Shown here piece after piece: positions 1 to 64,000 of a stretch of DNA of 64,000 nucleotides. The notes beneath the pieces are model-generated. The model was given only the letters and a program-made list of their open reading frames with translations, did no database searches and was not told where the DNA came from. Made by a program: the position numbers and the translations under genes. The DNA comes from a virus. Each line of letters starts with the position of its first letter. The stretch's first letter is position 1. The stretch covers positions 1 to 64,000 of IMG/VR virus record IMGVR_UViG_3300047359_001782, one strand, 5' to 3'.

Positions 1-23
1 TTGGTTTAAAAATATTAAAAATT

Positions 24-314
24 TTAGAAAATAAACTCATCGTATGCGAATATAGGTTTGTTTGGGTTATCCATTCCACTAAATGTTCCAAGTGTGTTAT
101 ACTCGAAAAACTCTATTGCTTCTTCAGCAGTCATTCCATCGACTTTGCTAAGAGCATCAATGATCTTGTTTGCCGAATAAATAAGCACTCCGTTTGTATC
201 AAACCCAATGATTGCTCGATTGAAAGTCGATTGAGGTTCTAACACAATCGCATCTTCATTAAGTTCTGCGACTTGATCTAAAAAATAATCTTGTTCTGTC
301 AATTCTTTTGTCAT
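24..314 (-). CDS. conserved phage hypothetical protein (96 aa)
   Basis: Function unknown. It is an acidic soluble protein whose C-terminal half (a GFDTNGVLIYS-like stretch, then GMTAEEAIEFFEYN and a proline/tyrosine-rich tail) resembles a small uncharacterised family seen widely in phages and bacteria; I name no function. A sigma70-type promoter lies immediately upstream, with its -10 box ending 6 nt before the ATG, which supports this start and suggests a leaderless message. Confidence 0.7.
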   Translation of the reverse strand: MTKELTEQDYFLDQVAELNEDAIVLEPQSTFNRAIIGFDTNGVLIYSANKIIDALSKVDGMTAEEAIEFFEYNTLGTFSGMDNPNKPIFAYDEFIF

Positions 315-320
315 TCTAAT

Positions 321-349
321 ATCTTACTAAACTTGTTTGAGCTTGTCAA
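321..349 (-). promoter_or_regulatory. sigma70-type promoter for the 24-314 gene
   Basis: On the minus strand TTGACA (344-349), 17-bp spacer, TAAGAT (321-326). The -10 box ends 6 nt before the ATG at 314. It lies inside the end of the upstream gene. Confidence 0.75.
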
Positions 350-533
350 CAACCAAATTCATGCACTCTGATAATGTTGCATCGTCATCTACTTTTCTGA
401 TGTGAACACTAATTCTTTCATCATATTCAGTTTCTTCTGTTGGTAAAAAATGTAGCGTTGACATTTCATCCTTTAAAATGTTTTCAATATCTTCGGATGT
501 TAATCCTATTTCGATTTCGTATGACTTATTCAT
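327..533 (-). CDS. hypothetical protein (68 aa)
   Basis: Small acidic protein with no recognised domain. The start overlaps the end of the 60-aa gene upstream by 8 nt, so the two are probably translationally coupled. Confidence 0.6.
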   Translation of the reverse strand: MNKSYEIEIGLTSEDIENILKDEMSTLHFLPTEETEYDERISVHIRKVDDDATLSECMNLVVDKLKQV

Positions 534-708
534 TTAAAAAACTATCCTTCATTTTTTCATGTAAAACTTCCATTCTGCGAACCGCTCGCCTAATTGAATT
601 CCATTCCGCTTTTGAATGTTCATCTTCTATGTGACCAATAAGCATATAGTGGTGCATACAATCTAAAACTTTTTGTAATGCGTTTACTTCGTACTTTGTA
701 ACTTTCAT
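526..708 (-). CDS. hypothetical protein (60 aa)
   Basis: Small charged, helical-looking protein (LQKVLDCMHHYML..., RRAVRRMEVLHEKM) with no recognised family. It sits 3 nt downstream of the glycosylase-like gene and overlaps the next gene by 8 nt, so it is probably part of one operon. Confidence 0.6.
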   Translation of the reverse strand: MKVTKYEVNALQKVLDCMHHYMLIGHIEDEHSKAEWNSIRRAVRRMEVLHEKMKDSFLNE

Positions 709-711
709 AAA

Positions 712-1473
712 TTATCTTTCTAAGCAGTAACTCCAATAGCGAGAATTTCTTCTGCCTTGAACCTTGTTCCAATACATCTCTCTTGCGACATTAGGTGAAA
801 TGCCATACTTGTTGCAACGAGCAAGCCACTCGTTCTCCATCTTCTCGTAGACCTTGAGGCTACTTGCATGACCATTAGATAGATCATGCCCCATGAAACG
901 CAACAAATGAACATCTAAGCAACAAAGTTGTGATTCAGTTGGGTAGCTAAGTGCAAGAGCATAAGTTGTCTTTGCGTTACCTAACCCATAAATTTTTCCG
1001 ATTAAACGATTGCGACATTCTTGCCAAGTCTCATCGTCTTGTTTCTTGAATTGGTTTGGGTCTTCACGAAACTTGGTTGCTAACTCCCATAATCCACGCT
1101 CTCTACGCTCATACAAACCTACTTTAGCTTTAACAATCATTTGCTTGAGCTTGTCTTTGGATATAGTCCAAGAAAGATCACTCATGGCAACTTCGTAACC
1201 TCGCACATTGCTCTCCCAAGTAGTATGAACGCTCATAATTGCAAATACCCAACGAGCAAACATTTCTGAATCGTCTTGAGGAATAAGGTTAGTCCAATAA
1301 TCAGTCTCACTTTTGACTGAACCAAATCTAAGATTGGCAAAGAATTGATCTACATCTTTGTGGGGATTCTCTTCTCGTTCTGCTTTAGCGGTTTCAAGAA
1401 GGTTTTTAACAGGAGTGATGGACTCGACTAAATCGAGAGCTTTATCTTTCAATGTATCTTGTGCAATATTCAT
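712..1473 (-). CDS. HhH-GPD superfamily DNA glycosylase-like protein
   Basis: Candidate base-excision repair glycosylase/lyase (253 aa). A helix-hairpin-helix signature GLGNAK is at residues 163-168, followed about 20 residues later by LDVH with Asp187. This matches the Lys/Asp pair of EndoIII/OGG1-type enzymes, although the Lys sits one residue later than in EndoIII (GVGRK). A Cys pair (CC, 184-185) precedes the Asp; I see no FeS loop of the EndoIII type. The long N-terminal helical domain is unlike E. coli Nth. The substrate cannot be told from sequence. A promoter lies just upstream. Confidence 0.7.
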   Translation of the reverse strand: MNIAQDTLKDKALDLVESITPVKNLLETAKAEREENPHKDVDQFFANLRFGSVKSETDYWTNLIPQDDSEMFARWVFAIMSVHTTWESNVRGYEVAMSDLSWTISKDKLKQMIVKAKVGLYERRERGLWELATKFREDPNQFKKQDDETWQECRNRLIGKIYGLGNAKTTYALALSYPTESQLCCLDVHLLRFMGHDLSNGHASSLKVYEKMENEWLARCNKYGISPNVAREMYWNKVQGRRNSRYWSYCLER

Positions 1474-1480
1474 GATTATA

Positions 1481-1508
1481 AGTATGACAGATTCGCAAGG
1501 AATGTCAA
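1481..1508 (-). promoter_or_regulatory. sigma70-type promoter for the glycosylase-like gene
   Basis: On the minus strand TTGACA (1503-1508), 16-bp spacer, CATACT (1481-1486). The -10 box ends 7 nt before the ATG at 1473. It is the only one of the set with a 16-bp spacer. Confidence 0.6.
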
Positions 1509-1549
1509 GAGTTTTTTTCTTTTAATTTAAGTCTTTGTTTATCAATGTT

Positions 1550-1957
1550 TTATATCTCGGCAAAATCGAAAATAACAGGTTCTCCATTTAGATACCCACA
1601 ATTTCCTTCCCAAATATCGTAATCGCAACAAGAATCTTGTCCAATTAAGTCAGCTATATCGTTTCTTGCTTCTTCTGAATTTTCTGTATCTGCTCTTTGT
1701 TGTATCACAATTCTTTCGTCAATATAATATGGTTTAATGTAAAAATTTTTTAGTTTACTTGGCAACTTTGCAAATTCATCGTTAAGGGAACGAGCGATCT
1801 TGATAACATAACCCAACTTATTTTTTGAGTAAATTGACTTATAACTACCTTGATCTATCTCGTTGAACCCTTGAACGATTATTTGCTTTCTGAATTCTTC
1901 AGTATTTCTATTAAGTCCCAAGTAAAGGCTTAATGCCTTTGCCTTGGTGAACCTCAT
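1550..1957 (-). CDS. small protein-kinase-like fold protein
   Basis: 135-aa protein resembling a stripped-down kinase/ATP-grasp-like domain. There is a beta-rich YVIKIARS segment around residues 49-56, then a hydrophobic Q-R hinge-like segment, and a C-terminal WEGNCGYLNGEPVIFDFAEI that mimics the N-x(n)-DFG end of a kinase catalytic core (DFA here). The N-lobe glycine loop is only weakly visible, so activity is doubtful. It overlaps the upstream gene by one base. Confidence 0.4.
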   Translation of the reverse strand: MRFTKAKALSLYLGLNRNTEEFRKQIIVQGFNEIDQGSYKSIYSKNKLGYVIKIARSLNDEFAKLPSKLKNFYIKPYYIDERIVIQQRADTENSEEARNDIADLIGQDSCCDYDIWEGNCGYLNGEPVIFDFAEI

Positions 1958-2208
1958 TACGAGACTCCAATAAGAGTATCATGGATCATGTGACGAGTCT
2001 TATAATCCAAGATTCTGCCTTCTTCATCTTGTGGTAAATCATTCAGAATTTCTTGAAGATCAAGTCCGAGAACTTCGCACATACAAGCAATCTTGCGGTA
2101 AATACCAATCTCTTTGTATTTCAAGATTGCCCATACTGAATCGACTTGAGCTTCATTCGCTTGAGATATTACATCAAGCAACTTTGTATTTGTTGTAGTG
2201 TTATTCAT
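1957..2208 (-). CDS. hypothetical protein (83 aa)
   Basis: Unrecognised helical protein. An upstream in-frame start (2247) would overlap the rIIB-like gene; the ATG at 2208 leaves 17 nt and is preferred. Its last base overlaps the following gene. Confidence 0.6.
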   Translation of the reverse strand: MNNTTTNTKLLDVISQANEAQVDSVWAILKYKEIGIYRKIACMCEVLGLDLQEILNDLPQDEEGRILDYKTRHMIHDTLIGVS

Positions 2209-2225
2209 AATAATTTTTCTTTTAA

Positions 2226-3311
2226 TTAAATTGGTTCTACTCTCCACATTGATCTTGGTCTACCAAATTCTTCACAAACATAGTACCCTAGATCAGTAAC
2301 AATGTCAAGTATTTCCCCACAAGTTAATTCAGAACCTTTCATTCTGCTTTGAATCTGTTTTAGACTTGGATAATCACCATCCTCATGTTTATTCTCTATA
2401 TAATTTCTTATAGCTAAAGCATCTGAAGACATTTCATCTTCATCATAACAATCGCAACTACCACAATCTCCACTACAACCCTCATCTTCATCTGAATCAG
2501 AATCTTCTACGCTTCCATAGATAGGCTTATTAGCCTCGTAGACAGGTCTATTTAGCTCTACTCTAGTATCGGTAATGTCTGCCACTACCTCGTACTTTGA
2601 AACACGCAACTTCTGAAAGTCACAATCAGTTGGAACTGATACCGCATCACATGGATCAAATTTAACGACAAGTAATTTACCATTTTGCCCTGCCCAATTA
2701 TTAGCATAATCGTATGAACCAACATGAAGACCAAAAGAACAATGATTGTCCTTGTTATCGTCAACACATCTACGAGCGACTTCGATAGTCTCTCCGACTC
2801 CGTTGAAGATTTGATGATTACCATTAGTCTTGCCTTGTAATACAAGAGTATCCGCATTACCTGTTTGTGACCAATAGTCACCTTGAACACCCTTGTAACC
2901 TAAAACCATACCATCTTCATCACTTGGCAATGATTTGTAGCTCAAGAATGTATAGAGTTCATTAACAGAATTAGCACTTGGATTAGCTTGCAATCGCTTA
3001 ATGAAATTTACAAGCGGAGCAGAATCCTTCATGCCGTTACGAAGCATTTCGATAAGTTTATCGACAACAACACCATGTAGTCTATGACCTTTGTAGTAAA
3101 CTACTTCGTCACGCACTTCAATGTCTCCTTCGACAAAATTCTCTACCGACTTCTTAATGTCAATTAAATCTCCAAGGTCTTCGTATCTAGCATCATAAAT
3201 TGCTTTACGAGCAAGAGTGAAATTAGGATGATCTTTGCGAAGCGTATATGGCTTGCCATCCCAAAAGATCGTTAGTGAATTTTCGCTTAATGTATATGGT
3301 ACTTTCTTCAT
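2226..3311 (-). CDS. rIIB: rIIB-like protein
   Basis: 361-aa protein of the T4 rIIB family. It has the family's central block (RLQANPSANSVNELYTFLS, then DEDGMVLGYKGV) and the VDDN...CSFGLHVGSYDYA...VVKFDPCDAVSVP core at about residues 100-235. A Cys/Asp/Glu-rich linker (SDSDEDEGCSGDCGSCDCYDEDE, about 265-292) precedes a C-terminal winged-helix-like segment. In T4, rIIA and rIIB act at the membrane against exclusion by lambda Rex; the exact biochemistry is unknown. It directly follows the rIIA-like gene and also has its own strong promoter. Confidence 0.85.
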   Translation of the reverse strand: MKKVPYTLSENSLTIFWDGKPYTLRKDHPNFTLARKAIYDARYEDLGDLIDIKKSVENFVEGDIEVRDEVVYYKGHRLHGVVVDKLIEMLRNGMKDSAPLVNFIKRLQANPSANSVNELYTFLSYKSLPSDEDGMVLGYKGVQGDYWSQTGNADTLVLQGKTNGNHQIFNGVGETIEVARRCVDDNKDNHCSFGLHVGSYDYANNWAGQNGKLLVVKFDPCDAVSVPTDCDFQKLRVSKYEVVADITDTRVELNRPVYEANKPIYGSVEDSDSDEDEGCSGDCGSCDCYDEDEMSSDALAIRNYIENKHEDGDYPSLKQIQSRMKGSELTCGEILDIVTDLGYYVCEEFGRPRSMWRVEPI

Positions 3312-3319
3312 AGTAAATA

Positions 3320-3348
3320 ATTATAGTTTATAATTGAATAGTTGTCAA
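3320..3348 (-). promoter_or_regulatory. consensus sigma70 promoter for rIIB
   Basis: On the minus strand TTGACA (3343-3348), 17-bp spacer, TATAAT (3320-3325): a perfect match in both boxes. The -10 box ends 8 nt before the rIIB ATG. It lies between rIIA and rIIB, just short of the rIIA stop. Confidence 0.9.
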
Positions 3349-3349
3349 G

Positions 3350-5635
3350 TTAAATTCTGTCACAATCTTTAATATAGTTGATAATATCTTCATTTGTCTC
3401 CTTGTCGTTTGATCCATAGGTATTTACACTTTTGCAAGCATACTTTAGCATTGGATATTTTGTTTTAATTGAATTAATATCTTTATAGAATTGCTTTGCA
3501 GTAAAGCCACTATCAAGATTGAATTGTAGCCAATCTTTGTGATTGCTTGATAGATAATTAACCAACTTCACGCACACGCTACTAGCGTTATTATGCACGA
3601 TTGACTTTATATCATCATGTACATGACATAGTATATGGTTGTTGTCAAAATGCTCTGTTAAGCGAAGAGACGCACTATTAAAAATCTTGCCAATATCATA
3701 TTGAAGGTTCGCTATCTCATGCTTCTTTCCATCATCATTTACAAGTCTTACTTTGTACGCTTTCTTCGCTTGCTTGAGGTTTTGCTTGAGGTAATTCTTT
3801 GCGAATTGCACATAAAAATCTGTGATACTAACCCAAGAATCAGAATCTAATTTAGATACATCTCCACTGCGAACACCGAATAATCGAAAAGATTTTTCTT
3901 GCGAATTCTCTTCTGCGTGTTGTCTAATGAACAACATTCTTTTCTGCATTATATCAAGATCAATAGCATCTCCTTCAATGTCAATCTTGTAATTTTTGAT
4001 AGGAACATAAATAAATTTTCCATCAACTAATCCATCAGATTTTTTCTTGCCTTGCAGTTTAGAAATATCTTCATCAACGCTTTTCCAATAGTCTGCATTA
4101 CGATATATGTGATCTCTATCTCTCATTTCAAATAGCTGAATGTCTGCACGACTACCATTACTTTTGCGTACTCCACTACGCAATGGCTTTTGCTTTTCTA
4201 CTTGAGAAGTATATCTAATATGCTTTTCGTCTATCATGTCAAAACACCAATCATCATACAAAATTCTTTGTTTAATTGCATTAGTTTTTGGATAGATAAA
4301 GAATATGGTTTCGAGTTCAGAATCTTCTGCGAATAGAGTTCTTGCTCTCAAGTTGTTGCCATGAGAAGACTCAATATCTTGAATGAGAAATAAAGAATTA
4401 TCTTGACAATGAACACGACTTGTTTTCTGCGAACGAACCCTAAATCCATCTCTCGCATCTTTGTCTGATTCTCGATCTGTTTGCGTAATAATGCAATCCT
4501 CATGGTCTTGATGACCTCTGTAAAAAGAAGATGAATTAATTTGCAACCCATTCCATGTGAAAGAATTCTCGAAAATAGAACGCATTTGATGAGGCATTGA
4601 ATTTACAATTCTAGCATAGTTTCTCATTGCTTCCCATAAGTCTTCGGAATTAGCTAATTTTTCTTTTGCGATTGCTTGTACTTCTTCGCAAGTTTTAACT
4701 AATGCTTCCACAAGAGTTTTTTGCGTTGACTTATTGTATTCTAATGCTTCACGACTATGATGCAATTTTACTGCACCTAAAGGTAATCGCAGATAAAAAT
4801 TACTTTGTTTAAGTAAGTTGCGAATAATATCTAACTTTCTCGCATCATCTTTGATAAAATTTTCAACTAGAATAGATTGCGGATCAAGAGGATACGCAAC
4901 TCTACCCATGATGATATGAGAAGAACCATAATAATTGTAATCGTAGCGATCATCTTGAAGGAAAAACCATTCCTTGTTTTTGCTTGACAATGCGAATTCT
5001 TTCTTATTGATAAAATTATCTTCAACACCAAGAAACTTTGGCATCTCTTCATCCGAAAAGAATCTGAAGAACTTTGCAGTATCTTCTCTGAAAGCAGAAA
5101 TATCTGACTCTGCAACTGCAACTTCGATAGATAGTCCTGTTGGTTCAGAAGATTTCTCTTCATGTAATTTTACAATCTTGGTATCATCGTGTTCATCTAC
5201 AAAAATATTGTATGATGTTTTCTTTCCACCATGATAGGATACGCAGGTGAAGTTATCTCCATAAGAAAGAGGAGCGAATTTACCGATACCAAATGCACCA
5301 ATATAATTATTCGATTCTCTTTTGGTTGATTTGCCATACTTAGAATACAAACCAAAAACATCTTCTTGGCTCAATCCACCGCCAAAATCACGAACCGAAA
5401 AAGTTGGATTCATGTTGCTTGGCAATACAATTTCAATCTTACGCTTAGAATTTGCTTCTGTATTCGCATCTAGTGCGTTAGCACTAATCTCACGAATAAC
5501 CGCAAGGCGAGTGTTAGAGTAGTTGTTTCGCAAGAGCGAGGCAACATAACGCATATCTTCTGCATCAATCGTACAATTTACTGAATCAAAATCGTGTGAC
5601 TGAACAATAGTTTTTTGTGTTTTTTCAATTATCAT
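3350..5635 (-). CDS. rIIA: rIIA-like GHKL ATPase
   Basis: 761-aa homolog of T4 rIIA. The N-terminus holds a GHKL (Hsp90/MutL/histidine kinase) ATP site: REISANALDAN at 48-58 (Glu49 and Asn53), DFGGG at 83-87, and the lid GAFGIGK at 113-119. The remainder is a long variable region. The rIIA/rIIB pair is associated with defence against host exclusion systems and with lysis phenotypes in T4. It has its own perfect promoter with a 33-nt leader, one of the few genes here with a leader. Confidence 0.87.
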   Translation of the reverse strand: MIIEKTQKTIVQSHDFDSVNCTIDAEDMRYVASLLRNNYSNTRLAVIREISANALDANTEANSKRKIEIVLPSNMNPTFSVRDFGGGLSQEDVFGLYSKYGKSTKRESNNYIGAFGIGKFAPLSYGDNFTCVSYHGGKKTSYNIFVDEHDDTKIVKLHEEKSSEPTGLSIEVAVAESDISAFREDTAKFFRFFSDEEMPKFLGVEDNFINKKEFALSSKNKEWFFLQDDRYDYNYYGSSHIIMGRVAYPLDPQSILVENFIKDDARKLDIIRNLLKQSNFYLRLPLGAVKLHHSREALEYNKSTQKTLVEALVKTCEEVQAIAKEKLANSEDLWEAMRNYARIVNSMPHQMRSIFENSFTWNGLQINSSSFYRGHQDHEDCIITQTDRESDKDARDGFRVRSQKTSRVHCQDNSLFLIQDIESSHGNNLRARTLFAEDSELETIFFIYPKTNAIKQRILYDDWCFDMIDEKHIRYTSQVEKQKPLRSGVRKSNGSRADIQLFEMRDRDHIYRNADYWKSVDEDISKLQGKKKSDGLVDGKFIYVPIKNYKIDIEGDAIDLDIMQKRMLFIRQHAEENSQEKSFRLFGVRSGDVSKLDSDSWVSITDFYVQFAKNYLKQNLKQAKKAYKVRLVNDDGKKHEIANLQYDIGKIFNSASLRLTEHFDNNHILCHVHDDIKSIVHNNASSVCVKLVNYLSSNHKDWLQFNLDSGFTAKQFYKDINSIKTKYPMLKYACKSVNTYGSNDKETNEDIINYIKDCDRI

Positions 5636-5668
5636 TTTTCAATTAGGTTTTCTGTTAAACAAGACTCT

Positions 5669-5697
5669 ATTATAATATAGGTTAAAAAGGTTGTCAA
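5669..5697 (-). promoter_or_regulatory. consensus sigma70 promoter for rIIA
   Basis: On the minus strand TTGACA (5692-5697), 17-bp spacer, TATAAT (5669-5674). The -10 box is 33 nt from the rIIA ATG. Confidence 0.9.
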
Positions 5698-5705
5698 GAA
5701 AAAAG

Positions 5706-5930
5706 TTACTGCAATCTTCCGTTGCCATCTAAAACATTCCGCAAGCAACTTGATTGACCCTTCCTTGAGGTCATTGATTTTGCTTGATTAAAACTCTCCG
5801 CACTAGCGTATTGAACTAAAATTGGAGTGCTTTTATCTAAATAAACCATCATACCCTTGCGAGGTTGTGATGCTAACTCTTTTTCATGCTTCGCAATCGA
5901 AGCGTTCATGTCTGCAATAAAATCTGTCAT
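5706..5930 (-). CDS. hypothetical protein (74 aa)
   Basis: No recognised domain; basic C-terminus. A TTGACA at 5960-5965 lies upstream but has only a weak -10 (TAGTTT at 17 bp), so a promoter is possible but not certain. Confidence 0.6.
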   Translation of the reverse strand: MTDFIADMNASIAKHEKELASQPRKGMMVYLDKSTPILVQYASAESFNQAKSMTSRKGQSSCLRNVLDGNGRLQ

Positions 5931-5944
5931 GCTATTAAACTAAA

Positions 5945-6358
5945 TTAATTTTCGGATGTTGTCAAGCCTTTTTTTTGAAGTTCATCTACCAATTCGTAAA
6001 TTCCCCCATAATAATACTCTAGGTTGTATTGCTCTGCGAATTTTTTAGCTAAAGAAACAAAACTATCTGCTCGATCAAAAGATTCGTATATGTCTGCATC
6101 TTCATACCAAGATTCGTAGGCTGAAATCATCAACTCGAAAGTTCCATCGAATCGCAATTTTTTTTCCATCCATTTAGGTACATTTTCTCCACCTTTTTCG
6201 TAAAGCTCAACTTGACCTAGATGGTCGGGATAAAACTTCATGTGCTTCTTAACAGGTGAATTCATTATCCACCTCTCAAAAATTTCACAAAGTTCCCAAT
6301 TATCCTCTTGTGTTTTATTTGTTCTTCTAAAAAATACTGAATGTGCTTCTCCGCTCAT
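5945..6358 (-). CDS. hypothetical protein (137 aa)
   Basis: Aromatic-rich acidic protein (ESWYEDADIYESF, YNLEYYYGGIYELVDEL) of unknown role. The start is supported by a promoter whose -10 ends 6 nt upstream. Confidence 0.65.
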   Translation of the reverse strand: MSGEAHSVFFRRTNKTQEDNWELCEIFERWIMNSPVKKHMKFYPDHLGQVELYEKGGENVPKWMEKKLRFDGTFELMISAYESWYEDADIYESFDRADSFVSLAKKFAEQYNLEYYYGGIYELVDELQKKGLTTSEN

Positions 6359-6364
6359 TCTTAA

Positions 6365-6393
6365 AGTATTGCAGAATCAAAACTACTTGTCAA
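6365..6393 (-). promoter_or_regulatory. sigma70-type promoter for the 5945-6358 gene
   Basis: On the minus strand TTGACA (6388-6393), 17-bp spacer, AATACT (6365-6370); 6 nt from the ATG. Confidence 0.7.
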
Positions 6394-6398
6394 GCTTT

Positions 6399-6596
6399 TT
6401 ATGTAAAGTCTTTATCTTCAAGGATTTCCGAAAGTTTTTTATCGAATAGTTTTGCAAATTTTTCGTGAGCATCAGCAAATCCTTTGTCGTACCCATCTTG
6501 CCATAACTGCAAATCTTTTTTTGTGCAATTATTTTTTGAGTCGTTTTTGCCTCGCTCATAATAAATGTGTTCAACTATTGATTCATCCATGTTCAT
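6399..6596 (-). CDS. small protein with GYDKGFADA motif (65 aa)
   Basis: Unknown function. It shares a G-Y-D-K-G-[FW]-[AS]-D-A-x-E-x-[FL]-A-K motif with the 66-aa protein at 9614-9814, so the two are paralogs. The reading frame was chosen over an overlapping one (6383-6574) because of this motif and because its start overlaps the previous gene by 14 nt. Confidence 0.6.
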   Translation of the reverse strand: MNMDESIVEHIYYERGKNDSKNNCTKKDLQLWQDGYDKGFADAHEKFAKLFDKKLSEILEDKDFT

Positions 6597-6819
6597 TATT
6601 TAGTATATCACTTTCGTCAATCCATTTATTTGAGAATGGACATTTTCTTTCTAGTTTTACTAATTTAATATTCCAATGTTTGGCATCCATCATTTCGTGT
6701 TGATATTCTAATGCTTCTTCTGCATTATGAGCCATATAATAATGGTAATTGTGCCCTACTGAATTTCCGCTAATATACTCTATGCGAAACTCATATAATC
6801 TTTCCTTTTGTTCTGCCAT
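6583..6819 (-). CDS. hypothetical protein (78 aa)
   Basis: Contains YHYYMAHNAEEALEYQHEM, which resembles short phage proteins with an AxxAxEAL segment. No function known. Both ends overlap neighbouring genes. Confidence 0.55.
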   Translation of the reverse strand: MAEQKERLYEFRIEYISGNSVGHNYHYYMAHNAEEALEYQHEMMDAKHWNIKLVKLERKCPFSNKWIDESDILNNEHG

Positions 6820-7177
6820 AATAATGCCAAATAATATGTCCTAGTATTTCTATTTCATTTAACTTTGGTGGAGCTAATACTTCTAAATTTATTATATCTT
6901 CCACTTTTAGATTTTCTAATGACAATATCTCATCGCTTTCTTCTTCAATAAAATTCGCATCATACTCTCCATCTTCTAATTCAGTAAGAATGAATGATTT
7001 AGCTATATTGTTTTTTTCTTGAGATTGTCTTATTTTTTTTATTAAATTATGTATATCAAGGGAAAGTTCTATTACCTTGTGATCTTTTTCTTTTTTAAGA
7101 TAAGTTTTATATATCTGATTAAAGATAGTTTTATATGATTTTCCTTTTAATAAATCTCTGAATGTAGGTATAACCAT
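6791..7177 (-). CDS. hypothetical protein (128 aa)
   Basis: N-terminus PTFRDLLKGKSYKTIFNQIYKTYL followed by a helical region. It may resemble an uncharacterised bacterial family that starts with the same FxxLL...I...Y pattern (I think DUF6557, unverified). The start carries the GTGTA element exactly 14 nt before the ATG. Confidence 0.6.
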   Translation of the reverse strand: MVIPTFRDLLKGKSYKTIFNQIYKTYLKKEKDHKVIELSLDIHNLIKKIRQSQEKNNIAKSFILTELEDGEYDANFIEEESDEILSLENLKVEDIINLEVLAPPKLNEIEILGHIIWHYYGRTKGKII

Positions 7178-7186
7178 ATAAATATT

Positions 7187-7191
7187 TACAC
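7187..7191 (-). promoter_or_regulatory. GTGTA element, 14 nt before ATG 7177
   Basis: Minus strand reads GTGTAAATATTTAT then ATG. It is one of ten such elements placed 14-15 nt upstream of a start codon in this window. Confidence 0.55.
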
Positions 7192-7195
7192 ATAA

Positions 7196-7381
7196 TTAGT
7201 ATAAATTCTGATCGCTCCAATAAAGATTCCCAAATAAAACTAAATCTACTGAATCTCCGTTGTCTATTTCGATTCCAACCGCATCTCCTTCATTTACTAC
7301 TTCGTCCGTATCTTGGTAAAAAAATTCTTCTACTTCGCTTGCGGAAACTATTTGCCAATTATTTGTATCTTTCATATTCAT
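7196..7381 (-). CDS. hypothetical acidic protein (61 aa)
   Basis: Very acidic small protein (DTDEVVNEGDAVGIEIDNGDS). No function recognised. Overlaps the upstream gene by 4 nt. Confidence 0.55.
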   Translation of the reverse strand: MNMKDTNNWQIVSASEVEEFFYQDTDEVVNEGDAVGIEIDNGDSVDLVLFGNLYWSDQNLY

Positions 7382-7641
7382 AAATCTATATCTAGGTTTT
7401 CGTATTTTTTAAGGTCTAAATATTCATATAACCAATGACCGAATTCTTGTAAGTCATATAAAAATCTTTTCGGATTATCTTGTTTGCTCCAAAATAATTC
7501 TTGGTCAATTAATAATTCATGTCGTTTATTTATTTCGTCTAATTGTTCGATGGAAGGGTTTAATTTTTCTATTTGAGAGTAAATTAAATTAATTGCTTGC
7601 ATCGTCACACTGATTTTATCATTGACATTATATTTATTCAT
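7378..7641 (-). CDS. hypothetical protein (87 aa)
   Basis: Unrecognised helical protein. The ATG overlaps the stop codon of the 55-aa gene upstream by one base (TAATG), indicating coupling. Confidence 0.6.
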   Translation of the reverse strand: MNKYNVNDKISVTMQAINLIYSQIEKLNPSIEQLDEINKRHELLIDQELFWSKQDNPKRFLYDLQEFGHWLYEYLDLKKYENLDIDL

Positions 7642-7808
7642 TAATCTAAATTAGTTATAACGCTCACCGCTTCTTCAACAAGTTCATTTATATGTTTAAA
7701 TAAATTTTCTTCTAACTTATTTGCTAATATTTTGCGAGCAGATTCGCTTTGTAAATTAATCTGAGAGTCTTGAAAAGACTCCAAAGTTTGCATTATTATT
7801 TCGTTCAT
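7641..7808 (-). CDS. hypothetical microprotein (55 aa)
   Basis: Short acidic ORF (MNEIIMQTLESFQDSQ...EEAVSVITNLD). It is supported by a strong promoter with the -10 box ending 7 nt before the ATG, and by a one-base stop/start overlap with the next gene. It is probably the lead gene of the operon running down to about 6.4 kb. Confidence 0.65.
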   Translation of the reverse strand: MNEIIMQTLESFQDSQINLQSESARKILANKLEENLFKHINELVEEAVSVITNLD

Positions 7809-7815
7809 AGTATTT

Positions 7816-7844
7816 AGTATATCATGTATTTATTTATTTGTCAA
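7816..7844 (-). promoter_or_regulatory. sigma70 promoter for the 7641-7808 operon
   Basis: On the minus strand TTGACA (7839-7844), 17-bp spacer, TATACT (7816-7821). Confidence 0.85.
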
Positions 7845-8070
7845 TAGGATAATCGTCAAATTCATCAGATTCAGGATCAAATTCAGGAAAAAGATAACTT
7901 AATTGAGTTCCATCGTCTTCTTCTGCCATAAGTGCTTCATATCTTATTTGACCTGCAACTTCATGCCAAAGACCTTGAACCATTATATTATTTTGAAAAT
8001 TAGGTTTAAATGTTTCAAACATATGAAATGATACATATCTTCTACTCTTCTCTCCAACATCCATTGTCAT
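7834..8070 (-). CDS. hypothetical protein (78 aa)
   Basis: Acidic C-terminus (FPEFDPESDEFDDYPIDK). The frame extends to a TTG at 8091, but ATG 8070 is preferred; ATG 8064 is also possible. The start overlaps the end of the 99-aa gene. Confidence 0.55.
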   Translation of the reverse strand: MTMDVGEKSRRYVSFHMFETFKPNFQNNIMVQGLWHEVAGQIRYEALMAEEDDGTQLSYLFPEFDPESDEFDDYPIDK

Positions 8071-8341
8071 AATCTTCTGTACATAAAGCAAGAGATTCTA
8101 AATCATAAATAGATTGAGTCATCGTATGAAAACAATGCCTATCATCCATTTCTCTCCATATTTTTTGTACGACATTATTTCGCTCGGATGTATTTATATT
8201 TGAACTGACTTGCTGAACAATTGGTCTCCAAAATTTATAAGATACTCTTTTCCTTATTTGTTTTTTAGTATGTCGTAATTCAATACCTTTATTTGTGAAA
8301 AAGTCTTTTATCTCTAATAAATTAAATCTTACTTTTTTCAT
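8042..8341 (-). CDS. hypothetical protein (99 aa)
   Basis: Basic N-terminal half (MKKVRFNLLEIKDFF..., KKQIRKRVSYKFWRP) and mixed C-terminal half. No recognised family. Its ATG overlaps the stop of a 25-aa membrane ORF (ATGA). Confidence 0.55.
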   Translation of the reverse strand: MKKVRFNLLEIKDFFTNKGIELRHTKKQIRKRVSYKFWRPIVQQVSSNINTSERNNVVQKIWREMDDRHCFHTMTQSIYDLESLALCTEDYDNGCWREE

Positions 8342-8415
8342 CTTCTGCTAGTAAGAATATCTACTGCAAAAATTAAAAACATAATCATAGCTAATAATGT
8401 AATAAAATCAATCAT
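8338..8415 (-). CDS. membrane microprotein (25 aa)
   Basis: MIDFITLLAMIMFLIFAVDI followed by a basic tail LTSRR: one predicted transmembrane helix. A four-base ATGA overlap with the next gene supports translation. No function known. Confidence 0.45.
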   Translation of the reverse strand: MIDFITLLAMIMFLIFAVDILTSRR

Positions 8416-8455
8416 AATATCTTATTTCTCCGTCTTTGTATTTGAATAATTCATG

Positions 8456-8692
8456 TTATATAGATTGTGCTATTGCTTCTTCGTATTGCGAATTGTATTT
8501 CTTTTTATTAACTTCGTATTCTTGCCACATCATTTCATAGCGAGTTTTATGTAATTGATTCATTCCAATCAACATATTTAATAACTCATCTTCTGTAAAT
8601 CTACGAGTAGAATCTCCGATTGCATATATCATTGCTTCTATATCTTGCTCGATATGATTTAATCTGCCCATTGCTTCTTCTAATTTATTCAT
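8456..8692 (-). CDS. hypothetical coiled-coil-like protein (78 aa)
   Basis: Highly helical, acidic (EEAMGRLNHIEQDIEAM..., MMWQEYEVNKKKY). Overlaps the upstream gene by 8 nt. No function recognised. Confidence 0.6.
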   Translation of the reverse strand: MNKLEEAMGRLNHIEQDIEAMIYAIGDSTRRFTEDELLNMLIGMNQLHKTRYEMMWQEYEVNKKKYNSQYEEAIAQSI

Positions 8693-8903
8693 CTAACTCT
8701 CCATAAAATTTTGTGAGATTATCTAATCTATCTTGTGCATCAGCTAGAAGCGAAAGGGCTTCTTCTGCGTTCTTGTAGTAATCTTCTGTGGAGTGATCTC
8801 CTATGCCTACCGCATGATTTCCAAGTAGATCAAGGCTCAACTTTGCTTTTGCTACATCCGCTTCAGCGGAACTTTTTAACATATTGTATAAGTATTCGTT
8901 CAT
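8685..8903 (-). CDS. hypothetical helical protein (72 aa)
   Basis: Ala/Leu-rich helical protein (EALSLLADAQDRLDNLTKF). No recognised family. A promoter lies 32 nt upstream. Confidence 0.6.
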   Translation of the reverse strand: MNEYLYNMLKSSAEADVAKAKLSLDLLGNHAVGIGDHSTEDYYKNAEEALSLLADAQDRLDNLTKFYGELDE

Positions 8904-8919
8904 TTATTTATATTTAAAT

Positions 8920-9024
8920 TTATTCTCTACCTGTTAGTATGAACCATATTTGGAAGATTGTCAACAAAAAACATACTCCTACCAGCCCAAATAAATCTTT
9001 AACTGCATTTAATTTTTCTTTCAT
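8920..9024 (-). CDS. membrane microprotein (34 aa)
   Basis: Starts MKEKLNAVKDLF, followed by a hydrophobic helix containing VGVCFLLTIFQIWFIL. The start overlaps the preceding stop (ATGA), and the ORF spans the promoter for the next gene. Function unknown. Confidence 0.45.
   Translation of the reverse strand: MKEKLNAVKDLFGLVGVCFLLTIFQIWFILTGRE
8936..8964 (-). promoter_or_regulatory. sigma70-type promoter for the 8685-8903 gene
   Basis: On the minus strand TTGACA (8959-8964), 17-bp spacer, CATACT (8936-8941). It lies inside the 34-aa ORF. Confidence 0.65.
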
Positions 9025-9293
9025 TTATCGTATGGGGACACATCTTTATTTTGGGCTATTTTTTTGTCTTCGTAGTCTGAAATTAATCTGCGATACAATT
9101 CCATTTTTGCACAATCTAACACTCCAACAATATCATTGTATGTTTGGTAGCTTTCTTTATTTTGCAAAATATATTGTGCAACTACTTGGTGAATAGCATA
9201 ATTTAATGCTCCTGCGTTAGTAAGTTCTGATAGATGTACGGCTAATAAACCTTTGTCTATTTTATCTTTTTCTGATTTTGCTATATAAGGCAT
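9021..9293 (-). CDS. conserved hypothetical protein, DUF6899-like (90 aa)
   Basis: Belongs to a small widespread family that starts MPYI... and carries AGALNYAIHQVV...YNDIVGVLDCAKMELYRRL...YEDKKIAQNKDV. I recall it as DUF6899. No biochemical role is known. The start is confirmed by a promoter ending 6 nt upstream. Confidence 0.75.
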   Translation of the reverse strand: MPYIAKSEKDKIDKGLLAVHLSELTNAGALNYAIHQVVAQYILQNKESYQTYNDIVGVLDCAKMELYRRLISDYEDKKIAQNKDVSPYDK

Positions 9294-9299
9294 AGATCA

Positions 9300-9328
9300 A
9301 TGATAGCATATTAGCTGTTGTATGTCAA
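9300..9328 (-). promoter_or_regulatory. sigma70 promoter for the 9021-9293 gene
   Basis: On the minus strand TTGACA (9323-9328), 17-bp spacer, TATCAT (9300-9305). Confidence 0.8.
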
Positions 9329-9612
9329 GAATTAAATTGAGTTTTCTTTCTGCACTCCCAATTTGATTTTGCCATTTCTCTTTGTCTTCTAATTTCATTG
9401 TCATCTTTTTGCAACCAAGCAATCGCTTTATCTTCTGCAACTTTGCCATCAAGAACTTCTCTGACAATAAATTCTACATTTCTAGCGGTCAAACGATAGG
9501 GATAATTTCTATAAAGAAACTTATAAAACTTACCGCTTATTTTGCCGTGTTTTAATTTTTTATGCAAGAATCTTCTGTAATTGCAGTTTTTAGTATTATG
9601 TATTGGTTTCAT
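9325..9612 (-). CDS. hypothetical basic protein (95 aa)
   Basis: Lys/Arg-rich N-terminus (CNYRRFLHKKLKHGK) suggests nucleic-acid contact, but no domain is recognised. ATG 9612, one base after the preceding stop, is preferred to the longer TTG/GTG frame. Confidence 0.55.
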   Translation of the reverse strand: MKPIHNTKNCNYRRFLHKKLKHGKISGKFYKFLYRNYPYRLTARNVEFIVREVLDGKVAEDKAIAWLQKDDNEIRRQREMAKSNWECRKKTQFNS

Positions 9613-9613
9613 T

Positions 9614-9814
9614 TTATTTTTTATTCCAAAATCCACACACGCAAGGTTTATTATCTTTTTGATTTGCACCATCTTCATAACCCTTGTCATAAGATTGATG
9701 TGAATTTTTACTTAATATTTTTTTAAATTTTTTGGCAAGATATTCTTGTGCGTCCGACCAACCCTTATCATAACCTTTACGATAATTAATTTCTTCTGTC
9801 ATCTGCTCATTCAT
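9614..9814 (-). CDS. small protein with GYDKGWSDA motif and Cys pair (66 aa)
   Basis: Paralog of the 6399-6596 protein through the shared G-Y-D-K-G-x-x-D-A motif. A second YDKGYEDGA copy follows, and a CVC pair sits near the C-terminus. Function unknown. Confidence 0.55.
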   Translation of the reverse strand: MNEQMTEEINYRKGYDKGWSDAQEYLAKKFKKILSKNSHQSYDKGYEDGANQKDNKPCVCGFWNKK

Positions 9815-10050
9815 TTTCTTTTTCCTTTATTTTCAAATTTTCTTTTCCAATATTTTCCGCACTCTCTTAAAGATAGATTTGAGTCTCTAATGTATTCAAG
9901 TGTGTCATTTATTAGTTGTATTTGCTGTTCTATTATTTTTGCTTTATGCTTCTCTTTTATTTGATCTAAAACATCTTGTATGAAATTAATATACGGGCAA
10001 GTATCTGGAGGAATTTCAGGTTCTTTGTCTTGAGGAAAATAACTACTCAT
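9811..10050 (-). CDS. conserved hypothetical protein (79 aa)
   Basis: Pattern I-P-P-D-T-C-P-Y-I-N...I near the N-terminus and L-E-Y-I-R-D-S-N-L-S-L-R near the C-terminus resembles small phage proteins of unknown function with a CPxI start and an (L/I)R-x-x-N-x-x-L-R end. Overlaps the next gene by 4 nt. Confidence 0.6.
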   Translation of the reverse strand: MSSYFPQDKEPEIPPDTCPYINFIQDVLDQIKEKHKAKIIEQQIQLINDTLEYIRDSNLSLRECGKYWKRKFENKGKRK

Positions 10051-10117
10051 GTAATTTTCTTTTATTAACTACCTTCCATGTTTTCCCATCTTTATCAAGG
10101 TCTGAACTTAAAATCAT
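10043..10117 (-). CDS. possible microprotein (24 aa)
   Basis: MILSSDLDKDGKTWKVVNKR... with an 8-nt overlap into the next gene. Upstream is an AT-rich 85-bp stretch with a weak promoter (TTGTTT, 16 bp, TATATA at 10126-10153). Low confidence because it is so short. Confidence 0.25.
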   Translation of the reverse strand: MILSSDLDKDGKTWKVVNKRKLHE

Positions 10118-10202
10118 TATTTTGCTATATAGGGGGTATAGAAAAGTAAAACAATTAAAGTATAAAAATTTACTAATTAAATCGCCGAAATAAAATAATA
10201 TT

Positions 10203-10484
10203 TTACTCAGAATCAATTTCATCTAATTTTGCTTTGATTGCGTCTTCACAGAGTTGATTGAATGTGATTCCTGATTCGTGTGCGAATTTCATATATTTTA
10301 AAAGTTCTTCATCATCAAACTCTAGCTCAACGCTTTCATATTTTACTTTGCGAATTAAAACTGCACCTTTTCTCTCTTCGAATTTTAAATCATCTCCTTC
10401 TTTCCACCCTAGCCTATTTAAGGTTTCTTCGGGTATGCGAAAAAATAATTCTCCATTATCTGTTTCTTTTAGTTCTATTTCCAT
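10203..10484 (-). CDS. AbrB/MazE-type DNA-binding protein with RHH-like C-terminus
   Basis: 93 aa. Residues 1-45 match the SpoVT/AbrB (MazE) swapped-hairpin fold (ELKETDNGELFFRIPEETL...LGWKEGDDLKFEERKGAVLI). Residues about 50-90 (ESVELEFDDEELLKYM...SGITFNQLCEDAI) look like a ribbon-helix-helix-like segment. It is probably a transcription factor or an orphan antitoxin-like regulator; no toxin-like partner is adjacent. Confidence 0.7.
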   Translation of the reverse strand: MEIELKETDNGELFFRIPEETLNRLGWKEGDDLKFEERKGAVLIRKVKYESVELEFDDEELLKYMKFAHESGITFNQLCEDAIKAKLDEIDSE

Positions 10485-10487
10485 ATA

Positions 10488-10820
10488 TTAATCTTTTAAT
10501 GATTGTTTATATAAATCATCTTGAAATTTCTCTACTCTTTGTTTAACAAGTTCATCGGTTTCTTCTTCGCATTCTCTATACCAATCGTTTACTAATTTAT
10601 TTGAACCATTTAAATGACCTTGCATATTATCGTTTCTTTCATCTTTGGTAAACCATGTATATTCCGTATTGAACGCATCGTCTACATTGCTAGGATGAAA
10701 TCCTGCACAAACGAGTAAGCCTTTGAACATTTCTACCGCATCATGAATAGTTGAGCAATCGAATCCGAGTTCATCTTCAACGCTAAATACTTTATTATCT
10801 GTTGTAATTGATATTTTCAT
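10488..10820 (-). CDS. hypothetical protein (110 aa)
   Basis: MKISITTDNKVF...FDCSTIHDAVEMFKGLLVCAGFHPSNVDDAF resembles an uncharacterised phage family. ATG 10820 is preferred to an upstream TTG because AAAGGA lies 6 nt before it. The ATG overlaps the stop of the 58-aa ORF (ATGA). Confidence 0.6.
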   Translation of the reverse strand: MKISITTDNKVFSVEDELGFDCSTIHDAVEMFKGLLVCAGFHPSNVDDAFNTEYTWFTKDERNDNMQGHLNGSNKLVNDWYRECEEETDELVKQRVEKFQDDLYKQSLKD

Positions 10821-10993
10821 TTCCAATCCTTTTCTAAAATATATTTTTTGTTTGCTTGATTCATTCTAAATGCTCTGTTTTTTACGCTGACTTCATATTC
10901 AGAAAGTTTTGCAGAACTAATTCTAGCATAAGAAGGTTTTAGCTCTGTGTTTATTAATATATAATTATTTATTTTTGTATTATCTTCGATCAT
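10817..10993 (-). CDS. hypothetical protein (58 aa)
   Basis: Basic small protein (SSAKLSEYEVSVKNRAFRMNQ...). It sits between the lipoprotein gene and the 110-aa gene with an ATGA overlap and carries the Shine-Dalgarno sequence of the latter in its last codons. Function unknown. Confidence 0.55.
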   Translation of the reverse strand: MIEDNTKINNYILINTELKPSYARISSAKLSEYEVSVKNRAFRMNQANKKYILEKDWK

Positions 10994-10994
10994 T

Positions 10995-11312
10995 TTAATA
11001 TTTTATATTTACTCCCCCTTGTACATAATTAGGTTCTTTCTTTATCCAATCAGGTAGATCTAATCTTTTTACTTTAGCATATTCTCTAATAAAAAACTGA
11101 AATGCAATTTCATCGTCATTTATTTGAGCTTTTCTTATTTCTTCTAAATACATTTTTTCTTCTGTTTTGTATGCTTCGTCTAACGCAAGAATATAATCTA
11201 TTTCTTCTTGCATATCTGCGGAGCGAGATACTTTTGTATCTTCAGGTTTGAGTATAGCAGAATGATTGCATCCTGTCAATACTAAAATCAGTAATAAGCT
11301 AATCTTTTTCAT
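10995..11312 (-). CDS. phage-encoded lipoprotein (105 aa)
   Basis: Signal peptide MKKISLLLILVLTGC with a lipobox (L-T-G-C15), so it is predicted to be lipidated. The mature part shares a motif (N-D-D-x-x-A-F-x-F-F-x-x-E-Y) with the lipoprotein at 24721-24951, so the two are paralogs. Phage lipoproteins of this size often block superinfection (T5 Llp) or act as outer spanins; neither role is proven here. Confidence 0.7.
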   Translation of the reverse strand: MKKISLLLILVLTGCNHSAILKPEDTKVSRSADMQEEIDYILALDEAYKTEEKMYLEEIRKAQINDDEIAFQFFIREYAKVKRLDLPDWIKKEPNYVQGGVNIKY

Positions 11313-11425
11313 TTTTTAAATTTGTTGTCTATCCAAACCTTGTAAGTGTAAAGCGCCATTAACATAAAAGTTAATAATAAACCATCGCCCCAAGGCAAGT
11401 TCCATAGTTCTGTTATTTGATCCAT
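11309..11425 (-). CDS. membrane microprotein (38 aa)
   Basis: MDQITELWNLPWGDG followed by a hydrophobic helix (LLLTFMLMALYTYKVW) and a basic tail. Overlaps the lipoprotein start by ATGA. An inner-membrane partner of the lipoprotein is conceivable, but it lacks the periplasmic coiled coil expected for an i-spanin. Confidence 0.5.
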   Translation of the reverse strand: MDQITELWNLPWGDGLLLTFMLMALYTYKVWIDNKFKK

Positions 11426-11430
11426 ATTAT

Positions 11431-11793
11431 TTAACTATTAAAAAGAATTATAGAGCAAAAACATAACAATGTCAAGGCAGGAATCATTTTAAATAAACTA
11501 TCTTTTGCTTGAAAGTGCATAAATACTGCCCCGATCATAAATATAGTAGTAAATGCCATGCAGGGCAATGTAATTGGATTCCATAGTATACCCAAAATTA
11601 AGAAAAAAGCAAAAATAGGCTTTACAATTCTCGAAAAATCATAAATGTAGTTCGGCAAGCCAGCTTCGGCAACCTCTTCTCTTAAGTTCAGAGCATTGCC
11701 AACTCTAAATTTAGAAGGTCGATGGGATCTGATTAACCAAACATATAAGATAGACACGCCAATTAAAAGTTGCAGTATTTTTAATATTTCCAT
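11431..11793 (-). CDS. DoxX-like integral membrane protein
   Basis: 120 aa with four predicted transmembrane segments. It has the DoxX-like pattern FRVGNALNLREEVAEAGLP...FAFFLILGILWNP, then GAVFMHFQAKD. DoxX-like proteins are poorly understood inner-membrane proteins. The phage role is unknown. Confidence 0.7.
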   Translation of the reverse strand: MEILKILQLLIGVSILYVWLIRSHRPSKFRVGNALNLREEVAEAGLPNYIYDFSRIVKPIFAFFLILGILWNPITLPCMAFTTIFMIGAVFMHFQAKDSLFKMIPALTLLCFCSIILFNS

Positions 11794-11800
11794 AATTCTT

Positions 11801-12061
11801 TTATTTCGCCCATTTTTGAAATTCTCCGTTTTTTAACCCTAGCTCTCGCTCGGCTTCATTTGCTATGTTTTCTTTGATTGATATTTCGTGTTCTTGTGAT
11901 AAACAATTAAATAATTCAACAATATTTTTTCCTGTTTTATTTCTATACTCTTCTCCCGCAAGAAATAAATTTTCAGTAGTCATTAAAGTAAGGTCATCTA
12001 TTTTAATCAAAATATGATTTACTGCATCTGAACTTCCTCGTAATCCTAATTTTATTTTCAT
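11801..12061 (-). CDS. hypothetical protein (86 aa)
   Basis: No recognised domain (MKIKLGLRGSSDAVNHILIK..., KENIANEAERELGLK). In the same operon as its neighbours. Confidence 0.55.
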   Translation of the reverse strand: MKIKLGLRGSSDAVNHILIKIDDLTLMTTENLFLAGEEYRNKTGKNIVELFNCLSQEHEISIKENIANEAERELGLKNGEFQKWAK

Positions 12062-12069
12062 AGTTTATT

Positions 12070-12255
12070 TTAAATATTTGCATGGAGAGTATCCATGACT
12101 AACTCCGATATAGCAGTAGTCGAACTACTTTCTAGTCTTTTTTGGTTGATCAGACAAGGTAGTTGAAGTTGTTTCGACAAGGATCGGGCGGAATTCAAGC
12201 CCTCACGAACTTGCTTTCGTGTCCAAACATTAAGAGGTGAACCTACATATTTCAT
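12070..12255 (-). CDS. hypothetical protein (61 aa)
   Basis: Basic small protein (TRKQVREGLNSARSLSKQL). The start is fixed by a promoter whose -10 ends 6 nt upstream. Confidence 0.6.
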   Translation of the reverse strand: MKYVGSPLNVWTRKQVREGLNSARSLSKQLQLPCLINQKRLESSSTTAISELVMDTLHANI

Positions 12256-12261
12256 GTAAAC

Positions 12262-12290
12262 ATTTTACTATTTTTTCTTTTTGTTGTCAA
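12262..12290 (-). promoter_or_regulatory. sigma70-type promoter for the 12070-12255 gene
   Basis: On the minus strand TTGACA (12285-12290), 17-bp spacer, TAAAAT (12262-12267). Confidence 0.8.
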
Positions 12291-12396
12291 GCTTTTTCCA
12301 ATTTATTTTAGAATAATTATCTCTAAAATCTTTTGAGGTATTATTGCGAGGTGCAGAACCTTTGCCGTTTTGATTATTTGAAATTTTCTTTGTCAT
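12268..12396 (-). CDS. conserved SAPR/FRDNY microprotein (42 aa)
   Basis: Contains GKGSAPRNNTSKDFRDNYSKINW. The SAPR...S-K-[DE]-F-R-D-N-Y-x-x-I-x-W pattern recurs in tiny proteins of many unrelated phages. Function unknown. The start overlaps the previous stop (ATGA). Confidence 0.7.
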   Translation of the reverse strand: MTKKISNNQNGKGSAPRNNTSKDFRDNYSKINWKKLDNKKKK

Positions 12397-12470
12397 AATT
12401 CTATCATTAATAAACAACTAAATGCTATTATAGCTAATATTATTAAAAAATTTATTATATAATTAATCAT
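12393..12470 (-). CDS. membrane microprotein (25 aa)
   Basis: MINYIINFLIILAIIAFSCL...: a single hydrophobic helix. Lead ORF of a strong promoter (-10 ends 6 nt before the ATG) and coupled by ATGA to the SAPR microprotein. Confidence 0.5.
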   Translation of the reverse strand: MINYIINFLIILAIIAFSCLLMIEL

Positions 12471-12476
12471 TGATAT

Positions 12477-12505
12477 AGTATAGCAAATAAAAATAGCTTT
12501 GTCAA
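12477..12505 (-). promoter_or_regulatory. sigma70 promoter, divergent from the structural gene
   Basis: On the minus strand TTGACA (12500-12505), 17-bp spacer, TATACT (12477-12482). Confidence 0.9.
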
Positions 12506-12512
12506 TAATTAA

Positions 12513-12517
12513 GTGTA
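12513..12517 (+). promoter_or_regulatory. GTGTA element, 14 nt before ATG 12527
   Basis: Plus strand reads GTGTAAATATGTTT then ATG. The spacing supports 12527 rather than 12521 as the start. Confidence 0.55.
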
Positions 12518-12526
12518 AATATGTTT

Positions 12527-13360
12527 ATGGTAGACCAACCAAAATTTGATGACTTAGGGGATATAGTCCCTCACAGGAATTTTACTATACCATTTAATTA
12601 TGTTTGGGATCAAACTATATCAAGATGGGTTCCAATGACAAGTGGCGGTTCCTATGCAGGAGGAATAACTGCTCAAGCAAGCGATTTTGTTCATAAATTT
12701 GGTAGCAATCCAAGTATCAAAAATAGTGGGTTATCAGTCAGTAGCCCCGAAACAATTTGGGATGGATCAAATGAATATATTTTTCCAAGTGATAGTGGAG
12801 AGATTATGGAAATTGTGTCATCCGATGGGTCAGATACTCAAGATGTGGTTATTCAAGGTTTAGATGAAAATTTCTTGGAAAAAACTTGGACGAGCACACT
12901 CACAGGTTCAACTCCTGTTAATATAGGGACTTGGACACGCATATTTCGAGCGTATAACGATGGAAATGTCGATTTCGCGGGAAACATAACAATCAATGAA
13001 GTTGGGGGTTCAATTGATTATGTTAAAATTCTTGATGGCAATAATCAAACGCTCATGTGCGTATATACAGTTCCTGCTGATAAAATTGGTTATTTAACTA
13101 AATATAGTTTATCCGCTCAAAAACCAAGTTCAAGTAGTATAAATTTTACTGCTCAAATAAGGACACGCGAATTTGGTAAAGTGTTTCGAGTACGCGAAAT
13201 TGTATCTTTTGGAACAGATCACGATACGCAAAGAAGCCTTGACTTTCCAACTAAGCTACAACCAAAAACAGATATAATATTTAATATTGTAGATTCAGAC
13301 GGAAACAATGGTGCAGTTAATGCTGATTTTGATATTGCATTGCATGATTTTATCTCATAG
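12527..13360 (+). CDS. virion structural protein (277 aa)
   Basis: Beta-rich protein similar to structural proteins of marine myo- and podoviruses: PETIWDGSNEYIFPSDSGE near residue 75, DTQDVVIQGLDENFLE, then GNNQTLMCVYTVPADKIGYLTKYSLSA. It probably forms a fibre or head/neck decoration. The start at 12527 is preferred over 12521 on the GTGTA spacing. It is transcribed divergently from the early operon and its end overlaps the convergent uvsE gene by 11 nt. Confidence 0.65.
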   Translation: MVDQPKFDDLGDIVPHRNFTIPFNYVWDQTISRWVPMTSGGSYAGGITAQASDFVHKFGSNPSIKNSGLSVSSPETIWDGSNEYIFPSDSGEIMEIVSSDGSDTQDVVIQGLDENFLEKTWTSTLTGSTPVNIGTWTRIFRAYNDGNVDFAGNITINEVGGSIDYVKILDGNNQTLMCVYTVPADKIGYLTKYSLSAQKPSSSSINFTAQIRTREFGKVFRVREIVSFGTDHDTQRSLDFPTKLQPKTDIIFNIVDSDGNNGAVNADFDIALHDFIS

Positions 13361-14372
13361 TTTTTTGGGATAAATTATCTCTCAATAAGCGAATAGCTTT
13401 GTCTTTGTGTTTAACTTCGCATTCCCACTTAATTGGTTGATCTTTACGAACGCAAAAAGTTGGAGGTGCAGACTTGTAGGAAAAGTAATCTGCATGGGCT
13501 CGCGGTTTATCTGCTCTACCTTCACTCCAATGAAAAACAGGACTACATTCTTCTGCCCATGTATATGCACATCTTTCGGTTTGCCATCTCACATTATTTA
13601 CTTCAGATGGATTGCAAATATCATGTAGGTTGTCGTAGCAAACAGGTATATTTAGCCGATACTTCTTGAAGATATATTCACTGAATTTAAGGATATTGTC
13701 TACATTCCAAAAACCTTTGTCTTCGTTTTCTATCGTTAGTCTCTTGAATACTCCTTCATTGCAACGCATTAGGTTATTATAAAAGCGTTCTGCAATTTCT
13801 TTAATGCGAATATTATTTATTGAATCAGGATCACTATCGCTTTTTATTTCGGGCGGTGTTGCATTAATATGAATATTCATTGGTGCAGAGTGATCTTGCG
13901 GTAAACCTAGTTTATCAAGAATGCTCGCTTGAAAATTTAATTCTTTAATTGTTTGATTTACTGATCTTTCATTTGTGGATGCAAGAACATTAAATTGATC
14001 GGGATGAGAGCCGATTGATATTTTAAAAGTTAGTGCGATTAGCCCTGCGAATCTTAATTCTTCTTCGATTCTGACTTTATGAGGAAGTTCTTCCATAGAA
14101 ATTCCCAGAGTCGGATCGGTAAGGAGAGGAAAAAGAGCAGAACTAAGACGATAATGCCTAATATTTGAGGAATGACAATGATTGATAATATATTGAGTAA
14201 CACTAACATTGTGCAAAATTCTCTCAGATAATTGAAAAATAGCTTCATCTCTACCTTCTGAGGTACACAAATCATTGAAACGCTTGCGGGTCATTGTTCG
14301 AAATGAATATTTCTTTTTGTCTTTATCTTTTAGCTCTTCGCTTATACAAGTAAGTCCTAGTATTGTTGTCAT
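13350..14372 (-). CDS. uvsE: UV damage endonuclease (UvdE/UvsE family)
   Basis: 340 aa, full length for the family. UvdE is a TIM-barrel, metal-dependent endonuclease that nicks DNA 5' to UV photoproducts. Diagnostic segments in order: HYRLSSALFPL, SIGSHPDQFNVLAS, NIHINA, LTIENEDKGFW, VCYDNLHDICNP, VFHWSEG, HADYFS and WECEVKHKDKAI, which supply the metal-binding His/Glu/Asp residues. It has its own promoter. This is direct incision repair, useful for sunlit waters. Confidence 0.94.
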   Translation of the reverse strand: MTTILGLTCISEELKDKDKKKYSFRTMTRKRFNDLCTSEGRDEAIFQLSERILHNVSVTQYIINHCHSSNIRHYRLSSALFPLLTDPTLGISMEELPHKVRIEEELRFAGLIALTFKISIGSHPDQFNVLASTNERSVNQTIKELNFQASILDKLGLPQDHSAPMNIHINATPPEIKSDSDPDSINNIRIKEIAERFYNNLMRCNEGVFKRLTIENEDKGFWNVDNILKFSEYIFKKYRLNIPVCYDNLHDICNPSEVNNVRWQTERCAYTWAEECSPVFHWSEGRADKPRAHADYFSYKSAPPTFCVRKDQPIKWECEVKHKDKAIRLLRDNLSQKTMR

Positions 14373-14379
14373 GCCAAGT

Positions 14380-14408
14380 AGTTTATCAACTTAACCACTG
14401 AATGTCAA
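14380..14408 (-). promoter_or_regulatory. sigma70-type promoter for uvsE
   Basis: On the minus strand TTGACA (14403-14408), 17-bp spacer, TAAACT (14380-14385); 7 nt from the ATG. The -35 overlaps the stop of the 40-aa ORF. Confidence 0.8.
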
Positions 14409-14527
14409 GGAGTTTTTGAATTTATTGTTTGAACTTCAACTATTTCATCTGCGGGTTGAATGGGTTTAAAGTAAATTACTGTTTTATTTAAACAACAACT
14501 CATAAGTGATGCTATTATTATTTCCAT
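14405..14527 (-). CDS. microprotein with Cys-rich N-terminus (40 aa)
   Basis: MEIIIASLMSCCLNKTVIYF...: a short hydrophobic N-terminus with two Cys, possibly lipidated, but too short to be sure. A strong promoter ends 6 nt before the ATG. Confidence 0.45.
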   Translation of the reverse strand: MEIIIASLMSCCLNKTVIYFKPIQPADEIVEVQTINSKTP

Positions 14528-14533
14528 ATGAAT

Positions 14534-14562
14534 AGTATAGCAAAATATAATTTAATTGTCAA
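14534..14562 (-). promoter_or_regulatory. sigma70 promoter for the 40-aa ORF
   Basis: On the minus strand TTGACA (14557-14562), 17-bp spacer, TATACT (14534-14539). Confidence 0.85.
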
Positions 14563-14618
14563 GTATATTTTTGAATTGCTTCTGCTATGTATCCGTTTTT
14601 GCCTAATATAATGTGCAT
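14559..14618 (-). pseudogene. short Rossmann-like N-terminal fragment (19 codons)
   Basis: MHIILGKNGYIAEAIQKYT then stop. The I-L-G-x-x-G-x-I pattern looks like the start of a nucleotide-sugar epimerase/reductase (RmlD/SDR type), but no continuation is visible in any frame. It may be a decayed remnant or a chance ORF. The stop overlaps the following -35 box. Confidence 0.25.
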
Positions 14619-14620
14619 TA

Positions 14621-15247
14621 TTATTTCTCTAAAATTATTCTCATTAATACAGGGTTGTCGTCTTTGTAAATAGATAAATTATCTTGCTCATTGAAATAAA
14701 TCAATTTAAACCCAAGAGATAGAACTGCATTTAAAAACTTTTGTGAATCTACGAATCTGCGAGTATGTCCATCATTAAAATATGTTGTGTCACATACATG
14801 TTTACCAACTCCAAATTTTGGATCTTTTGTTGTGCGAACTTCGATGCAGAACAAGCCCCCTGAGTTTAAATAATTATAAACTTTAGGCAATAATTCTTCC
14901 TGGTCTTCCTCTGTTATTGAATGAATTGTGAATCTAGAATAAAAAACATCTGCTTTTTCACTAAAATTATATTCATCGTAAACAAAATCTTGTTCTATTA
15001 ACTTTAATGATGGCAATCTGTTTCTATTTATAACTTGATCGTCGATACTTTGATCTATGCCATATACTAAATGATTTCTCGCAAAATGTTTAGCGTCTCT
15101 AGCGTTACCGCAGCCAAGATCTGTGATTGTTTTTGGTTCTTTGTTTAAAAAATTATCACAGCAAAAACTTGCAAATGTACTGCATTCACGAATATCATCT
15201 CTATTTGAGTAGTTCCTATAAAATTTATCCCAATATTGTTTGTCCAT
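14621..15247 (-). CDS. class I SAM-dependent methyltransferase
   Basis: 208 aa. Motif I TDLGCGNARDAKHF (about 42-55) binds SAM. The acidic end of strand 2 is VYGIDQS, motif II is near EKADVFYSRF, and ELLPKVYNYLNSGGLF is the post-II segment. The N-terminal WDKFYRN...STFASFC is typical of methyltransferases in sugar/surface gene clusters. The substrate is unknown; the adjacent LicD-like gene suggests surface carbohydrate or lipid modification. Confidence 0.8.
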   Translation of the reverse strand: MDKQYWDKFYRNYSNRDDIRECSTFASFCCDNFLNKEPKTITDLGCGNARDAKHFARNHLVYGIDQSIDDQVINRNRLPSLKLIEQDFVYDEYNFSEKADVFYSRFTIHSITEEDQEELLPKVYNYLNSGGLFCIEVRTTKDPKFGVGKHVCDTTYFNDGHTRRFVDSQKFLNAVLSLGFKLIYFNEQDNLSIYKDDNPVLMRIILEK

Positions 15248-15249
15248 TT

Positions 15250-15759
15250 TTAAACATCAAGCCCCATTTCGCAACTTTTGCTTTGTGGAATTTCCCAATC
15301 TTTACCATACATAGAGATTATTTTTTGCAAATAACCATTTGGAAGATTTAAGATAGTCAACCGCCATTCTTTAGTTATGAAAGGTTTAGATTCGCTCGCA
15401 TTAACTCTGTGCCAAGGCGTATAAAAATCTCCAGATTCGTTGACATTGCACATATAAAAATCAATAGATCCATACTTGTCGCACGGCTCTGTTTTTAAAA
15501 TTGTATCTGGGTTTTTAATTCCATATTTAGAAGTAAAAATAAAACCTTCTTTCTCAAAACATGATCGTAATTTTTGATAATCACAATTAATCATAATATC
15601 CAAATCATCGTCTCCTTCTATGCAGCTATCTTCTCGAATAATTCCAAGTAATGTACCAAAAAATACAAACCAATCATTTATATTCTCTTTATGTAAAATA
15701 TTCGCTACAACTTCTAGTGTGCGATTTAATTTTTCTTTATCTGTGTGTATTCCTGCCAT
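15250..15759 (-). CDS. LicD/fukutin-like nucleotidyltransferase-fold protein
   Basis: 169 aa. WFVFFGTLLGIIREDSCIEG followed by DDDLDIMI (residues 53-60) is the LicD/FKRP signature: a G-T-L-L-G-x-x-R motif with a metal-binding D-D-D-x-D. Relatives transfer phosphocholine or phospho-sugars to glycans. It is shorter than typical LicD (about 270 aa), so it may be a minimal version. Two nt from the methyltransferase gene. Confidence 0.7.
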   Translation of the reverse strand: MAGIHTDKEKLNRTLEVVANILHKENINDWFVFFGTLLGIIREDSCIEGDDDLDIMINCDYQKLRSCFEKEGFIFTSKYGIKNPDTILKTEPCDKYGSIDFYMCNVNESGDFYTPWHRVNASESKPFITKEWRLTILNLPNGYLQKIISMYGKDWEIPQSKSCEMGLDV

Positions 15760-15761
15760 AA

Positions 15762-16058
15762 TTATTCTAAATCCTTTAATATATTTTCTAATTCTTCAAA
15801 TGCAACTTCTTCCCCTTCGCTATAATCTTCACATGGTGAAGAGAATTTTATTTTATCTATTTCTAATATTTCTTTGCCATCAATAATATGTTTATTTACA
15901 TCGTGAATCATTAATTCTAAAGTATCAAGTAAATCTTTTGGGTCTTCGCCAACAATTTCAGGTTCTTCGCTATGAGCAAATATTTCTCCATCGTCATTAT
16001 ACATGACTTCATAAAGACCATACGCATCTTTATCTTTAATTATTCTATAATTCCACAT
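15762..16058 (-). CDS. conserved phage hypothetical protein (98 aa)
   Basis: MWNYRIIKDKDAYGLYEVMYND... with GEDPKDLLDTLELMIHD resembles a small family common in aquatic phages (YRI-x-x-K-x-x-x-Y-x-x-x-E-V-Y). Function unknown. A GTGTA element lies exactly 14 nt before the ATG. Confidence 0.6.
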   Translation of the reverse strand: MWNYRIIKDKDAYGLYEVMYNDDGEIFAHSEEPEIVGEDPKDLLDTLELMIHDVNKHIIDGKEILEIDKIKFSSPCEDYSEGEEVAFEELENILKDLE

Positions 16059-16067
16059 GATTTAAAA

Positions 16068-16072
16068 TACAC
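16068..16072 (-). promoter_or_regulatory. GTGTA element, 14 nt before ATG 16058
   Basis: Minus strand reads GTGTATTTTAAATC then ATG. Confidence 0.5.
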
Positions 16073-16073
16073 T

Positions 16074-16613
16074 TTATAGTTGAATCCATTCTTCAAAATT
16101 AGCTAATTCTCTTGTTTGTGCCTCACATTTCGGTATTGCTTGATTAACTATTATATCTGTTAGATCTTTATCTGCAACGAGTTTATTTTCAAATGTATCG
16201 AAAAATAATTCAAACGCCGCGACTCTTTTTTTAGGGAATGTAAATTCCTTACCTTTGGTTACGATGCCCCGTTTAAGCCAAGCGATAGGATGCTTATTGC
16301 TTTTGTTTGCGTTGCAAGACTTGCAAGAAGGAATGATGTTTCCTTGATGCTCTAAACCAAACATAGGGGGGTCAAATAATCTTCCATTCGTTGGCATAAA
16401 GTGATCCATATCTCTTTGATCCTTAACTCCACAATACCAACATTTATTGGGTTTAATTATATTTGAAAATATTTTTAACTTAGTTGATTCATCTTCATCT
16501 GTCCAAGAGGCAGATTGAAAGTATGCAAGTAAATCTTTTATTAAGCCGTTGAGCATACTATGCCCTCGAAATAAAGTATTTCCATTGTGTCTTTTTTCTA
16601 CTCTTTTTGACAT
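16074..16613 (-). CDS. HNH endonuclease
   Basis: 179 aa from ATG 16613 (a longer in-frame start exists at 16670). HNH core: CWYCG, then D-M-D-H-F, then GNIIPSCKSCNANKSNKH. Two Cys pairs could bind zinc and the D-H supplies the metal/base. It may be a free-standing homing endonuclease; no intron or intein is seen next to it. Confidence 0.8.
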   Translation of the reverse strand: MSKRVEKRHNGNTLFRGHSMLNGLIKDLLAYFQSASWTDEDESTKLKIFSNIIKPNKCWYCGVKDQRDMDHFMPTNGRLFDPPMFGLEHQGNIIPSCKSCNANKSNKHPIAWLKRGIVTKGKEFTFPKKRVAAFELFFDTFENKLVADKDLTDIIVNQAIPKCEAQTRELANFEEWIQL

Positions 16614-16774
16614 TTGTTTGAATAAGTTCCTAATCCGCAAGTGGCTGCGAAAAGAAATTGAAATAAACATAAATAACTTGGTATTAATGCTAATTTTATA
16701 GCTAAAAACATATTAATTACGCAAAATATAATGCATACTTTGCCTAAAGCGTTTACATTTCTCCAAGGTCTCAA
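16598..16774 (-). CDS. small membrane protein (58 aa)
   Basis: Two hydrophobic segments (VCIIFCVINMFLAIKLALI, LCLFQFLFAAT). Proposed TTG start at 16774 overlapping the preceding stop; the frame also extends to ATG 16813, which would overlap the upstream gene by 43 nt. Start uncertain. Confidence 0.45.
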   Translation of the reverse strand: MRPWRNVNALGKVCIIFCVINMFLAIKLALIPSYLCLFQFLFAATCGLGTYSNKCQKE

Positions 16775-17076
16775 TCTATTAATCCGTGGTTGCGCTTGTC
16801 TTCTTCCGACCATTCACCCCAATCAAAATCTTCATCCATCATATTATTGCCGAATTCATCTATGGAGTGTCCTTTTGGCATGAGTAATTGTATGTAATCT
16901 AAAACTTTCTTGCCGACTTCGTCGTGAACAGGAGAAAAACTATAAGTCGTCATATCTAAATCACTACCATATCCAAACTCAATTTTAATATGACAATCAT
17001 CAATTACTTGTTTATTTGTGATTGGGCAAGCCGAGTCAATGTCTTTGTCGTAAAATGGATCTTTTTCTTTTGTCAT
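16771..17076 (-). CDS. hypothetical acidic protein (101 aa)
   Basis: Unknown. Acidic C-terminus (DEDFDWGEWSEEDKRN). Lead gene of the operon 17076 to 14621; promoter ends 6 nt before the ATG. Confidence 0.6.
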   Translation of the reverse strand: MTKEKDPFYDKDIDSACPITNKQVIDDCHIKIEFGYGSDLDMTTYSFSPVHDEVGKKVLDYIQLLMPKGHSIDEFGNNMMDEDFDWGEWSEEDKRNHGLID

Positions 17077-17082
17077 GCAATA

Positions 17083-17111
17083 ATATTACCATACAACGCA
17101 AGATAAGTCAA
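17083..17111 (-). promoter_or_regulatory. sigma70-type promoter for the 16771-17076 operon
   Basis: On the minus strand TTGACT (17106-17111), 17-bp spacer, TAATAT (17083-17088). It lies just downstream of the tRNA gene. Confidence 0.7.
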
Positions 17112-17118
17112 GACAAAA

Positions 17119-17211
17119 TGGCGGAGAGAACAGGATTCGAACCTGCGGAAGGGTAATATCCCTTCAATGGTTTAGCAAACCACCGCCTTAAACCAGCTCA
17201 GCCATCTCTCC
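17119..17211 (-). tRNA. tRNA-Ser (anticodon GCT)
   Basis: 93 nt including an encoded CCA end. Acceptor stem GGAGAGA pairs with TCTCTCC; anticodon arm GTGGT/TTGCTAA/ACCAT gives anticodon GCT; a long variable arm (GAAGGG...CCCTTC) and the TTCGAAT T-loop fit serine tRNA. It reads AGC/AGT codons. It is the only tRNA seen in this window. Confidence 0.95.
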
Positions 17212-17222
17212 TTGTTAAAGGA

Positions 17223-17420
17223 TTATAACTTTTCGTCTCCAGCTTTCCAATTCATGCACCATTTATAACTTTGTACATTAACTATTTTATCTTTGTTTTC
17301 TTCGTCTAATAAATTAGAAGCTGATCGAAGGTTTGTTTGAAGCGTGTCTATTAATACATACAAATCTTGAATTTGTCTGTCGCGTTTTATTATTTCAAAT
17401 TGAAGTTGTTTTTCATTCAT
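17223..17420 (-). CDS. hypothetical coiled-coil-like protein (65 aa)
   Basis: Helical N-terminal part (KQLQFEIIKRDRQIQDLYV...). ATG 17420 preferred over an upstream alternative at 17426. Overlaps the 60-aa gene by 8 nt. Confidence 0.5.
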   Translation of the reverse strand: MNEKQLQFEIIKRDRQIQDLYVLIDTLQTNLRSASNLLDEENKDKIVNVQSYKWCMNWKAGDEKL

Positions 17421-17595
17421 GAGCAATACTAGGTTTATCTAGTATACACTCTTTTTCGTCATAAATTTCAGATAAGCTCTGCTTTGCTTTCTCAAAAATC
17501 TCAGGATGATTCTTTGCGCACCATTCCAAAATCCATTCTTGGGTATAAGCTTCTATCCATTCTTCTTTTGAAATATCTAGCTTATAATTGTTCAT
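17413..17595 (-). CDS. hypothetical protein (60 aa)
   Basis: Acidic, Trp-rich N-terminus (EEWIEAYTQEWILEWCAKNHPE). Overlaps the upstream gene by 4 nt. No function recognised. Confidence 0.5.
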   Translation of the reverse strand: MNNYKLDISKEEWIEAYTQEWILEWCAKNHPEIFEKAKQSLSEIYDEKECILDKPSIAHE

Positions 17596-17852
17596 TTATA
17601 CCTTCTTTCTTTATTACAGGGATGATTCTCCATTTCCCTTAAAGCTTGGCGCAGAACATCTTTTTGCGATAAGATTCTTAATTTAGCTTCTGGATTAGAA
17701 AGTTTCTTATGTTGTTTCTCTAATTTCTCCAAGTGTCCACGAATAATTGAACGATCAAATTGACCTTTATAACTCCATCCAAGATCAAATCCGCGATTCA
17801 ATCCTTTTTGATGAGCTTCTTCAAATTCATTTGCTATACCATCGTCAAACAT
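17592..17852 (-). CDS. hypothetical protein (86 aa)
   Basis: Contains a GLNRGFDLGWSYKGQFDR segment reminiscent of the GYDKGWSDA small proteins but not clearly homologous. Promoter ends 6 nt before the ATG. Confidence 0.55.
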   Translation of the reverse strand: MFDDGIANEFEEAHQKGLNRGFDLGWSYKGQFDRSIIRGHLEKLEKQHKKLSNPEAKLRILSQKDVLRQALREMENHPCNKERRYK

Positions 17853-17858
17853 GATTTT

Positions 17859-17887
17859 ATCATATCATTTACGGAATAGTATGTCAA
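17859..17887 (-). promoter_or_regulatory. sigma70 promoter for the 17592-17852 operon
   Basis: On the minus strand TTGACA (17882-17887), 17-bp spacer, TATGAT (17859-17864). Confidence 0.8.
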
Positions 17888-17925
17888 GAAAATTTATCAA
17901 ACCTGCATAAATAGCGGTTTTCGGG

Positions 17926-17930
17926 GTGTA
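17926..17930 (+). promoter_or_regulatory. GTGTA element, 14 nt before ATG 17940
   Basis: Plus strand reads GTGTATATATATGT then ATG. Confidence 0.55.
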
Positions 17931-17939
17931 TATATATGT

Positions 17940-18299
17940 ATGCTAAAAAGAAAAGAGCGTCAAATGGTGCTTGATTATTTGTATCAAGAATGCGTTGTGG
18001 CTTCACAAGTTCCGTCAGAAATTTTGAAGAGGACAGGATGTATGTTAGAGGCAAAAATGAAATACGAAGGTATGTCTACAAAAGGAAGAATTGAAATTTA
18101 TAGCCAATTACTAGAAAAAGAAATAATAAATTATTTAATTGATAATATTAATCATTCTTTAGTTTTAGATTGGGTGAATGGATCTCCCGAAAAAAGAGAA
18201 ATGAGGATAAATGAATATGCGCAAAATCAATATCGTTTATTGTCTAAGGCTGAAAAAATAGCGATATGTGAAAAATTAAAATTAACTTATTTAACTTAA
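17940..18299 (+). CDS. hypothetical protein (119 aa)
   Basis: Helical protein, no family recognised (MLKRKERQMVLDYLYQE..., LLSKAEKIAICEKLKL). It precedes the APS kinase fusion gene and carries the GTGTA element at -14. Confidence 0.6.
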   Translation: MLKRKERQMVLDYLYQECVVASQVPSEILKRTGCMLEAKMKYEGMSTKGRIEIYSQLLEKEIINYLIDNINHSLVLDWVNGSPEKREMRINEYAQNQYRLLSKAEKIAICEKLKLTYLT

Positions 18300-18307
18300 T
18301 CGAAATT

Positions 18308-18312
18308 GTGTA
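18308..18312 (+). promoter_or_regulatory. GTGTA element, 15 nt before ATG 18323
   Basis: Plus strand reads GTGTACTAAAAAAAT then ATG. No Shine-Dalgarno sequence is present. Confidence 0.5.
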
Positions 18313-18322
18313 CTAAAAAAAT

Positions 18323-19126
18323 ATGAAAAGAAAAATTCTTATAATGGGACTTCCTGGATCAGGAAAGACGACACTAGCTGAAAAGCTCGTTGCCAAGTTA
18401 AACGCCGCTTGGTTTAATGCAGATGCTGTAAGGCAGGACATCTATTCGGAACTGGGTTTCTCGGAAGAGGATCGGCTTTCTCATGCAAAAAGAATGAGCA
18501 AGTTGTGTGACTGGGCAAAAATGGGAGGTAATTATGTGATTGCGGATTTTGTGTGTCCAACCCAAGAAACTAGGAAGGCATTTAATGCAGATTTTACAAT
18601 ATGGGTAGATAGAATTCAAGAAGGTAGATATGAAGATACAAACAAGATGTTTGAAAAGCCTTTGAACTATGACCTGAGATTAATAGATGGAACTCCAGAA
18701 GAGTGGGTTAGTAAAGTTGTTGGTAAATTAAATGAAACTGAAGCGTGGGATAACCAAGCTCCAACTGCATTGCTCATAGGTAGATATCAGCCATTTCATA
18801 TTGGGCACAAAAGCCTTGTTGCGGAAGCAATTAAAAGAACAGGGCAATGCTGTATTGCATTAAGAGATGTTGGAGGAATTGATGATAGTAATCCCTATGA
18901 TTTTGAAAAAGTCAAAAAAGAAATACATTCTGCTTGTATCGAATTCGGAAACAAAATTAAGGTTGTTGAACTGCCTAATATTATGGATGTATTTTATGGA
19001 AGAGGTGTTGGTTATAATATCGAACAACTAGAGCTAAGTAAAGAATTACAAGAAGTGTCTGCCACCAAGATCAGGGATGGTCAAATTGGTCAAGATGGAA
19101 AACCTTTAGGCAAAAGACCAGAATAA
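18323..19126 (+). CDS. adenylylsulfate kinase-like / nucleotidyltransferase fusion
   Basis: 267 aa in two domains. Residues 1-135: P-loop kinase of the APS kinase (CysC) type, with Walker A GLPGSGKTT (9-17), NADAVR, LGFSEEDRL and VIADFVCP. It would phosphorylate adenylylsulfate to PAPS. Residues about 146-267: HxGH-type nucleotidyltransferase with GRYQPFHIGH (His159, His162) and SATKIR (246-251), closest in style to NMN/cytidylyl transferases and much shorter than ATP sulfurylase. With two sulfotransferases downstream, PAPS supply is the likely role. The C-domain substrate is uncertain. Confidence 0.75.
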   Translation: MKRKILIMGLPGSGKTTLAEKLVAKLNAAWFNADAVRQDIYSELGFSEEDRLSHAKRMSKLCDWAKMGGNYVIADFVCPTQETRKAFNADFTIWVDRIQEGRYEDTNKMFEKPLNYDLRLIDGTPEEWVSKVVGKLNETEAWDNQAPTALLIGRYQPFHIGHKSLVAEAIKRTGQCCIALRDVGGIDDSNPYDFEKVKKEIHSACIEFGNKIKVVELPNIMDVFYGRGVGYNIEQLELSKELQEVSATKIRDGQIGQDGKPLGKRPE

Positions 19127-19135
19127 GCTCAATAA

Positions 19136-19768
19136 TTATTCCGCAAATTTGTACCCAAAATACTCAATGTCTTTTGCGTATTTTTCCGCAACGATTTGAC
19201 GAGTTTCGTCATCATAATATTCAGTATATTTTTTATGATTAGTTTTATTTTTATGAGGTAAGTTTTGTTTTTTTATATTAATAGAATCACACACGAAATC
19301 AAAATCTTCTTGATATGTCTCCAGTTTTCCCAAGAAACTTAATTGAAGTTCTTGTTTATCGTCAAAAATTGCGAACCTTGGGTCTGTGAAAGGCATAACA
19401 TGAGACCATCTAAAAAAAGAAAAGTCGTGTTCATTAGGTAAAAAATTAAAAACGAAATCACGAAAATCATGAAATTCATTTTTAAAATTATTTTGAGATA
19501 TTTTTTTTCCGCTAACCCATGGGCATTTCCAGGCTGAAACCACCCTGTCGTATGGATTTCTTGCGAAAGAAAAAGAAAAACTTAATTTTTTTTGGTCCTC
19601 AAAGCTACAATATACATCAGTATTAAACTTTTCATTTAAATATTTAGTGTCTGCGTTTCTTGGGTCAATTAGTATTCCATTATCTCTGCAGATCTGCTCC
19701 ATCGACATTCCTCCGCATTTTGGAAGATGTATAAAAAGAAATTTATTAGGACTATATTCTGTTTTCAT
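19136..19768 (-). CDS. sulfotransferase (PAPS-dependent) 1
   Basis: 210 aa. The 5'-phosphosulfate loop KFLFIHLPKCGGMSM (9-23) and the 3'-phosphate region FSFARNPYDRVVSAW (68-82) define the Golgi-type/family-2 sulfotransferase fold. The C-terminal TEYYDDETRQIVAEKYAKDI block is typical of these phage and bacterial enzymes. It probably sulfates a carbohydrate. Overlaps the GT90-like gene by 17 nt; paralog at 20737. Confidence 0.85.
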   Translation of the reverse strand: MKTEYSPNKFLFIHLPKCGGMSMEQICRDNGILIDPRNADTKYLNEKFNTDVYCSFEDQKKLSFSFSFARNPYDRVVSAWKCPWVSGKKISQNNFKNEFHDFRDFVFNFLPNEHDFSFFRWSHVMPFTDPRFAIFDDKQELQLSFLGKLETYQEDFDFVCDSINIKKQNLPHKNKTNHKKYTEYYDDETRQIVAEKYAKDIEYFGYKFAE

Positions 19769-20735
19769 GAAGTTTTTTGAATATTTTTTTTTGTATTTCA
19801 GTTTCAGAGACCTCGGTAAACTGAGACATATAAAGACTTGCCCTGTCAGAGATTTTCTTACATTCTTTGTTATTGGATTTACACCATGCGAGTTTATTCT
19901 CTAGGTCCGACCCATCATCTTTGATTGGAATATAGTGCTCCCATGGTTCAAGCTTAAAATGTAAAATATTATGCCACTTAGGGGTCGTTGCAATAGTTAC
20001 ACTGTTAGACCGTAAGGATTTGCATAAGCTAGAGGGCCAATCATAGCCTTCTAGGTTTAGTATGTATTTATAAGAGCAAATATCTTGAGCCCACGATAAT
20101 TGTTCGCCCAATGCGTGAGGATTATTTTTAAGAAATAAATCAAAATCCTGCAATCTATCTTTAGTAAATTTATTTTTAAATTTCAAGGGGAAGTCAACGA
20201 ATTTTATATTATATTTTTTTGAAAATTTGTTGACAAAAATGAACCTTTGAACTTCTTTAATGCTTTTATTAAAATCAGAAAATTTACCAACGCGATTAAG
20301 TTGGCGGTCTAACCCTGATGCGACTCCCCTCCATACGATTTCGTCTTTTTTATCTTCAAAATTATAGTGATCTTGCCATTTCGATACTATTCTTTCGTGC
20401 GTTTGGCTCAGAGACCATAGTATAGAATAATCTTTGTCAGCAGGGCGATTGTGAGATACGTATGGATATTTTTTAAGGTTGAGATGATGATTTTTCTGTA
20501 ATCGATTAATCCTTAACTCTAGATTTTTTTCATTCAAGTGATCTCTCGAATCTAAAATTAAACCGGGGTTTTTTTTGATTTCAAAAAATTTACATTTCTC
20601 TATCCAATACAAAAATCTTTGGTCGTCGGGGCTAAATAAAGAATAATCTTCCCAGTCAAGCTCTAAATTAGATGGATATTTTTGAAAATGCCACTTTCCC
20701 ATCCGAAATTTAACAGCTTGATCGATGTATGACAT
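19752..20735 (-). CDS. GT90 (CAP10-like) glycosyltransferase
   Basis: 327 aa from ATG 20735 (GGAG lies 6 nt upstream, within the end of the previous gene). It has the CAP10/GT90 features DEIVWRG and the C-terminal KYILNLEGYDWPSSLCKSLRS...KPWE-like block with HYIPIKDDGSDLENKLAWCK. Family members are xylosyl/glucosyl transferases or LPS-modifying enzymes. It lies between two sulfotransferase genes. Confidence 0.8.
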   Translation of the reverse strand: MSYIDQAVKFRMGKWHFQKYPSNLELDWEDYSLFSPDDQRFLYWIEKCKFFEIKKNPGLILDSRDHLNEKNLELRINRLQKNHHLNLKKYPYVSHNRPADKDYSILWSLSQTHERIVSKWQDHYNFEDKKDEIVWRGVASGLDRQLNRVGKFSDFNKSIKEVQRFIFVNKFSKKYNIKFVDFPLKFKNKFTKDRLQDFDLFLKNNPHALGEQLSWAQDICSYKYILNLEGYDWPSSLCKSLRSNSVTIATTPKWHNILHFKLEPWEHYIPIKDDGSDLENKLAWCKSNNKECKKISDRASLYMSQFTEVSETEIQKKIFKKLHENRI

Positions 20736-20736
20736 T

Positions 20737-21453
20737 TCATTCTCCAAATTTGTAATTAAAAAATTCAATGTCTTTTGAGTAGTTTTTGGCGAACGAATTT
20801 TTAGCTTCCTCGTCATAGTACTCTGTGTAATGTTTGTGTTTAGATTTATTAGAATGCGGCAACTCCATCTGAGGCAAGCCTATTTTTTCGCAAACATAAT
20901 TAAAATCTTGCTGAAGATTTTCTGATTTGCCGATAAAGTCTAAGCCTAATTTACCTTCTTTATTTAAAACCCACTGATGCTGCCCATCTCTAAATTTTCC
21001 CCAGTTTTCAGCTCTCGAAGCAAAATGTTTAAATGGTTTTTGAAGATTTTTGTTCGACACTGCCCATTCGTGTCCTTTTTCCGCTTGCTGTCTACCAAAA
21101 AAATATTGAGATACTTTTCTGTCCCAAGGGTTTCTGCAAAATGCAAACTTAAAATACTCGTCTAAGTTAATTTTTTCCCTATTAAAAACAGACTCTACTA
21201 AAGAAAAGGTGCTATGTTGATGAAATTCTTCATACAGCCTTAACTGATCTTCTGTATAATCATGTATTATTTCCCAGTTTGCCGAAGTGCCTGATATAGG
21301 TAGCTCGTCATATCCCACTTTAAAAGAAATTAAATCTTCCATTTCGAGCATTCCGTTTTTATGGAAATGGTTTTCTATTTTTTTTCTAATTGATGTGCCT
21401 GCGCATTTTGGAATATGTATAAAAATAAATTTTTTTGAGTGTGATATTATCAT
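20737..21453 (-). CDS. sulfotransferase (PAPS-dependent) 2
   Basis: 238 aa. KFIFIHIPKCAGTSI (8-22) and FAFCRNPWDRKVSQYFF (103-119) are the two PAPS-binding loops, and TEYYDEEAKNSFAKNYSKDI is at the C-terminus. Homologous to the 19136-19768 enzyme but diverged in the middle, so it probably has a different acceptor. Coupled to the GT25 gene by ATGA. Confidence 0.87.
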   Translation of the reverse strand: MIISHSKKFIFIHIPKCAGTSIRKKIENHFHKNGMLEMEDLISFKVGYDELPISGTSANWEIIHDYTEDQLRLYEEFHQHSTFSLVESVFNREKINLDEYFKFAFCRNPWDRKVSQYFFGRQQAEKGHEWAVSNKNLQKPFKHFASRAENWGKFRDGQHQWVLNKEGKLGLDFIGKSENLQQDFNYVCEKIGLPQMELPHSNKSKHKHYTEYYDEEAKNSFAKNYSKDIEFFNYKFGE

Positions 21454-22172
21454 GATAAAAAAGTTTGGTTTTCATAGATTACACTTCCCATTTCGCTTTG
21501 ATCATCTTCGACTCCACAACTTCCTTTTGAGAAAAAACTTTCAGAGGGGTATGCCGTTGCGAAAATAAGATGCGAAAAGCTATTTAATAGCAAATCAATG
21601 TTTTCATTCCAAGGGCGAACTTCAAGCAATCTTCTAATCCCCTCCTTGTTAATTAATTGGGCGGTAGTGTACCACTGCGGAATCATTTTATAAAAATTGT
21701 GACCTACTAAAAAAGCTTCATTAAACTGTTGCGATTTCGAAAAATTCCAATAACCTGTGTCTTCTGGCCAAAACCCTTTTCCTTCTCCCACATGAAGCCG
21801 TACAAAATGAGTGCCTATTGAATCGGCTTTTTCGGCAATTAATTCAGCTTCTTCGATAAAGCCTTTTTTTACTCCAGCATCGTCTTCTAATATTAAAAAC
21901 CAATTTTCTTTGAGATCTTCTTTGAGTATTTTGCTAAATAAAACTGAATAAGATAAATTGCAACCTAATTTTCCAGGCATGTTTTTCCATTTATCTTTGT
22001 AAAAATCTGTGTGAAAATGATGCTTGCGATCAAATTCACATAAAGATTCATAGTTTTCAAGTCCGTCTACCGCTTCAAATAAATTTAAATTACCATCAGA
22101 CAAAGTCTTGGCCAGCTTAAAGTTTTCAACCCTCTCTTTGGATTTCATGTATGTTATCATGTATGCTTTCAT
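21450..22172 (-). CDS. GT25-family glycosyltransferase
   Basis: 240 aa. MPGKLGCNLSYSVLFSKI and WFLILEDDAGV are the conserved GT25 (LPS beta-galactosyltransferase type) blocks; E-D-D is the metal-binding motif. The N-terminus MKAYMITYMKSKERVENF is the usual first strand. Overlaps both neighbours by ATGA. Confidence 0.8.
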   Translation of the reverse strand: MKAYMITYMKSKERVENFKLAKTLSDGNLNLFEAVDGLENYESLCEFDRKHHFHTDFYKDKWKNMPGKLGCNLSYSVLFSKILKEDLKENWFLILEDDAGVKKGFIEEAELIAEKADSIGTHFVRLHVGEGKGFWPEDTGYWNFSKSQQFNEAFLVGHNFYKMIPQWYTTAQLINKEGIRRLLEVRPWNENIDLLLNSFSHLIFATAYPSESFFSKGSCGVEDDQSEMGSVIYENQTFLS

Positions 22173-23164
22173 AATTTATCAATTAATTCGCTATATACTA
22201 AATTGATATTATCAGAAGAATCTACGCTGTATCTCTCATGAAAAAATGATGTTTCTTTTTGAGAAATATAATTTTTATATTCTTCGCTATCATTCCAATC
22301 TTGATTTCTTTCAACTCTTTCTTGGAAAAATGCGTAGATATCTTTTCTTAAAAATTTATAATGCAAAAGAGCGCAAAATGCTTCTGTATCTCTAACGGTC
22401 TCTAAGCTTTTTTTAACGGCTTCAAGGTAAGATTTTTTATCAAAATATGATGTTGATGAAACTGGTGCTATGGCTATATTATTAAGATAGAAGTTGTAAA
22501 ATTCAGATAAAGGTTTGATCCAGTGCCATCCCCCGCTAACATGGTGAGATAAATAAAATTCGTTTTTGAATAAACTGCATTTACTGATCATATTAAACGA
22601 ATCATAAACTCTTTTTCTAAGTCCTCCCATGACATATTTTTGACCAAAATCGCTGTAGCCATCTTTGTAATATATTTCATTAAACCGATCAAAAAAACAA
22701 GAACTTTCTATAGTTTGGTTATGTACAGAATTTAAGTTTTTTGGATACATATCTACGAGTATTGATCTCGCAGAATTTAATTTACGTGCTTCAAGATTGC
22801 TGATTAAATCTATTATCTTTTGGTTATTTTTTGGCATAAAAAATTCATCAGCATCAATAGTGATGCACCAATTATCAATGCAATATTTTTGCATAAAATC
22901 ATTAGCCCAATTGCTACCCCATTTGGAAGCAATAAAAGATTCTTCGCATATATAAGCTTCAATGTTATATTTTGAGCTTAAATCTTTTAGTATATTAATT
23001 GTATTATCATCAGATAAATTGTCAAAAAAAACAAAATGAGAGACTCCGTGCGAATAATAGTGGTCTAGGAAGCTATGTAAAATATGCTCTTCATTGCGCA
23101 TTGGACAAAGACAAATGATCGAGTCTTTTTTTATACTGCTGGAAAAACTTAAAATTTTTTTCAT
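22169..23164 (-). CDS. GT2-like glycosyltransferase
   Basis: 331 aa. CPMRNEEHILHSFLDHYYSHGVSHFVFFDNLSDDNT and ITIDADEFF (catalytic D-x-D region) match the Glyco_tranf_2_4 group of GT-A enzymes. It probably adds a sugar to a surface or virion glycan. Confidence 0.8.
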   Translation of the reverse strand: MKKILSFSSSIKKDSIICLCPMRNEEHILHSFLDHYYSHGVSHFVFFDNLSDDNTINILKDLSSKYNIEAYICEESFIASKWGSNWANDFMQKYCIDNWCITIDADEFFMPKNNQKIIDLISNLEARKLNSARSILVDMYPKNLNSVHNQTIESSCFFDRFNEIYYKDGYSDFGQKYVMGGLRKRVYDSFNMISKCSLFKNEFYLSHHVSGGWHWIKPLSEFYNFYLNNIAIAPVSSTSYFDKKSYLEAVKKSLETVRDTEAFCALLHYKFLRKDIYAFFQERVERNQDWNDSEEYKNYISQKETSFFHERYSVDSSDNINLVYSELIDKL

Positions 23165-24724
23165 TTATAAAAGATATTCTAACAGTAATTGAATATAGCT
23201 TAATTTATCTGAAAAACTTTTAGAATCTAGATTTTTTGCAAATAGTTTATCTTTGTTTTGGTTGAGAAAAATCTCTAACTCTTCTGGGTAGGAGTGTTTT
23301 TGTCCTAAGATAAATTTGTTAGAAATTAATTGCCAAGCACATCGTTTTATAAACCAATGTTCTTCAAGTCTTGCTGGAAATATTTTATGGTAAACCAAGC
23401 AATCTGAGCTGTAAACACATGTATAATTTTGTTTTAGTCTAGAAAATAATTCATCTTCTTCTCCGCTCATTAAAATTTGACCTCGCCTTCCTAATGCGAC
23501 ATTAAACCCTCCAGATTTTTTGAGAATAGAGGTGCGAAAGCACATATTTGTTCCGACTATATATTCCTCAGATTCTTCCGTAAGAATGACATTTTTTGAA
23601 TCGGAATTTTGTATTGATAAAAACTTAAGTAAATTATCGTTTAGCCAGTCAGGTCTTTCGCTGATCCACTTGGGGACAACTTTTCCACCACAAACCGCAA
23701 GATTCTGGAATTTTAAAAATTTAGATTTAAAATTCTCAAGTAAGTCAAAATTTGCTATCGCATCATCGTCTATGTAAAAAATTAAGTCAGTTGTGCATTT
23801 ATCTATAGCTATATTACGAGACTCGGACAACCCAGATGTTGGGGTGTGAATATACTCGCAGTGATCATATAAATCGCAAAGAGACTTTAACTTTTTAAAA
23901 TGCTCTAATCTCTCACCATCGATTTGATTTATGGGAAAATTATCTATAATAAAAATTTTATTTTTATCATCTGATATAGTTTGTTGTATTAATGATAAAA
24001 GAGTTTCTCTGCAGGATTCATAATTGCCATAAGTACAGATGCAAGAGGTAATGCTTAAGTCTTTTTTCCAAAATTCAAAATTATCTTCTATTTTTTTATA
24101 ATTTTTTGGGTGATATCTTATCAGATCTTTGTTGATGAAATTTATTCTATAATGGAAGCCTACTTTTTCAAGAGTACAATATTCTATAAATTTAAGATGC
24201 TCACATTTAATTGAATTTTTAGTAAAATTATTTTCGTAAAAAATGTCCAAATTAAGTAATTTTGGGTCTTCATGAATTGATATGAGTTTTTTTGCACCTC
24301 GATTTGAAATGTAATAGCAAGCGGAGGATAAGAAATCTGTTGAAGTGAAATTTACAAAATCTAATTTTTCTGGAATATCTGGATTGGAAAGTAAAAGCGT
24401 TAAGAAGTCGGAAAAATTGACATTATCTTCAATAACAAAGCAAAAATCAAGCTCTTGCTCTGCGACTTTGCGCCATATATTTATGTGGGTTTGACATAAT
24501 CCAATAAGTTGAGGATTTGTTGAAAAAGAAATAGATTGTTCTTTGCTTATTGGGGTAATATTCTGCAATGAATTATGAGTTAAATCAACTACATTAAGAG
24601 TGTCAATTAGTTCTACTTCTTCTAAAGAATTTTTAATCTCATCTGGTAGCAAATCAAATAAATTAAACGCATCTTTATACGAATTAGATTCTTCGTGACA
24701 AATAAAAAATATTTTAAAATTCAT
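23165..24724 (-). CDS. GT25-like / GT2 bifunctional glycosyltransferase
   Basis: 519 aa, two domains. Residues 1-220 resemble GT25 (GLCQTHINIWRKVAEQELDFCFVIEDN), although E-D-N replaces E-D-D. Residues about 226-519 are a canonical GT2 domain: SITSCICTYGNYESCRETLLSL, SGLSESRNIAID, FYIDDDA and a C-terminal MSGEEDELFSRL. A fusion of the two glycosyltransferase types present separately next door; the altered E-D-N makes N-domain activity uncertain. Confidence 0.78.
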   Translation of the reverse strand: MNFKIFFICHEESNSYKDAFNLFDLLPDEIKNSLEEVELIDTLNVVDLTHNSLQNITPISKEQSISFSTNPQLIGLCQTHINIWRKVAEQELDFCFVIEDNVNFSDFLTLLLSNPDIPEKLDFVNFTSTDFLSSACYYISNRGAKKLISIHEDPKLLNLDIFYENNFTKNSIKCEHLKFIEYCTLEKVGFHYRINFINKDLIRYHPKNYKKIEDNFEFWKKDLSITSCICTYGNYESCRETLLSLIQQTISDDKNKIFIIDNFPINQIDGERLEHFKKLKSLCDLYDHCEYIHTPTSGLSESRNIAIDKCTTDLIFYIDDDAIANFDLLENFKSKFLKFQNLAVCGGKVVPKWISERPDWLNDNLLKFLSIQNSDSKNVILTEESEEYIVGTNMCFRTSILKKSGGFNVALGRRGQILMSGEEDELFSRLKQNYTCVYSSDCLVYHKIFPARLEEHWFIKRCAWQLISNKFILGQKHSYPEELEIFLNQNKDKLFAKNLDSKSFSDKLSYIQLLLEYLL

Positions 24725-24951
24725 TGTTTTTGACTTACACTATTAAGCTTTCTTTTTTCTATCTCTTTAAGGTATTCTGGCCAAAAGAAGTAAAATGCTG
24801 CATCATCTTTATTATATATTGCAGTTTTTAGCTCTTGCTCGTATAAATGATACCAATCTCTATTTTTATCTAAAAATAGTGTGTCTCTCGGCATAGGCTC
24901 TTTTTTATGAGAGCAGCCTATAGTAAAAAGAAAGCAAAACAAAAAACGCAT
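24721..24951 (-). CDS. phage lipoprotein, paralog of 10995-11312
   Basis: 76 aa. Signal peptide MRFLFCFLFTIGC with a lipobox (T-I-G-C). The mature part has N-K-D-D-A-A-F-Y-F-F-W-P-E-Y, matching the motif of the other lipoprotein. ATG 24951 is chosen over a GTG at 24966. A GTGTA element lies 15 nt upstream. It leads the glycosyltransferase operon through an ATGA overlap. Confidence 0.65.
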   Translation of the reverse strand: MRFLFCFLFTIGCSHKKEPMPRDTLFLDKNRDWYHLYEQELKTAIYNKDDAAFYFFWPEYLKEIEKRKLNSVSQKQ

Positions 24952-24961
24952 ATAATATATA

Positions 24962-24966
24962 TACAC
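24962..24966 (-). promoter_or_regulatory. GTGTA element, 15 nt before ATG 24951
   Basis: Minus strand reads GTGTATATATATTAT then ATG. Back-to-back with the plus-strand element at 24974. Confidence 0.5.
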
Positions 24967-24973
24967 TATAGAT

Positions 24974-24978
24974 GTGTA
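24974..24978 (+). promoter_or_regulatory. GTGTA element, 14 nt before ATG 24988
   Basis: Plus strand reads GTGTAACAACTTAT then ATG, very like the element before 38568. Supports 24988, not 24907, as the start. Confidence 0.55.
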
Positions 24979-24987
24979 ACAACTTAT

Positions 24988-25896
24988 ATGATTGGAAGAA
25001 TAATTAAAAAAAATTTATACAAAAATAAAGTCTTAAATGTCCCCGAAACTCCTGTAGACGAAAGGGATTGGTTGTTTAGCGAAGATATGCTTGTCGGCAA
25101 TCAATCAGTCTCTAATAAAGAGTTTAGCAGAAAAAACTTAACCCCATCAGTTAAGAATCAAGGTAAGATAGGGTCTTGCGTTGGTCACAGCGGTAGGGTG
25201 GTTTATGGAGATACTCCAGAATTTAAAGCTAAAGAGCCAAGCGCTATGTGGATATATAAAAAAGGTAAGGAAAATGACCCGTTTCCCGGAGAAGATTACT
25301 CAGGAACAACAATAAAAGGCGCATGTAGGGGCTTGGTTATCGAGGGTTGCTGCGAAGAAGAATATTGGCCATACAGGGATAACGAAGACACTCAGATGAT
25401 AGAGGGGGCACAGCAGAATGCTTCTAAGTATAAAATTGAGTCTTATCATGTTGTTTTGAAAAGTAATCATAATTTAATTAAAAAGGCTTTGCTTCAAGAA
25501 TCTTTATGGACATCTATTAATGTGCACGAAGCTTTATACTACACCCCATCAAATGGAATTGTTAACTCAGAAAAATACTTAAAATCTAAACCGATTGGAG
25601 GTCACGCTATAGCTATGACCGGCTGGGAAATAATTGACGGCGATTTATATTGGGAGTTTCAGAACAGTTGGGGTAAATGGTTTGGTAAAAGAGGTTTTTT
25701 TTACTTGGAAAGCTCTTTGTATGAAAAAATACTAATTAATGCTCTAGGCCCAATCTATTTAAAAACTAAATCTGATTCCTTACCCGTAGACCCGAATAAA
25801 AAAATAGAGCCTAAGAAAAATAAATCTATTTTTAGAATAATAGGAATGGCCGTCACTTCAATTCTAGCTTGGTTGTCTAAAAAAATATTTAAGTAG
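24988..25896 (+). CDS. papain-like (C1A) cysteine protease
   Basis: 302 aa from ATG 24988; the frame extends upstream to 24907, but that would overlap the lipoprotein gene. Catalytic residues are visible: Gln58 (VKNQG), Cys64 (GSCVGHS), His206 (GGHAIAM) and Asn226 (FQNSWG). No signal peptide; C-terminal basic linker and hydrophobic stretch (FRIIGMAVTSILAWL, about 280-296). C1A peptidases are unusual in phages. It could process virion proteins or act on host proteins; the target is unknown. Confidence 0.85.
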   Translation: MIGRIIKKNLYKNKVLNVPETPVDERDWLFSEDMLVGNQSVSNKEFSRKNLTPSVKNQGKIGSCVGHSGRVVYGDTPEFKAKEPSAMWIYKKGKENDPFPGEDYSGTTIKGACRGLVIEGCCEEEYWPYRDNEDTQMIEGAQQNASKYKIESYHVVLKSNHNLIKKALLQESLWTSINVHEALYYTPSNGIVNSEKYLKSKPIGGHAIAMTGWEIIDGDLYWEFQNSWGKWFGKRGFFYLESSLYEKILINALGPIYLKTKSDSLPVDPNKKIEPKKNKSIFRIIGMAVTSILAWLSKKIFK

Positions 25897-25939
25897 CAAT
25901 CGTTTTTTTTAAAAAAAATTATTCTTAGGGTGTTTGGTA

Positions 25940-26599
25940 TTACAGTATCATCATTTTTTCGTGGCCAACAATAATAGTTGGATCAATGTATGTTTTGAAA
26001 CCTTTATCTGCTGCACGATGCATAAAAGCGCAATCAGTTGTAGTCATTTCTTTTACATCTCCGATTTCAAGCCAGGTTGGTTGCACCCAAGGATAGTCTA
26101 AAGATTCAAAAACTCCTTTTTTGACGAGAAGCCATCCAAATCCTGTATATGAAACTGGAAATATATTTTTGCGACCTTCGATATCTTTTGACGTTAAAAA
26201 TTGAAAGTGCCCATTTTTCTTAAAAAAGTCTAAATTCCAGTTTTCTACTGTAGCAAAATAAGTTCCGTCCTGCATAAGATATAAGCCTGATAAAATATCG
26301 ACTTTCGTGTCTTGAGCTCTTCTTAATAAATTAAAAAAATTATCTGGACGAAAAACTTGATCGCTGTCTATCCACATTATATAGTCATAGTCCAACTTTC
26401 CTTGAAATGGTTTTTGATTTTTACCTCCCAAGCTATCCCCACCTAAACACGAATTGCAGACAAAGTATCTATTTACGCTATACTTTTGAGAGAGGCCCCA
26501 TTGTATGCCGTGATTTGGGAGCTCTGTGATTAAATCTGTCCAACTAACTAAAAAGTTATTAGTGAATTCTCTTCCGGGTAGACAAAAAATTATTTTCAT
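25940..26599 (-). CDS. GT-A fold glycosyltransferase
   Basis: 219 aa. YIMWIDSDQVFRPDNF (D-S-D metal motif near residue 78), TGFGWLLVKKGVFE and the C-terminal PTIIVGHEKMM are typical of small phage GT-A enzymes. Coupled upstream to the MazG-like ORF by ATGA and separate from the main glycosyltransferase cluster. Confidence 0.75.
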   Translation of the reverse strand: MKIIFCLPGREFTNNFLVSWTDLITELPNHGIQWGLSQKYSVNRYFVCNSCLGGDSLGGKNQKPFQGKLDYDYIMWIDSDQVFRPDNFFNLLRRAQDTKVDILSGLYLMQDGTYFATVENWNLDFFKKNGHFQFLTSKDIEGRKNIFPVSYTGFGWLLVKKGVFESLDYPWVQPTWLEIGDVKEMTTTDCAFMHRAADKGFKTYIDPTIIVGHEKMMIL

Positions 26600-26769
26600 A
26601 GGTTTTTAATTTCTTTAAAATACTTTTCTACATCTTGTATCTCAAGTAGAATTTTTTTATGATTGTTTTTTCTGGGTTTATTGACTGCCTGTAATAATTC
26701 GACAGAAAGCTCAGCCAGCTCCTCTGCGCATTTTAAAAAAAAGAATTTATCTTGATCTGATAATTTCAA
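26596..26769 (-). CDS. MazG-like NTP pyrophosphohydrolase mini-protein (57 aa)
   Basis: TTG start at 26769 overlapping the previous stop. Sequence CAEELAELSVELLQAVNKPR...ILLEIQDVEKYF contains the E-E-x-x-E ... E-x-x-D signature of all-alpha (MazG/MazG-like) pyrophosphohydrolases, with 22 residues between the two halves. Such enzymes hydrolyse non-canonical NTPs or ppGpp. It is shorter than known MazG (about 100 aa), so it may be minimal or joined to the ORF before it by frameshifting. Confidence 0.55.
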   Translation of the reverse strand: MKLSDQDKFFFLKCAEELAELSVELLQAVNKPRKNNHKKILLEIQDVEKYFKEIKNL

Positions 26770-26939
26770 ACTATTTCTTGAAATAAGGTTTCTACTGCTT
26801 TTAACTGCGTTCTTGCTTTTTGTGTGAACTCAATTAAATCTAGAACTTTTCTAAAGGTTTGTTTTTTTGACTTATCTTTTTCGTGATACCATAGCGTATA
26901 TACCTCAAAATAAAGTTTATCTCTCTCTTCTTTATTCAC
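26766..26939 (-). CDS. hypothetical protein (57 aa), GTG start
   Basis: Charged helical ORF (VNKEERDKLYFEVYTLWYH..., FTQKARTQLKAVETLF) from GTG 26939, overlapping the previous stop. Its stop overlaps the TTG of the MazG-like ORF, so the two may work together. Confidence 0.45.
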   Translation of the reverse strand: MNKEERDKLYFEVYTLWYHEKDKSKKQTFRKVLDLIEFTQKARTQLKAVETLFQEIV

Positions 26940-27126
26940 CTCTTAAGTTTATTCCATGGCATTCGCAGTAAGCTACTGAGTATCCTACATTAAAATTAAA
27001 TTTCTCTATAAAACAAATCAAGCCCAAAATGATATAAGGTTCAAACTTTAAATAACCGAAATTATAAAAAAGCAAAAACCCTATGATCAATAATGGACAA
27101 AACTTGTTAAGAGAATAGTCTACCAT
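26932..27126 (-). CDS. small membrane protein (64 aa)
   Basis: One or two hydrophobic segments (PLLIIGFLLFYNFGYL, YIILGLICFI). AGGGG lies 2 nt before ATG 27126; GTG 27138 overlapping the previous stop is an alternative. Function unknown. Confidence 0.5.
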   Translation of the reverse strand: MVDYSLNKFCPLLIIGFLLFYNFGYLKFEPYIILGLICFIEKFNFNVGYSVAYCECHGINLRGE

Positions 27127-27134
27127 TGCCCCTC

Positions 27135-27383
27135 TCACGATGCGCGAGCAAGGGAAACGATTCTATCATGACGAAATGAACGAACTTCTTGACGACCAAA
27201 GCAGTAAGCTTTGAATCCAATATTGTTTCTCTCTTCTTCTTTGTTTCCAAAGGACTCTGTTAATTGAGGGCGGCCAATTTCATAAGTCTTGACCTCATCT
27301 TCTGCATTTTTATATACTACGAAATAACGTTGATCTTGATTTTTCATAACTTTGTTTTTTAACTTTGATTTAATATTGAACAT
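27135..27383 (-). CDS. small WYL-like domain protein (82 aa)
   Basis: RYFVVYKNAEDEVKTYEIGRP...GFKAYCFGRQEVRSFRHDRIVSLAR matches the strand-rich core of WYL domains (R-S-F-R-x-D-R-I), which bind nucleic acid ligands in regulators. No helix-turn-helix is attached. Lead gene of its operon; promoter ends 6 nt before this ATG. Confidence 0.5.
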   Translation of the reverse strand: MFNIKSKLKNKVMKNQDQRYFVVYKNAEDEVKTYEIGRPQLTESFGNKEEERNNIGFKAYCFGRQEVRSFRHDRIVSLARAS

Positions 27384-27389
27384 GCTAGT

Positions 27390-27418
27390 ATTATCTCATA
27401 TATTCGGTTTTATGTCAA
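27390..27418 (-). promoter_or_regulatory. sigma70-type promoter for the WYL-like gene
   Basis: On the minus strand TTGACA (27413-27418), 17-bp spacer, GATAAT (27390-27395). A 17-bp block around the -10 is identical to the promoter at 30737. Confidence 0.8.
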
Positions 27419-27427
27419 GGCTTAATT

Positions 27428-27868
27428 TTAAGTTCCTGTACTTCCGAATCCACCTTCTCCACGATCAGTATCTGAAAGCTCTTTCGCTTCCTCGACTTCC
27501 ACCCAAGGAAGTTTAATGATAACCAATTGACCGACTTTATCTCCTATGAGATATTCTTTTTCCCCCAAAGCCGGAATGCTCATTCTTAGTTTAATTTCTC
27601 CTCTATAACCTGAATCAATGACGCCTACAGAATTTCTTAAAAAATGATCTGTGTTTGATATGCTTGATCTAGGAAAAAGCAATCCTACATACCCTCTAGG
27701 TATCTCTACGGCTAAATCTGTACCGTATTCAGAAAACTTTCCTGTACGAACTAGCGTTGTAGCGACTAAGTCCATTCCCGCATCTCCATCTTTTGAATAA
27801 AAAGGAATTTCTGCGCGTTTGTTTAATTTTTTAAACTTTACTTTTACTTTATTCTCACTTCTTTCCAT
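27428..27868 (-). CDS. dut: deoxyuridine 5'-triphosphate nucleotidohydrolase
   Basis: 146 aa, standard trimeric dUTPase length. All five motifs are present: DAGMDL, PRSSISN, GVIDSGYRGEI, GQLVII, and the C-terminal RGEGGFGSTG. It hydrolyses dUTP to dUMP, limiting uracil in DNA and feeding dTMP synthesis together with the nearby dCMP deaminase. Confidence 0.97.
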   Translation of the reverse strand: MERSENKVKVKFKKLNKRAEIPFYSKDGDAGMDLVATTLVRTGKFSEYGTDLAVEIPRGYVGLLFPRSSISNTDHFLRNSVGVIDSGYRGEIKLRMSIPALGEKEYLIGDKVGQLVIIKLPWVEVEEAKELSDTDRGEGGFGSTGT

Positions 27869-28407
27869 GATATTGCTTTTTGTTTTACTAATTGTTTGAT
27901 TTGTCTTTGTCTTTGGTTTAATTGTGCGTTGCCACTTTTCACTTCTATAAAAGTTATCACATCATCTCCAAATGATATATAGTCAATAGGCTTTCCTAAA
28001 AAAGAACACCTCTCAGGATCAAATTCGAACTGATCCAAGAAAGGCGCTAGAGTCTCTGCTATATGACCAAGCCTAACTTCTCCGCTCTTTTTCTGCGAAA
28101 GCACTTTCTTGCGAGCTTCAGTCTCGTTGTCAAGCTTTTCCTGAAGCTCTTTTATCTGTTGTGACTGAAGGCTGTTCCTCTTCTCGAAATCCTCTCTATC
28201 TTTTGGAATAGATGACTGTAATTCATTAATAATTTTTGTTAAACTATCTTCTCTATCTTTTGATTCTGTGTTGAATTCATTTAATTTTAATTTTAAAAAT
28301 TCATTTTCATTTCTTAGATCATCTAGTTCAGAAGAGTCTTCTGGTCGATTGTTATATACAATATAACAAAGTACGAGTATAATAATAATTGAAATACCTT
28401 CTATCAT
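27844..28407 (-). CDS. membrane-anchored Holliday-junction-resolvase-like nuclease
   Basis: 187 aa: transmembrane segment (4-18), coiled coil (about 25-105), then an Endonuc_Holl-like PD-(D/E)XK domain (about 110-185) with SGEVRLGHIAE (Glu117), FLGKPIDYI (Asp142) and FIEVKSG (Glu155, Lys157), then NQRQRQIK. It may cleave branched DNA. A RuvB-like ATPase is encoded in the same operon. Overlaps dut by 25 nt. Confidence 0.75.
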   Translation of the reverse strand: MIEGISIIIILVLCYIVYNNRPEDSSELDDLRNENEFLKLKLNEFNTESKDREDSLTKIINELQSSIPKDREDFEKRNSLQSQQIKELQEKLDNETEARKKVLSQKKSGEVRLGHIAETLAPFLDQFEFDPERCSFLGKPIDYISFGDDVITFIEVKSGNAQLNQRQRQIKQLVKQKAISWKEVRIK

Positions 28408-28420
28408 TTTAGATGATAAT

Positions 28421-28849
28421 TTAAATTTGTAGCTGTTCTACTTTTATTCCCGCTTTTTTTAGAAGATTTATGCCTGCATTACTGCGATAAAAATCTGAAT
28501 ATACAACTCTAATGATGTCTGATTGAATAATAAGCTTGGCGCATTCAATGCAAGGTGAAGTTGTAACATACATTGTTGCTCCAGAACTAGATTGTGTAGA
28601 CTTTGCTAATTTGGTAATTGCATTACTTTCTGCATGCAAAACTTCCTTGCGAGTTACAAGTTGATTAAAATAGTCTATATCTTCACATTGGTTATTGAAA
28701 CCTTTTGGTGTGCCATTATATCCATCGGATATAATTGATCCGTCTTTAACAATTAAACATCCAACTTGGAGCCTCTTAGCTTTAGATAAAGAACTCCACT
28801 GTCTCGCCATTTTTATGTAAGTTTTATCTAGTTCAAGTTGATTTGCCAT
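28421..28849 (-). CDS. dCMP deaminase
   Basis: 142 aa. Zinc-deaminase motifs HAESNAI (His72, Glu74) and PCIECAKLI (Cys100, Cys103), with RLQVGCLIVKDG before them. It converts dCMP to dUMP, complementing dUTPase for thymidylate synthesis. Overlaps the next gene by 17 nt. Confidence 0.95.
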   Translation of the reverse strand: MANQLELDKTYIKMARQWSSLSKAKRLQVGCLIVKDGSIISDGYNGTPKGFNNQCEDIDYFNQLVTRKEVLHAESNAITKLAKSTQSSSGATMYVTTSPCIECAKLIIQSDIIRVVYSDFYRSNAGINLLKKAGIKVEQLQI

Positions 28850-29339
28850 CGGGCTTTTTCCATATCTGGAATGACTTCAAATCTTTTATATCATCAACTT
28901 TAATCTGAGTTATCTCATCTTTTTCTCCAGCTCTTTTGTATATTCTGTACTTCGCTTTTTTAGCTAATGTTACAAATGGTAAATCGTATCTAATTTTATT
29001 AGAAGAGCTTATCCAAGACGAGAGTTCTTTGCGGTTAACAAAAATAAAATCTTCTTTGCGCTCAAAAACGATAAAGTGTGCATCTCCATGAATCCATCCG
29101 TTCCTACCACTAGCATTTTTGAATTCAATCCAAAGCCAATTTTGGTCTTGTTTTTTATTTTTAATTTTTTTGACATCAACTTTAATTTTAATGGGTTTTC
29201 CTTCTGACCCTTTTCCTGTCAAGATGTGAGATACATTTTTGCAATTTTTGTCAGAACTATTTCTTTTTCTAGGGGTATAACCCCGATTGAAAGCTAGTTC
29301 TTCAAATAAATTTTTAAACTTTGGCTTATCCTCTAGCAC
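28833..29339 (-). CDS. hypothetical protein, possible nuclease fold (168 aa)
   Basis: GKPIKIKVDVKKI, NWLWIEFKNASGRNGWIHGDAHFIVFERKEDFIFVNRKELSSW suggest the central sheet of a PD-(D/E)XK-like fold (E-F-K), common among uncharacterised phage proteins. The basic N-terminus may bind DNA. Function not established. Confidence 0.5.
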   Translation of the reverse strand: MLEDKPKFKNLFEELAFNRGYTPRKRNSSDKNCKNVSHILTGKGSEGKPIKIKVDVKKIKNKKQDQNWLWIEFKNASGRNGWIHGDAHFIVFERKEDFIFVNRKELSSWISSSNKIRYDLPFVTLAKKAKYRIYKRAGEKDEITQIKVDDIKDLKSFQIWKKPDGKST

Positions 29340-29533
29340 TATCTGATTTTTTGGGGTTTATCTGTATGTACCACTTTGACTTTTTTTAGATCGGGGTCTC
29401 TCCATGTTTTTAACACATTAACTAATTTTTGAGCTCTAGCCTCCGCATCTTCTTTTGAAGAGTAATTTCTTTCTTCAATTCTTCTTGAATTTCTAGTTAC
29501 TACATATACTTTACTTTTTGTTTCTGTTGTCAT
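29339..29533 (-). CDS. hypothetical basic protein (64 aa)
   Basis: Contains a SKEDAEARAQKLVNVL segment typical of small phage proteins. Function unknown. Overlaps the next gene by one base. Confidence 0.55.
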   Translation of the reverse strand: MTTETKSKVYVVTRNSRRIEERNYSSKEDAEARAQKLVNVLKTWRDPDLKKVKVVHTDKPQKIR

Positions 29534-29536
29534 ATA

Positions 29537-30463
29537 TTATATTGATTTAATTAAATTTTTGCCTGAATTAGTTATCTTTCTTTCTCCATCAATTTGCATA
29601 AAGTTTTTGCGCAGAAGATATATTTCATGGTCTCTTCTTAGAGATGTTGGGCTTAAGCCCGTAATTGCGGATAAGGTTTGCAACTTGCAACTACCTCTTT
29701 CTTCAAGAATTTGTAGAATTTGTTTTTCTGTACAAGTAATTCCATGAGGGAGTATGCCAAGTAAATCTGTAAGGGCTTCATAATCTTTTGATTCAAAAGT
29801 GTTTTGATTTTCGCTCTCACAGTAAAGCACAATTTCTTTTGAACGCATAACTGCATTGCGAGCATTTCCTCTAACGGTTAACGCAAGCTTATCCATTGCT
29901 TCTTCAGAAAAATTGATTTCATCACAATTTAATTTAATAATTTCTCCTAAGTCATTAGCATTGTAGGCTTCAAAGTCAACTGTTGTTAACCTGTCTTTTA
30001 AGGGTGGAAATAATTTATCACTTTCGGTTGTTGCAAAAATAAATGTTTGCTTTGTGAAGTCAAATTCAAAAGTCTGATCTTCAAAAGTAAATTCTTTTTT
30101 GTTTGTCTTTTCTGTGTTAAAGATAGTCAAGAAAGCCATTGTCAAGTCTTTAGGTAACGCATGCGCTTCATCAAATAAAATAGTGATCTCATTATTCATG
30201 ATGATTGGAATAAAGATTTGTTCGAAAAATTGAGTATTGCTTTTAATTGTTGAACAATTTAACTCTAAAAAAGGTCTCTTACCTCCATCTTTATTGTTTA
30301 AGTTTTTGGCGAATTCTTTTGCGAAAAGAGTTTTACCTAATCCTTTAGCTCCTACTAAATTCAGAAAAGGGCATACGCTTGTTGCGTGATAAGCTTTGAG
30401 ATAAAAGTTAAGTTTTTTCTTAACATTTTCTTGACCTATTAAATGAGAAAAATAATTATTCAT
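29537..30463 (-). CDS. RuvB-like AAA+ ATPase
   Basis: 308 aa from ATG 30463. Begins YFSHLIGQENVKKKL as RuvB does; Walker A GAKGLGKT (38-45), Walker B ILFDEAH (95-101), sensor-1 FATTES, and a C-terminal winged-helix domain (ILPHGITCTEKQILQIL...ITGLSPTSLRRDHEIYLLRKNF) like RuvB domain C. It is likely a branch-migration or clamp-type motor for recombination and replication forks, perhaps partnering the resolvase-like nuclease downstream. Confidence 0.78.
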   Translation of the reverse strand: MNNYFSHLIGQENVKKKLNFYLKAYHATSVCPFLNLVGAKGLGKTLFAKEFAKNLNNKDGGKRPFLELNCSTIKSNTQFFEQIFIPIIMNNEITILFDEAHALPKDLTMAFLTIFNTEKTNKKEFTFEDQTFEFDFTKQTFIFATTESDKLFPPLKDRLTTVDFEAYNANDLGEIIKLNCDEINFSEEAMDKLALTVRGNARNAVMRSKEIVLYCESENQNTFESKDYEALTDLLGILPHGITCTEKQILQILEERGSCKLQTLSAITGLSPTSLRRDHEIYLLRKNFMQIDGERKITNSGKNLIKSI

Positions 30464-30728
30464 TATCAAAAGATGTTATTGCGTATTCAATTTTATCCTC
30501 TACCCCTTGAAGATCTGAGAAATCGTGAGAGACTTTTTTGTTTGCGAGATAATTTGCATAAAGCCTTCCTTTCACCCAATCTTCACTAACGGGAATAGAG
30601 GAAACTTCTTGTGATGCGAGATCTAAGATCTCGTCAACAGACAAGGAAACAATAGCTAGACCGCTTTTTTTGCCTGAATTACGGCGTTTACGCGGAGTAC
30701 CATCTTTGTTTAATGAGATTTTTTTCAT
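30456..30728 (-). CDS. hypothetical protein with basic N-terminus (90 aa)
   Basis: TPRKRRNSGKKSG near the N-terminus suggests nucleic acid binding; the rest is unrecognised. Lead gene of the replication/nucleotide operon. Overlaps the RuvB-like gene by 8 nt. Confidence 0.6.
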   Translation of the reverse strand: MKKISLNKDGTPRKRRNSGKKSGLAIVSLSVDEILDLASQEVSSIPVSEDWVKGRLYANYLANKKVSHDFSDLQGVEDKIEYAITSFDNE

Positions 30729-30736
30729 ATACGAGT

Positions 30737-30765
30737 ATTATCTCATATATATAGTTGTAAGTCAA
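30737..30765 (-). promoter_or_regulatory. sigma70-type promoter for the RuvB-dut operon
   Basis: On the minus strand TTGACT (30760-30765), 17-bp spacer, GATAAT (30737-30742); 8 nt from the ATG. Confidence 0.8.
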
Positions 30766-30773
30766 GCGTTAAT

Positions 30774-30929
30774 TTACTTAATTTTCTTAGCAAGGAGACT
30801 TAATTGACTCTTTAATTCTTCAATTGCAGAATCTTGCGTTTCAACTAACTGCTTTAAATCGTGGATTTCATTTAAAGCTAAAATGAGCGCATCATCAGGC
30901 TCAAACATAATTTCATCTTCTTCTTCCAT
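30774..30929 (-). CDS. acidic coiled-coil microprotein (51 aa)
   Basis: MEEEDEIMFEPDDALILALNE followed by heptad-like helices (KQLVETQDSAIEELKSQLSLL). It lies immediately downstream of tmRNA and has a GTGTA element at -15. Unknown role. Confidence 0.55.
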   Translation of the reverse strand: MEEEDEIMFEPDDALILALNEIHDLKQLVETQDSAIEELKSQLSLLAKKIK

Positions 30930-30939
30930 AAGGTATTAA

Positions 30940-30944
30940 TACAC
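30940..30944 (-). promoter_or_regulatory. GTGTA element, 15 nt before ATG 30929
   Basis: Minus strand reads GTGTATTAATACCTT then ATG. Confidence 0.5.
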
Positions 30945-30956
30945 AAAAATTTAAAT

Positions 30957-31323
30957 TGGTGGACGTGGCGGGAGTCGAACCCGCGTCTTTAAACCTTCAA
31001 TGATGTACATCTACAAGTTTAGTTAATTTTTTTTAAAGTTATGATATTAACATCCAACTACCTGTTTCAATTATTTGCAGTTTGTGATACAGGAAAACTT
31101 TTATCTGTTTTGCAGATTGATGACCTCGTAATCTTTCTATCTGCGTCAAAAGCTACGAGGTGGCATGCGTTACGCTGCCAAAGCAAAAGCCTCGCTTTTT
31201 GGAGCGAAGCTTTTGACACGACTAAGATTTTTGCCATGTAATTTTTTGTGCCTTTTTTAGGAGCCAGACACACTCCTACTTGCAGTACATAAATTCAATT
31301 TAAATCGAATCCGGTACACGCCC
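30957..31323 (-). ncRNA. ssrA: tmRNA (one-piece ssrA)
   Basis: 367 nt with encoded CCA. The tRNA-like ends pair (GGGCGTG with CACGTCC), with the conserved GGATTCGA near the 5' end and GACGCGGGTTCGACTCCCGC at the 3' end. The mRNA-like part has a reading frame ending EAFALAA then TAA (stop at 31170-31172), the classic C-terminal degron. The frame is open from a GGC codon at 31233-31235 (21 codons), longer than the usual 8-15; the exact resume codon is uncertain. It would rescue stalled ribosomes and tag proteins for proteolysis. Confidence 0.92.
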
Positions 31324-31338
31324 ATTAACTGTTAAAGA

Positions 31339-31524
31339 TCAATTGTTTTTGTTTTTACCTAAATCTGCTAATCCTTGACCTAAAATATATGCCACTACGG
31401 GGCTTACAATTTGCATCACAATCTCTTGCGTTAGGCCTAGATTAAAAAAATGGTTTACGATAGGTACACCCGCAGCAACAACTGCTGCCCAGAATTTTTT
31501 GCTATGCCAAAATTGTTTTTCCAT
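31339..31524 (-). CDS. small membrane protein, possible holin (61 aa)
   Basis: Basic-aromatic N-terminus (MEKQFWHSKKFW), then hydrophobic helix AAVVAAGVPIVNHFF and second helix IVMQIVSPVVAYILGQ with a basic tail. The size and two-helix layout fit class II holins, but no endolysin is adjacent. Confidence 0.45.
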   Translation of the reverse strand: MEKQFWHSKKFWAAVVAAGVPIVNHFFNLGLTQEIVMQIVSPVVAYILGQGLADLGKNKNN

Positions 31525-31526
31525 AA

Positions 31527-31850
31527 TTAAAATAATTCTTCAGGGATATCTTCATTGCTTTTAGAAGATTTAACTTCTTCTGCAGCTTGCTTTGCTACTT
31601 GCTCAACGCTAGCTTTATCCTGAGATGCTTCTTCAGATCTATAAATTACATAGTCCGGTGCTCTTTCGTTTTTATCTCGCCCTTTATTGGTGAAAACAAC
31701 CACTTTCACAGGCTCTGTAACTCCTGGCATTGTTTCGACATTAATTGTTCCTGAAAGATATTTTTGATTCTTTCCGTTGCGTACCCAAAGAGCTCCTAGC
31801 TCACGATTACGCCACTCTGACTGTTGCTTATCTTGTGTTTGATTTTCCAT
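31527..31850 (-). CDS. DUF736-like protein (107 aa)
   Basis: WRNRELGALWVRNGKNQKYLSGTINVE...VVVFTNKG...PDYVIYRS matches the pattern of small phage and plasmid proteins of the DUF736 type. The acidic C-terminus ending EDIPEELF is reminiscent of SSB tails, so single-stranded DNA or replisome contact is possible but unproven. Confidence 0.55.
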   Translation of the reverse strand: MENQTQDKQQSEWRNRELGALWVRNGKNQKYLSGTINVETMPGVTEPVKVVVFTNKGRDKNERAPDYVIYRSEEASQDKASVEQVAKQAAEEVKSSKSNEDIPEELF

Positions 31851-31852
31851 AA

Positions 31853-32026
31853 TTAATTTTGTTTATATAAATTTTTAAGTTCTTGTAAAAATAAAGGTTT
31901 TGCTCCTTCACTAAGTTTTGTATATTGTTTTTTTGCACGAGAATATACTCGCTTTTGTGTTGCATCAGAAAGTTTCGGATCATAGTTGATGATTTTTCTT
32001 ATTTCTTTTGCTATTGATTTGTTCAT
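31853..32026 (-). CDS. hypothetical basic protein (57 aa)
   Basis: MNKSIAKEIRKIINYDPKLSDAT...: a basic helical protein. ATG 32026 is fixed by a promoter ending 7 nt upstream; the frame extends to 32062 but that start would lie inside the -35 box. Confidence 0.6.
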   Translation of the reverse strand: MNKSIAKEIRKIINYDPKLSDATQKRVYSRAKKQYTKLSEGAKPLFLQELKNLYKQN

Positions 32027-32033
32027 GGTACTG

Positions 32034-32062
32034 ATTATATTATAAATAAATGTAAATGTCAA
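32034..32062 (-). promoter_or_regulatory. consensus sigma70 promoter upstream of 31853-32026
   Basis: On the minus strand TTGACA (32057-32062), 17-bp spacer, TATAAT (32034-32039). It could also drive the holin-like gene and tmRNA. Confidence 0.88.
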
Positions 32063-32069
32063 GAGTTAT

Positions 32070-32795
32070 TTATTCAAATGTTGATTTTTCCCAATCAAAA
32101 AGTCCAAAATATGTCTTTGATATGATGCTGTTTGAGGTATATCCTTGGGTGATAAAAGAACATTCTTTCGTCTCAAACTCCTCAATAAAATCAGGTAGTT
32201 GTGGGTTGATGATTTTTTTTAATTTATTGCAATAATTTTTTGATTGTTTTAGTGTCATATTGTTGTGATTAAATTTTGGAAAGATAGCGCAGTGAGCTTT
32301 TTTGCCTCTTTTTGAAAATTCGATTCCCTCTTTATGCTTTGGCATATTGAGTTTAAAATAAAAATTAATAAGTTTAATAATTAAAGGGTTGTGAAAATAT
32401 CTGTATTTTAATTCTGTACGCGCACCTTTATTGAAAGTTATAACTTTGCTGGAATTTTTGCCATCTGGTAGATATATTGCTTTTTTTGTTTTTAGTGAAT
32501 TTAAATTTAGCTTAATTGATAAATTAATTCCTTGTATAGATTGATTGTGAATATCTGTTTTGTTTATAATAAAATCTTGTTCTCCAAAAAAACATTTCAA
32601 GCAATCTTCTTGCGCCGGTAATTTTCTACTGTAAATTTTTGTATAAAGCTTAATTGAGTTAATTCCTTTTTTTGAATAATCAAGGCCAAAACCATCAAGC
32701 GCTTTATACTTTGACTTTAGATCTTTTGAAAAATCGCAGAAAGCTCTTAAATCTTTAGGGAGGCTGTTATTTAATATGAAATCATAAATTTTCAT
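32070..32795 (-). CDS. unknown protein of the citrate-synthase-like operon (241 aa)
   Basis: Not recognised. Repeated beta-strand patterns such as GFGLDYSKKGINSIKLYTKIY and INLSIKLNLNSLKTKKAIYL, and several Cys/His/Lys residues. The IKLY strand vaguely recalls ABBA prenyltransferase barrels, but that is speculation. Overlaps the citrate-synthase-like gene by 14 nt, so they are probably used in the same pathway. Confidence 0.6.
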   Translation of the reverse strand: MKIYDFILNNSLPKDLRAFCDFSKDLKSKYKALDGFGLDYSKKGINSIKLYTKIYSRKLPAQEDCLKCFFGEQDFIINKTDIHNQSIQGINLSIKLNLNSLKTKKAIYLPDGKNSSKVITFNKGARTELKYRYFHNPLIIKLINFYFKLNMPKHKEGIEFSKRGKKAHCAIFPKFNHNNMTLKQSKNYCNKLKKIINPQLPDFIEEFETKECSFITQGYTSNSIISKTYFGLFDWEKSTFE

Positions 32796-33390
32796 TATTA
32801 ATAGACAAGAAGGAGGGTACTACTTTATTGAATTTAACTTTCGTATCATTATATATCTTGAGCCAACCAAACATTCTTCCTAATAGCGGAAGAAAAAGGC
32901 AATTATATGGAGCTATTCCATTGTCTAGCGATAGGCAAGCTATAATACAACCGATATTCATTGGTACAGGCATAATTTTTTCCAAATTTATACAAAAATT
33001 TGTACTATCACCGAACACTGATTTGTATTTGTTTTTTAGAAAAATAACTCTGTCATCTTCATTTTTTATAGATGGATGACCGAATCCGGGAATTTTTTGA
33101 TTAGAGTGCCTTTCTGCTACTTCTTTGGGATTATATTTATGATTTTTATGTATAAACTCTGCGATTTGTTGTATTGGTAAATGTTGGTCGCTAATACAAT
33201 TTAGCCCCGAAGATAAAGCATGAGCTAGAGATGCGCCTGAATTGCAAGCTAGCGCAACAACTGCTGAGCTTGGCGGTTCTATTTTTACAGGAAAATCTAT
33301 AAAAATATTAGATAAATCATTAAATAAATCTAATTGAATTTCTGTTAAATTATCTCCTGCAAGATATTTGTATATATCATTTTTAAACAT
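32782..33390 (-). CDS. citrate synthase/citryl-CoA lyase-like protein
   Basis: 202 aa, about half of a normal citrate synthase. Signature IPGFGHPSIKN (100-110, His105) with D-x-R after it, His70 in a position like the first active-site His, and GRMFGWL (171-177) before the C-terminus. The segment aligned to the catalytic Asp (usually P-x-N-x-D) reads PMNIGC, so the Asp is missing. It probably binds an acyl-CoA or related ligand; normal condensation chemistry is doubtful. Between an unknown protein and a GNAT, with overlaps. Confidence 0.7.
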   Translation of the reverse strand: MFKNDIYKYLAGDNLTEIQLDLFNDLSNIFIDFPVKIEPPSSAVVALACNSGASLAHALSSGLNCISDQHLPIQQIAEFIHKNHKYNPKEVAERHSNQKIPGFGHPSIKNEDDRVIFLKNKYKSVFGDSTNFCINLEKIMPVPMNIGCIIACLSLDNGIAPYNCLFLPLLGRMFGWLKIYNDTKVKFNKVVPSFLSINNENL

Positions 33391-33877
33391 TTAATAAAGC
33401 TTCATGTTTTGTTGATATTAAATTGGTCTGCGCTTTGTATTTTTCTATAATTTTTTCAGAGTTTTTAATAGACGCTTCATTTTCAAAATGGATTTCATAA
33501 ATAAATTTACTAATGCCAATATCTTTTAAATAATTAGCCATAAAAATTCTTAGTTCAGTGCCTACGTTTTGTCTTCTATAATTTTTATCAACAACTGTCA
33601 ATACTCCTAGCGCTATTGATTCTTCAAGATCGTAAATCTCATTTGGTTTTGTTGAAGCGCAAGTTAAGCCTGCTAGTTTTTCTTTAACAGAATAACCAAA
33701 AATTGGCTGATCTTCAAAAATAATTGGAAAAATTTCTGATTTATATAAACTATATGCGTTTTTTTCTGTAGGTTTTAGCTTGCCTATAAATAATGAATCA
33801 TTATTATCTATGCAAGATTTTAAGAGTTGAATTATATTATCTTCGTGCTGAAAGTCTAAATGATGTATATTGCTCAT
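33383..33877 (-). CDS. GNAT-family N-acetyltransferase
   Basis: 164 aa from ATG 33877. ALGVLTVVDKNYRRQNVGTELRIFMANYL is GNAT motif A (acetyl-CoA pyrophosphate loop R-R-x-x-V-G-T), followed by IYEIHFENEASIKNSEKI (motif B). The substrate is unknown. Operon context with a citrate-synthase-like protein and GMP reductase suggests a small-molecule pathway. The ATG overlaps the GMP reductase stop by one base. Confidence 0.75.
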   Translation of the reverse strand: MSNIHHLDFQHEDNIIQLLKSCIDNNDSLFIGKLKPTEKNAYSLYKSEIFPIIFEDQPIFGYSVKEKLAGLTCASTKPNEIYDLEESIALGVLTVVDKNYRRQNVGTELRIFMANYLKDIGISKFIYEIHFENEASIKNSEKIIEKYKAQTNLISTKHEALLNV

Positions 33878-34854
33878 CACACATAATGATACCCTACAGT
33901 TGATAAACTTTCTAGATTTTTACCTCCTGAGTAGCTTATCGCGCTCTGCATGTCTTGTTGAATTTCTTTTAATTTTTGTTTATATGTCATTCCGTTATTC
34001 TTAATTTTATTTAGTTTTCCTTCAATGTGATTGCGGTGTTTTTTGTTTTCATAGCTTGCGGAACCAAAATAAGCTTTATGGAACTCTCCATTAATTTCTA
34101 TAACAGTAGCAGGACTATCTACGCAGCTCGCAAATAAACCTCCCGCCATAACCATGTCTGCACCAGCAACCATAGCTTTTGCAATATCTCCATTGCATTT
34201 TATTCCTCCGTCTGCGATAATTGGAACTTTATTTAAATTATCTTCATGTTCACCAACATATACTGAACTACAAGATTTTGCGCAACTAAACATAGGTAGT
34301 GTAAATCCAGTTTTATCTTTTGTCGTGCAAGGAGAACCTTGGCCAATTCCAACTTTTACCACATCTGCTCCTGCGTTAGCTAAATCAATCACCGCCTGTC
34401 GAGTTGCTACGTTACCTGCTATAATTTTTGTGTTAGGTAATTCTTTTTTAATAAATTTAATCATGTCAATCATTTTTTTTGAATGACCATGGGCAATATC
34501 TATTGTGAGGAAATCAATAGAGTTTCCTCGCCTTCGTATTTTATGTATTTTGTCTTGATCTGGATCTTGAACTCCCACGCTAAACGATATTATTTTCCAG
34601 TTTTCGGCGTTTGCGATAGCTACATTGTCTGCAAGATCATTATTAAATCGATGCATGACATAAAAGTATTCATTTTCGCTCATCCATTTTGCTAAGCTCA
34701 TGTTAATGACAGATTGCATATTGGCAGGAATAATTGGAAGTCTAAATTTAAACCCGCAAAATTCAACACTTGTATTGCATTCTGATCTGCTTGAGCATTC
34801 ACTATATTTTGGAACTAAAACAATATCTGAGTAATCTCTGTATTTAGCTGTCAT
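33877..34854 (-). CDS. guaC: GMP reductase / IMP dehydrogenase family (GuaC-like)
   Basis: 325 aa from ATG 34854. TIM-barrel enzyme with KVGIGQGSPCTTKDKTGF (catalytic Cys loop), PIIADGGIKCNGDIAKAMVAGADMVMAGG (phosphate binding) and LTIDIAHGH. The length and lack of CBS domains favour GMP reductase (GMP to IMP, NADPH) over IMP dehydrogenase. It could rebalance guanine nucleotides during infection or supply a modified purine. Confidence 0.83.
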   Translation of the reverse strand: MTAKYRDYSDIVLVPKYSECSSRSECNTSVEFCGFKFRLPIIPANMQSVINMSLAKWMSENEYFYVMHRFNNDLADNVAIANAENWKIISFSVGVQDPDQDKIHKIRRRGNSIDFLTIDIAHGHSKKMIDMIKFIKKELPNTKIIAGNVATRQAVIDLANAGADVVKVGIGQGSPCTTKDKTGFTLPMFSCAKSCSSVYVGEHEDNLNKVPIIADGGIKCNGDIAKAMVAGADMVMAGGLFASCVDSPATVIEINGEFHKAYFGSASYENKKHRNHIEGKLNKIKNNGMTYKQKLKEIQQDMQSAISYSGGKNLESLSTVGYHYV

Positions 34855-34966
34855 AAAAATCGTCTTCTTTTTTCTTGTTAAAAAGCCAAATAATTCCACC
34901 TATGATTCCAAAAACTAAGAAATCTCCAGTGAAAAATTCAAAATAAGAAGTTGCTAGTGTGTACAT
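34844..34966 (-). CDS. membrane microprotein (40 aa)
   Basis: MYTLATSYFEFFTGDFLVF then GIIGGIIWLFNKKKEDD: one transmembrane helix with a charged tail. TAATG overlap with the previous gene; 11-nt overlap with guaC. Function unknown. Confidence 0.5.
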   Translation of the reverse strand: MYTLATSYFEFFTGDFLVFGIIGGIIWLFNKKKEDDFYDS

Positions 34967-35505
34967 TATCTATATTCCTTTTGAAGTAGTCTCCATCTGT
35001 CTGAGTCAATAGGCTTGTTTCCGCAATCTATAGCGAAGAGCATATCTATAATCTCATCAACTGTATTATAAATATATTTATGCGGGAACATTCCAAGCAT
35101 CCATAAAGGAGTCTTTGATTTTCCGCCTTCCATACTAACAAAAACAGGCTTCTTCTCTCTAACTGCAGTGACAATCTCTTCTGCGCTGCCCCAGCTTGCG
35201 ACCTCAGGAACGAGGTGAGCTACTATAAAATCGCTTCGATCAACTAAATTTAAATCATATGCTCGAACCGTTTTCATTCGATCTGTAACTCGATCGTATT
35301 GTTTTGTCTTCATCCAAGTTTCCATTTCTTGGCGAGAAGCTTCATCTTCTTCTACATCTTTAATAAATGGTTTTTTATAGGGGTCAAAGCAAGTTATTCC
35401 TAGTGGTTCAAGTTTTTCTGTTACATGCTCTCTCCAATTCCTGCCACTAACATATTGCATGTGGCCTACTAAATAACATTTAGTTCTGTACAATAGATTA
35501 TTCAT
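34966..35505 (-). CDS. nucleoside 2-deoxyribosyltransferase-like protein
   Basis: 179 aa. CYLVGHMQYVSGRNWREHVTEKLEPLGITCFDP (Y-L-x-G-x-M start), DLNLVDRSDFIVAHL and VASWGSAEEIVTA...KPVFVSM match the NDT/DRT-like flavodoxin fold. The enzyme family transfers deoxyribose between bases. The catalytic Glu is probably in the WGSAEE segment. It fits with nucleotide salvage next to guaC. Confidence 0.68.
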   Translation of the reverse strand: MNNLLYRTKCYLVGHMQYVSGRNWREHVTEKLEPLGITCFDPYKKPFIKDVEEDEASRQEMETWMKTKQYDRVTDRMKTVRAYDLNLVDRSDFIVAHLVPEVASWGSAEEIVTAVREKKPVFVSMEGGKSKTPLWMLGMFPHKYIYNTVDEIIDMLFAIDCGNKPIDSDRWRLLQKEYR

Positions 35506-35511
35506 GCCTGA

Positions 35512-35540
35512 ATTATATCAGACAATAACTTTAATGTCAA
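35512..35540 (-). promoter_or_regulatory. consensus sigma70 promoter for the 35505 operon
   Basis: On the minus strand TTGACA (35535-35540), 17-bp spacer, TATAAT (35512-35517); 6 nt from the ATG. Confidence 0.88.
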
Positions 35541-35543
35541 GAC

Positions 35544-37193
35544 TTATCTTGCCGCCATAATGTGAATGTTGTAGTTCGACGCTGGCAAACTATCAAAGTT
35601 TATCGTAAACTTTTCTTGCGAAATGTTAGATAAAGTATATTTCATGTCAGAATGTGAATCTTCATACGGCCAAGAAGAAAGTTTTACTTCTTTCCAGTCT
35701 CCTTCTTGGTTTGTTTTGTATAAATATTCTCCTGAAAGATGATATCCATCAAAATCAAAATCGTCCTCAAAGTAAAAATTGCTACCACTTACGCTAATTT
35801 TTGCCCAAAAATCCTCTCCAGTACATATGTATAGAAAGTCATTTTCAATCTCTTTTTGTCCGATGCTACCAGATTCTCTTTGTTCAATTACCGCTTCTAC
35901 CCTCCTCCATTCGTTTGATGTTGTAAAAATATAATAAAACGGCTCTTCAAAAAACTCGTCTCCTATTCCACCGGCATTAATTGTTTTAAAAGTTTCCTTA
36001 GCTTCTAGGGTTAAATTTATTACAGGTGGTCTATCGAAGGCTTCCGGAAAATATACTTCATTAGAAATTAAACCTCCTGCTAGCAAGCCTGTTGAAAAAG
36101 ACTGTAGTTTTGTTTGGTGTACAGACAAAACTTGTGAGGGAGTTGCGCTAACTTGCATAAAATATCCTGTGCCTGTGATATTTTGTTCGAATTTTATTTC
36201 CATCGAGCTTTCTGTTATGCTGGAAATATAATGATTTATATAAGGGTCTGCTACAGCGCTCAAAAGCGTTGCCTGTACAGAGGGTATAGATCCAAAAGTT
36301 TTTGGGAACTCAATGTCGTATCTATTGAGTCCTGCAGGTAATTTTTTCGAGAAAAATACTGCTTCATCATATTTTTGAGGCACAACTTTTTCAAAGGAGC
36401 CATCTTCTCCTGTAACATATAATTCTTGAAAGAAAGCGTCTCCCGAAATATTTAACGCTCCAGAATTTATGGAAAATTTATTTTCTCCAGAAATAACGAC
36501 ATCTATTCCAGAGCTTATGTCAACATAATTTTCATCATCAAAAGCTAATTTAAGGTGGTCCTTAGAGATTTCTATAAAACTTTCATTTTGAGTAGATCTC
36601 AATGAACCCGAAAGAAATAAATCCCCTTTTACTTCCATATCTCCCCCGCAAAATAAATTGCCGGAACAGTGTAAATCTTCTTCAATAGTAATATTATTAT
36701 GAGCCTTTAAATTTTCTGACGAAAGATCTCCAGAAAATATACCGGAGCCTTCAGATATTAAGTTTCCTTCTGCATAAATCCCTCCATCAATATTTAGTGC
36801 CCGCTGTAGCGTTTCTTGAGCTGAAGAAAATCTATCTCCGACGCCGATTTTATCAAAAAAAATGTTTTCTCCTAGAAAATTATATCCGCTAATATCCCCC
36901 TCTTGAGTTGTGTCGATAATTTCTTTAGCTAAAAGCTTTCCATTAAATTGGCAGTCATCTTCAAATACTTTTTTGCCTCTAATTAACTGATCTCCAGTTA
37001 AGGAAACTGTATCGTTAACTATCGAGCTCTTAAGATCTTTAAAGTTAATTGTGACACTTTCTTTTTCTGGTTTAGTGACCAAGAATAGGAAATCTTCGTG
37101 TTGCCCTGACTGGGTGTAGCTGGCTGGAATTTGAGCAGGGAAAGCGTGTAATTGATTAATTTTTTTAAAGCTGGATATTCTGTTGTCTTTCAT
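35544..37193 (-). CDS. tail fibre/receptor-binding protein A
   Basis: 549 aa, beta-rich. The N-terminal 110 residues (RISSFKKINQL...FLFLVTKPEKESVTINFKDLK, then LTGDQLIRGKKVFEDDCQFNGK) align with the protein encoded immediately upstream, so the genes are a tandem duplication. Middle: short repeats (SGDLSSENLKAHNNITIEEDLHCSGNLFCGG) typical of trimeric beta-helix fibres. C-terminal WRRVE/FWAKI/DWKEV modules are shared with the plus-strand 38568 protein. It is probably a tail fibre. Confidence 0.65.
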   Translation of the reverse strand: MKDNRISSFKKINQLHAFPAQIPASYTQSGQHEDFLFLVTKPEKESVTINFKDLKSSIVNDTVSLTGDQLIRGKKVFEDDCQFNGKLLAKEIIDTTQEGDISGYNFLGENIFFDKIGVGDRFSSAQETLQRALNIDGGIYAEGNLISEGSGIFSGDLSSENLKAHNNITIEEDLHCSGNLFCGGDMEVKGDLFLSGSLRSTQNESFIEISKDHLKLAFDDENYVDISSGIDVVISGENKFSINSGALNISGDAFFQELYVTGEDGSFEKVVPQKYDEAVFFSKKLPAGLNRYDIEFPKTFGSIPSVQATLLSAVADPYINHYISSITESSMEIKFEQNITGTGYFMQVSATPSQVLSVHQTKLQSFSTGLLAGGLISNEVYFPEAFDRPPVINLTLEAKETFKTINAGGIGDEFFEEPFYYIFTTSNEWRRVEAVIEQRESGSIGQKEIENDFLYICTGEDFWAKISVSGSNFYFEDDFDFDGYHLSGEYLYKTNQEGDWKEVKLSSWPYEDSHSDMKYTLSNISQEKFTINFDSLPASNYNIHIMAAR

Positions 37194-37197
37194 CGTA

Positions 37198-38517
37198 TTA
37201 ACTAATTCTTTGTTTCTCTTTTTCGGTTGTTATCGTGTGGACGGAAAAGTTTTGTTGAGGAGGATTTTGAAAATTTAATATGTATCCAGTGGTATTTACA
37301 CCTGAAACTACGAATCGATCTTCTGCTTCTAGATTTTCTGGACTAACTAATATTTTAATATCTTCATGGTTATTGGGTAAATTTATGGAATATTGATGGC
37401 TGCCAGATTCTAAATCAACAGAAGATCTATATATGTCTTTTTTTTTGGACGAAAAAATTGAACTAGAATTTAGCATTGCAATAGTATGGATTTTGGAGGT
37501 TTCATTTTCAATATCGCTATCAAAAGTTATTTGATATCCATACTTATCTATATTGCTTATTAAAAAGTTATTTACGCCTGTTTTATTAATCAGGCAGTTT
37601 TCTGTAGCCACAGAGACTACTGGTGTTTCTCTAAACGTTTTTGGAAAAAGTATATCAAAATTTTTCTCTCCAGAATTTATCTCTGTTTTGAAAGCTATAG
37701 ACTCTTCTCCTCCACCAAAAAATTTACCTGAAGTATTGCTGACTGAGGATATAAAAGAAGTTTCATCAAAAGAAACTTCTCCGGAATTAACCCCGTTCTG
37801 CATTAGATAGTCTTCACCGATTTTTATTTTATCGGAAATGCGGCATGTCCCTGTATTGGATAAATTTAAAAAAATGTCAGAATCATTTTCAAAAATTAAA
37901 TTTTGGTTAGACATGGACAATTCTGATTGAGTGAAGTTTATTTTTTCTTTGAAAAACAAGTTCTTTCCGCTAACCGTTAAATCTTCTGAGTTATAGATGT
38001 CTCCGCTTAAGTTTATAGAGTTGGTTTTTAGTTTATTTAAGTCTACATTTTCGCTGCTCAGGTATTTAAAGACGCTTTCTTGGTTTGAGTTAAAAAAACA
38101 ATCCTCTGTGATGTAAATATCTTTTGTGTTAACCAAGGCTTTTTTTGTAACTTCATGCGTATTGACGCTATTAAAAAAACCAGTTGAACTCATGAAATTA
38201 ATTCCAGAGATATTTCCAGTAGATATAGGTCCGATTGAATTTATAGATAACCTACGATTTATTTCACAATCTTCATCAAAAATTTTTTGCCCGCTTATAT
38301 TTTGATCCCCCCTGAGATGTATTGCATGAGTTAAGCATGAATTGTATAAACCAGAAAATGATATAATTTCATTGCTTATCTTTGGATTAATTACCATGAA
38401 ATACCGCTCATTATTAAGCTGAGAGTATGGAGGAGGGGAGCTTTCATAGTTAAAGCTCGTTCCGGAAGAAAAAAGTGGTGCAATCTTAGGTAATTCTGAT
38501 ATTCTTTGATTTGGCAT
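37198..38517 (-). CDS. tail fibre/receptor-binding protein B (paralog of A)
   Basis: 439 aa from ATG 38517 (the frame continues to 38655 inside the divergent gene). RISELPKIAPL, YFMVINPKISNEIISFSGL, LRGDQNISGQKIFDEDCEINRRL and GNISGINFMS align with fibre A. Beta-helix-like middle, C-terminal beta domain. Divergent from the cadherin-repeat gene across a dyad-bearing 50-bp gap. Confidence 0.65.
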   Translation of the reverse strand: MPNQRISELPKIAPLFSSGTSFNYESSPPPYSQLNNERYFMVINPKISNEIISFSGLYNSCLTHAIHLRGDQNISGQKIFDEDCEINRRLSINSIGPISTGNISGINFMSSTGFFNSVNTHEVTKKALVNTKDIYITEDCFFNSNQESVFKYLSSENVDLNKLKTNSINLSGDIYNSEDLTVSGKNLFFKEKINFTQSELSMSNQNLIFENDSDIFLNLSNTGTCRISDKIKIGEDYLMQNGVNSGEVSFDETSFISSVSNTSGKFFGGGEESIAFKTEINSGEKNFDILFPKTFRETPVVSVATENCLINKTGVNNFLISNIDKYGYQITFDSDIENETSKIHTIAMLNSSSIFSSKKKDIYRSSVDLESGSHQYSINLPNNHEDIKILVSPENLEAEDRFVVSGVNTTGYILNFQNPPQQNFSVHTITTEKEKQRIS

Positions 38518-38528
38518 GGCAGCAAGCT

Positions 38529-38562
38529 TTATTACACCAAAATACAAGAATTTGTGTAATAA
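38529..38562. promoter_or_regulatory. inverted repeat in divergent tail-gene intergenic region
   Basis: TTATTACAC (38529-38537) and GTGTAATAA (38554-38562) form a perfect 9-bp dyad separated by 16 bp, between starts 38517 (minus) and 38568 (plus). Each arm is a GTGTA element facing its gene. It could be a bidirectional late promoter or operator. Confidence 0.55.
38554..38558 (+). promoter_or_regulatory. GTGTA element, 14 nt before ATG 38568
   Basis: Plus strand reads GTGTAATAACTTTA then ATG; nearly the same as the 24974 element. Confidence 0.55.
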
Positions 38563-38567
38563 CTTTA

Positions 38568-41255
38568 ATGGCACAAGGAGTAATGGATAGGTTGACCTAT
38601 GAGCGGTTAGGGGTAATATTGACTGACGCTCCTGCGTACAAGGAAGCTGGTTCAAAATATAAAGATTTGATTAGGGTTCAAAATATGAGTTACGACTTAA
38701 CTCATCAATCGACAGATATTAAAGCTATTGGAGCCGATGAGCTAGTTACTAGAGATGGACAAAGCCCTGTTGTGAGGGCTCCAGACGTTTCTTGTGATAT
38801 AGGGTATTTATTTACCAACGGCCTTAACGAAAACAACATAGGGTTTCACTTGAGTAAAAATGGTAGTGTTTTAAAAAATTTTTTATTACAAAATCATACA
38901 GACGACATAAATATATTGATTGTTTCATCCAACAAAAATGAAAATGAAGATCTTGTCTTTTTGGAATCGGAGCAAGACTTTGAAAATTTCAATATAATAG
39001 GTATAGGTAATGCATTTTTATCTCGTTATGCATACAGCGCATCAATAGGGCAATTTGCATCTAGCACAATTTCTTATGGAGGGAGTAATATCCAGTTTGA
39101 TTTATATTCTGAACAAAATAGACCAAAGCTCCCTGCTGTAAAACTGGGAGCAAATAATATAAGGTCAGAAGAAGTGCTTGAGCTAGCTCCGGGAAAATTT
39201 ACAGACTTTCATCACTCTTTTGATAAAATATTTGACTCCCATGTTTCTCCTGAAATTTCCGCAATTTCTCCCGGAACGATTAACGCTACAATTTTCAAAA
39301 TTAACGGGGATAGGGGTGGCGCTGTCGTTGATTCCGTAAATGCCGCAATTCAAAATATAAATATAGATCTTCCTATTCCTCGCCAAGCAATTTATGGATT
39401 AGGAAGTAATTTTATATTTGACCGAAAATTAAAATTACCAATTATAGGCTCTTTGTCTATAGATATGATATTAAGAGAATACTCTCAGGATAAATTGGAC
39501 GGATTTTTAAACAAAACTAATACATATGACATAATTATCGATCATAAAATCGATCCTCTTTTGGCTGGTAATGAGGGAGATTTTTTCGCAGATGAAATTA
39601 GTGAGAAATTATACATAAACATAGGTGACTCAGAGTGGAAAAGTACTTCGCATGGGCAGGGCTCGACCGAAGAAAATACTTCAATAAGCTCTAGTCAAAA
39701 AGAGTACTTTTCTGGCGATTATAATTTTTATTATGCCAGAATAAAAGATTCTTTGTGGCTAAAGGTTCCTTTAGAGGAGAGTTTTTTCCAGGATCAAGAG
39801 GCGGATGTATTTCAGAAAATTTATCAAAATAATTACATTCATATTAAAACAGAGAGTTCTTGGGTCAAGTTTCTTGTTGAAGATCTGGTTTTAGATAATG
39901 ATCTAATTGAGGGACTATCTTTTGAATCTAAAAGTAAATTAGTTAATAATATAACATTTGAAATTAATAATGCTCAACTTCAAAATCAATCTTATAGTCA
40001 CGAAATAGGTTCTGATGTTATGGTAAGTTCAGCCCTATCTTTTGGGGTTTCTAGAGACGACGGTTTAAAACTTTACCCTCGGTTTTTAGCGAGAGTAGCT
40101 CCAGTTTGGGTGACTAATATAGATAATATAACACACGAAGAAAATGATGAATCGCCTTTAAATTACGATAAAAATATAGATCTTGGTGATAGTAAAGTTA
40201 GTTTTTCTTTAGGTGGAGCTGACTCGGAATACTTTGAGGTTCATCCGAATGGAAATATATTTTTTATAGAGAGTCCTGATTTTGAGATCAAATCTTCATA
40301 TGCTTTATCTGTAACGGCAACAAATGAATCCGGGCATTCATTGAAAAATATAAATGTTCAAATTGTAGATAAAGTTGATTCTAACCCTGTTTGGTCTTTA
40401 ACTGAAGAAACTATAAATCACCCAGAGGGCACAAATATAGTAGAGTACAATCAGGATTTAAATATAGACCCAACCCATGCTTTTTATGGATTGTCCGGAG
40501 AAGACAAAAAGTATTTCTCCCTTTCCTCTTCGGGAGAACTTTCTTTTAGGTTCACTCCTGATTTTGAGACTGCAATTAAAAAAGATTTTGATATATTTAT
40601 TACTGCCTATAATCAGTTTGGTAACACAAGTAAGTATCTTAATATACAAATAGTTAACGTTCAGGATGCGGCTCCCGAGTGGGTCTCTAGCACCGATTCC
40701 ATCAATGTCGAAAGAGGCTCCTTGTCTTCTTTATTAATATCAAGCGAGATAAAAGAATTTGAAGATTATCCAGTGTTTTATACTTTGTCTGGACCAGATT
40801 CGCATCTATTTGAAATATCCAGTACAGGTGAGATTAGATTTATCGGAGACCCTCATTTAGTCAATAAAACGGCACTTTATTTTGAAGCTAGAGTATTTAA
40901 CTCCGCAGGTTCATCGAGTAAACAGTTTAAAATTGAGATCAATCAGCTTATATCTTTTGAAAATAGCAGAGTAGTGTTTCAAAAAAATGAACAGGGAGAT
41001 TCTGTTAAGATTGGCGCTGTATTAAAGCAAAGATTATATCCTGCTTATATTTTCCAGGAAGATTATTCCGTTCCCAGTTTTGTTTATTTTGCTTTAACTG
41101 GGTACGGTTGGTTTCAGGTGCCATTAACTGAGTCAGAGTTTAACAGCGATGAGTCATTAAATTTTTACGAAGAAGGGGATAAAATCTTTACAGATAATTT
41201 TGTTCACATATATACTAACTCAGGCGGATGGATGAAAACCGCAATTACACAATAA
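38568..41255 (+). CDS. tail-tube-like protein with cadherin-like repeats
   Basis: 895 aa from ATG 38568 (ATG 38583 is possible). Residues 1-320 are homologous to the tail tube protein at 41310: IGYLFTNGLNENNIGFHL, IIGIGNAFLSRYAYSASIG and NIDLPIPRQAIYGLGSNF have direct counterparts there. Then repeated WLKVPL-type beta modules, and at about 507-800 three cadherin/Ig-like repeats (APVWVTNIDNI..., SNPVWSLTEETI..., AAPEWVSSTDSI...). C-terminal WFQVPL/WMKTAI modules follow. It may decorate the tail or be a minor tube subunit that binds host surfaces. Confidence 0.72.
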   Translation: MAQGVMDRLTYERLGVILTDAPAYKEAGSKYKDLIRVQNMSYDLTHQSTDIKAIGADELVTRDGQSPVVRAPDVSCDIGYLFTNGLNENNIGFHLSKNGSVLKNFLLQNHTDDINILIVSSNKNENEDLVFLESEQDFENFNIIGIGNAFLSRYAYSASIGQFASSTISYGGSNIQFDLYSEQNRPKLPAVKLGANNIRSEEVLELAPGKFTDFHHSFDKIFDSHVSPEISAISPGTINATIFKINGDRGGAVVDSVNAAIQNINIDLPIPRQAIYGLGSNFIFDRKLKLPIIGSLSIDMILREYSQDKLDGFLNKTNTYDIIIDHKIDPLLAGNEGDFFADEISEKLYINIGDSEWKSTSHGQGSTEENTSISSSQKEYFSGDYNFYYARIKDSLWLKVPLEESFFQDQEADVFQKIYQNNYIHIKTESSWVKFLVEDLVLDNDLIEGLSFESKSKLVNNITFEINNAQLQNQSYSHEIGSDVMVSSALSFGVSRDDGLKLYPRFLARVAPVWVTNIDNITHEENDESPLNYDKNIDLGDSKVSFSLGGADSEYFEVHPNGNIFFIESPDFEIKSSYALSVTATNESGHSLKNINVQIVDKVDSNPVWSLTEETINHPEGTNIVEYNQDLNIDPTHAFYGLSGEDKKYFSLSSSGELSFRFTPDFETAIKKDFDIFITAYNQFGNTSKYLNIQIVNVQDAAPEWVSSTDSINVERGSLSSLLISSEIKEFEDYPVFYTLSGPDSHLFEISSTGEIRFIGDPHLVNKTALYFEARVFNSAGSSSKQFKIEINQLISFENSRVVFQKNEQGDSVKIGAVLKQRLYPAYIFQEDYSVPSFVYFALTGYGWFQVPLTESEFNSDESLNFYEEGDKIFTDNFVHIYTNSGGWMKTAITQ

Positions 41256-41287
41256 AAAACCCCCTAATTTTCATTAGGAGGTTTTTT
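41254..41287. terminator. bidirectional rho-independent terminator
   Basis: 15-bp stem (AAAAAACCCCCTAAT / ATTAGGAGGTTTTTT, one mismatch), TTTC loop. A-tract on one side and T-tract on the other serve both convergent genes (38568-41255 and 41310-42584). Confidence 0.9.
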
Positions 41288-41309
41288 AAAATAGAGCTGT
41301 TAATTTAAA

Positions 41310-42584
41310 TTAAGCGAAATACTGATGTATTCCTGTGGCGTTTCTTGATCCAGAAATAAATAGTCCGTTTCCTGTATCTTGCGGTCCGCCGATTTGAGCT
41401 GTAAATGTTAAGTCTACTGTTTTATTATCTCCGATTGAGGAACTAAAGGATTCTCCTTCTAACCTTGCATTTCTAATAGTAAACAACATTGCAATGTCTC
41501 CGGTTCCGAATTGATCTGGCTCTCTTAATGTAAATTGTAAATCATGCTGTTCCTGATCAAAGAGAATGTCTGTAACATTACCTTCTTTTAAATCAGAAAG
41601 AATAGCGCTTACGGAAACATTAATATTTAATGGGAAATCCACAACTTTACTGTATCCATATGGATTTCCGAGTCTTTCAATAGTACTTCTTCCTACTGGA
41701 ATATCAATACTAAAACTCTGAATGTGAGCACTACCTGCATCATAATCTTTTTCTGGATCAGAAAAAGGAAGCGGCTCAAACAAACTGGCTCGACCTCCGT
41801 TACCTAATGCCATATGAATATCTCCTGGGCGTAAGCAAGAGACTCCTTCTTTACCAAAATCAATTTCACTGTCTACATCGTGAACTCCGCTAATCGCAGG
41901 AGGAATAGAAAACTCTCCCCCTGTCATTGGAATACCAAATTGATTGTTGATTGCCGGAAGCTCAAGGTCTTGAGTTCCTGTATAACTTCTTAAATTAAAT
42001 CCGTCAATTGTAACAGAGGCTGTTGGCATTCCACCTACAGAAGCTTCAACTGAATAGTTTGTAACAAAACCATTTCCAAGAGCTATTACATTTTTAAGGG
42101 ACTCATCATCTTCGTTTCCTACTGCATCTGTACCCTCTTGAGTCGTGATGATGAAAAAGTTTTTTCCTCCTGGGTTTTCCGCATCTTCAGTTCTTCCAAG
42201 AAGAATATCTCCTGCAATCGCTGATGTAGCTCCGTCAACGTTCATTCCTAGAATTTTTTCATTAATACCATTAGTTAGATAATATGAAAAATCTAATGTC
42301 ACTGTGGGGGGCTCAAGAGATACGGAATCAATTCTGGCTAGTTGGCCAAACTGATTAACGTCTTCTCTGTTTACTGTAAAACTATAATTTGCACTTTGAA
42401 CTCTGCGTAATTGCATAATTCCAGTGCGTATCTCTCCTCCTGCAGAAACAGCTTCTGCTTTGGTAGAGTATCCGGTTTTTGTGTTCCAATTGTCGCTTGA
42501 TACGCTGTAGTGATTACCTGTGGCATCAACTGTTCCAGCGTATAACGCCTCGCTTTGATAAATTACTCTTGCTCTATTTGCCAT
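41310..42584 (-). CDS. major tail (tube) protein
   Basis: 424 aa. Position next to connector genes, long beta-rich sequence and four paralogous domains in this window suggest the tail tube subunit. Conserved blocks: SANYSFTVNREDVNQFGQLARI, FSYYLTNGINEKILGM, IALGNGFVTNYSVEASVGGMPTASVTIDG and SIDIPVGRSTIERLGNPYGYS. A TATATAAAATATT block lies just before the ATG in the position of the GTGTA element. Likely highly expressed late. Confidence 0.68.
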   Translation of the reverse strand: MANRARVIYQSEALYAGTVDATGNHYSVSSDNWNTKTGYSTKAEAVSAGGEIRTGIMQLRRVQSANYSFTVNREDVNQFGQLARIDSVSLEPPTVTLDFSYYLTNGINEKILGMNVDGATSAIAGDILLGRTEDAENPGGKNFFIITTQEGTDAVGNEDDESLKNVIALGNGFVTNYSVEASVGGMPTASVTIDGFNLRSYTGTQDLELPAINNQFGIPMTGGEFSIPPAISGVHDVDSEIDFGKEGVSCLRPGDIHMALGNGGRASLFEPLPFSDPEKDYDAGSAHIQSFSIDIPVGRSTIERLGNPYGYSKVVDFPLNINVSVSAILSDLKEGNVTDILFDQEQHDLQFTLREPDQFGTGDIAMLFTIRNARLEGESFSSSIGDNKTVDLTFTAQIGGPQDTGNGLFISGSRNATGIHQYFA

Positions 42585-42648
42585 AATATTTTATATATGA
42601 AGTTAAATTTCTGTTTAAAATTACATTTTTTATGTTATAAAGGGAACT

Positions 42649-43497
42649 TTATTGTCTTGGAAATCTTAAATTGGTTATTTCAAAATCTAAAAATCCAATA
42701 AATAATGATTGATCTATGTTTTTGTTTATTCTGTCACTAAGTTTAGATGCTCTCACATCTTCTATATGAAAAAGGTTTGTATTTTTTTGAGAAGCAAGTG
42801 TTTTATAGTTGAATCCAGATGCATCTCCAAATTCATTTAATGGGTAATCGGAGAATTCTAATTTTGAGAAAACTTCATTTTTTGAGTCTGAGAATGCAGA
42901 TAAAGCCCCATCAAGCTGAAAAGTATTTTCTGCAAAAATTACGCATCTTATATTTGTCGTCGTTTTATCTTCACCTCCAAACGCAAAAGCTTCGTTCTGC
43001 ACTAATTCTGGATTTACAAAAATTGCAGGTACAACTTGTTTGTGAGGAGCTATGCCGGAAGAGTCTTGCTTGAATCTTCCGTTCGAATCAAATTTACTTT
43101 CAACTATAAGCTGCTCTTCTGTTTGGTTGGTTATGTAGAAATTAAATTCTTTTACAGAATATTGCCCGCTTAATGTCATATTATCTGCCCCAAAAGAAGA
43201 ATCTAATATTACTCGTCCATCATCAAAATCTAATATTAAACCGTTGTCTCCTCTTTCCATAAAGACTCCATCGTTGTAAATTCCGCTAGGTACTTGCGCT
43301 CCTTCAACGCTTTCATCAAAAACCCACTGTTTATGAGGGCTGCTATAAGTGACAAATTCGTCTCCAAGTTGATCGTCTGTAGCCATTGGATAAAGAGAAG
43401 ACGCATAATTTTGATAAGCTTCCGCTTTGTTTGTGATGAAATTATCAGCCCAAAGCATGAAGCTTGTAGTTAATTCGTGTTGGAATTGCGGTTTCAT
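42649..43497 (-). CDS. structural/tail completion protein, unknown (282 aa)
   Basis: FQHELTTSFMLWADNFITNKAEAYQNY at the N-terminus and a C-terminal SLFIGFLDFEITNLRFPR. It lies between the tail tube gene and two connector/completion-type genes, so a neck or tail-terminator role is likely. The family is not recognised beyond phages. Confidence 0.5.
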   Translation of the reverse strand: MKPQFQHELTTSFMLWADNFITNKAEAYQNYASSLYPMATDDQLGDEFVTYSSPHKQWVFDESVEGAQVPSGIYNDGVFMERGDNGLILDFDDGRVILDSSFGADNMTLSGQYSVKEFNFYITNQTEEQLIVESKFDSNGRFKQDSSGIAPHKQVVPAIFVNPELVQNEAFAFGGEDKTTTNIRCVIFAENTFQLDGALSAFSDSKNEVFSKLEFSDYPLNEFGDASGFNYKTLASQKNTNLFHIEDVRASKLSDRINKNIDQSLFIGFLDFEITNLRFPRQ

Positions 43498-43499
43498 TT

Positions 43500-44123
43500 T
43501 TAAAAGTTTTTCGCGGAAACTCTTGAAGCTTCAATTGAATTTAAATTATCTTCAAATTTTGATAGAATATCTTTAATATATGGTATTCTAACCATTCCTC
43601 CTGAGCTTTTATTTTTGTTTTGGAAGCCTGCTCCAGATCGACTGGTTGCGCTCAACTTATTCATGTACTGACCGAGATTAGGGATTCCTCTACCTTCTAT
43701 TTCTCTGAGCCAGCTAGCTCCATTTGACCAAGGCATAGGGGTGCTTGAATATAACTCTTGTAAGGAAGGGGATGTTACAATATATGTCCAAATGAAACCA
43801 TGCATTCCTATGCTTCTGTTTTTTATAAAAATATTTGTCTGTTCAAGTAGATTAGATAAAGGGCTAATTGGGTCAACCCCTTCTTGAAAACCTATAAACC
43901 CATATAGATTTCCCTCTGGCAAAGTATTGGTGATATTCGAAGCGCCTGAGCCCGCCTTAAGTTCTCTAGTGACAGGGTGGCTTTGAAAGTCCCTAATCAT
44001 TTGATTTTTTACGTTCCTAAATTGCTTTTCAATAATCAATCTTGCCTGCACAAGCAGATCTTTATCTTTTTTTACTTGAGATTTTACTGAATTTCTAATT
44101 GATCTACTGAGTGCTTTGGCCAT
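43500..44123 (-). CDS. tail completion protein (HK97 gp10-like)
   Basis: 207 aa. N-terminal long helix (LVQARLIIEKQFRNVKNQMIRDF) and FQSHPVTRELKAGSGASNITNTLPEGNLYGFIGF resemble tail-completion/neck proteins. Overlaps the next gene by 20 nt in the neck-gene operon. Confidence 0.55.
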   Translation of the reverse strand: MAKALSRSIRNSVKSQVKKDKDLLVQARLIIEKQFRNVKNQMIRDFQSHPVTRELKAGSGASNITNTLPEGNLYGFIGFQEGVDPISPLSNLLEQTNIFIKNRSIGMHGFIWTYIVTSPSLQELYSSTPMPWSNGASWLREIEGRGIPNLGQYMNKLSATSRSGAGFQNKNKSSGGMVRIPYIKDILSKFEDNLNSIEASRVSAKNF

Positions 44124-44583
44124 TTTGTTCTATTGGTCTTAAAAATAATGTTATGAATTGAACTTTGTCAAAAAGCCCATGAGCTCTAGGGTCAGATTCT
44201 ACATGAAACATTCTTCCATCTAATTCTACTCTTTTCGCTTCTTTTAAATAATCATAATCCTCCAGTTTTAATTTTATTCTGACTACGCTACTAGGATCGG
44301 GCCTATTAACTTTTATTTGTGTTCCCGCTTCTCCAAATTGCTCAAGAGTTCTGTCGGTGTCATACCTTATTCTTGCTTTAAAAACTTTTTTAACAGGAAC
44401 GTTTTGTACGCTAGGGGTCGATTTTCCAGAATTTCCGTATAGATAATTGTAATTAGGGTCTGTACTTATAATTACTTTCTTAGCTTCTTTGTAAACAATA
44501 ATATCCCTTCCGAATGTATCATGAAGGTTAAGTAAGTTTTCGGCAATACTCTCTTTTTCTTCAGCTGAAAAGAAATCTGTCAT
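44104..44583 (-). CDS. head-tail connector/head closure-like protein
   Basis: 159 aa from ATG 44583, which carries the GTGTA element at -14 (an upstream in-frame start exists at 44604). Beta-rich with DPNYNYLYGNSG, ARIRYDTDRTLEQFGEAGTQIKV and KEAKRVELDGRMFHVESDPRAHGLFDKVQF, a pattern seen in head-tail joining proteins of long-tailed phages. Lead gene of the minus-strand neck/tail operon. Confidence 0.55.
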   Translation of the reverse strand: MTDFFSAEEKESIAENLLNLHDTFGRDIIVYKEAKKVIISTDPNYNYLYGNSGKSTPSVQNVPVKKVFKARIRYDTDRTLEQFGEAGTQIKVNRPDPSSVVRIKLKLEDYDYLKEAKRVELDGRMFHVESDPRAHGLFDKVQFITLFLRPIEQNGQSTQ

Positions 44584-44592
44584 GAATAGATT

Positions 44593-44597
44593 TACAC
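44593..44597 (-). promoter_or_regulatory. GTGTA element, 14 nt before ATG 44583
   Basis: Minus strand reads GTGTAAATCTATTC then ATG. Confidence 0.55.
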
Positions 44598-44612
44598 TAA
44601 ACATTATTTTTT

Positions 44613-44617
44613 GTGTA
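44613..44617 (+). promoter_or_regulatory. GTGTA element upstream of the plus-strand tail operon
   Basis: GTGTATCTC 43 nt before ATG 44656, with AAAGG 8 nt before the ATG; here a leader with a Shine-Dalgarno sequence is predicted. Confidence 0.4.
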
Positions 44618-44655
44618 TCTCATTGTAGGCACAAGGTCAAATAAAGGTAAAATTA

Positions 44656-44943
44656 ATGGAAGCAGAAGACATTTTTAAAAAATGTTATCACAGGAATACA
44701 GTCTCCTTATTTAAAGGATTTCTGATTATTCTTGAGGATTTATATAAAGAGCATCAAATAAGTTTTGATAAGTTAAAGGATAATCTCCCAGAGGGTTGCA
44801 TGCCTGTTGTTGATCAGGCCGATTATTTCAGCGAAGAGAAATTAAAACATCTTCGAAAAAAAACTTTAGATATTGGCAATGAAACTATTAGAAATATCGA
44901 GAGCGAATTAGATAATTATACTATAGGATTTACATTTAAATAA
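44656..44943 (+). CDS. hypothetical tail-operon protein (95 aa)
   Basis: Acidic helical protein of unknown function; first gene of the plus-strand tail operon, 2 nt before the chaperone candidate. It may be an early chaperone or regulator. Confidence 0.6.
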   Translation: MEAEDIFKKCYHRNTVSLFKGFLIILEDLYKEHQISFDKLKDNLPEGCMPVVDQADYFSEEKLKHLRKKTLDIGNETIRNIESELDNYTIGFTFK

Positions 44944-44945
44944 TC

Positions 44946-45770
44946 ATGACAGAATCAGCAACAAAAGAAAAATTAGAAACAATGGACGATACTCGAAAAA
45001 AGCTGAGAGAAATCTACAGCTTCACTTTTGAGAAAGAAGAAAAAACGAAAAGGACCGAGACTAGCGAAGTCACTAATCCTGAAACTGGCGAAAAGGAAGA
45101 GGTCTCTGTAACTAAAGAGGTTTCTGAAAAAGTTCCATACAGAATTATAATGAAGCAGCCTACACGAAGGCAAATTGAAGAAGCTGAATTAGAGTTTAGT
45201 GTTGAAATGAGTAACTGCATTAAAAAAGGTGTTCTTACGAAAGCTATGTTAGCTAAGAAATACAGTGATACCGGAGGTTTATTGGCGGAAGATGACGCAA
45301 AAGCTTTAACTAAAATGTATGTTTCTTATGGAGAGCTATCTCAAGAAAGCGAAAAACTAAATGTAAAAACTACTGGGCGCACAGAAAAAGATGACGCAAG
45401 AATTAAAGAAATATCTGGTGAAATCTCGTTGTTAAGAAAAGATATTATTAATGTAGAAACTTCGTACGCTAATTTATTTAATCACACGGCAGACGTTCGT
45501 GCGGAAAATAAAGTGATTCAGTGGTATATTTTAAATTTAACACATATTCAAAAAGATGATGAAGATAGCTCTAAGCCTTTGTTTGAAGGTAGAGATTTTG
45601 AAGATAAGCTTCAGCGTTACTACGAACTAGAAGAAGAAGGCGACGAAGTTTATGATATAATCGGTGGAAAAATTGCAGCTTTATTTAGCTTTTGGTATTA
45701 TAGTTCTGGCGCCGTGACTAGAGCCGACTTCGAAAAACTTGATAGCGATATCGAAGAAGGTAATATATAA
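44946..45770 (+). CDS. tail assembly chaperone candidate (gpG-like position)
   Basis: 274 aa, charged and helical, with KVPYRIIMKQPTRRQIEEAELEFSVEMSNCI. By position (between the connector region and the tape measure) it is likely a tail assembly chaperone. It ends in TAA; the next gene begins in the same frame after a single further codon. Confidence 0.55.
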   Translation: MTESATKEKLETMDDTRKKLREIYSFTFEKEEKTKRTETSEVTNPETGEKEEVSVTKEVSEKVPYRIIMKQPTRRQIEEAELEFSVEMSNCIKKGVLTKAMLAKKYSDTGGLLAEDDAKALTKMYVSYGELSQESEKLNVKTTGRTEKDDARIKEISGEISLLRKDIINVETSYANLFNHTADVRAENKVIQWYILNLTHIQKDDEDSSKPLFEGRDFEDKLQRYYELEEEGDEVYDIIGGKIAALFSFWYYSSGAVTRADFEKLDSDIEEGNI

Positions 45771-45773
45771 TAT

Positions 45774-46760
45774 GTGGAAACCACAAGGCGCAGAAGAGTA
45801 TTTAGGGATGTAGTCAGAGGTTATTCCACTACAGTTCTAGACGACAAAGTCGTATACATTAAGCATCTTACTCCTCATGATCAGGTAGAGCTTGAGGAAA
45901 TAGAGGAACGTTATTTCGAATCTGCGAAGAAGAGAGGTGTCCCAACCGAACAGGATATGCTTGACTATCTAAAGGAAGAGGGGCAATGGACGGAAGAGGA
46001 TGAAAGAATTATCACTGAAAAAACTTTATATGTTGAAAACTTAAAAACAACATTAACTAAATTAGTTTTAAAAGCTGAAATTGATCAACAGAAAAAGGTA
46101 ATTGAAGAAGAAAGCTCTATTCTTACTCGCAAACAAAACGAAAAAATTAATTTAATTGGCAATACTTGCGAAAGATATGCAAAAGAAAGATTAAATGATT
46201 TTTATATGATTTATTCTTTTTATAAAGATGAAGATATGAGTTGTAAGTTGTTTAGTGAGAACGAGTTTGATGAATTAGAAAACGAAGATATAAAGCTTGT
46301 TATAAATAAATATAATCAAGTATTCGAAGGATTCTCAGAAGAAAATATACAATATACTGTTCTTGAAGATTTTTATAATCCTTATCTTAGTTTTGCTGAG
46401 GACAGTCTTCAATTTTACGGAAAACCATTTTGTGAGTTAACATATAATCAAATAAGATTAATCGTTTATACTAGAGTATTTAAAAATATATTTGACACAA
46501 ATGAAAATATACCAGAAAAAATAAGAAAAGATCCTGCGAAACTTTTAGAATTTGGTAGTAGCTCAAGAGAAGAAAGAGAAAAAATAAAAGATAAAGTGAC
46601 GAGCGGGGACGGAGGTACTATTGTTGGGGCCAAAAAAGAAGATTATGATCGATTGGGAATAGAAAGACCTACTGGCAGCGTTAATTTACATGAAGAAGCC
46701 AAAAAGAAAGGTGGTAGCCTTAACATGGAGGATTTAATGAAATTGCACGGAGTCGTTTAA
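45774..46760 (+). CDS. tail assembly chaperone candidate (gpT-like position), GTG start
   Basis: 328 aa. FRDVVRGYSTTVLDDKVVYIKHLTPHDQVELEEIEERYFESAKKRGVPTEQDML then IGNTCERYAKERLNDFYMIYSFYKD. The start is GTG; an ATG two bases earlier is out of frame and stops after 13 codons. Same frame as the preceding gene, separated only by TAA-TAT, so readthrough could produce a 600-residue fusion. Confidence 0.55.
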   Translation: METTRRRRVFRDVVRGYSTTVLDDKVVYIKHLTPHDQVELEEIEERYFESAKKRGVPTEQDMLDYLKEEGQWTEEDERIITEKTLYVENLKTTLTKLVLKAEIDQQKKVIEEESSILTRKQNEKINLIGNTCERYAKERLNDFYMIYSFYKDEDMSCKLFSENEFDELENEDIKLVINKYNQVFEGFSEENIQYTVLEDFYNPYLSFAEDSLQFYGKPFCELTYNQIRLIVYTRVFKNIFDTNENIPEKIRKDPAKLLEFGSSSREEREKIKDKVTSGDGGTIVGAKKEDYDRLGIERPTGSVNLHEEAKKKGGSLNMEDLMKLHGVV

Positions 46761-46766
46761 TTTTTA

Positions 46767-46771
46767 GTGTA
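46767..46771 (+). promoter_or_regulatory. GTGTA element upstream of the tape measure gene
   Basis: GTGTATAGATACC 34 nt before ATG 46801, with AAGGA motifs before the ATG; predicted leadered late transcript. Confidence 0.4.
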
Positions 46772-46800
46772 TAGATACCTTATCTAAGGAATAAGGAAAA

Positions 46801-49800
46801 ATGGCTATTAATCTTGACGTACACGGTAATACACAACCTCTTGAGGCAGCGGTTCAAGCTGCAGTAAATAGAATTCGCAGAACGCCAATTAAAATAACTG
46901 TTGACGATAAGGGTGCGACGCAGCCCTTAGGCAACATGAAACGGGGCGCTGACGAATTTACAAAGTCAATGGAAGCGGCAAATGCTCGTATTATAGCATT
47001 CGGCGCCTCTATGGCAATTATAAATGGCGTAGCAGATTCTTTTAAGGCCATGGTTAGAAATATGGTTGAGGTTGAAAAATCTCTTGCAGATATTAATGTT
47101 GTTATGGGCTTGAATGCTCAGAGCCTTGAAAAGTTCAGCGATGGATTGTTTAAAGTCGCGAAAGAAACGGGAGCGGCATTTAAAATAGCCGCCGATGCAG
47201 CAACAGAATATGCTCGTCAAGGCCTCAACGTAGAGGAATCTCTTAAAAGAACCAAAGACGCTCTTATTCTTACTCGATTAACAGGAATGGATTCTGCAGA
47301 GGCAGTAAAGTCTTTGACTGCCGCCATGAATACTTACGGGCATCAAATAAAGGATACTACTCAATTGGTGAGTAAGTTTGCTGCGGTAGATGTAAAGTTT
47401 GCTGTTAGTGCAGAAGATTTTGCTGACGCTATTTCCAGAACTGGTGCTGCAGCAAAAGGAGCTGGCGTGGATATTGATGAATTAATAGGCTTGGTTACCG
47501 CTGCTCAACAACAAACTGCTCGAGGCGGAAAGGTTATTGGTAACTCGTTTAAAACAATTTTTACTCGTATCGGAAGGACAGATACATTAAATCAATTGGA
47601 AAATCTTGGAATTGCTGTTAGAGATATTGAAGGAAGAACTCTTGGAGCAAAGCGAATACTTAGTGATTTAGCAAATACATTTGATACATTATCTGAAGCT
47701 CAAAAGGCTCAAATAGCTCAAACTGTTGGTGGAGTTTTCCAAATCAACGTTTTAAAGGCTGTTCTTGGTGACGCCGCAAAACAAAATGGTATTCTTGCAA
47801 ATGCCACGCAAATATCTGCAAACGCAACAGACGAGGCTATAACAAAAAATGAACAATTAAGAAACACAATGGCCGCAATGGCCACAGAAACAGGTCTCGC
47901 AATAAAACAAGTTAGCGCTCAAGCGGGCGAAATAGCATTAGGTCCTGGAATAGAAAAAGTGCTTAATACAGTTAAGGCTATCGCTGAAAATATAAGTGGT
48001 TCATTGGGTGATGGAGAAGGCGCTGGAAATGAATTCGCTAAAGGTTTATTAAGAGGTATTGGCAATGTTATTACGGGTCCTGGATTAGTAGTTTTAACGA
48101 CGGTATTTATAAAGTTATTTGGTCAAGCATTTAAGTTTACCAAAGACAGCTTAGGATCTCTAATTGGCATAACCAATGAAGCTCAAAAACAAAAAGCCAT
48201 TCAAACATCGATTGTTACTTTATTTGGGCAAAACGCCGCGTTAAGTAAGGAAATGTTGCGCACAGATATAAGCAGGACAGAAAAAGAAAAAATAATTTTA
48301 AGTTTACTTAAAGCTCAAGTTGCTGAAGCTAATGTTTTAAATAACGTAAGTAAGCAGGCCGCTGCAACTTTATATACTAAAGGATATGGGGCAAACTTAA
48401 CCCCAAGAAAAGGTCGCGCCTACGGCCATATTCCTAATTTCGCTCATCCAGAGAGAGAGCAAGCTGCCAAAGGTGGATATTCTGCAGGAAATATTCGAGA
48501 AATGAATATGCCTGGAGAGGGCCCAATTATTTACAATAGCTCTGAGACAGTTAAGAATTTTAAGGGAATGAATCAGCCTGCAATTATGCCTCCTCAATCA
48601 AGCAAAGCTGGAAAAAACTATCAACAAGCATTTGGGGATATACATGGATTTGATCCGTATGCTGCAGGGGGATATATACCGAATTTTGCGAAAAAAACTG
48701 CGGCCGAATATTTAGAGAATGCAAGAAATGCAAAAACAACCGCTAATTTAACAAACATTGTTAAGGGGCGGCAAATAGGAGGGGTGACATTCTCCCCCGA
48801 ACAACAAGCTGCTGCAGCTGCAGCTTTACGAGAAAGATCTGCAGCAATAAAAACCGTATCAACCTCTAGTCAATTAAAAGCAAAAGATAATGATGTTATC
48901 AGTCAGATATATAATAAAAGTGGTAAAATGGTTTTGTTTGCCGCATCCGCCCAAGGGGGAGGTTCTTATGCTGGAGACAGAAAGAAAAACATTATTTATT
49001 TAAATCCCAATCCAACAAAAGGAGGTTCGAAGTTTAGCACAACCAATAAAACGGGTATGGTACCCGTGAATGTTCCATATTTTACTATTGGTAAAAACGA
49101 TGAAGAACGAGCTAAGAACGATCCTAAAATTAAAAATAAGATCGAGGGGGACTTGGTCAATCAGGCGCAAAAAACCACAAATCATTTAGTAAGCACAATA
49201 TTCAAAGAGGAGTCTATACCTAATGTAATAAAACCTGGTGACGTTGCTGTTACAGTTGGTAATGTTTTTGAAAAAATTCTTATGTCTGTGCAAAAGGGGG
49301 TTGCAAAGGAAGCTTATGATGCAGACCCTCCAGGTAATGCTTTATTGGATATTCCTAGAGGCGGTAGAGATGCACTGTGGAATTTGTTTGGCGCGACTCC
49401 GCTTGGAAGTCTTGGCGCGGAAGCTAAAATAGCCCTAGGAAGTGACGGCGACGCTGCGCACCTTAAATCTGCTGCAGAAAAATTTTACAAGATCGATAGT
49501 TATAAGGGCCCAGGAGGCAAAAAAGCCAAAGCATTTGCTCCAGCAGGACAAGCCCAAGTAAAAAGAGGTGGAACTAAAGCTTCAGGCCACATCCCTAATT
49601 TCGCAAAAGTAAAATGGTCCATTGATAAAAAGAAAGGTCAATATGGATTGACCGGGTCTCATATGGAATTAATGCAATTCGTGGATTACCTTGAAAGAGC
49701 TGGCGTCGAACCTAAGAAACTAGAAGTTTTAAAAACAAGAATTAAGAAAATCCAATCAAACATAGGCAAAAAACGAACAGAATTTAAGCAAAATAATGTT

Positions 49801-52800
49801 CCAGGTTTTGGCAGGTCTGGAGCAAGGTATTACGACCAACTTAAGGCTATCAGTCAAGGTAGCTATCTTGATACAAAAGGAACTTTCATAAAAGACCTTG
49901 GTAAGTATGTTAAAGATTTTAATCGAGGTGGAGGTATGTTTGCTGCTGGTCTAAATGCAGGCAAAGGTTTTATACCTAACTTTGCAGCAGATCCCTTAAC
50001 TGATGCAATAGGCAGAGAGCGCGACGCAGGAATTCCTGTTTCTCAAATCAGGGTAGGAACGCATCCAGCCTTAATGAATAAAGGTAATCCAATTGGTCTT
50101 GGCGTAACAAATACAAAAGATGAGCCGAATGGTTTACGTGATGTGTTTGGTTCGGCTAATGGATTTGTGCCGAATTATGCTTCTGAAGATTATTTTAAAA
50201 CAAAAGATATAGATGATTCTTCTTTAAACAGGAAAGCAAGAAATGAGTTAATGCTAAAAGTAAATAAAGAGCTCAAAAAAGAATTAAGTCAACTACCAAA
50301 AGGTAGAAGAGCTGCAGAAAATGTAGCATCGATAATGGAAAAACTTACTGGAAAATACAAGCTTAATGAGCAGGCCGTAACTCGAGTTTCTCAGTCACTT
50401 TCGTCATCTAAAGGGTATATTGATAAATTAAATGTTCGTAGACAACAATTATCTTCTGCGTATCAAAAAAGTATGCTTGGAAAAGTTAGTTCTTCAGCAG
50501 GTAAAATGTTTGGCGGTGGAGTAGGGATGACAGCAATGATTGGAGCTCCAATGGCAGCAGGATTTTTGCAATCAGAAGGCGCTGGACAAACAGGTGCGGG
50601 GAGCGCTATGTATGCAGCAGGTGGCGCTTTACAAGGTGCAGCGTCAGGGGGTATGATGGCGAGCATGATTGCACCGTTTTTTGGGCCTGCAGCTCCTTTA
50701 GTTATTGGGGTTGGAGGTTTAATGGGAGCAGTAAGCGGTATGATGTCTGCAAGTGAAGCAAATACAGAGGCTCTAAAAGAAAACGCTCGACAAGAAAATA
50801 TTAGAATAAGAAATATGGCGACAACGTCAAGCTCTGTACTTGCTGAAAACATAGATCCGAATTTAAAATTATCCGAAACTGAAATGACCGGCACTTATTT
50901 CAAACAAAATCAAGAAAAACTTGGGGACATCGGAATTTTAGAAGCTCTAAAAACTTTTGGGCTTGGAGATCTAACTAACGTTTCTAAAGATAATAGTTAT
51001 GCGAAAAAGCTTGAGGAATCTATGGCTAGAATTGAAAAATTTACAGGTGAAAGCCCAGTTTCGGCCAGAAGGAGTGGGGGATTGGGAAAATTTCAAAGAG
51101 ATTTGTTGATTCAAGGTATGAAGGGTAGAGAAAAAGAGGTAATTACTGACTCCTCGATTATAGAATCTTTTGGCTTCGAAGGTAAGGATGAAGTTCTCGG
51201 CGAGGATTTGATTAAAAAAATAAAATCTACGCAGGGCGGCACTGGATCCGAAGGAGAGAAGAGGATAAATGCGATGATGTTTGGTTTAGTTAAGATACTC
51301 AATGAAAGAGTTAAGTCTCAAAAAAAGATTGCGAACGGCTTAATTCTTCAACTCAATCTTCAGAAAGCCATGATTCACGCTCAGCAAAAAAGCGCCGAAG
51401 CTCAATTGGATATTAAAGCTGAGTACATTGATATGTCGAATTCATTAAAGACCGAAAAACAGTTAATGGGTAGTTTAATAAGCGAAGAAAGGAAAGCTCG
51501 TATAGATTTTATTGGGGCTATTAATAAAGCTGAAGAGGCTTATGAGTTGGGAACAAATCAAGCCAAATCTGAATTTAAAAAAGGACTCATAAGTGATGTT
51601 TCTTCCGGGCAAAACGCTGGTTTAACACAGGCTTTAAAGCAAAAGCTTTTTAAAGATTTGAATGAGGCAGCTTTAGAAGATAAAACAACAGTAGATCTTA
51701 CTAACGAATTAAACAGTAAAAGCGCTGAAGATTTATTACAAATATTAAAAGATATTGGAGTTAATGAGGACCAAGCAAATAAAATAGTAGAAAATAGAAG
51801 CCTTTTATATCAAAATCAAATTACATTATTAGGTAAACAAAAAACAATCTCAGACTCTCAAGCTAATTCAGAGTTAACAATAAATAATATACTTGGCAAA
51901 AGAAGAGAGTTGCTTGAAGATATGAATCAGAGTATTCAAAACTTTAATAGAAACTCTAGTTTTCTTTCTGAAAGTTCTGCTCTTGATAAAAGAATAGCGG
52001 ATGCAGGTAGGTCTGTAGGGGGATATACCTCAAAGCAAAAACAGTTGCAAATCGATAGATCTGATTTAGAAAGTAGAATCGTTCCTGGTATGGTGCGAAA
52101 AAGTTCAGGCGCTAAATTAGGAATATTACAACAAGCCTCGAAGGATCTTGAGATTGGCGGATTTACGGACGAAGAAATTGATAAAATATTGAAAATGGAA
52201 GGCAAAGAAGTTGATATAAGTTCGATATTAGAATCACGATTCAAGGACGCTGGCGGAAAAAATGAAATAACTAATTTGCAAGATGTACTGGGAGGATACG
52301 GTAAAGATTTGTTGAGCGATGAAGAGTTTCAACAAACTGTTGGGGGTGGAGAGACTCGCCAAGAGATGAAGCAACGCCTTGAAGAATTAAAAATTTTAGA
52401 TCAACAAAGATTAGGAGTAAACGAAGACTTAAATAAAGAAATAAAAAACATAAACGATAGCCTTATTCAACAAAATATATTAAAAGAAAAGGGCGTTCAG
52501 GCTGTAGAGAGCGAATTATCTGCTAGGGAGAAAAATGATAGGTATATGCGCGGGCAGTCTGTTACTATCGATGGACAGGTTGATGATAGGTCTGCAATAA
52601 CTAGAGGTATGTCTAATTCATTTGCCGAAATGAGAGATCAAGCTCAATATATGCATTATGAAATAGGCAAAAGAGTTCCTAATTTATTGGCTGATGGATT
52701 AGCTGAAGCTATGCAAGTAGCTTTAAATGGCGCAGATGATCTTGGTGATGCAATGACTCAAATAGGAATAAATTTTTTGCAATCTATACAGTCTGCATTT

Positions 52801-54975
52801 TTACAGCAAGCCGCTCAAGGTATTGTTGGAATGATGGGTTTTAATGCCACTAATAGATATAATGGTGGACCTATAAGGAATTACTCCAAAGGCGGATCTG
52901 TTCCCGCTATGGTTTCCGATGGAGAATACCTTATGAGTAAAGAAGCTGTTAATAGGTACGGCGGAAGCTTTATGCATACTTTAAATTCTGGCGGTAAAAT
53001 ACCTAAATACGCTAATGGAGGATGGGTTGACTCAGGCTTGAGTGGCGCTTTTGCATCTACCCCATCTACTTCATCTCCTCTATCACCTCCTTCCACGTCT
53101 TTCGATAATTTCTTCGCTCCTCAACCAGAGTTTAGCGTTCTCCCTCCAAAGAGTTTTAAGCAAAAAATGATGGGCTTTATAAATGATGATGACAATATGA
53201 AATTGTTTGAGCAGGAGTATCAAAAAGCTCAAGCTGAAGCTTTTGCTCCAAGCACTGCTCTTGCAGATGTGTTTAGTAATCCTCCTGCGTCGCCTATATT
53301 TACCGAACCTCCTTCAGAGTTTAGCGTTCTTCCTCCAAGAAGCTTCAAAAATAAAATGATGGACTTTCTTGGTGACTCAGATAATATGAAATTGTTTGAA
53401 GACCAGTATGGTTTAGCTCAAAAGAAGGCTGCTGGAATAGAAGCGTTTTCTTTAAAAAACCAACCTAGCCCCCAACAAAAAATGGAGAAAGCAACTTCCC
53501 CATTCAACTGGAAACAGAATAGCGATGGAACTGTTGATTTTGGATCAACACCATTCGAAACTCCTTTGAGAAGGTCAACTACCGTTAGTGATATAGATGG
53601 AACTGGAAACACTAAAAAAGGTAATTGGGATCCATTTGCTTTAATTGACCCTAATAAAATCCAAGGGCCACCTGCAGTAGATCAAAGCGCAGACATTCTT
53701 AAGCTCGTAGAAAAGCAATTGGTAAAAGAAAGATCTCAAGAAGTACGGCAAAAGGGTGCTAATATATCTCAAATAAGGAAGAAATACGATTACCTTTTAA
53801 ATAGTCTAAGAAATAAAGATGAAAATGTTTTTGATTACGGCAAAACACAGGATGAGACTTTTTCGGATTTAATATATTCTACTGAGAATGGTAAATTCAG
53901 GGGTTGGGATACTTCTGCATATGGCCCGACCCCAAAAAAGAAAGTTCGATATACAAACTCGCTAGATAAATGGTTGCGGGGGTATATTCACGAAAAAAGA
54001 AATCCGCCTTTTAATAAGAGGGGCTTTTCTAAAGGAGGAAGAGTTCAGAATTTCGCAGAAGGAGGGGATGTTGAAAAGCTTATTCCAGAAGAAGGGTCTG
54101 CGTTAGCTGAAAACTTTGGAGGAGGAAGAGCGTTTGAGTCAGGGAGAGCCTATCAGTCTAAGGCTATGAGCGGATATTTTTACAGTGGATTAGCTGGCAA
54201 TGTCGGAATAGAAGATGACGCTTCAAAGCTTAGAGAAGTTCTTGCGGAAGAAGAGCGTCAGCGACAAAAAGCTTTAATGAAAAAAAGGAAAAAGAAGCAG
54301 TTTTGGCAAAGTTTAGCGGGAACGGCTTTAAGCGCTGGAATAGCTTGGGGAACTAAAAATCTTGGCGATATGTTTCAAAAACCAGATGCAACGTTAGATC
54401 TGTCTAGAGAAGCAATACTGAACGCGCCTAGCGAGTCTTTTAATACGGGTTTAGGAGATAGTTTTGGCTCTTTTGATAATATTAGTAGTCTAAGTAGCTC
54501 TTCTCTTGCCAATCAGTATGATTATTTTGGCAGGCCTAAAATAGGTAGAAACAGTGGAGGTTTTATTAGAAAATACGCGGGGGGTGGGTATATTTCAGGT
54601 AAATCTGGTATAGATCAAATTCCGGCAATGCTAAGTGAGGGTGAATATGTTATTAAGGCAAGTAGCGCAAGAAAATTAGGAAAGTCAACTCTTGACAGTA
54701 TTAATGCTGGTAAATTTAATGATGGCGGACCTGTATCAGGGGAGTTTGGTTCATCCGATAGTAATATTTCTGGGGGTAATACTAATAATATTAATATTTC
54801 AATAAATATGGAGCGAGGTAAAGCTTCTAGCGAAAGCGAACAAAAATCAGGTCAAAATCCAGCAGAACAATCAGAAGAGCAAAGCAGTAATGTCGCTCTA
54901 GCAGATAAAATTAAACAGCAAGTAGTTTCAGTTATAGTTGAAGAACAAAGGCCTGGCGGTTTATTAAGCGGTTAA
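46801..54975 (+). CDS. tail tape measure protein with GYIPNFA repeats and embedded nuclease-like domain
   Basis: 2724 aa, predicted to set a very long tail (roughly 0.4 micrometre at about 1.5 angstrom per residue). Residues about 55-350 are a TP901-type tape-measure domain (ARIIAFGASMAIINGVADSF, LNVEESLKRTKDALILTRLTGMDS, GKVIGNSFKTIFTRIGR). A G-[YFH]-[IV]-P-N-[FY]-A heptad recurs at 542, 624, 929, 1056 and 1121. Between 820 and 876 a GNVFE...DIP...LGAEAK pattern (Asp850, Glu874, Lys876) suggests a PD-(D/E)XK fold. Hydrophobic segments lie near 1240-1320. Two EFSVLPP repeats (2110, 2173) and two D/E-G-E-Y domains (2041, 2614) lie near the C-terminus. Strong AAGGA sites precede the ATG. Confidence 0.85.
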   Translation: MAINLDVHGNTQPLEAAVQAAVNRIRRTPIKITVDDKGATQPLGNMKRGADEFTKSMEAANARIIAFGASMAIINGVADSFKAMVRNMVEVEKSLADINVVMGLNAQSLEKFSDGLFKVAKETGAAFKIAADAATEYARQGLNVEESLKRTKDALILTRLTGMDSAEAVKSLTAAMNTYGHQIKDTTQLVSKFAAVDVKFAVSAEDFADAISRTGAAAKGAGVDIDELIGLVTAAQQQTARGGKVIGNSFKTIFTRIGRTDTLNQLENLGIAVRDIEGRTLGAKRILSDLANTFDTLSEAQKAQIAQTVGGVFQINVLKAVLGDAAKQNGILANATQISANATDEAITKNEQLRNTMAAMATETGLAIKQVSAQAGEIALGPGIEKVLNTVKAIAENISGSLGDGEGAGNEFAKGLLRGIGNVITGPGLVVLTTVFIKLFGQAFKFTKDSLGSLIGITNEAQKQKAIQTSIVTLFGQNAALSKEMLRTDISRTEKEKIILSLLKAQVAEANVLNNVSKQAAATLYTKGYGANLTPRKGRAYGHIPNFAHPEREQAAKGGYSAGNIREMNMPGEGPIIYNSSETVKNFKGMNQPAIMPPQSSKAGKNYQQAFGDIHGFDPYAAGGYIPNFAKKTAAEYLENARNAKTTANLTNIVKGRQIGGVTFSPEQQAAAAAALRERSAAIKTVSTSSQLKAKDNDVISQIYNKSGKMVLFAASAQGGGSYAGDRKKNIIYLNPNPTKGGSKFSTTNKTGMVPVNVPYFTIGKNDEERAKNDPKIKNKIEGDLVNQAQKTTNHLVSTIFKEESIPNVIKPGDVAVTVGNVFEKILMSVQKGVAKEAYDADPPGNALLDIPRGGRDALWNLFGATPLGSLGAEAKIALGSDGDAAHLKSAAEKFYKIDSYKGPGGKKAKAFAPAGQAQVKRGGTKASGHIPNFAKVKWSIDKKKGQYGLTGSHMELMQFVDYLERAGVEPKKLEVLKTRIKKIQSNIGKKRTEFKQNNVPGFGRSGARYYDQLKAISQGSYLDTKGTFIKDLGKYVKDFNRGGGMFAAGLNAGKGFIPNFAADPLTDAIGRERDAGIPVSQIRVGTHPALMNKGNPIGLGVTNTKDEPNGLRDVFGSANGFVPNYASEDYFKTKDIDDSSLNRKARNELMLKVNKELKKELSQLPKGRRAAENVASIMEKLTGKYKLNEQAVTRVSQSLSSSKGYIDKLNVRRQQLSSAYQKSMLGKVSSSAGKMFGGGVGMTAMIGAPMAAGFLQSEGAGQTGAGSAMYAAGGALQGAASGGMMASMIAPFFGPAAPLVIGVGGLMGAVSGMMSASEANTEALKENARQENIRIRNMATTSSSVLAENIDPNLKLSETEMTGTYFKQNQEKLGDIGILEALKTFGLGDLTNVSKDNSYAKKLEESMARIEKFTGESPVSARRSGGLGKFQRDLLIQGMKGREKEVITDSSIIESFGFEGKDEVLGEDLIKKIKSTQGGTGSEGEKRINAMMFGLVKILNERVKSQKKIANGLILQLNLQKAMIHAQQKSAEAQLDIKAEYIDMSNSLKTEKQLMGSLISEERKARIDFIGAINKAEEAYELGTNQAKSEFKKGLISDVSSGQNAGLTQALKQKLFKDLNEAALEDKTTVDLTNELNSKSAEDLLQILKDIGVNEDQANKIVENRSLLYQNQITLLGKQKTISDSQANSELTINNILGKRRELLEDMNQSIQNFNRNSSFLSESSALDKRIADAGRSVGGYTSKQKQLQIDRSDLESRIVPGMVRKSSGAKLGILQQASKDLEIGGFTDEEIDKILKMEGKEVDISSILESRFKDAGGKNEITNLQDVLGGYGKDLLSDEEFQQTVGGGETRQEMKQRLEELKILDQQRLGVNEDLNKEIKNINDSLIQQNILKEKGVQAVESELSAREKNDRYMRGQSVTIDGQVDDRSAITRGMSNSFAEMRDQAQYMHYEIGKRVPNLLADGLAEAMQVALNGADDLGDAMTQIGINFLQSIQSAFLQQAAQGIVGMMGFNATNRYNGGPIRNYSKGGSVPAMVSDGEYLMSKEAVNRYGGSFMHTLNSGGKIPKYANGGWVDSGLSGAFASTPSTSSPLSPPSTSFDNFFAPQPEFSVLPPKSFKQKMMGFINDDDNMKLFEQEYQKAQAEAFAPSTALADVFSNPPASPIFTEPPSEFSVLPPRSFKNKMMDFLGDSDNMKLFEDQYGLAQKKAAGIEAFSLKNQPSPQQKMEKATSPFNWKQNSDGTVDFGSTPFETPLRRSTTVSDIDGTGNTKKGNWDPFALIDPNKIQGPPAVDQSADILKLVEKQLVKERSQEVRQKGANISQIRKKYDYLLNSLRNKDENVFDYGKTQDETFSDLIYSTENGKFRGWDTSAYGPTPKKKVRYTNSLDKWLRGYIHEKRNPPFNKRGFSKGGRVQNFAEGGDVEKLIPEEGSALAENFGGGRAFESGRAYQSKAMSGYFYSGLAGNVGIEDDASKLREVLAEEERQRQKALMKKRKKKQFWQSLAGTALSAGIAWGTKNLGDMFQKPDATLDLSREAILNAPSESFNTGLGDSFGSFDNISSLSSSSLANQYDYFGRPKIGRNSGGFIRKYAGGGYISGKSGIDQIPAMLSEGEYVIKASSARKLGKSTLDSINAGKFNDGGPVSGEFGSSDSNISGGNTNNINISINMERGKASSESEQKSGQNPAEQSEEQSSNVALADKIKQQVVSVIVEEQRPGGLLSG

Positions 54976-54976
54976 T

Positions 54977-55855
54977 ATGAGTTATTCTAATTACGAGCAA
55001 ACTGTAATTATAAATGGTTACGAATTATTAGGTGTTCAGTCCGTAGATGGCAGTTATGGAATTAGCGAGAAACCAATTAGGGTTGCTGGCGTAGGATTCA
55101 TTGACGCATTAATTGATTCACCTTTGCAAGGCAACTTTTCTATAGGTAGAAAAATGGTTGGCTACGATCCTTTGTTAGAGAAAAATATATATGGTAAATA
55201 TAAATTTGATGAAGAAGAGATTAACGGTTCAATACTATACGAAAATAATACAAAGGGCTTTGGCTTTACAAAAGGAAGAGTTTCAAGATATTCTGTAAAC
55301 TGTTCAGTTGGTGAAATTCCTGATATTCAAACTGATATTATAGTTTATGGGCAGCTCGGAAAGGATGTGTCTATGAGTCCGGCAACAAAAGAAAATAAAA
55401 ATATAAAATATCCGGATCAGTCAACAATAAGGGTTACTATTAGCGATTTTTCAATCGATGCAGTTAGTTCTTTTGCTTACAGTAGAGGAATAAATGTAAA
55501 TGCTGTATATGGTTTGCCTAAGGGTAATTCTTCTGACTGGGAAAACTCTCAAGCTTCCGTTAAAAACTTAGAGCCAATTCAGATCGACACTCAATACCCT
55601 ATTGAAACAGATGTCAATGTATCTATTATTGCTGATCAATATGAAATTAGAGAAATAAAAGATAGAATTCAAGCTGCTCCGAAAAGCGATGTTAAAATAG
55701 AAATTTTAGATTCTTACGCTCAAACTGATATTAATACATTTGAGATTGAGAATGCTCGATTAATTAGCGAAGCAATTAATAGTACTGTTGCAGAGGAAAT
55801 GAATATTTCTCTAGCCTACAAAGGTTATGAAACCTACCACAATCCTTTAGTATGA
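54977..55855 (+). CDS. tail-tube-fold paralog / distal tail-like protein 1
   Basis: 292 aa. FGFTKGRVSRYSVNCSVGEIPDIQTDIIVYG, GINVNAVYGLPKG and PIETDVNVSIIADQ match blocks of the tail tube protein (41310) and of the 38568 protein. Position after the tape measure suggests a distal-tail ring or tube-terminal role. Overlaps the next gene by 4 nt. Confidence 0.6.
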   Translation: MSYSNYEQTVIINGYELLGVQSVDGSYGISEKPIRVAGVGFIDALIDSPLQGNFSIGRKMVGYDPLLEKNIYGKYKFDEEEINGSILYENNTKGFGFTKGRVSRYSVNCSVGEIPDIQTDIIVYGQLGKDVSMSPATKENKNIKYPDQSTIRVTISDFSIDAVSSFAYSRGINVNAVYGLPKGNSSDWENSQASVKNLEPIQIDTQYPIETDVNVSIIADQYEIREIKDRIQAAPKSDVKIEILDSYAQTDINTFEIENARLISEAINSTVAEEMNISLAYKGYETYHNPLV

Positions 55856-56754
55856 GCGATAAATTATTAAGATTTGAAGATGGTAAAATTACTATTGGGG
55901 GTAAAGATTTATTGGCTAGCTCTGCTAATTTATCTATATCTCCTAAGCTTGAGGCGGAAAGAGTATACGGCGATTATGATAGTTCTATTGTTGGCGCGAA
56001 AACAGAGTTTGTAAAATTTGCTCCTGTTGGAGGATTAACTGGTAAATTATCTATAAATTTTTATATATCTTCTGATAAATTTACTATTGATGGTAATCCT
56101 AATTCTATAGAAAGAATGTTTGATATTGCTGCTGGCATGGATGAGCGTTCTATTAATAATAATATTGTTGGTAGATATAGTTTTAATAATATGTATTTAA
56201 ATTCTTTTAGTTTTGAAATGTCTCCTTTTAGAATGGTGATGGCTAGCGCCTCTTACGACATATATGGGTCAATTGAAAGAGTGATCGATCAGAGATTTCG
56301 TCAATCTAATGTAAATTTCGCGCACGGACTTAAGTCTTTCGGGAATATACTTGCCAGTGGGGTTGAACAAAATGAATTTGAAATTTCTAAGTTAAAATAT
56401 AGTATCGTTGTTAATAGAAAAATACATGATCAAATACGAGCTAATGAAAATACTTCAATAAATACTAGCCCTAGCGGAACTGTTCCTGTGAGATGTTCTG
56501 TAGAAAATATAGAAAAAGAAATGAGAATCGAAGGTAATGAAATTATTGAAAAAATCAACGCATACGGAGATAAGCAAACATCTTCCGCTGCAGAGGGAAT
56601 AGAAGATTCTAAGATAGAAGCTTTTCTTTTATCTCTTGAGGGAGAAAAGGTTGCAAGGTTTTCCGCGAAAGGCAAGATTCAGACTCAAGACATTGCTATA
56701 TCAGAAGGTCAATATGCTACAGCTAATATAACGATAAAAGAAATTATTAAATAA
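55852..56754 (+). CDS. tail-tube-fold paralog / distal tail-like protein 2
   Basis: 300 aa. VGGLTGKLSINFYISSDKF, MYLNSFSFEMSPFRMVMASASYDIYG and a C-terminal ARFSAKGKIQTQDIAISEG indicate the same fold as 54977 but more diverged. It probably forms an adjacent ring. Ends in TAATG with the gpM-like gene. Confidence 0.55.
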   Translation: MSDKLLRFEDGKITIGGKDLLASSANLSISPKLEAERVYGDYDSSIVGAKTEFVKFAPVGGLTGKLSINFYISSDKFTIDGNPNSIERMFDIAAGMDERSINNNIVGRYSFNNMYLNSFSFEMSPFRMVMASASYDIYGSIERVIDQRFRQSNVNFAHGLKSFGNILASGVEQNEFEISKLKYSIVVNRKIHDQIRANENTSINTSPSGTVPVRCSVENIEKEMRIEGNEIIEKINAYGDKQTSSAAEGIEDSKIEAFLLSLEGEKVARFSAKGKIQTQDIAISEGQYATANITIKEIIK

Positions 56755-59075
56755 TGAATAATTTAGAAGGGCTGTTAAAATCTCAAAACGTAACTCATGT
56801 AACGAATTATTCTGGTGAGTTTCAGACTGGCGTTGATTATAAAAAATTTGACTTCGTATATTATACTGGAGATGGTAGATTTTATTACGCCAAAGAAGAT
56901 GCGATTAATGGCGGAGGAAATTTTATAGAGGCAAGTCAAAGATTAGCTTTAGTTCCTGATGGGCCAATCTCTAGCGAGGGTCAAACTCACTATATAGTTG
57001 ATTTAATGAATAGGCCCGATGCTGTTAATTTAGAGTTGCGAGTTGGCCAAGTTTTAAATCTAGAAGGTTGTACTGGTGATAATAGCGGAATATATAGGGT
57101 TCTTGATATAGAAAAAGATATTAAGTCCTTGAATAATGACCCTGATCTCGAGGGAACCGCTATACAGGTTCTGCCTGTTAGTGGTGGGTTTAATGATTTT
57201 GAACCTATCGGACCTCAAACTATTTCGCTGTCTTCTATAAACACTTATCCATCTGATAATTCAAACGCCTGGACTGCGGATAAATTTTTCTTTGACGCCG
57301 ATTATAATTCAACAGCTAATTTTAAGGCAAATAATTATAAGTATCAATATGGAAATGGTTATTATATAGTTCAGCCAAAAAACATTAATTCATTAACTTT
57401 TGAATTAGATTTAGAATTTAAAAATAGAACTAATAGAGAATCGAATGCAATAGTTCATTTCCTTGAAAATCATCAGGGGCAGCACGAAGAAGACATGCCT
57501 TCTCCTAATCTAAAATATTCTCAAGGTATATCTGGTTTTAAATGGGATGGTAATGCAGCGTTTTTTCCTTATAATTCAAACGAGATGCAACTTAAGAAAT
57601 TTTATTGCAATGAATGGAGCCACGCGTTAAATTTTGAAAATAGTAATGATATTACTGTTAGATTTAGAAACTTAGATACATCAATATTAAATAAATCGGA
57701 GGGGCTTTTTCTTAATCCTGCAGATGAATATTCTGATACTGAATATTATGAAAAAAATGATGTTGTTTATTCTGATGAAAATAAAAAATTTTATTATTGG
57801 AGCGGAGAATCTCCTGAGGTGGGCAAGTCTCCTGTCGAAGCTCAGGATTCTTGGACTAGGGAAAATGGTTATTTTAAAGATGTTAATACTGAGTATTGGA
57901 GTAGGTCATTCTTTTGGAAGCCTTCATTGAGTTTAAACGTCACTCAAAAGCCAAGGATGAATGAAATAATGTCTGAAGGGGGATATTCTCAGTTGTATCG
58001 TGATGGAATAAATGAAAGCCTTCTTTCTTTAGAGTTAGAATTTAATAATAGAAACGATAGCGAAGCTTATGCAATACTACATTTCCTTGAGCAACATCTA
58101 GGTTATATACCTTTTGAGTTTAAGCCCCCGTCTCCATACGAAGCTTCTAAAAATTTTATATGTCAGCAATGGCAACATAGATACACTTATAAAAATAATC
58201 ACTCTATTAAGGCTGTATTTGAGCAATTCCCTTTGAATTTTACCGCTTCAGAATACGATAATCATATTAGCCCCCCAAAAACTCTGCGGGCTGAATTATT
58301 GTGCGCTAACCCTGTAATTGTTGCAGAGGTTAATGTTGATGAACCTGTCTATTTGGGTGGTCTCGCTAAAAAAAGAGTGGAGCTTAGGAATATAGGAGGA
58401 GAAGCTGTTACAGTATATAATTTAAGGCAATTAGACGAGTATAGTCCTTTATCAATAGTTTCTCAAACTTCAGAAGATGATGTATGTATTGTAAACTTAA
58501 ATTCATTAAACTCTGATGATTTTATTTATCAGTTAGATGACGATAATTCCCTGCCTTTTAATTTATCTAATCAATACGTTAAAGTTGATAAATCTTACAC
58601 TGAAGGATTAGAGGGTGGCCAGTTCTTTACTGTTATGGAAAGAGACGGCGATAACTACACTAGGAAGACTTATAATGGTCTAATAGATAAGTATTTTCAG
58701 GATAATAGGGGTAACATAAAATCAATTGCTAGGGCACAATTGGGAGAATTAATAAGTTCTGCGTTGCATAGCGAATTTCTCATTAAGAATTTTTTTATAA
58801 AAAATAAAACAAATCAAATTCCTGGTGGTCAGAGCGCTTTTTTTGACCTAGCCTTTTATGGAGAAATAAATCCGCTAAATTATGATTTTATATACCACAT
58901 GAATAATGAAAATGCTGAGCTTGGTGATTTAGTTTTTGTTACTGAAGGAGGGGAGGAAGTCTTAATTAGCTCTTTGTTTGGGCAAGGTTATTACGGTGGC
59001 GGAATTAATGTTGGAAATTCTTCTTTAGAAGATAATATACTTATTAATGCGTCTATATATATAAGTGATGTCTAG
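56754..59075 (+). CDS. minor tail protein with two gpM-like domains
   Basis: 773 aa. LTFELDLEFKNRTNRESNAIVHFLENHQGQ...CNEWSHALNFENSNDITVRF and, downstream, LSLELEFNNRNDSEAYAILHFLEQHLGYIPFEFKPPSPYEA...CQQWQHRYTYKNNHSIKAVF are two copies of the lambda gpM fold in one protein. Two Y-x-K-x-D-x-V-Y-Y/S-type segments near residues 25 and 330 (KFYYWSGESP...SWTR) look like small carbohydrate-binding modules. It forms part of the tail tip. Overlaps the gpL-like gene by 8 nt. Confidence 0.7.
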   Translation: MNNLEGLLKSQNVTHVTNYSGEFQTGVDYKKFDFVYYTGDGRFYYAKEDAINGGGNFIEASQRLALVPDGPISSEGQTHYIVDLMNRPDAVNLELRVGQVLNLEGCTGDNSGIYRVLDIEKDIKSLNNDPDLEGTAIQVLPVSGGFNDFEPIGPQTISLSSINTYPSDNSNAWTADKFFFDADYNSTANFKANNYKYQYGNGYYIVQPKNINSLTFELDLEFKNRTNRESNAIVHFLENHQGQHEEDMPSPNLKYSQGISGFKWDGNAAFFPYNSNEMQLKKFYCNEWSHALNFENSNDITVRFRNLDTSILNKSEGLFLNPADEYSDTEYYEKNDVVYSDENKKFYYWSGESPEVGKSPVEAQDSWTRENGYFKDVNTEYWSRSFFWKPSLSLNVTQKPRMNEIMSEGGYSQLYRDGINESLLSLELEFNNRNDSEAYAILHFLEQHLGYIPFEFKPPSPYEASKNFICQQWQHRYTYKNNHSIKAVFEQFPLNFTASEYDNHISPPKTLRAELLCANPVIVAEVNVDEPVYLGGLAKKRVELRNIGGEAVTVYNLRQLDEYSPLSIVSQTSEDDVCIVNLNSLNSDDFIYQLDDDNSLPFNLSNQYVKVDKSYTEGLEGGQFFTVMERDGDNYTRKTYNGLIDKYFQDNRGNIKSIARAQLGELISSALHSEFLIKNFFIKNKTNQIPGGQSAFFDLAFYGEINPLNYDFIYHMNNENAELGDLVFVTEGGEEVLISSLFGQGYYGGGINVGNSSLEDNILINASIYISDV

Positions 59076-60135
59076 TTCTAATCAAAATTTTAATAAAAGC
59101 CTGTTTTCAATAAATCCGGATGTAATTATTGATTTATTTGATATAGATTTTAGTAGCTTACAGTCTGATTTTCAGGAATTGAAAGATGTATATGGAGTGA
59201 ATTTGGGGTCGGATTCAGTTTATAGATTTTGCCCTATGATTAATGGGTCAAACCCAATAATATGGCAGGGTTATTCTTATCAACCTTTACCTATATCAAT
59301 AGAGGGTTTCGAGCAGAAGTCAGATGGCACACTTCCTCGACCTAAATTAAAAATTGCTAACCCTCAAGGCTTATTCTCTAAGATATTTTATTCAAACGAA
59401 GATTTTATAGGCTGTAAAGTTTCAAGGAAACGAACTTATGCTAGATTTTTAGATGATGAAAATTTTCAGCAGCAAAGCGGTAATCCTTTTGGGGGTGCAG
59501 ATCCTAATGCCAGATTTAACGAAGACGTCTTTTTTATAAATAGGAAAATATCTGAAGATAAGAATTTCATAGAAATAGAGCTCGTTTCTGTTCTAGAGTT
59601 AGAAGAGTCTTGGGTTCCAGCGAGAATCATACTTGCGGATTATTGTAATTGGACATATCGATGCGAAATCGGATGTGGTTATAAAGGTTTAGGTATAGAG
59701 ACTATAGATGGTAAAAGCTTAATTGAGGGTTTTGGATTTAAAGACTCTTCCGGAAGAATTGATCCCAACAAGTACCAAGACGTAAATCAAGTTCCAGAGT
59801 GGAATAAATTAGGCTTGCTTGATGGGGAGACTCAAAATGACGGTTATAAATTGGGCGATATAGTAAAAATTAGCCCAGACTCTAATAAGGATCCGTATAA
59901 AAGGTCTATTGGTGTATTTGTATGTATTCAAGATCACTCCGACCCTATAAATCACCACCCTTTTTTAGATAGAGAATTCTGGTTAAAAGATGAATGTTCG
60001 AAAACTCTTGAATCATGCAAAAAAAGATTTTCAAAAGAGGACTCTTCTTTGATTGATTTTAATAAAATCGACTCTACTCATGAGGGCTTAAGATTTGGAG
60101 GTTTTCCTGGGACAGAAAAATACAGCATTGAATGA
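59068..60135 (+). CDS. minor tail protein L-like
   Basis: 355 aa from ATG 59068 (GTG 59065 possible). C193, C199 and C203 (YCNWTYRCEIGC) with C310 and C317 (CSKTLESC) match the cysteine set of lambda gpL, which binds an iron-sulfur cluster. The C-terminal LRFGGFPG is typical. It sits in the tail tip next to the gpM- and gpK-like proteins. Confidence 0.83.
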   Translation: MSSSNQNFNKSLFSINPDVIIDLFDIDFSSLQSDFQELKDVYGVNLGSDSVYRFCPMINGSNPIIWQGYSYQPLPISIEGFEQKSDGTLPRPKLKIANPQGLFSKIFYSNEDFIGCKVSRKRTYARFLDDENFQQQSGNPFGGADPNARFNEDVFFINRKISEDKNFIEIELVSVLELEESWVPARIILADYCNWTYRCEIGCGYKGLGIETIDGKSLIEGFGFKDSSGRIDPNKYQDVNQVPEWNKLGLLDGETQNDGYKLGDIVKISPDSNKDPYKRSIGVFVCIQDHSDPINHHPFLDREFWLKDECSKTLESCKKRFSKEDSSLIDFNKIDSTHEGLRFGGFPGTEKYSIE

Positions 60136-60454
60136 TATCCCTAGGCAGGTATTAAATCAAATTAAAGATTTATCTCATTTGCATCAAGATGAGGAAGTTT
60201 GTGGTATTATTTATAATAAATATAAAGATATTATGCCATGTCAAAATATTAGTAACAATAAATCTAATTCTTTTTGTATTGACCCTTATATGTTTATTGA
60301 ATATGATGTTGATGTAGTTTTTCATTCTCATATTACTGGTAGCTCTTACCCTTCTTGTTGGGATATGGAATCTTCAGCTAAAATAAATATACCATATTTA
60401 ATATATAGTTTAAGAGATAAAGACTTTTACTTATATAATAATATAGGTGTATAA
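60128..60454 (+). CDS. gpK-like JAB/MPN (Mov34) metallopeptidase domain
   Basis: 108 aa from a TTG start at 60128 (the only start that keeps the overlap with gpL short; the frame reaches back to 60095). Glu22/Glu23 in EEVCGII and H66-S-H68-x7-S76-x2-D79 are the JAMM zinc site. Lambda gpK has this domain followed by NlpC/P60; here only the JAMM half is present. The NlpC half is not visible nearby. Confidence 0.78.
   Translation: MNDIPRQVLNQIKDLSHLHQDEEVCGIIYNKYKDIMPCQNISNNKSNSFCIDPYMFIEYDVDVVFHSHITGSSYPSCWDMESSAKINIPYLIYSLRDKDFYLYNNIGV
60447..60451 (+). promoter_or_regulatory. GTGTA element upstream of the gpI-gpJ gene
   Basis: GTGTATAAAATATG 30 nt before the GTG start at 60477, with AAGG between; a weak assignment because it overlaps the end of the gpK-like gene. 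Confidence 0.35.
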
Positions 60455-60476
60455 AATATGTAAGGTTTAAGGTAAG

Positions 60477-63400
60477 GTGAAGAAGATTTTTTTACATGGA
60501 GAAATTGGCACTCTTTTTGATAAAGAGTGGTGCTTGAATGTAGATACTGTAGAGGAAGCTGTTCAGGCCATAGATGCTAATTCAGATGGCTTTATTGATT
60601 TTTTGATTAGAGAGCAAATTAATGGAAAAAATTATTTATGTTTACATAAACATCCTGAAAAAATAAAAACAAAAGGTGATTTTAAGAAAAATATCATTAA
60701 TCATCATCAGGATAGAATTAAATCTTCAATGCATATCGTTTGCGCCGCAGACGGAGGTTTTGTTACCGCTATGGCTACCAGTATTTTTGGCGCTGGAACT
60801 TTAGCTGCTCAAATTTTTACTTCTGTAGTTTGGGGAGCTATTACTCAGGTAGCAATGAATGTTTTATTTAAGCCTCCAAAACCTCCTGATCCGGGAAAAG
60901 CCGTTTCGACTAAATCTTTTTTAATAAAAGGGGCAACGAATCGACAAGCGCAAGGGATACCTGTTCCATTGGGCTACGGAAGGTTAATGATTGGGTCATC
61001 TAATGTTTCGGCTTCAATAAGAAGTTTTCCCCTCCCGAGGAAAACTAGTGTGGGTGACACAGCCTTAGAGTCTTATAGCGAGTTAACTTATTTAGATATT
61101 CTTTCTGAAGGGCCAATTCATGGTTTTGTTAATAAATTTGGAGGCAGTATTTCTGGTGGAGATATACGAGAGGGCATTTTTCTCAACAAGGTTCAGGTTA
61201 AAAATACAACCTCTGATGGAAGTGGTAGATTGAATTATATATTGAACGAAAACGAATCAGAGAGTTTCCCTTCTATTAAGAATGGGGCTGATTCTGAGTC
61301 AGTGGTAATGCTGCCTTACACTTCTTCCGTAGCTCAATACGATCAACTTTTATATGGAGCAGCTCCATACGGGAAAAAAAATGCTGGAGCGGCCGAATAT
61401 TTTAGCCTTGAAAGCGCGGAATATAATGGAGCTTTAGCTTTTAATCATTTTGTATCTAACCCTAATGTTCAAAAACTAATTTTTGCGTTTAGGGTGGAAC
61501 TTCGTAAAACAGTAATCGAGGGTAAAAAAGAAAAAGCTAAGCCAGTAACTAGACCTAATACGGTAAATTTCGCTATATACATATCTAAGGATAACCACTA
61601 CGTCCCTATAGTTGATGAGGAGTCTGGTTGTTCATACAAGTTTCATAAAGAATCTAATATTTCTATCTATGAACAGGGCGAAACTAAGCGAGGGTTTTCT
61701 TTGTCTGGAGTAGCCACATCCCCTTACCAGTTTGATATAGAAGTCGATTTTAGTAAACATAAATTAGTAATTGATGAGAGCGGGGGAGTGACATTTAAGG
61801 TTGTGAAATTAAGTCCTGAATATGATGGCTCTGCCAGAGGCGGTGATGTTGGTGGTATGGATAGAACTAGAACTTTGCAATTAGCTCACGTAGAAGAAGT
61901 TATAGAAAGCAAGCTTTTGTATCCGCATTCCGCTATGTGCAAAGTCATTTTTGATAGCAAGAATTTTAGTTCAGTACCCGAAAGGAATTATCATTTAAAA
62001 TTAAAAAAAGTATTAATTCCGAGCAATTATGATCCTGTTAGTAGGTCTTATAATGGAGCTTGGAATGGACTGTTTAAAGGTCAGTATACCAAAAATCAGT
62101 CTTTAAGCTCCGTTAATGATGCCTTTCGATATTGGAGTGATAATCCAGCGTGGGTATTTTTTGATATACTCCATAATCCTAGGTTTGGTTTGGGTAAGTA
62201 TGGAATGAATGAAGATTTTATTGATAAATGGCAATTATATAAAGTAGCTAAGTATTGTGACGAGCTAGTTGAGACAGATTTCCCTATAGAGTGCGAGAAT
62301 AATATGCCTAAACCTTTTGAGACTTTCAATGTAGAATCAATTTCTTCAAGCGGAAATAAATCTTTTTCTATTACTATAGATGAGGGGTTTTTCGAATTAG
62401 ATTCGAATGATAGCTATCAGTTTTCTTCATACAAAGAAAGCTTATCTAGCGAAGATAAGAATGAAATCTTTAAGTCTGAATTTGGTGACGGAGAAAGCTT
62501 TAAAGGTAAAAAGATGGCCTTTTTTATTTATCAACATGGATATCAATTTGAGCAACTGAGTGAAGAACAAGTAAATAGTATAAAAAGAAAATCTGCAATG
62601 AGGGAAAGAGAGTTTGTTATACAAGAGCGGGCTATTTTATTTAGCGATGTAAACACAAAAACCGTTACTTTATCTGGGCCATCTTTTTCTGACAGTCAGG
62701 CCGTTTTTAAAGTTTCGGGCTCGTCCTCTCATAAGGTTGCTGGAGCATGCTGTGTTCAGAAGAATCATCCAGTCGTAGAGCCTCGGTTTACGGCTAATAT
62801 ATACATATCTGATAAAACTGAAGCTCTTGATGCAATTAATTCTATGTCTTCGATTTTTAGGGGTATGATTACATACGCTTCAGGTAAAATATTTTCCACG
62901 CAAGATTCCTTGAAGCCTGCTGTAATGCTATTTAATAATTCTAATGTATCTAAAACAGGATTTCTATATTCTGGAATGAGCAAAACTAAAAGAGTTACTG
63001 CTGTATTGGTTAGATTTAATAATAAAGATAAGCAATTTAAGCCGGACGTTGTTTATGAAGAAGATGCGTCTGCCATGCAAAAATTTGGCTTCATAGATCA
63101 AGAAATTATGGGATTTGGTTTAACCTCTGAATCTCAAGCGAGAAGATTGGCTAAGTGGGTTTTATTAACCGCTCAATTAGAAAAAGAAACCGTAAGGTTT
63201 ACTGCTGGGCAAGAGGCTTCATATCTTCTCCCGGGCTCTATTTTTGAAGTTTCTGACGAAATCAGGGCTGGCCCAGACAAAAGCGGAAGAATTATTGGGG
63301 TTAGGGATAATCTAGAGTATACTGTAAACGAATCAAGTTTTCAGATTAACCAAACTGTTATATTGATAGATAAATCTATTAGTTCTTCTCTTAGTTTATC

Positions 63401-63983
63401 TTCTGTTGAACTTACGGTTTCTAGTCCGAGCCCTAATGAGAGTATTGAGAATATAGAAATTAGATCTCAAAATGAAAATGATTCAAATGATCAAGACGCT
63501 GAGATTAACGCATTAAGTTCTCCTCAGGTTTTAAAATTTGATGGCTCATTAGATTCTGTTTATTTTAAAGGTTCTGATAACGCTAATAGTCGTCAAACTG
63601 TAGTTAAGAATCTGCAGCTAAAGAAACTTTTTGAGGTAGAGTTGTCGTCGAATAAAATCAAATGCTTTAATCATGGTTTAACTGAAGGGGAGAGAATTAG
63701 ATTTTCATCTATGGGCGTTCTTCCTGGAGGGATATCTAGCAAGTATGTTTACCAAGTTAATTCTGTTACTAAGCACACTTTTAAGATTAAAAAAACCGCA
63801 GCCAATAATAATGTTAATATTGTAGATATTGGTAGAGACGAATTTTTGAATACGGGTGGAGATCATTATTTTATATATCAAGACAATAATAAAATAAGCG
63901 ACGCTTTGAGTTCAATACAAATCGGAGCTGTATATAGTATTAAGGGCATAATTGGAATAAAAGAAGAATTTTCCTGGTCTGAA
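60477..63983 (+). CDS. gpI-gpJ fusion, tail tip/host specificity protein
   Basis: GTG start at 60477. Residues 1-145 are gpI-like (ubiquitin-like region, then SIFGAGTLAAQIF...). From about 150 gpJ begins: SFLIKGATNRQAQGIPVPLGYGRLMIGS, YLDILSEGPIHGF, and later WVFFDILHNPRFGLG. The frame runs 1168 codons to TGA 63981-63983, immediately after an A5 run (63959-63963). Skipping one A would restore a frame that stays open to the window end, so the true C-terminus may lie beyond. J-like proteins determine host range. Confidence 0.82.
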
Positions 63984-64000
63984 GAAGAGAAAGGTAAACT

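What the first reader, a model, noticed from the sequence alone, without database searches (positions are those of the whole stretch)
18323..19126. APS kinase fused to an HxGH nucleotidyltransferase
The domain order mirrors bifunctional PAPS synthase (kinase then sulfurylase) but the second domain is a short NMN/cytidylyltransferase-like unit (GRYQPFHIGH, SATKIR), not a classical ATP sulfurylase. Either it is a minimal sulfurylase substitute or it activates a sugar or nicotinamide.
Basis: inference. Interest (0 to 1): 0.6.

Follow-up and report, generated by a model that had tools for sequence, protein, structure and literature searches.

The report
Compact phage sulfate-activating enzyme (predicted)
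A marine phage carries a small two-part enzyme that most likely turns ATP and sulfate into PAPS, the cell's "active sulfate"; its second half looks like a previously unrecognised kind of ATP sulfurylase that may also fill the missing sulfate-activation step in ocean bacteria such as SAR11 and SAR86.

Summary
The ORF at 18323-19126 (+) is real, 267 aa, in a siphovirus-type phage record. It joins a shortened APS-kinase-like domain to a ~110-aa HxGH nucleotidyltransferase (NT) domain. Both active sites are conserved in 45 non-redundant phage relatives. The same pair occurs fused in Bradyrhizobium, Microvirga and some SAR11, and as two adjacent genes in other SAR11 and in SAR86. In haloarchaea the same type of NT is fused to a full APS kinase. 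The NT is nearest to NadM-type NMN adenylyltransferases but lacks about 25 residues of their acceptor-site half, has no Sat or CysD similarity, and carries its own Arg motifs. Context points to sulfate: sulfotransferases flank the pair in many unrelated hosts; in one clade it sits beside aprBA; DUF2061 lies next to it, as it does beside cysDN in a nodulation cluster. In 147 Pelagibacterales genomes the NT and CysD never co-occur (0 of 9 versus 110 of 138); in 151 SAR86-order genomes NT tracks sulfotransferases (76 both, 60 neither). Best reading: a minimal PAPS synthase with a non-canonical ATP sulfurylase. No biochemistry exists. Within phages, sulfotransferases are common but not closer than chance.

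The parts
18323..19126 (+). Kinase-nucleotidyltransferase fusion gene, 267 aa; predicted minimal PAPS synthase
18323..18742 (+). N-terminal APS-kinase-like domain (residues 1-140)
   Evidence: Pfam APS_kinase 6e-13; Foldseek top hits are APS kinases, 7yq1 6.4e-9
18347..18373 (+). P-loop GLPGSGKTT (residues 9-17)
   Evidence: GLPGxGK invariant in A1
18416..18433 (+). NADAVR (32-37), counterpart of DGDxxR of APS kinases
   Evidence: alignment to 2yvu and 7yq0; D34 and R37 invariant
18455..18475 (+). GFSEEDR (45-51), APS-kinase substrate-side motif
   Evidence: F46 and R51 invariant; same in 7yq0
18623..18652 (+). GRYEDTNKMF (101-110), family-specific motif at the position of the canonical lid
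   Evidence: D105, T106, N107, F110 invariant
18749..19081 (+). C-terminal HxGH nucleotidyltransferase domain (residues 143-253); predicted sulfate adenylyltransferase
   Evidence: A2/A3; AF2 pLDDT 90; nearest solved relatives NadM
18779..18808 (+). GRYQPFHIGH (153-162), ATP-binding HxGH motif
   Evidence: GRxQPxHxGH conserved
18863..18868 (+). R181-D182; Arg absent at this position in the NadM and CoaD sampled, kept in the haloarchaeal fusion
18995..19015 (+). YGRGVGY (225-231), NT-specific motif in place of the NMN-site segment of NadM
19058..19075 (+). SATKIR (246-251), ATP-phosphate-binding motif
19136..19768 (-). Sulfotransferase (Sulfotransfer_2), likely PAPS consumer
   Evidence: Pfam 1.9e-15
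20737..21453 (-). Second sulfotransferase (Sulfotransfer_2)
   Evidence: Pfam 6.5e-16
19752..20816 (-). Glycosyltransferase family 90 protein between the two sulfotransferases
   Evidence: Pfam 6.5e-18
21450..24724 (-). Three further glycosyltransferases (GT25, GT2/GT92-like, GT2)

Best explanation
The protein is a minimal bifunctional PAPS synthase. The C-terminal HxGH domain adenylylates inorganic sulfate with ATP to give APS and pyrophosphate. The N-terminal APS-kinase-like domain then phosphorylates the 3'-OH of APS to give PAPS. PAPS feeds sulfotransferases, in this phage probably the two next to it within a glycan-modification cluster. Shown here: both domains, conserved catalytic motifs, fusion/split pairing, genomic association with sulfotransferases and APS reductase, and mutual exclusion with CysD. 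Inferred: the sulfate specificity of the NT domain, the order of reactions, and the sulfated target.
For: (1) Haloarchaeal plasmids fuse a full APS kinase (Pfam 1.2e-44) to the same type of NT, with a sulfotransferase upstream in all 8 annotated plasmids examined. (2) Sulfotransferases of several families lie directly beside the pair in Bradyrhizobium (TPR-Sulfotransfer_3), SAR11 and phages, between kinase and NT in SAR11 L153, and about 550 bp from the NT domain in a SAR86 subclade. (3) Pelagibacterales, 147 genomes: NT strong in 110, CysD in 9, never together, Fisher p=1.8e-6; the CysD genomes carry CysD plus CysN with a kinase-domain match. (4) SAR86 order, 151 genomes: NT and sulfotransferase 76 both, 60 neither, OR about 104; the only genome with CysD over the cut-off lacks NT. 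(5) In one Pelagibacterales clade the kinase+NT pair sits beside aprBA, whose usual partner is ATP sulfurylase. (6) DUF2061 lies between kinase and NT in SAR86 L157 and between a sulfotransferase and cysD in a Mesorhizobium nod cluster. (7) The NT lacks about 25 residues of the acceptor half of NadM and has its own conserved Arg residues, as expected for a small anion. (8) SAR11 was reported to have cysC and cysQ but no cysD or sat, while HIMB59 has cysD/cysN and no cysC (PMC5069961).
Against: No biochemical data. Nearest solved relatives of the NT are NMN adenylyltransferases, not ATP sulfurylases. The kinase lacks the canonical APS-kinase lid and is below the NCBIfam cut-off (44 versus 138.7 bits). 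In Pelagibacterales NT presence does not track Sulfotransfer_3 (OR 0.79, p=0.57), and 14 genomes have a sulfotransferase but none of NT, CysD or Sat, perhaps through incompleteness. Large-genome alphaproteobacteria hold both CysD and the fusion. Within 25 phage records sulfotransferases are not nearer the gene than random placement gives (9 versus 7.0 within 5 kb, p=0.23). Genome counts are not phylogenetically independent. Some members neighbour no obvious sulfation gene.
Confidence: 0.78

Rival explanations
1. NAD salvage enzyme: nicotinamide riboside kinase plus NMN adenylyltransferase, a NadR with its domains swapped, used by the phage to rebuild NAD+.
For: The NT's nearest solved families are NadM NMNATs (2qjt 1e-10; 2r5w), and NadR also pairs a P-loop kinase with an HxGH domain. 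Phages do carry NadM-type enzymes.
Against: The kinase matches APS kinase, not the NadR kinase domain, beyond the P-loop. The NT lacks half of the NadM segment between PDI and SGTxxR and scores far below NadM cut-offs. No NAD genes were noticed beside it; sulfotransferases, aprBA and a full APS kinase are. NAD salvage would not predict mutual exclusion with CysD.
Confidence: 0.07
2. The pair builds another 3'-phosphorylated nucleotide-activated donor: the NT links AMP or CMP to a small anion other than sulfate (phosphonate, phosphoramidate, sugar phosphate) and the kinase phosphorylates the 3'-OH, by analogy with the Campylobacter phosphoramidate pathway recalled from memory.
For: APS-kinase homologues acting on other nucleotides are known (from memory), and the lid is remodelled. 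Glycan genes surround it here.
Against: Neighbours in unrelated hosts are PAPS-dependent enzyme families and APS reductase, and the haloarchaeal partner is a full APS kinase.
Confidence: 0.1
3. The kinase makes PAPS from APS supplied elsewhere (host CysDN, or AprBA acting on sulfite and AMP), and the NT does an unrelated or regulatory job.
For: SAR11 carries AprBA, which can make APS from sulfite (PMC5069961). Kinase-only copies exist near a sulfotransferase or polysaccharide genes on Rhizobium and Methylosinus plasmids.
Against: The NT's catalytic residues are invariant and it is almost always fused or adjacent. CysD replaces the NT rather than coexisting in small genomes. The phage and SAR86 loci read here show no AprBA neighbour.
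Confidence: 0.05

Closest known systems
Bifunctional PAPS synthase (human PAPSS; Sat/APS kinase of Aquifex and others)
   Same: One polypeptide with an APS-kinase-type domain and an HxGH-superfamily nucleotidyltransferase; kinase first as in PAPSS1/2; predicted same overall reaction
   Different: The NT is ~110 aa and NadM-like, with no Sat (PF01747) match; the kinase lid differs; 267 aa instead of about 620 (human) or 546 (2gks)
CysDN(C)/NodPQ sulfate-activating complex
   Same: Same genomic niche (sulfotransferase, DUF2061) and apparent functional replacement in Pelagibacterales
   Different: CysD is a PP-loop enzyme driven by the GTPase CysN; unrelated fold and no GTPase here
NadM/NMNAT (PRK05379, TIGR01527)
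   Same: Nearest sequence and fold relative of the NT domain: GRxQPxHxGH, NP[FY], S[AG]TxxR
   Different: Shortened acceptor half, NT-specific RD and YGRxVGY motifs, sulfur-related neighbours
NadR (NMNAT plus ribosylnicotinamide kinase)
   Same: HxGH domain plus P-loop kinase in one chain
   Different: Opposite domain order; different kinase family
PHROG 10255 'kinase'
   Same: This protein belongs to it (1.5e-52)
   Different: The family has no assigned reaction; the NT half is unnamed

Membership tests
APS kinase (PF01583 / CysC) | P-loop and DGDxxR...GFSxxDR substrate-side motifs | tested here: met
   Pfam 49.5 bits over cut-off 21.1; D34, R37, F46, R51, P79 invariant, aligned with 2yvu and 7yq0
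APS kinase (PF01583 / CysC) | Canonical C-terminal lid (KGLY...FTGI) | tested here: not met
   Match stops at model position 92 of 152; replaced by GR[YF]xDTNKxF
APS kinase (PF01583 / CysC) | NCBIfam equivalog cut-off TIGR00455 | tested here: not met
   44.1 versus 138.7 bits
ATP sulfurylase Sat (PF01747) | Sequence match to the Sat domain | tested here: not met
   Not among the best Pfam matches; no Sat relative in structure lists for the NT
ATP sulfurylase CysD | PP-loop CysD domain | tested here: not met
   Different fold; TIGR02039 not among the NCBIfam matches listed
NMN adenylyltransferase NadM | GRxQPxHxGH and SxTxxR nucleotidyltransferase motifs | tested here: met
   Conserved
NMN adenylyltransferase NadM | Curated NadM cut-offs | tested here: not met
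   32 versus 397 and 20 versus 181 bits
NMN adenylyltransferase NadM | NMN-site segment between PDI and SGTxxR | tested here: not met
   About 25 residues instead of about 49; different sequence, with YGRxVGY
NadR | NMNAT first, ribosylnicotinamide kinase second | tested here: not met
   Order reversed; kinase is APS-kinase-like
PAPS synthase (functional class) | ATP + sulfate to APS to PAPS activity | not testable with these tools
   Needs an enzyme assay
PAPS synthase (functional class) | Replaces canonical ATP sulfurylase in genomes that need PAPS | tested here: met
   CysD and NT mutually exclusive in 147 Pelagibacterales genomes; caveat: genomes are related, and larger genomes hold both

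The most novel reading that the evidence does not exclude
The NT domain is a third, independent type of ATP sulfurylase besides Sat and CysDN, evolved from a NadM-like nucleotidyltransferase. Used by SAR11 and SAR86, it would be among the most abundant sulfate-activating enzymes in the ocean, and was acquired by phages to sulfate glycans with their own PAPS supply.
Probability: 0.72. Interest if true: 0.88.

Novelty: new variant of a known kind. Interest (0 to 1): 0.78.

Why it matters
SAR11 has been described as having APS reductase and an orphan cysC but no sat or cysDN (PMC5069961). A non-canonical ATP sulfurylase beside that kinase would close the gap and show that these bacteria can make PAPS and sulfate their products. 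It would also show phages carrying a complete, compact sulfate-activation module together with up to about ten sulfotransferases per genome. The claim can be tested with one small protein.

Tried and rejected
NAD salvage (swapped NadR): rejected on kinase family, shortened NMN-site segment and context. Sat or CysD homology: none found. Phage-level proximity of sulfotransferases: tested against random placement and not significant, so it is not used as evidence. Sulfotransferase versus NT in Pelagibacterales: no association. The weak 27-bit A2 hits in Pelagibacterales, first taken for NadM-like proteins (my notebook says so), turned out to be CoaD where I read them (GSFDPIHKGH) and were not counted as NT. 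The full-length AF2 model has modest pTM (0.58), so domain packing is not interpreted. The place of the haloarchaeal NT in the tree is unresolved (long branches). Literature searches found no report of this NT as an ATP sulfurylase; only open-access papers were searchable.

Full report
OBSERVATION. The ORF at 18323-19126 (+) is 267 aa. Pfam finds APS_kinase at residues 5-87 (6e-13) and CTP_transf_like at 151-175 (8.6e-6). PHROG 10255 covers almost the whole chain (1.5e-52). The record is an 87.4-kb virus contig with rIIA, rIIB and a 2724-aa tape-measure protein, i.e. a long-tailed phage. 146 relatives occur in viral contigs and five in annotated phages of Stenotrophomonas, Xanthomonas and Clavibacter. 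In 45 non-redundant members both active sites are invariant.

DOMAINS. Kinase: GLPGSGKT, NADxVR, GFSxEDR, FVCP and R84 line up with APS kinases 2yvu and 7yq0; Foldseek ranks APS kinases first (7yq1, 6.4e-9). The canonical lid is replaced by GR[YF]xDTNKxF. NT: the AF2 model of the domain has pLDDT 90. Profile and fold searches give NadM NMN adenylyltransferases first (2qjt 1e-10; 2r5w 7.7e-4). The stretch between P[ND]I and S[AG]TxxR is about 25 residues, against about 49 in haloarchaeal NadM, and contains YGRxVGY. R181 stands where the NadM sequences read here have Ser and CoaD has Ala. Both Arg motifs are kept in the haloarchaeal fusion. In a tree the 31 bacterial and phage NT domains group apart from the NadM and CoaD sampled, with moderate support; the two haloarchaeal ones are unresolved.

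DISTRIBUTION. The genome scan found the family in Bradyrhizobium, Microvirga, Rhizobium, Pelagibacteraceae, SAR86 and others. In SAR86 and many SAR11 the kinase and NT are adjacent, often overlapping genes: fused here, split there, a classic sign of a shared pathway.

CONTEXT. Sulfotransferases of different families lie beside the pair: the window (two Sulfotransfer_2), Bradyrhizobium (TPR-Sulfotransfer_3), a Pelagibacter-like MAG L112 and SAR11 L116 (L116 by weak similarity and motif only, no Pfam hit) and, in SAR11 L153, between the two genes (motif only), a SAR86 subclade, and eight haloarchaeal plasmids, seven with the order sulfotransferase - APS kinase::NT - YqcI/YcgG and one with YqcI/YcgG on the other side. 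In another Pelagibacterales clade the pair is convergent with aprB and aprA (AprB: APS-reductase_C 2.5e-31; AprA by its flavoprotein domains and position). DUF2061 lies between kinase and NT in SAR86 L157 (recognised by its sequence, and confirmed by its annotated relatives), and between a sulfotransferase and cysD in a Mesorhizobium nodulation plasmid.

GENOME-WIDE TESTS. Of 46 genomes with the family, 2 have Sat and 11 match CysD, the latter all larger genomes; none of the SAR11/SAR86 ones has CysD. In 147 Pelagibacterales genomes NT is strong in 110 and CysD present in 9, with no overlap (Fisher p=1.8e-6). The CysD loci encode CysD and a CysN-type ORF with a kinase-domain match, a complete alternative. 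In 151 genomes of the SAR86 order NT (80) and Sulfotransfer_3 (87) coincide in 76 and are both absent in 60 (p=1e-25); the single genome with CysD over the cut-off has a sulfotransferase and lacks NT. Relatedness inflates these p-values. Published tables agree: Pelagibacter strains have cysC, cysQ and mostly aprA without cysD or sat, while HIMB59 has cysD and cysN without cysC (PMC5069961).

NEGATIVE RESULTS. In phages sulfotransferases are frequent (26 of 51 records, up to about 10 each) but not nearer to this gene than random placement predicts (p=0.23). In Pelagibacterales NT does not track sulfotransferases, and 14 genomes have sulfotransferases with no recognised APS source.

CONCLUSION. 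The best-supported reading is a minimal PAPS synthase whose NT domain is a non-canonical, NadM-derived ATP sulfurylase. Catalytic activity is inferred. It works like a PAPS synthase but is not a member of Sat, CysD or NadM by the tests made.

Noticed in passing
13350-14372 (-): UV-damage-endonuclease-like protein (PHROG 8420 endonuclease), beside an unknown-function PHROG 8198 gene at 12521-13360.
   Followed up: no
15250-15759 (-) and 14621-15247 (-): LicD-like and methyltransferase genes side by side, possibly part of the same surface-glycan programme.
   Followed up: no
24907-25896 (+): Papain-family (C1) cysteine protease in the phage.
   Followed up: no
2226-5635 (-): rIIA/rIIB homologues, known from T4-like phages, in a phage with a siphovirus-type 2724-aa tape-measure protein.
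   Followed up: no
G064, G067, G072, G073 (phage records): About ten Sulfotransfer_2 hits in single phage genomes, an unusual load.
   Followed up: partly
L157:8399-8611; L059:6710-6982; L125:3283-3492; L201:2971-3204: DUF2061 membrane protein recurs next to sulfate-activation genes (this pair or cysDN); its role is unknown, perhaps sulfate transport.
   Followed up: partly
L166, L168, L195-L200: A YqcI/YcgG-family gene accompanies the haloarchaeal APS kinase::NT and sulfotransferase genes, suggesting a conserved pathway to a sulfated product.
   Followed up: no
L209 (G227:C1:11838-12176): A second, divergent NT paralogue in a SAR11-order genome, with Met at the R181 position.
   Followed up: no
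L165, L167: Kinase-only copies of the DTNK family on Methylosinus and Rhizobium plasmids, near polysaccharide genes or a sulfotransferase.
   Followed up: no
L131-L163: In core SAR11 genomes the kinase/NT pair sits between a GcvT-like (DmdA-like) plus MetF-like pair and an enoyl-CoA hydratase gene.
   Followed up: partly
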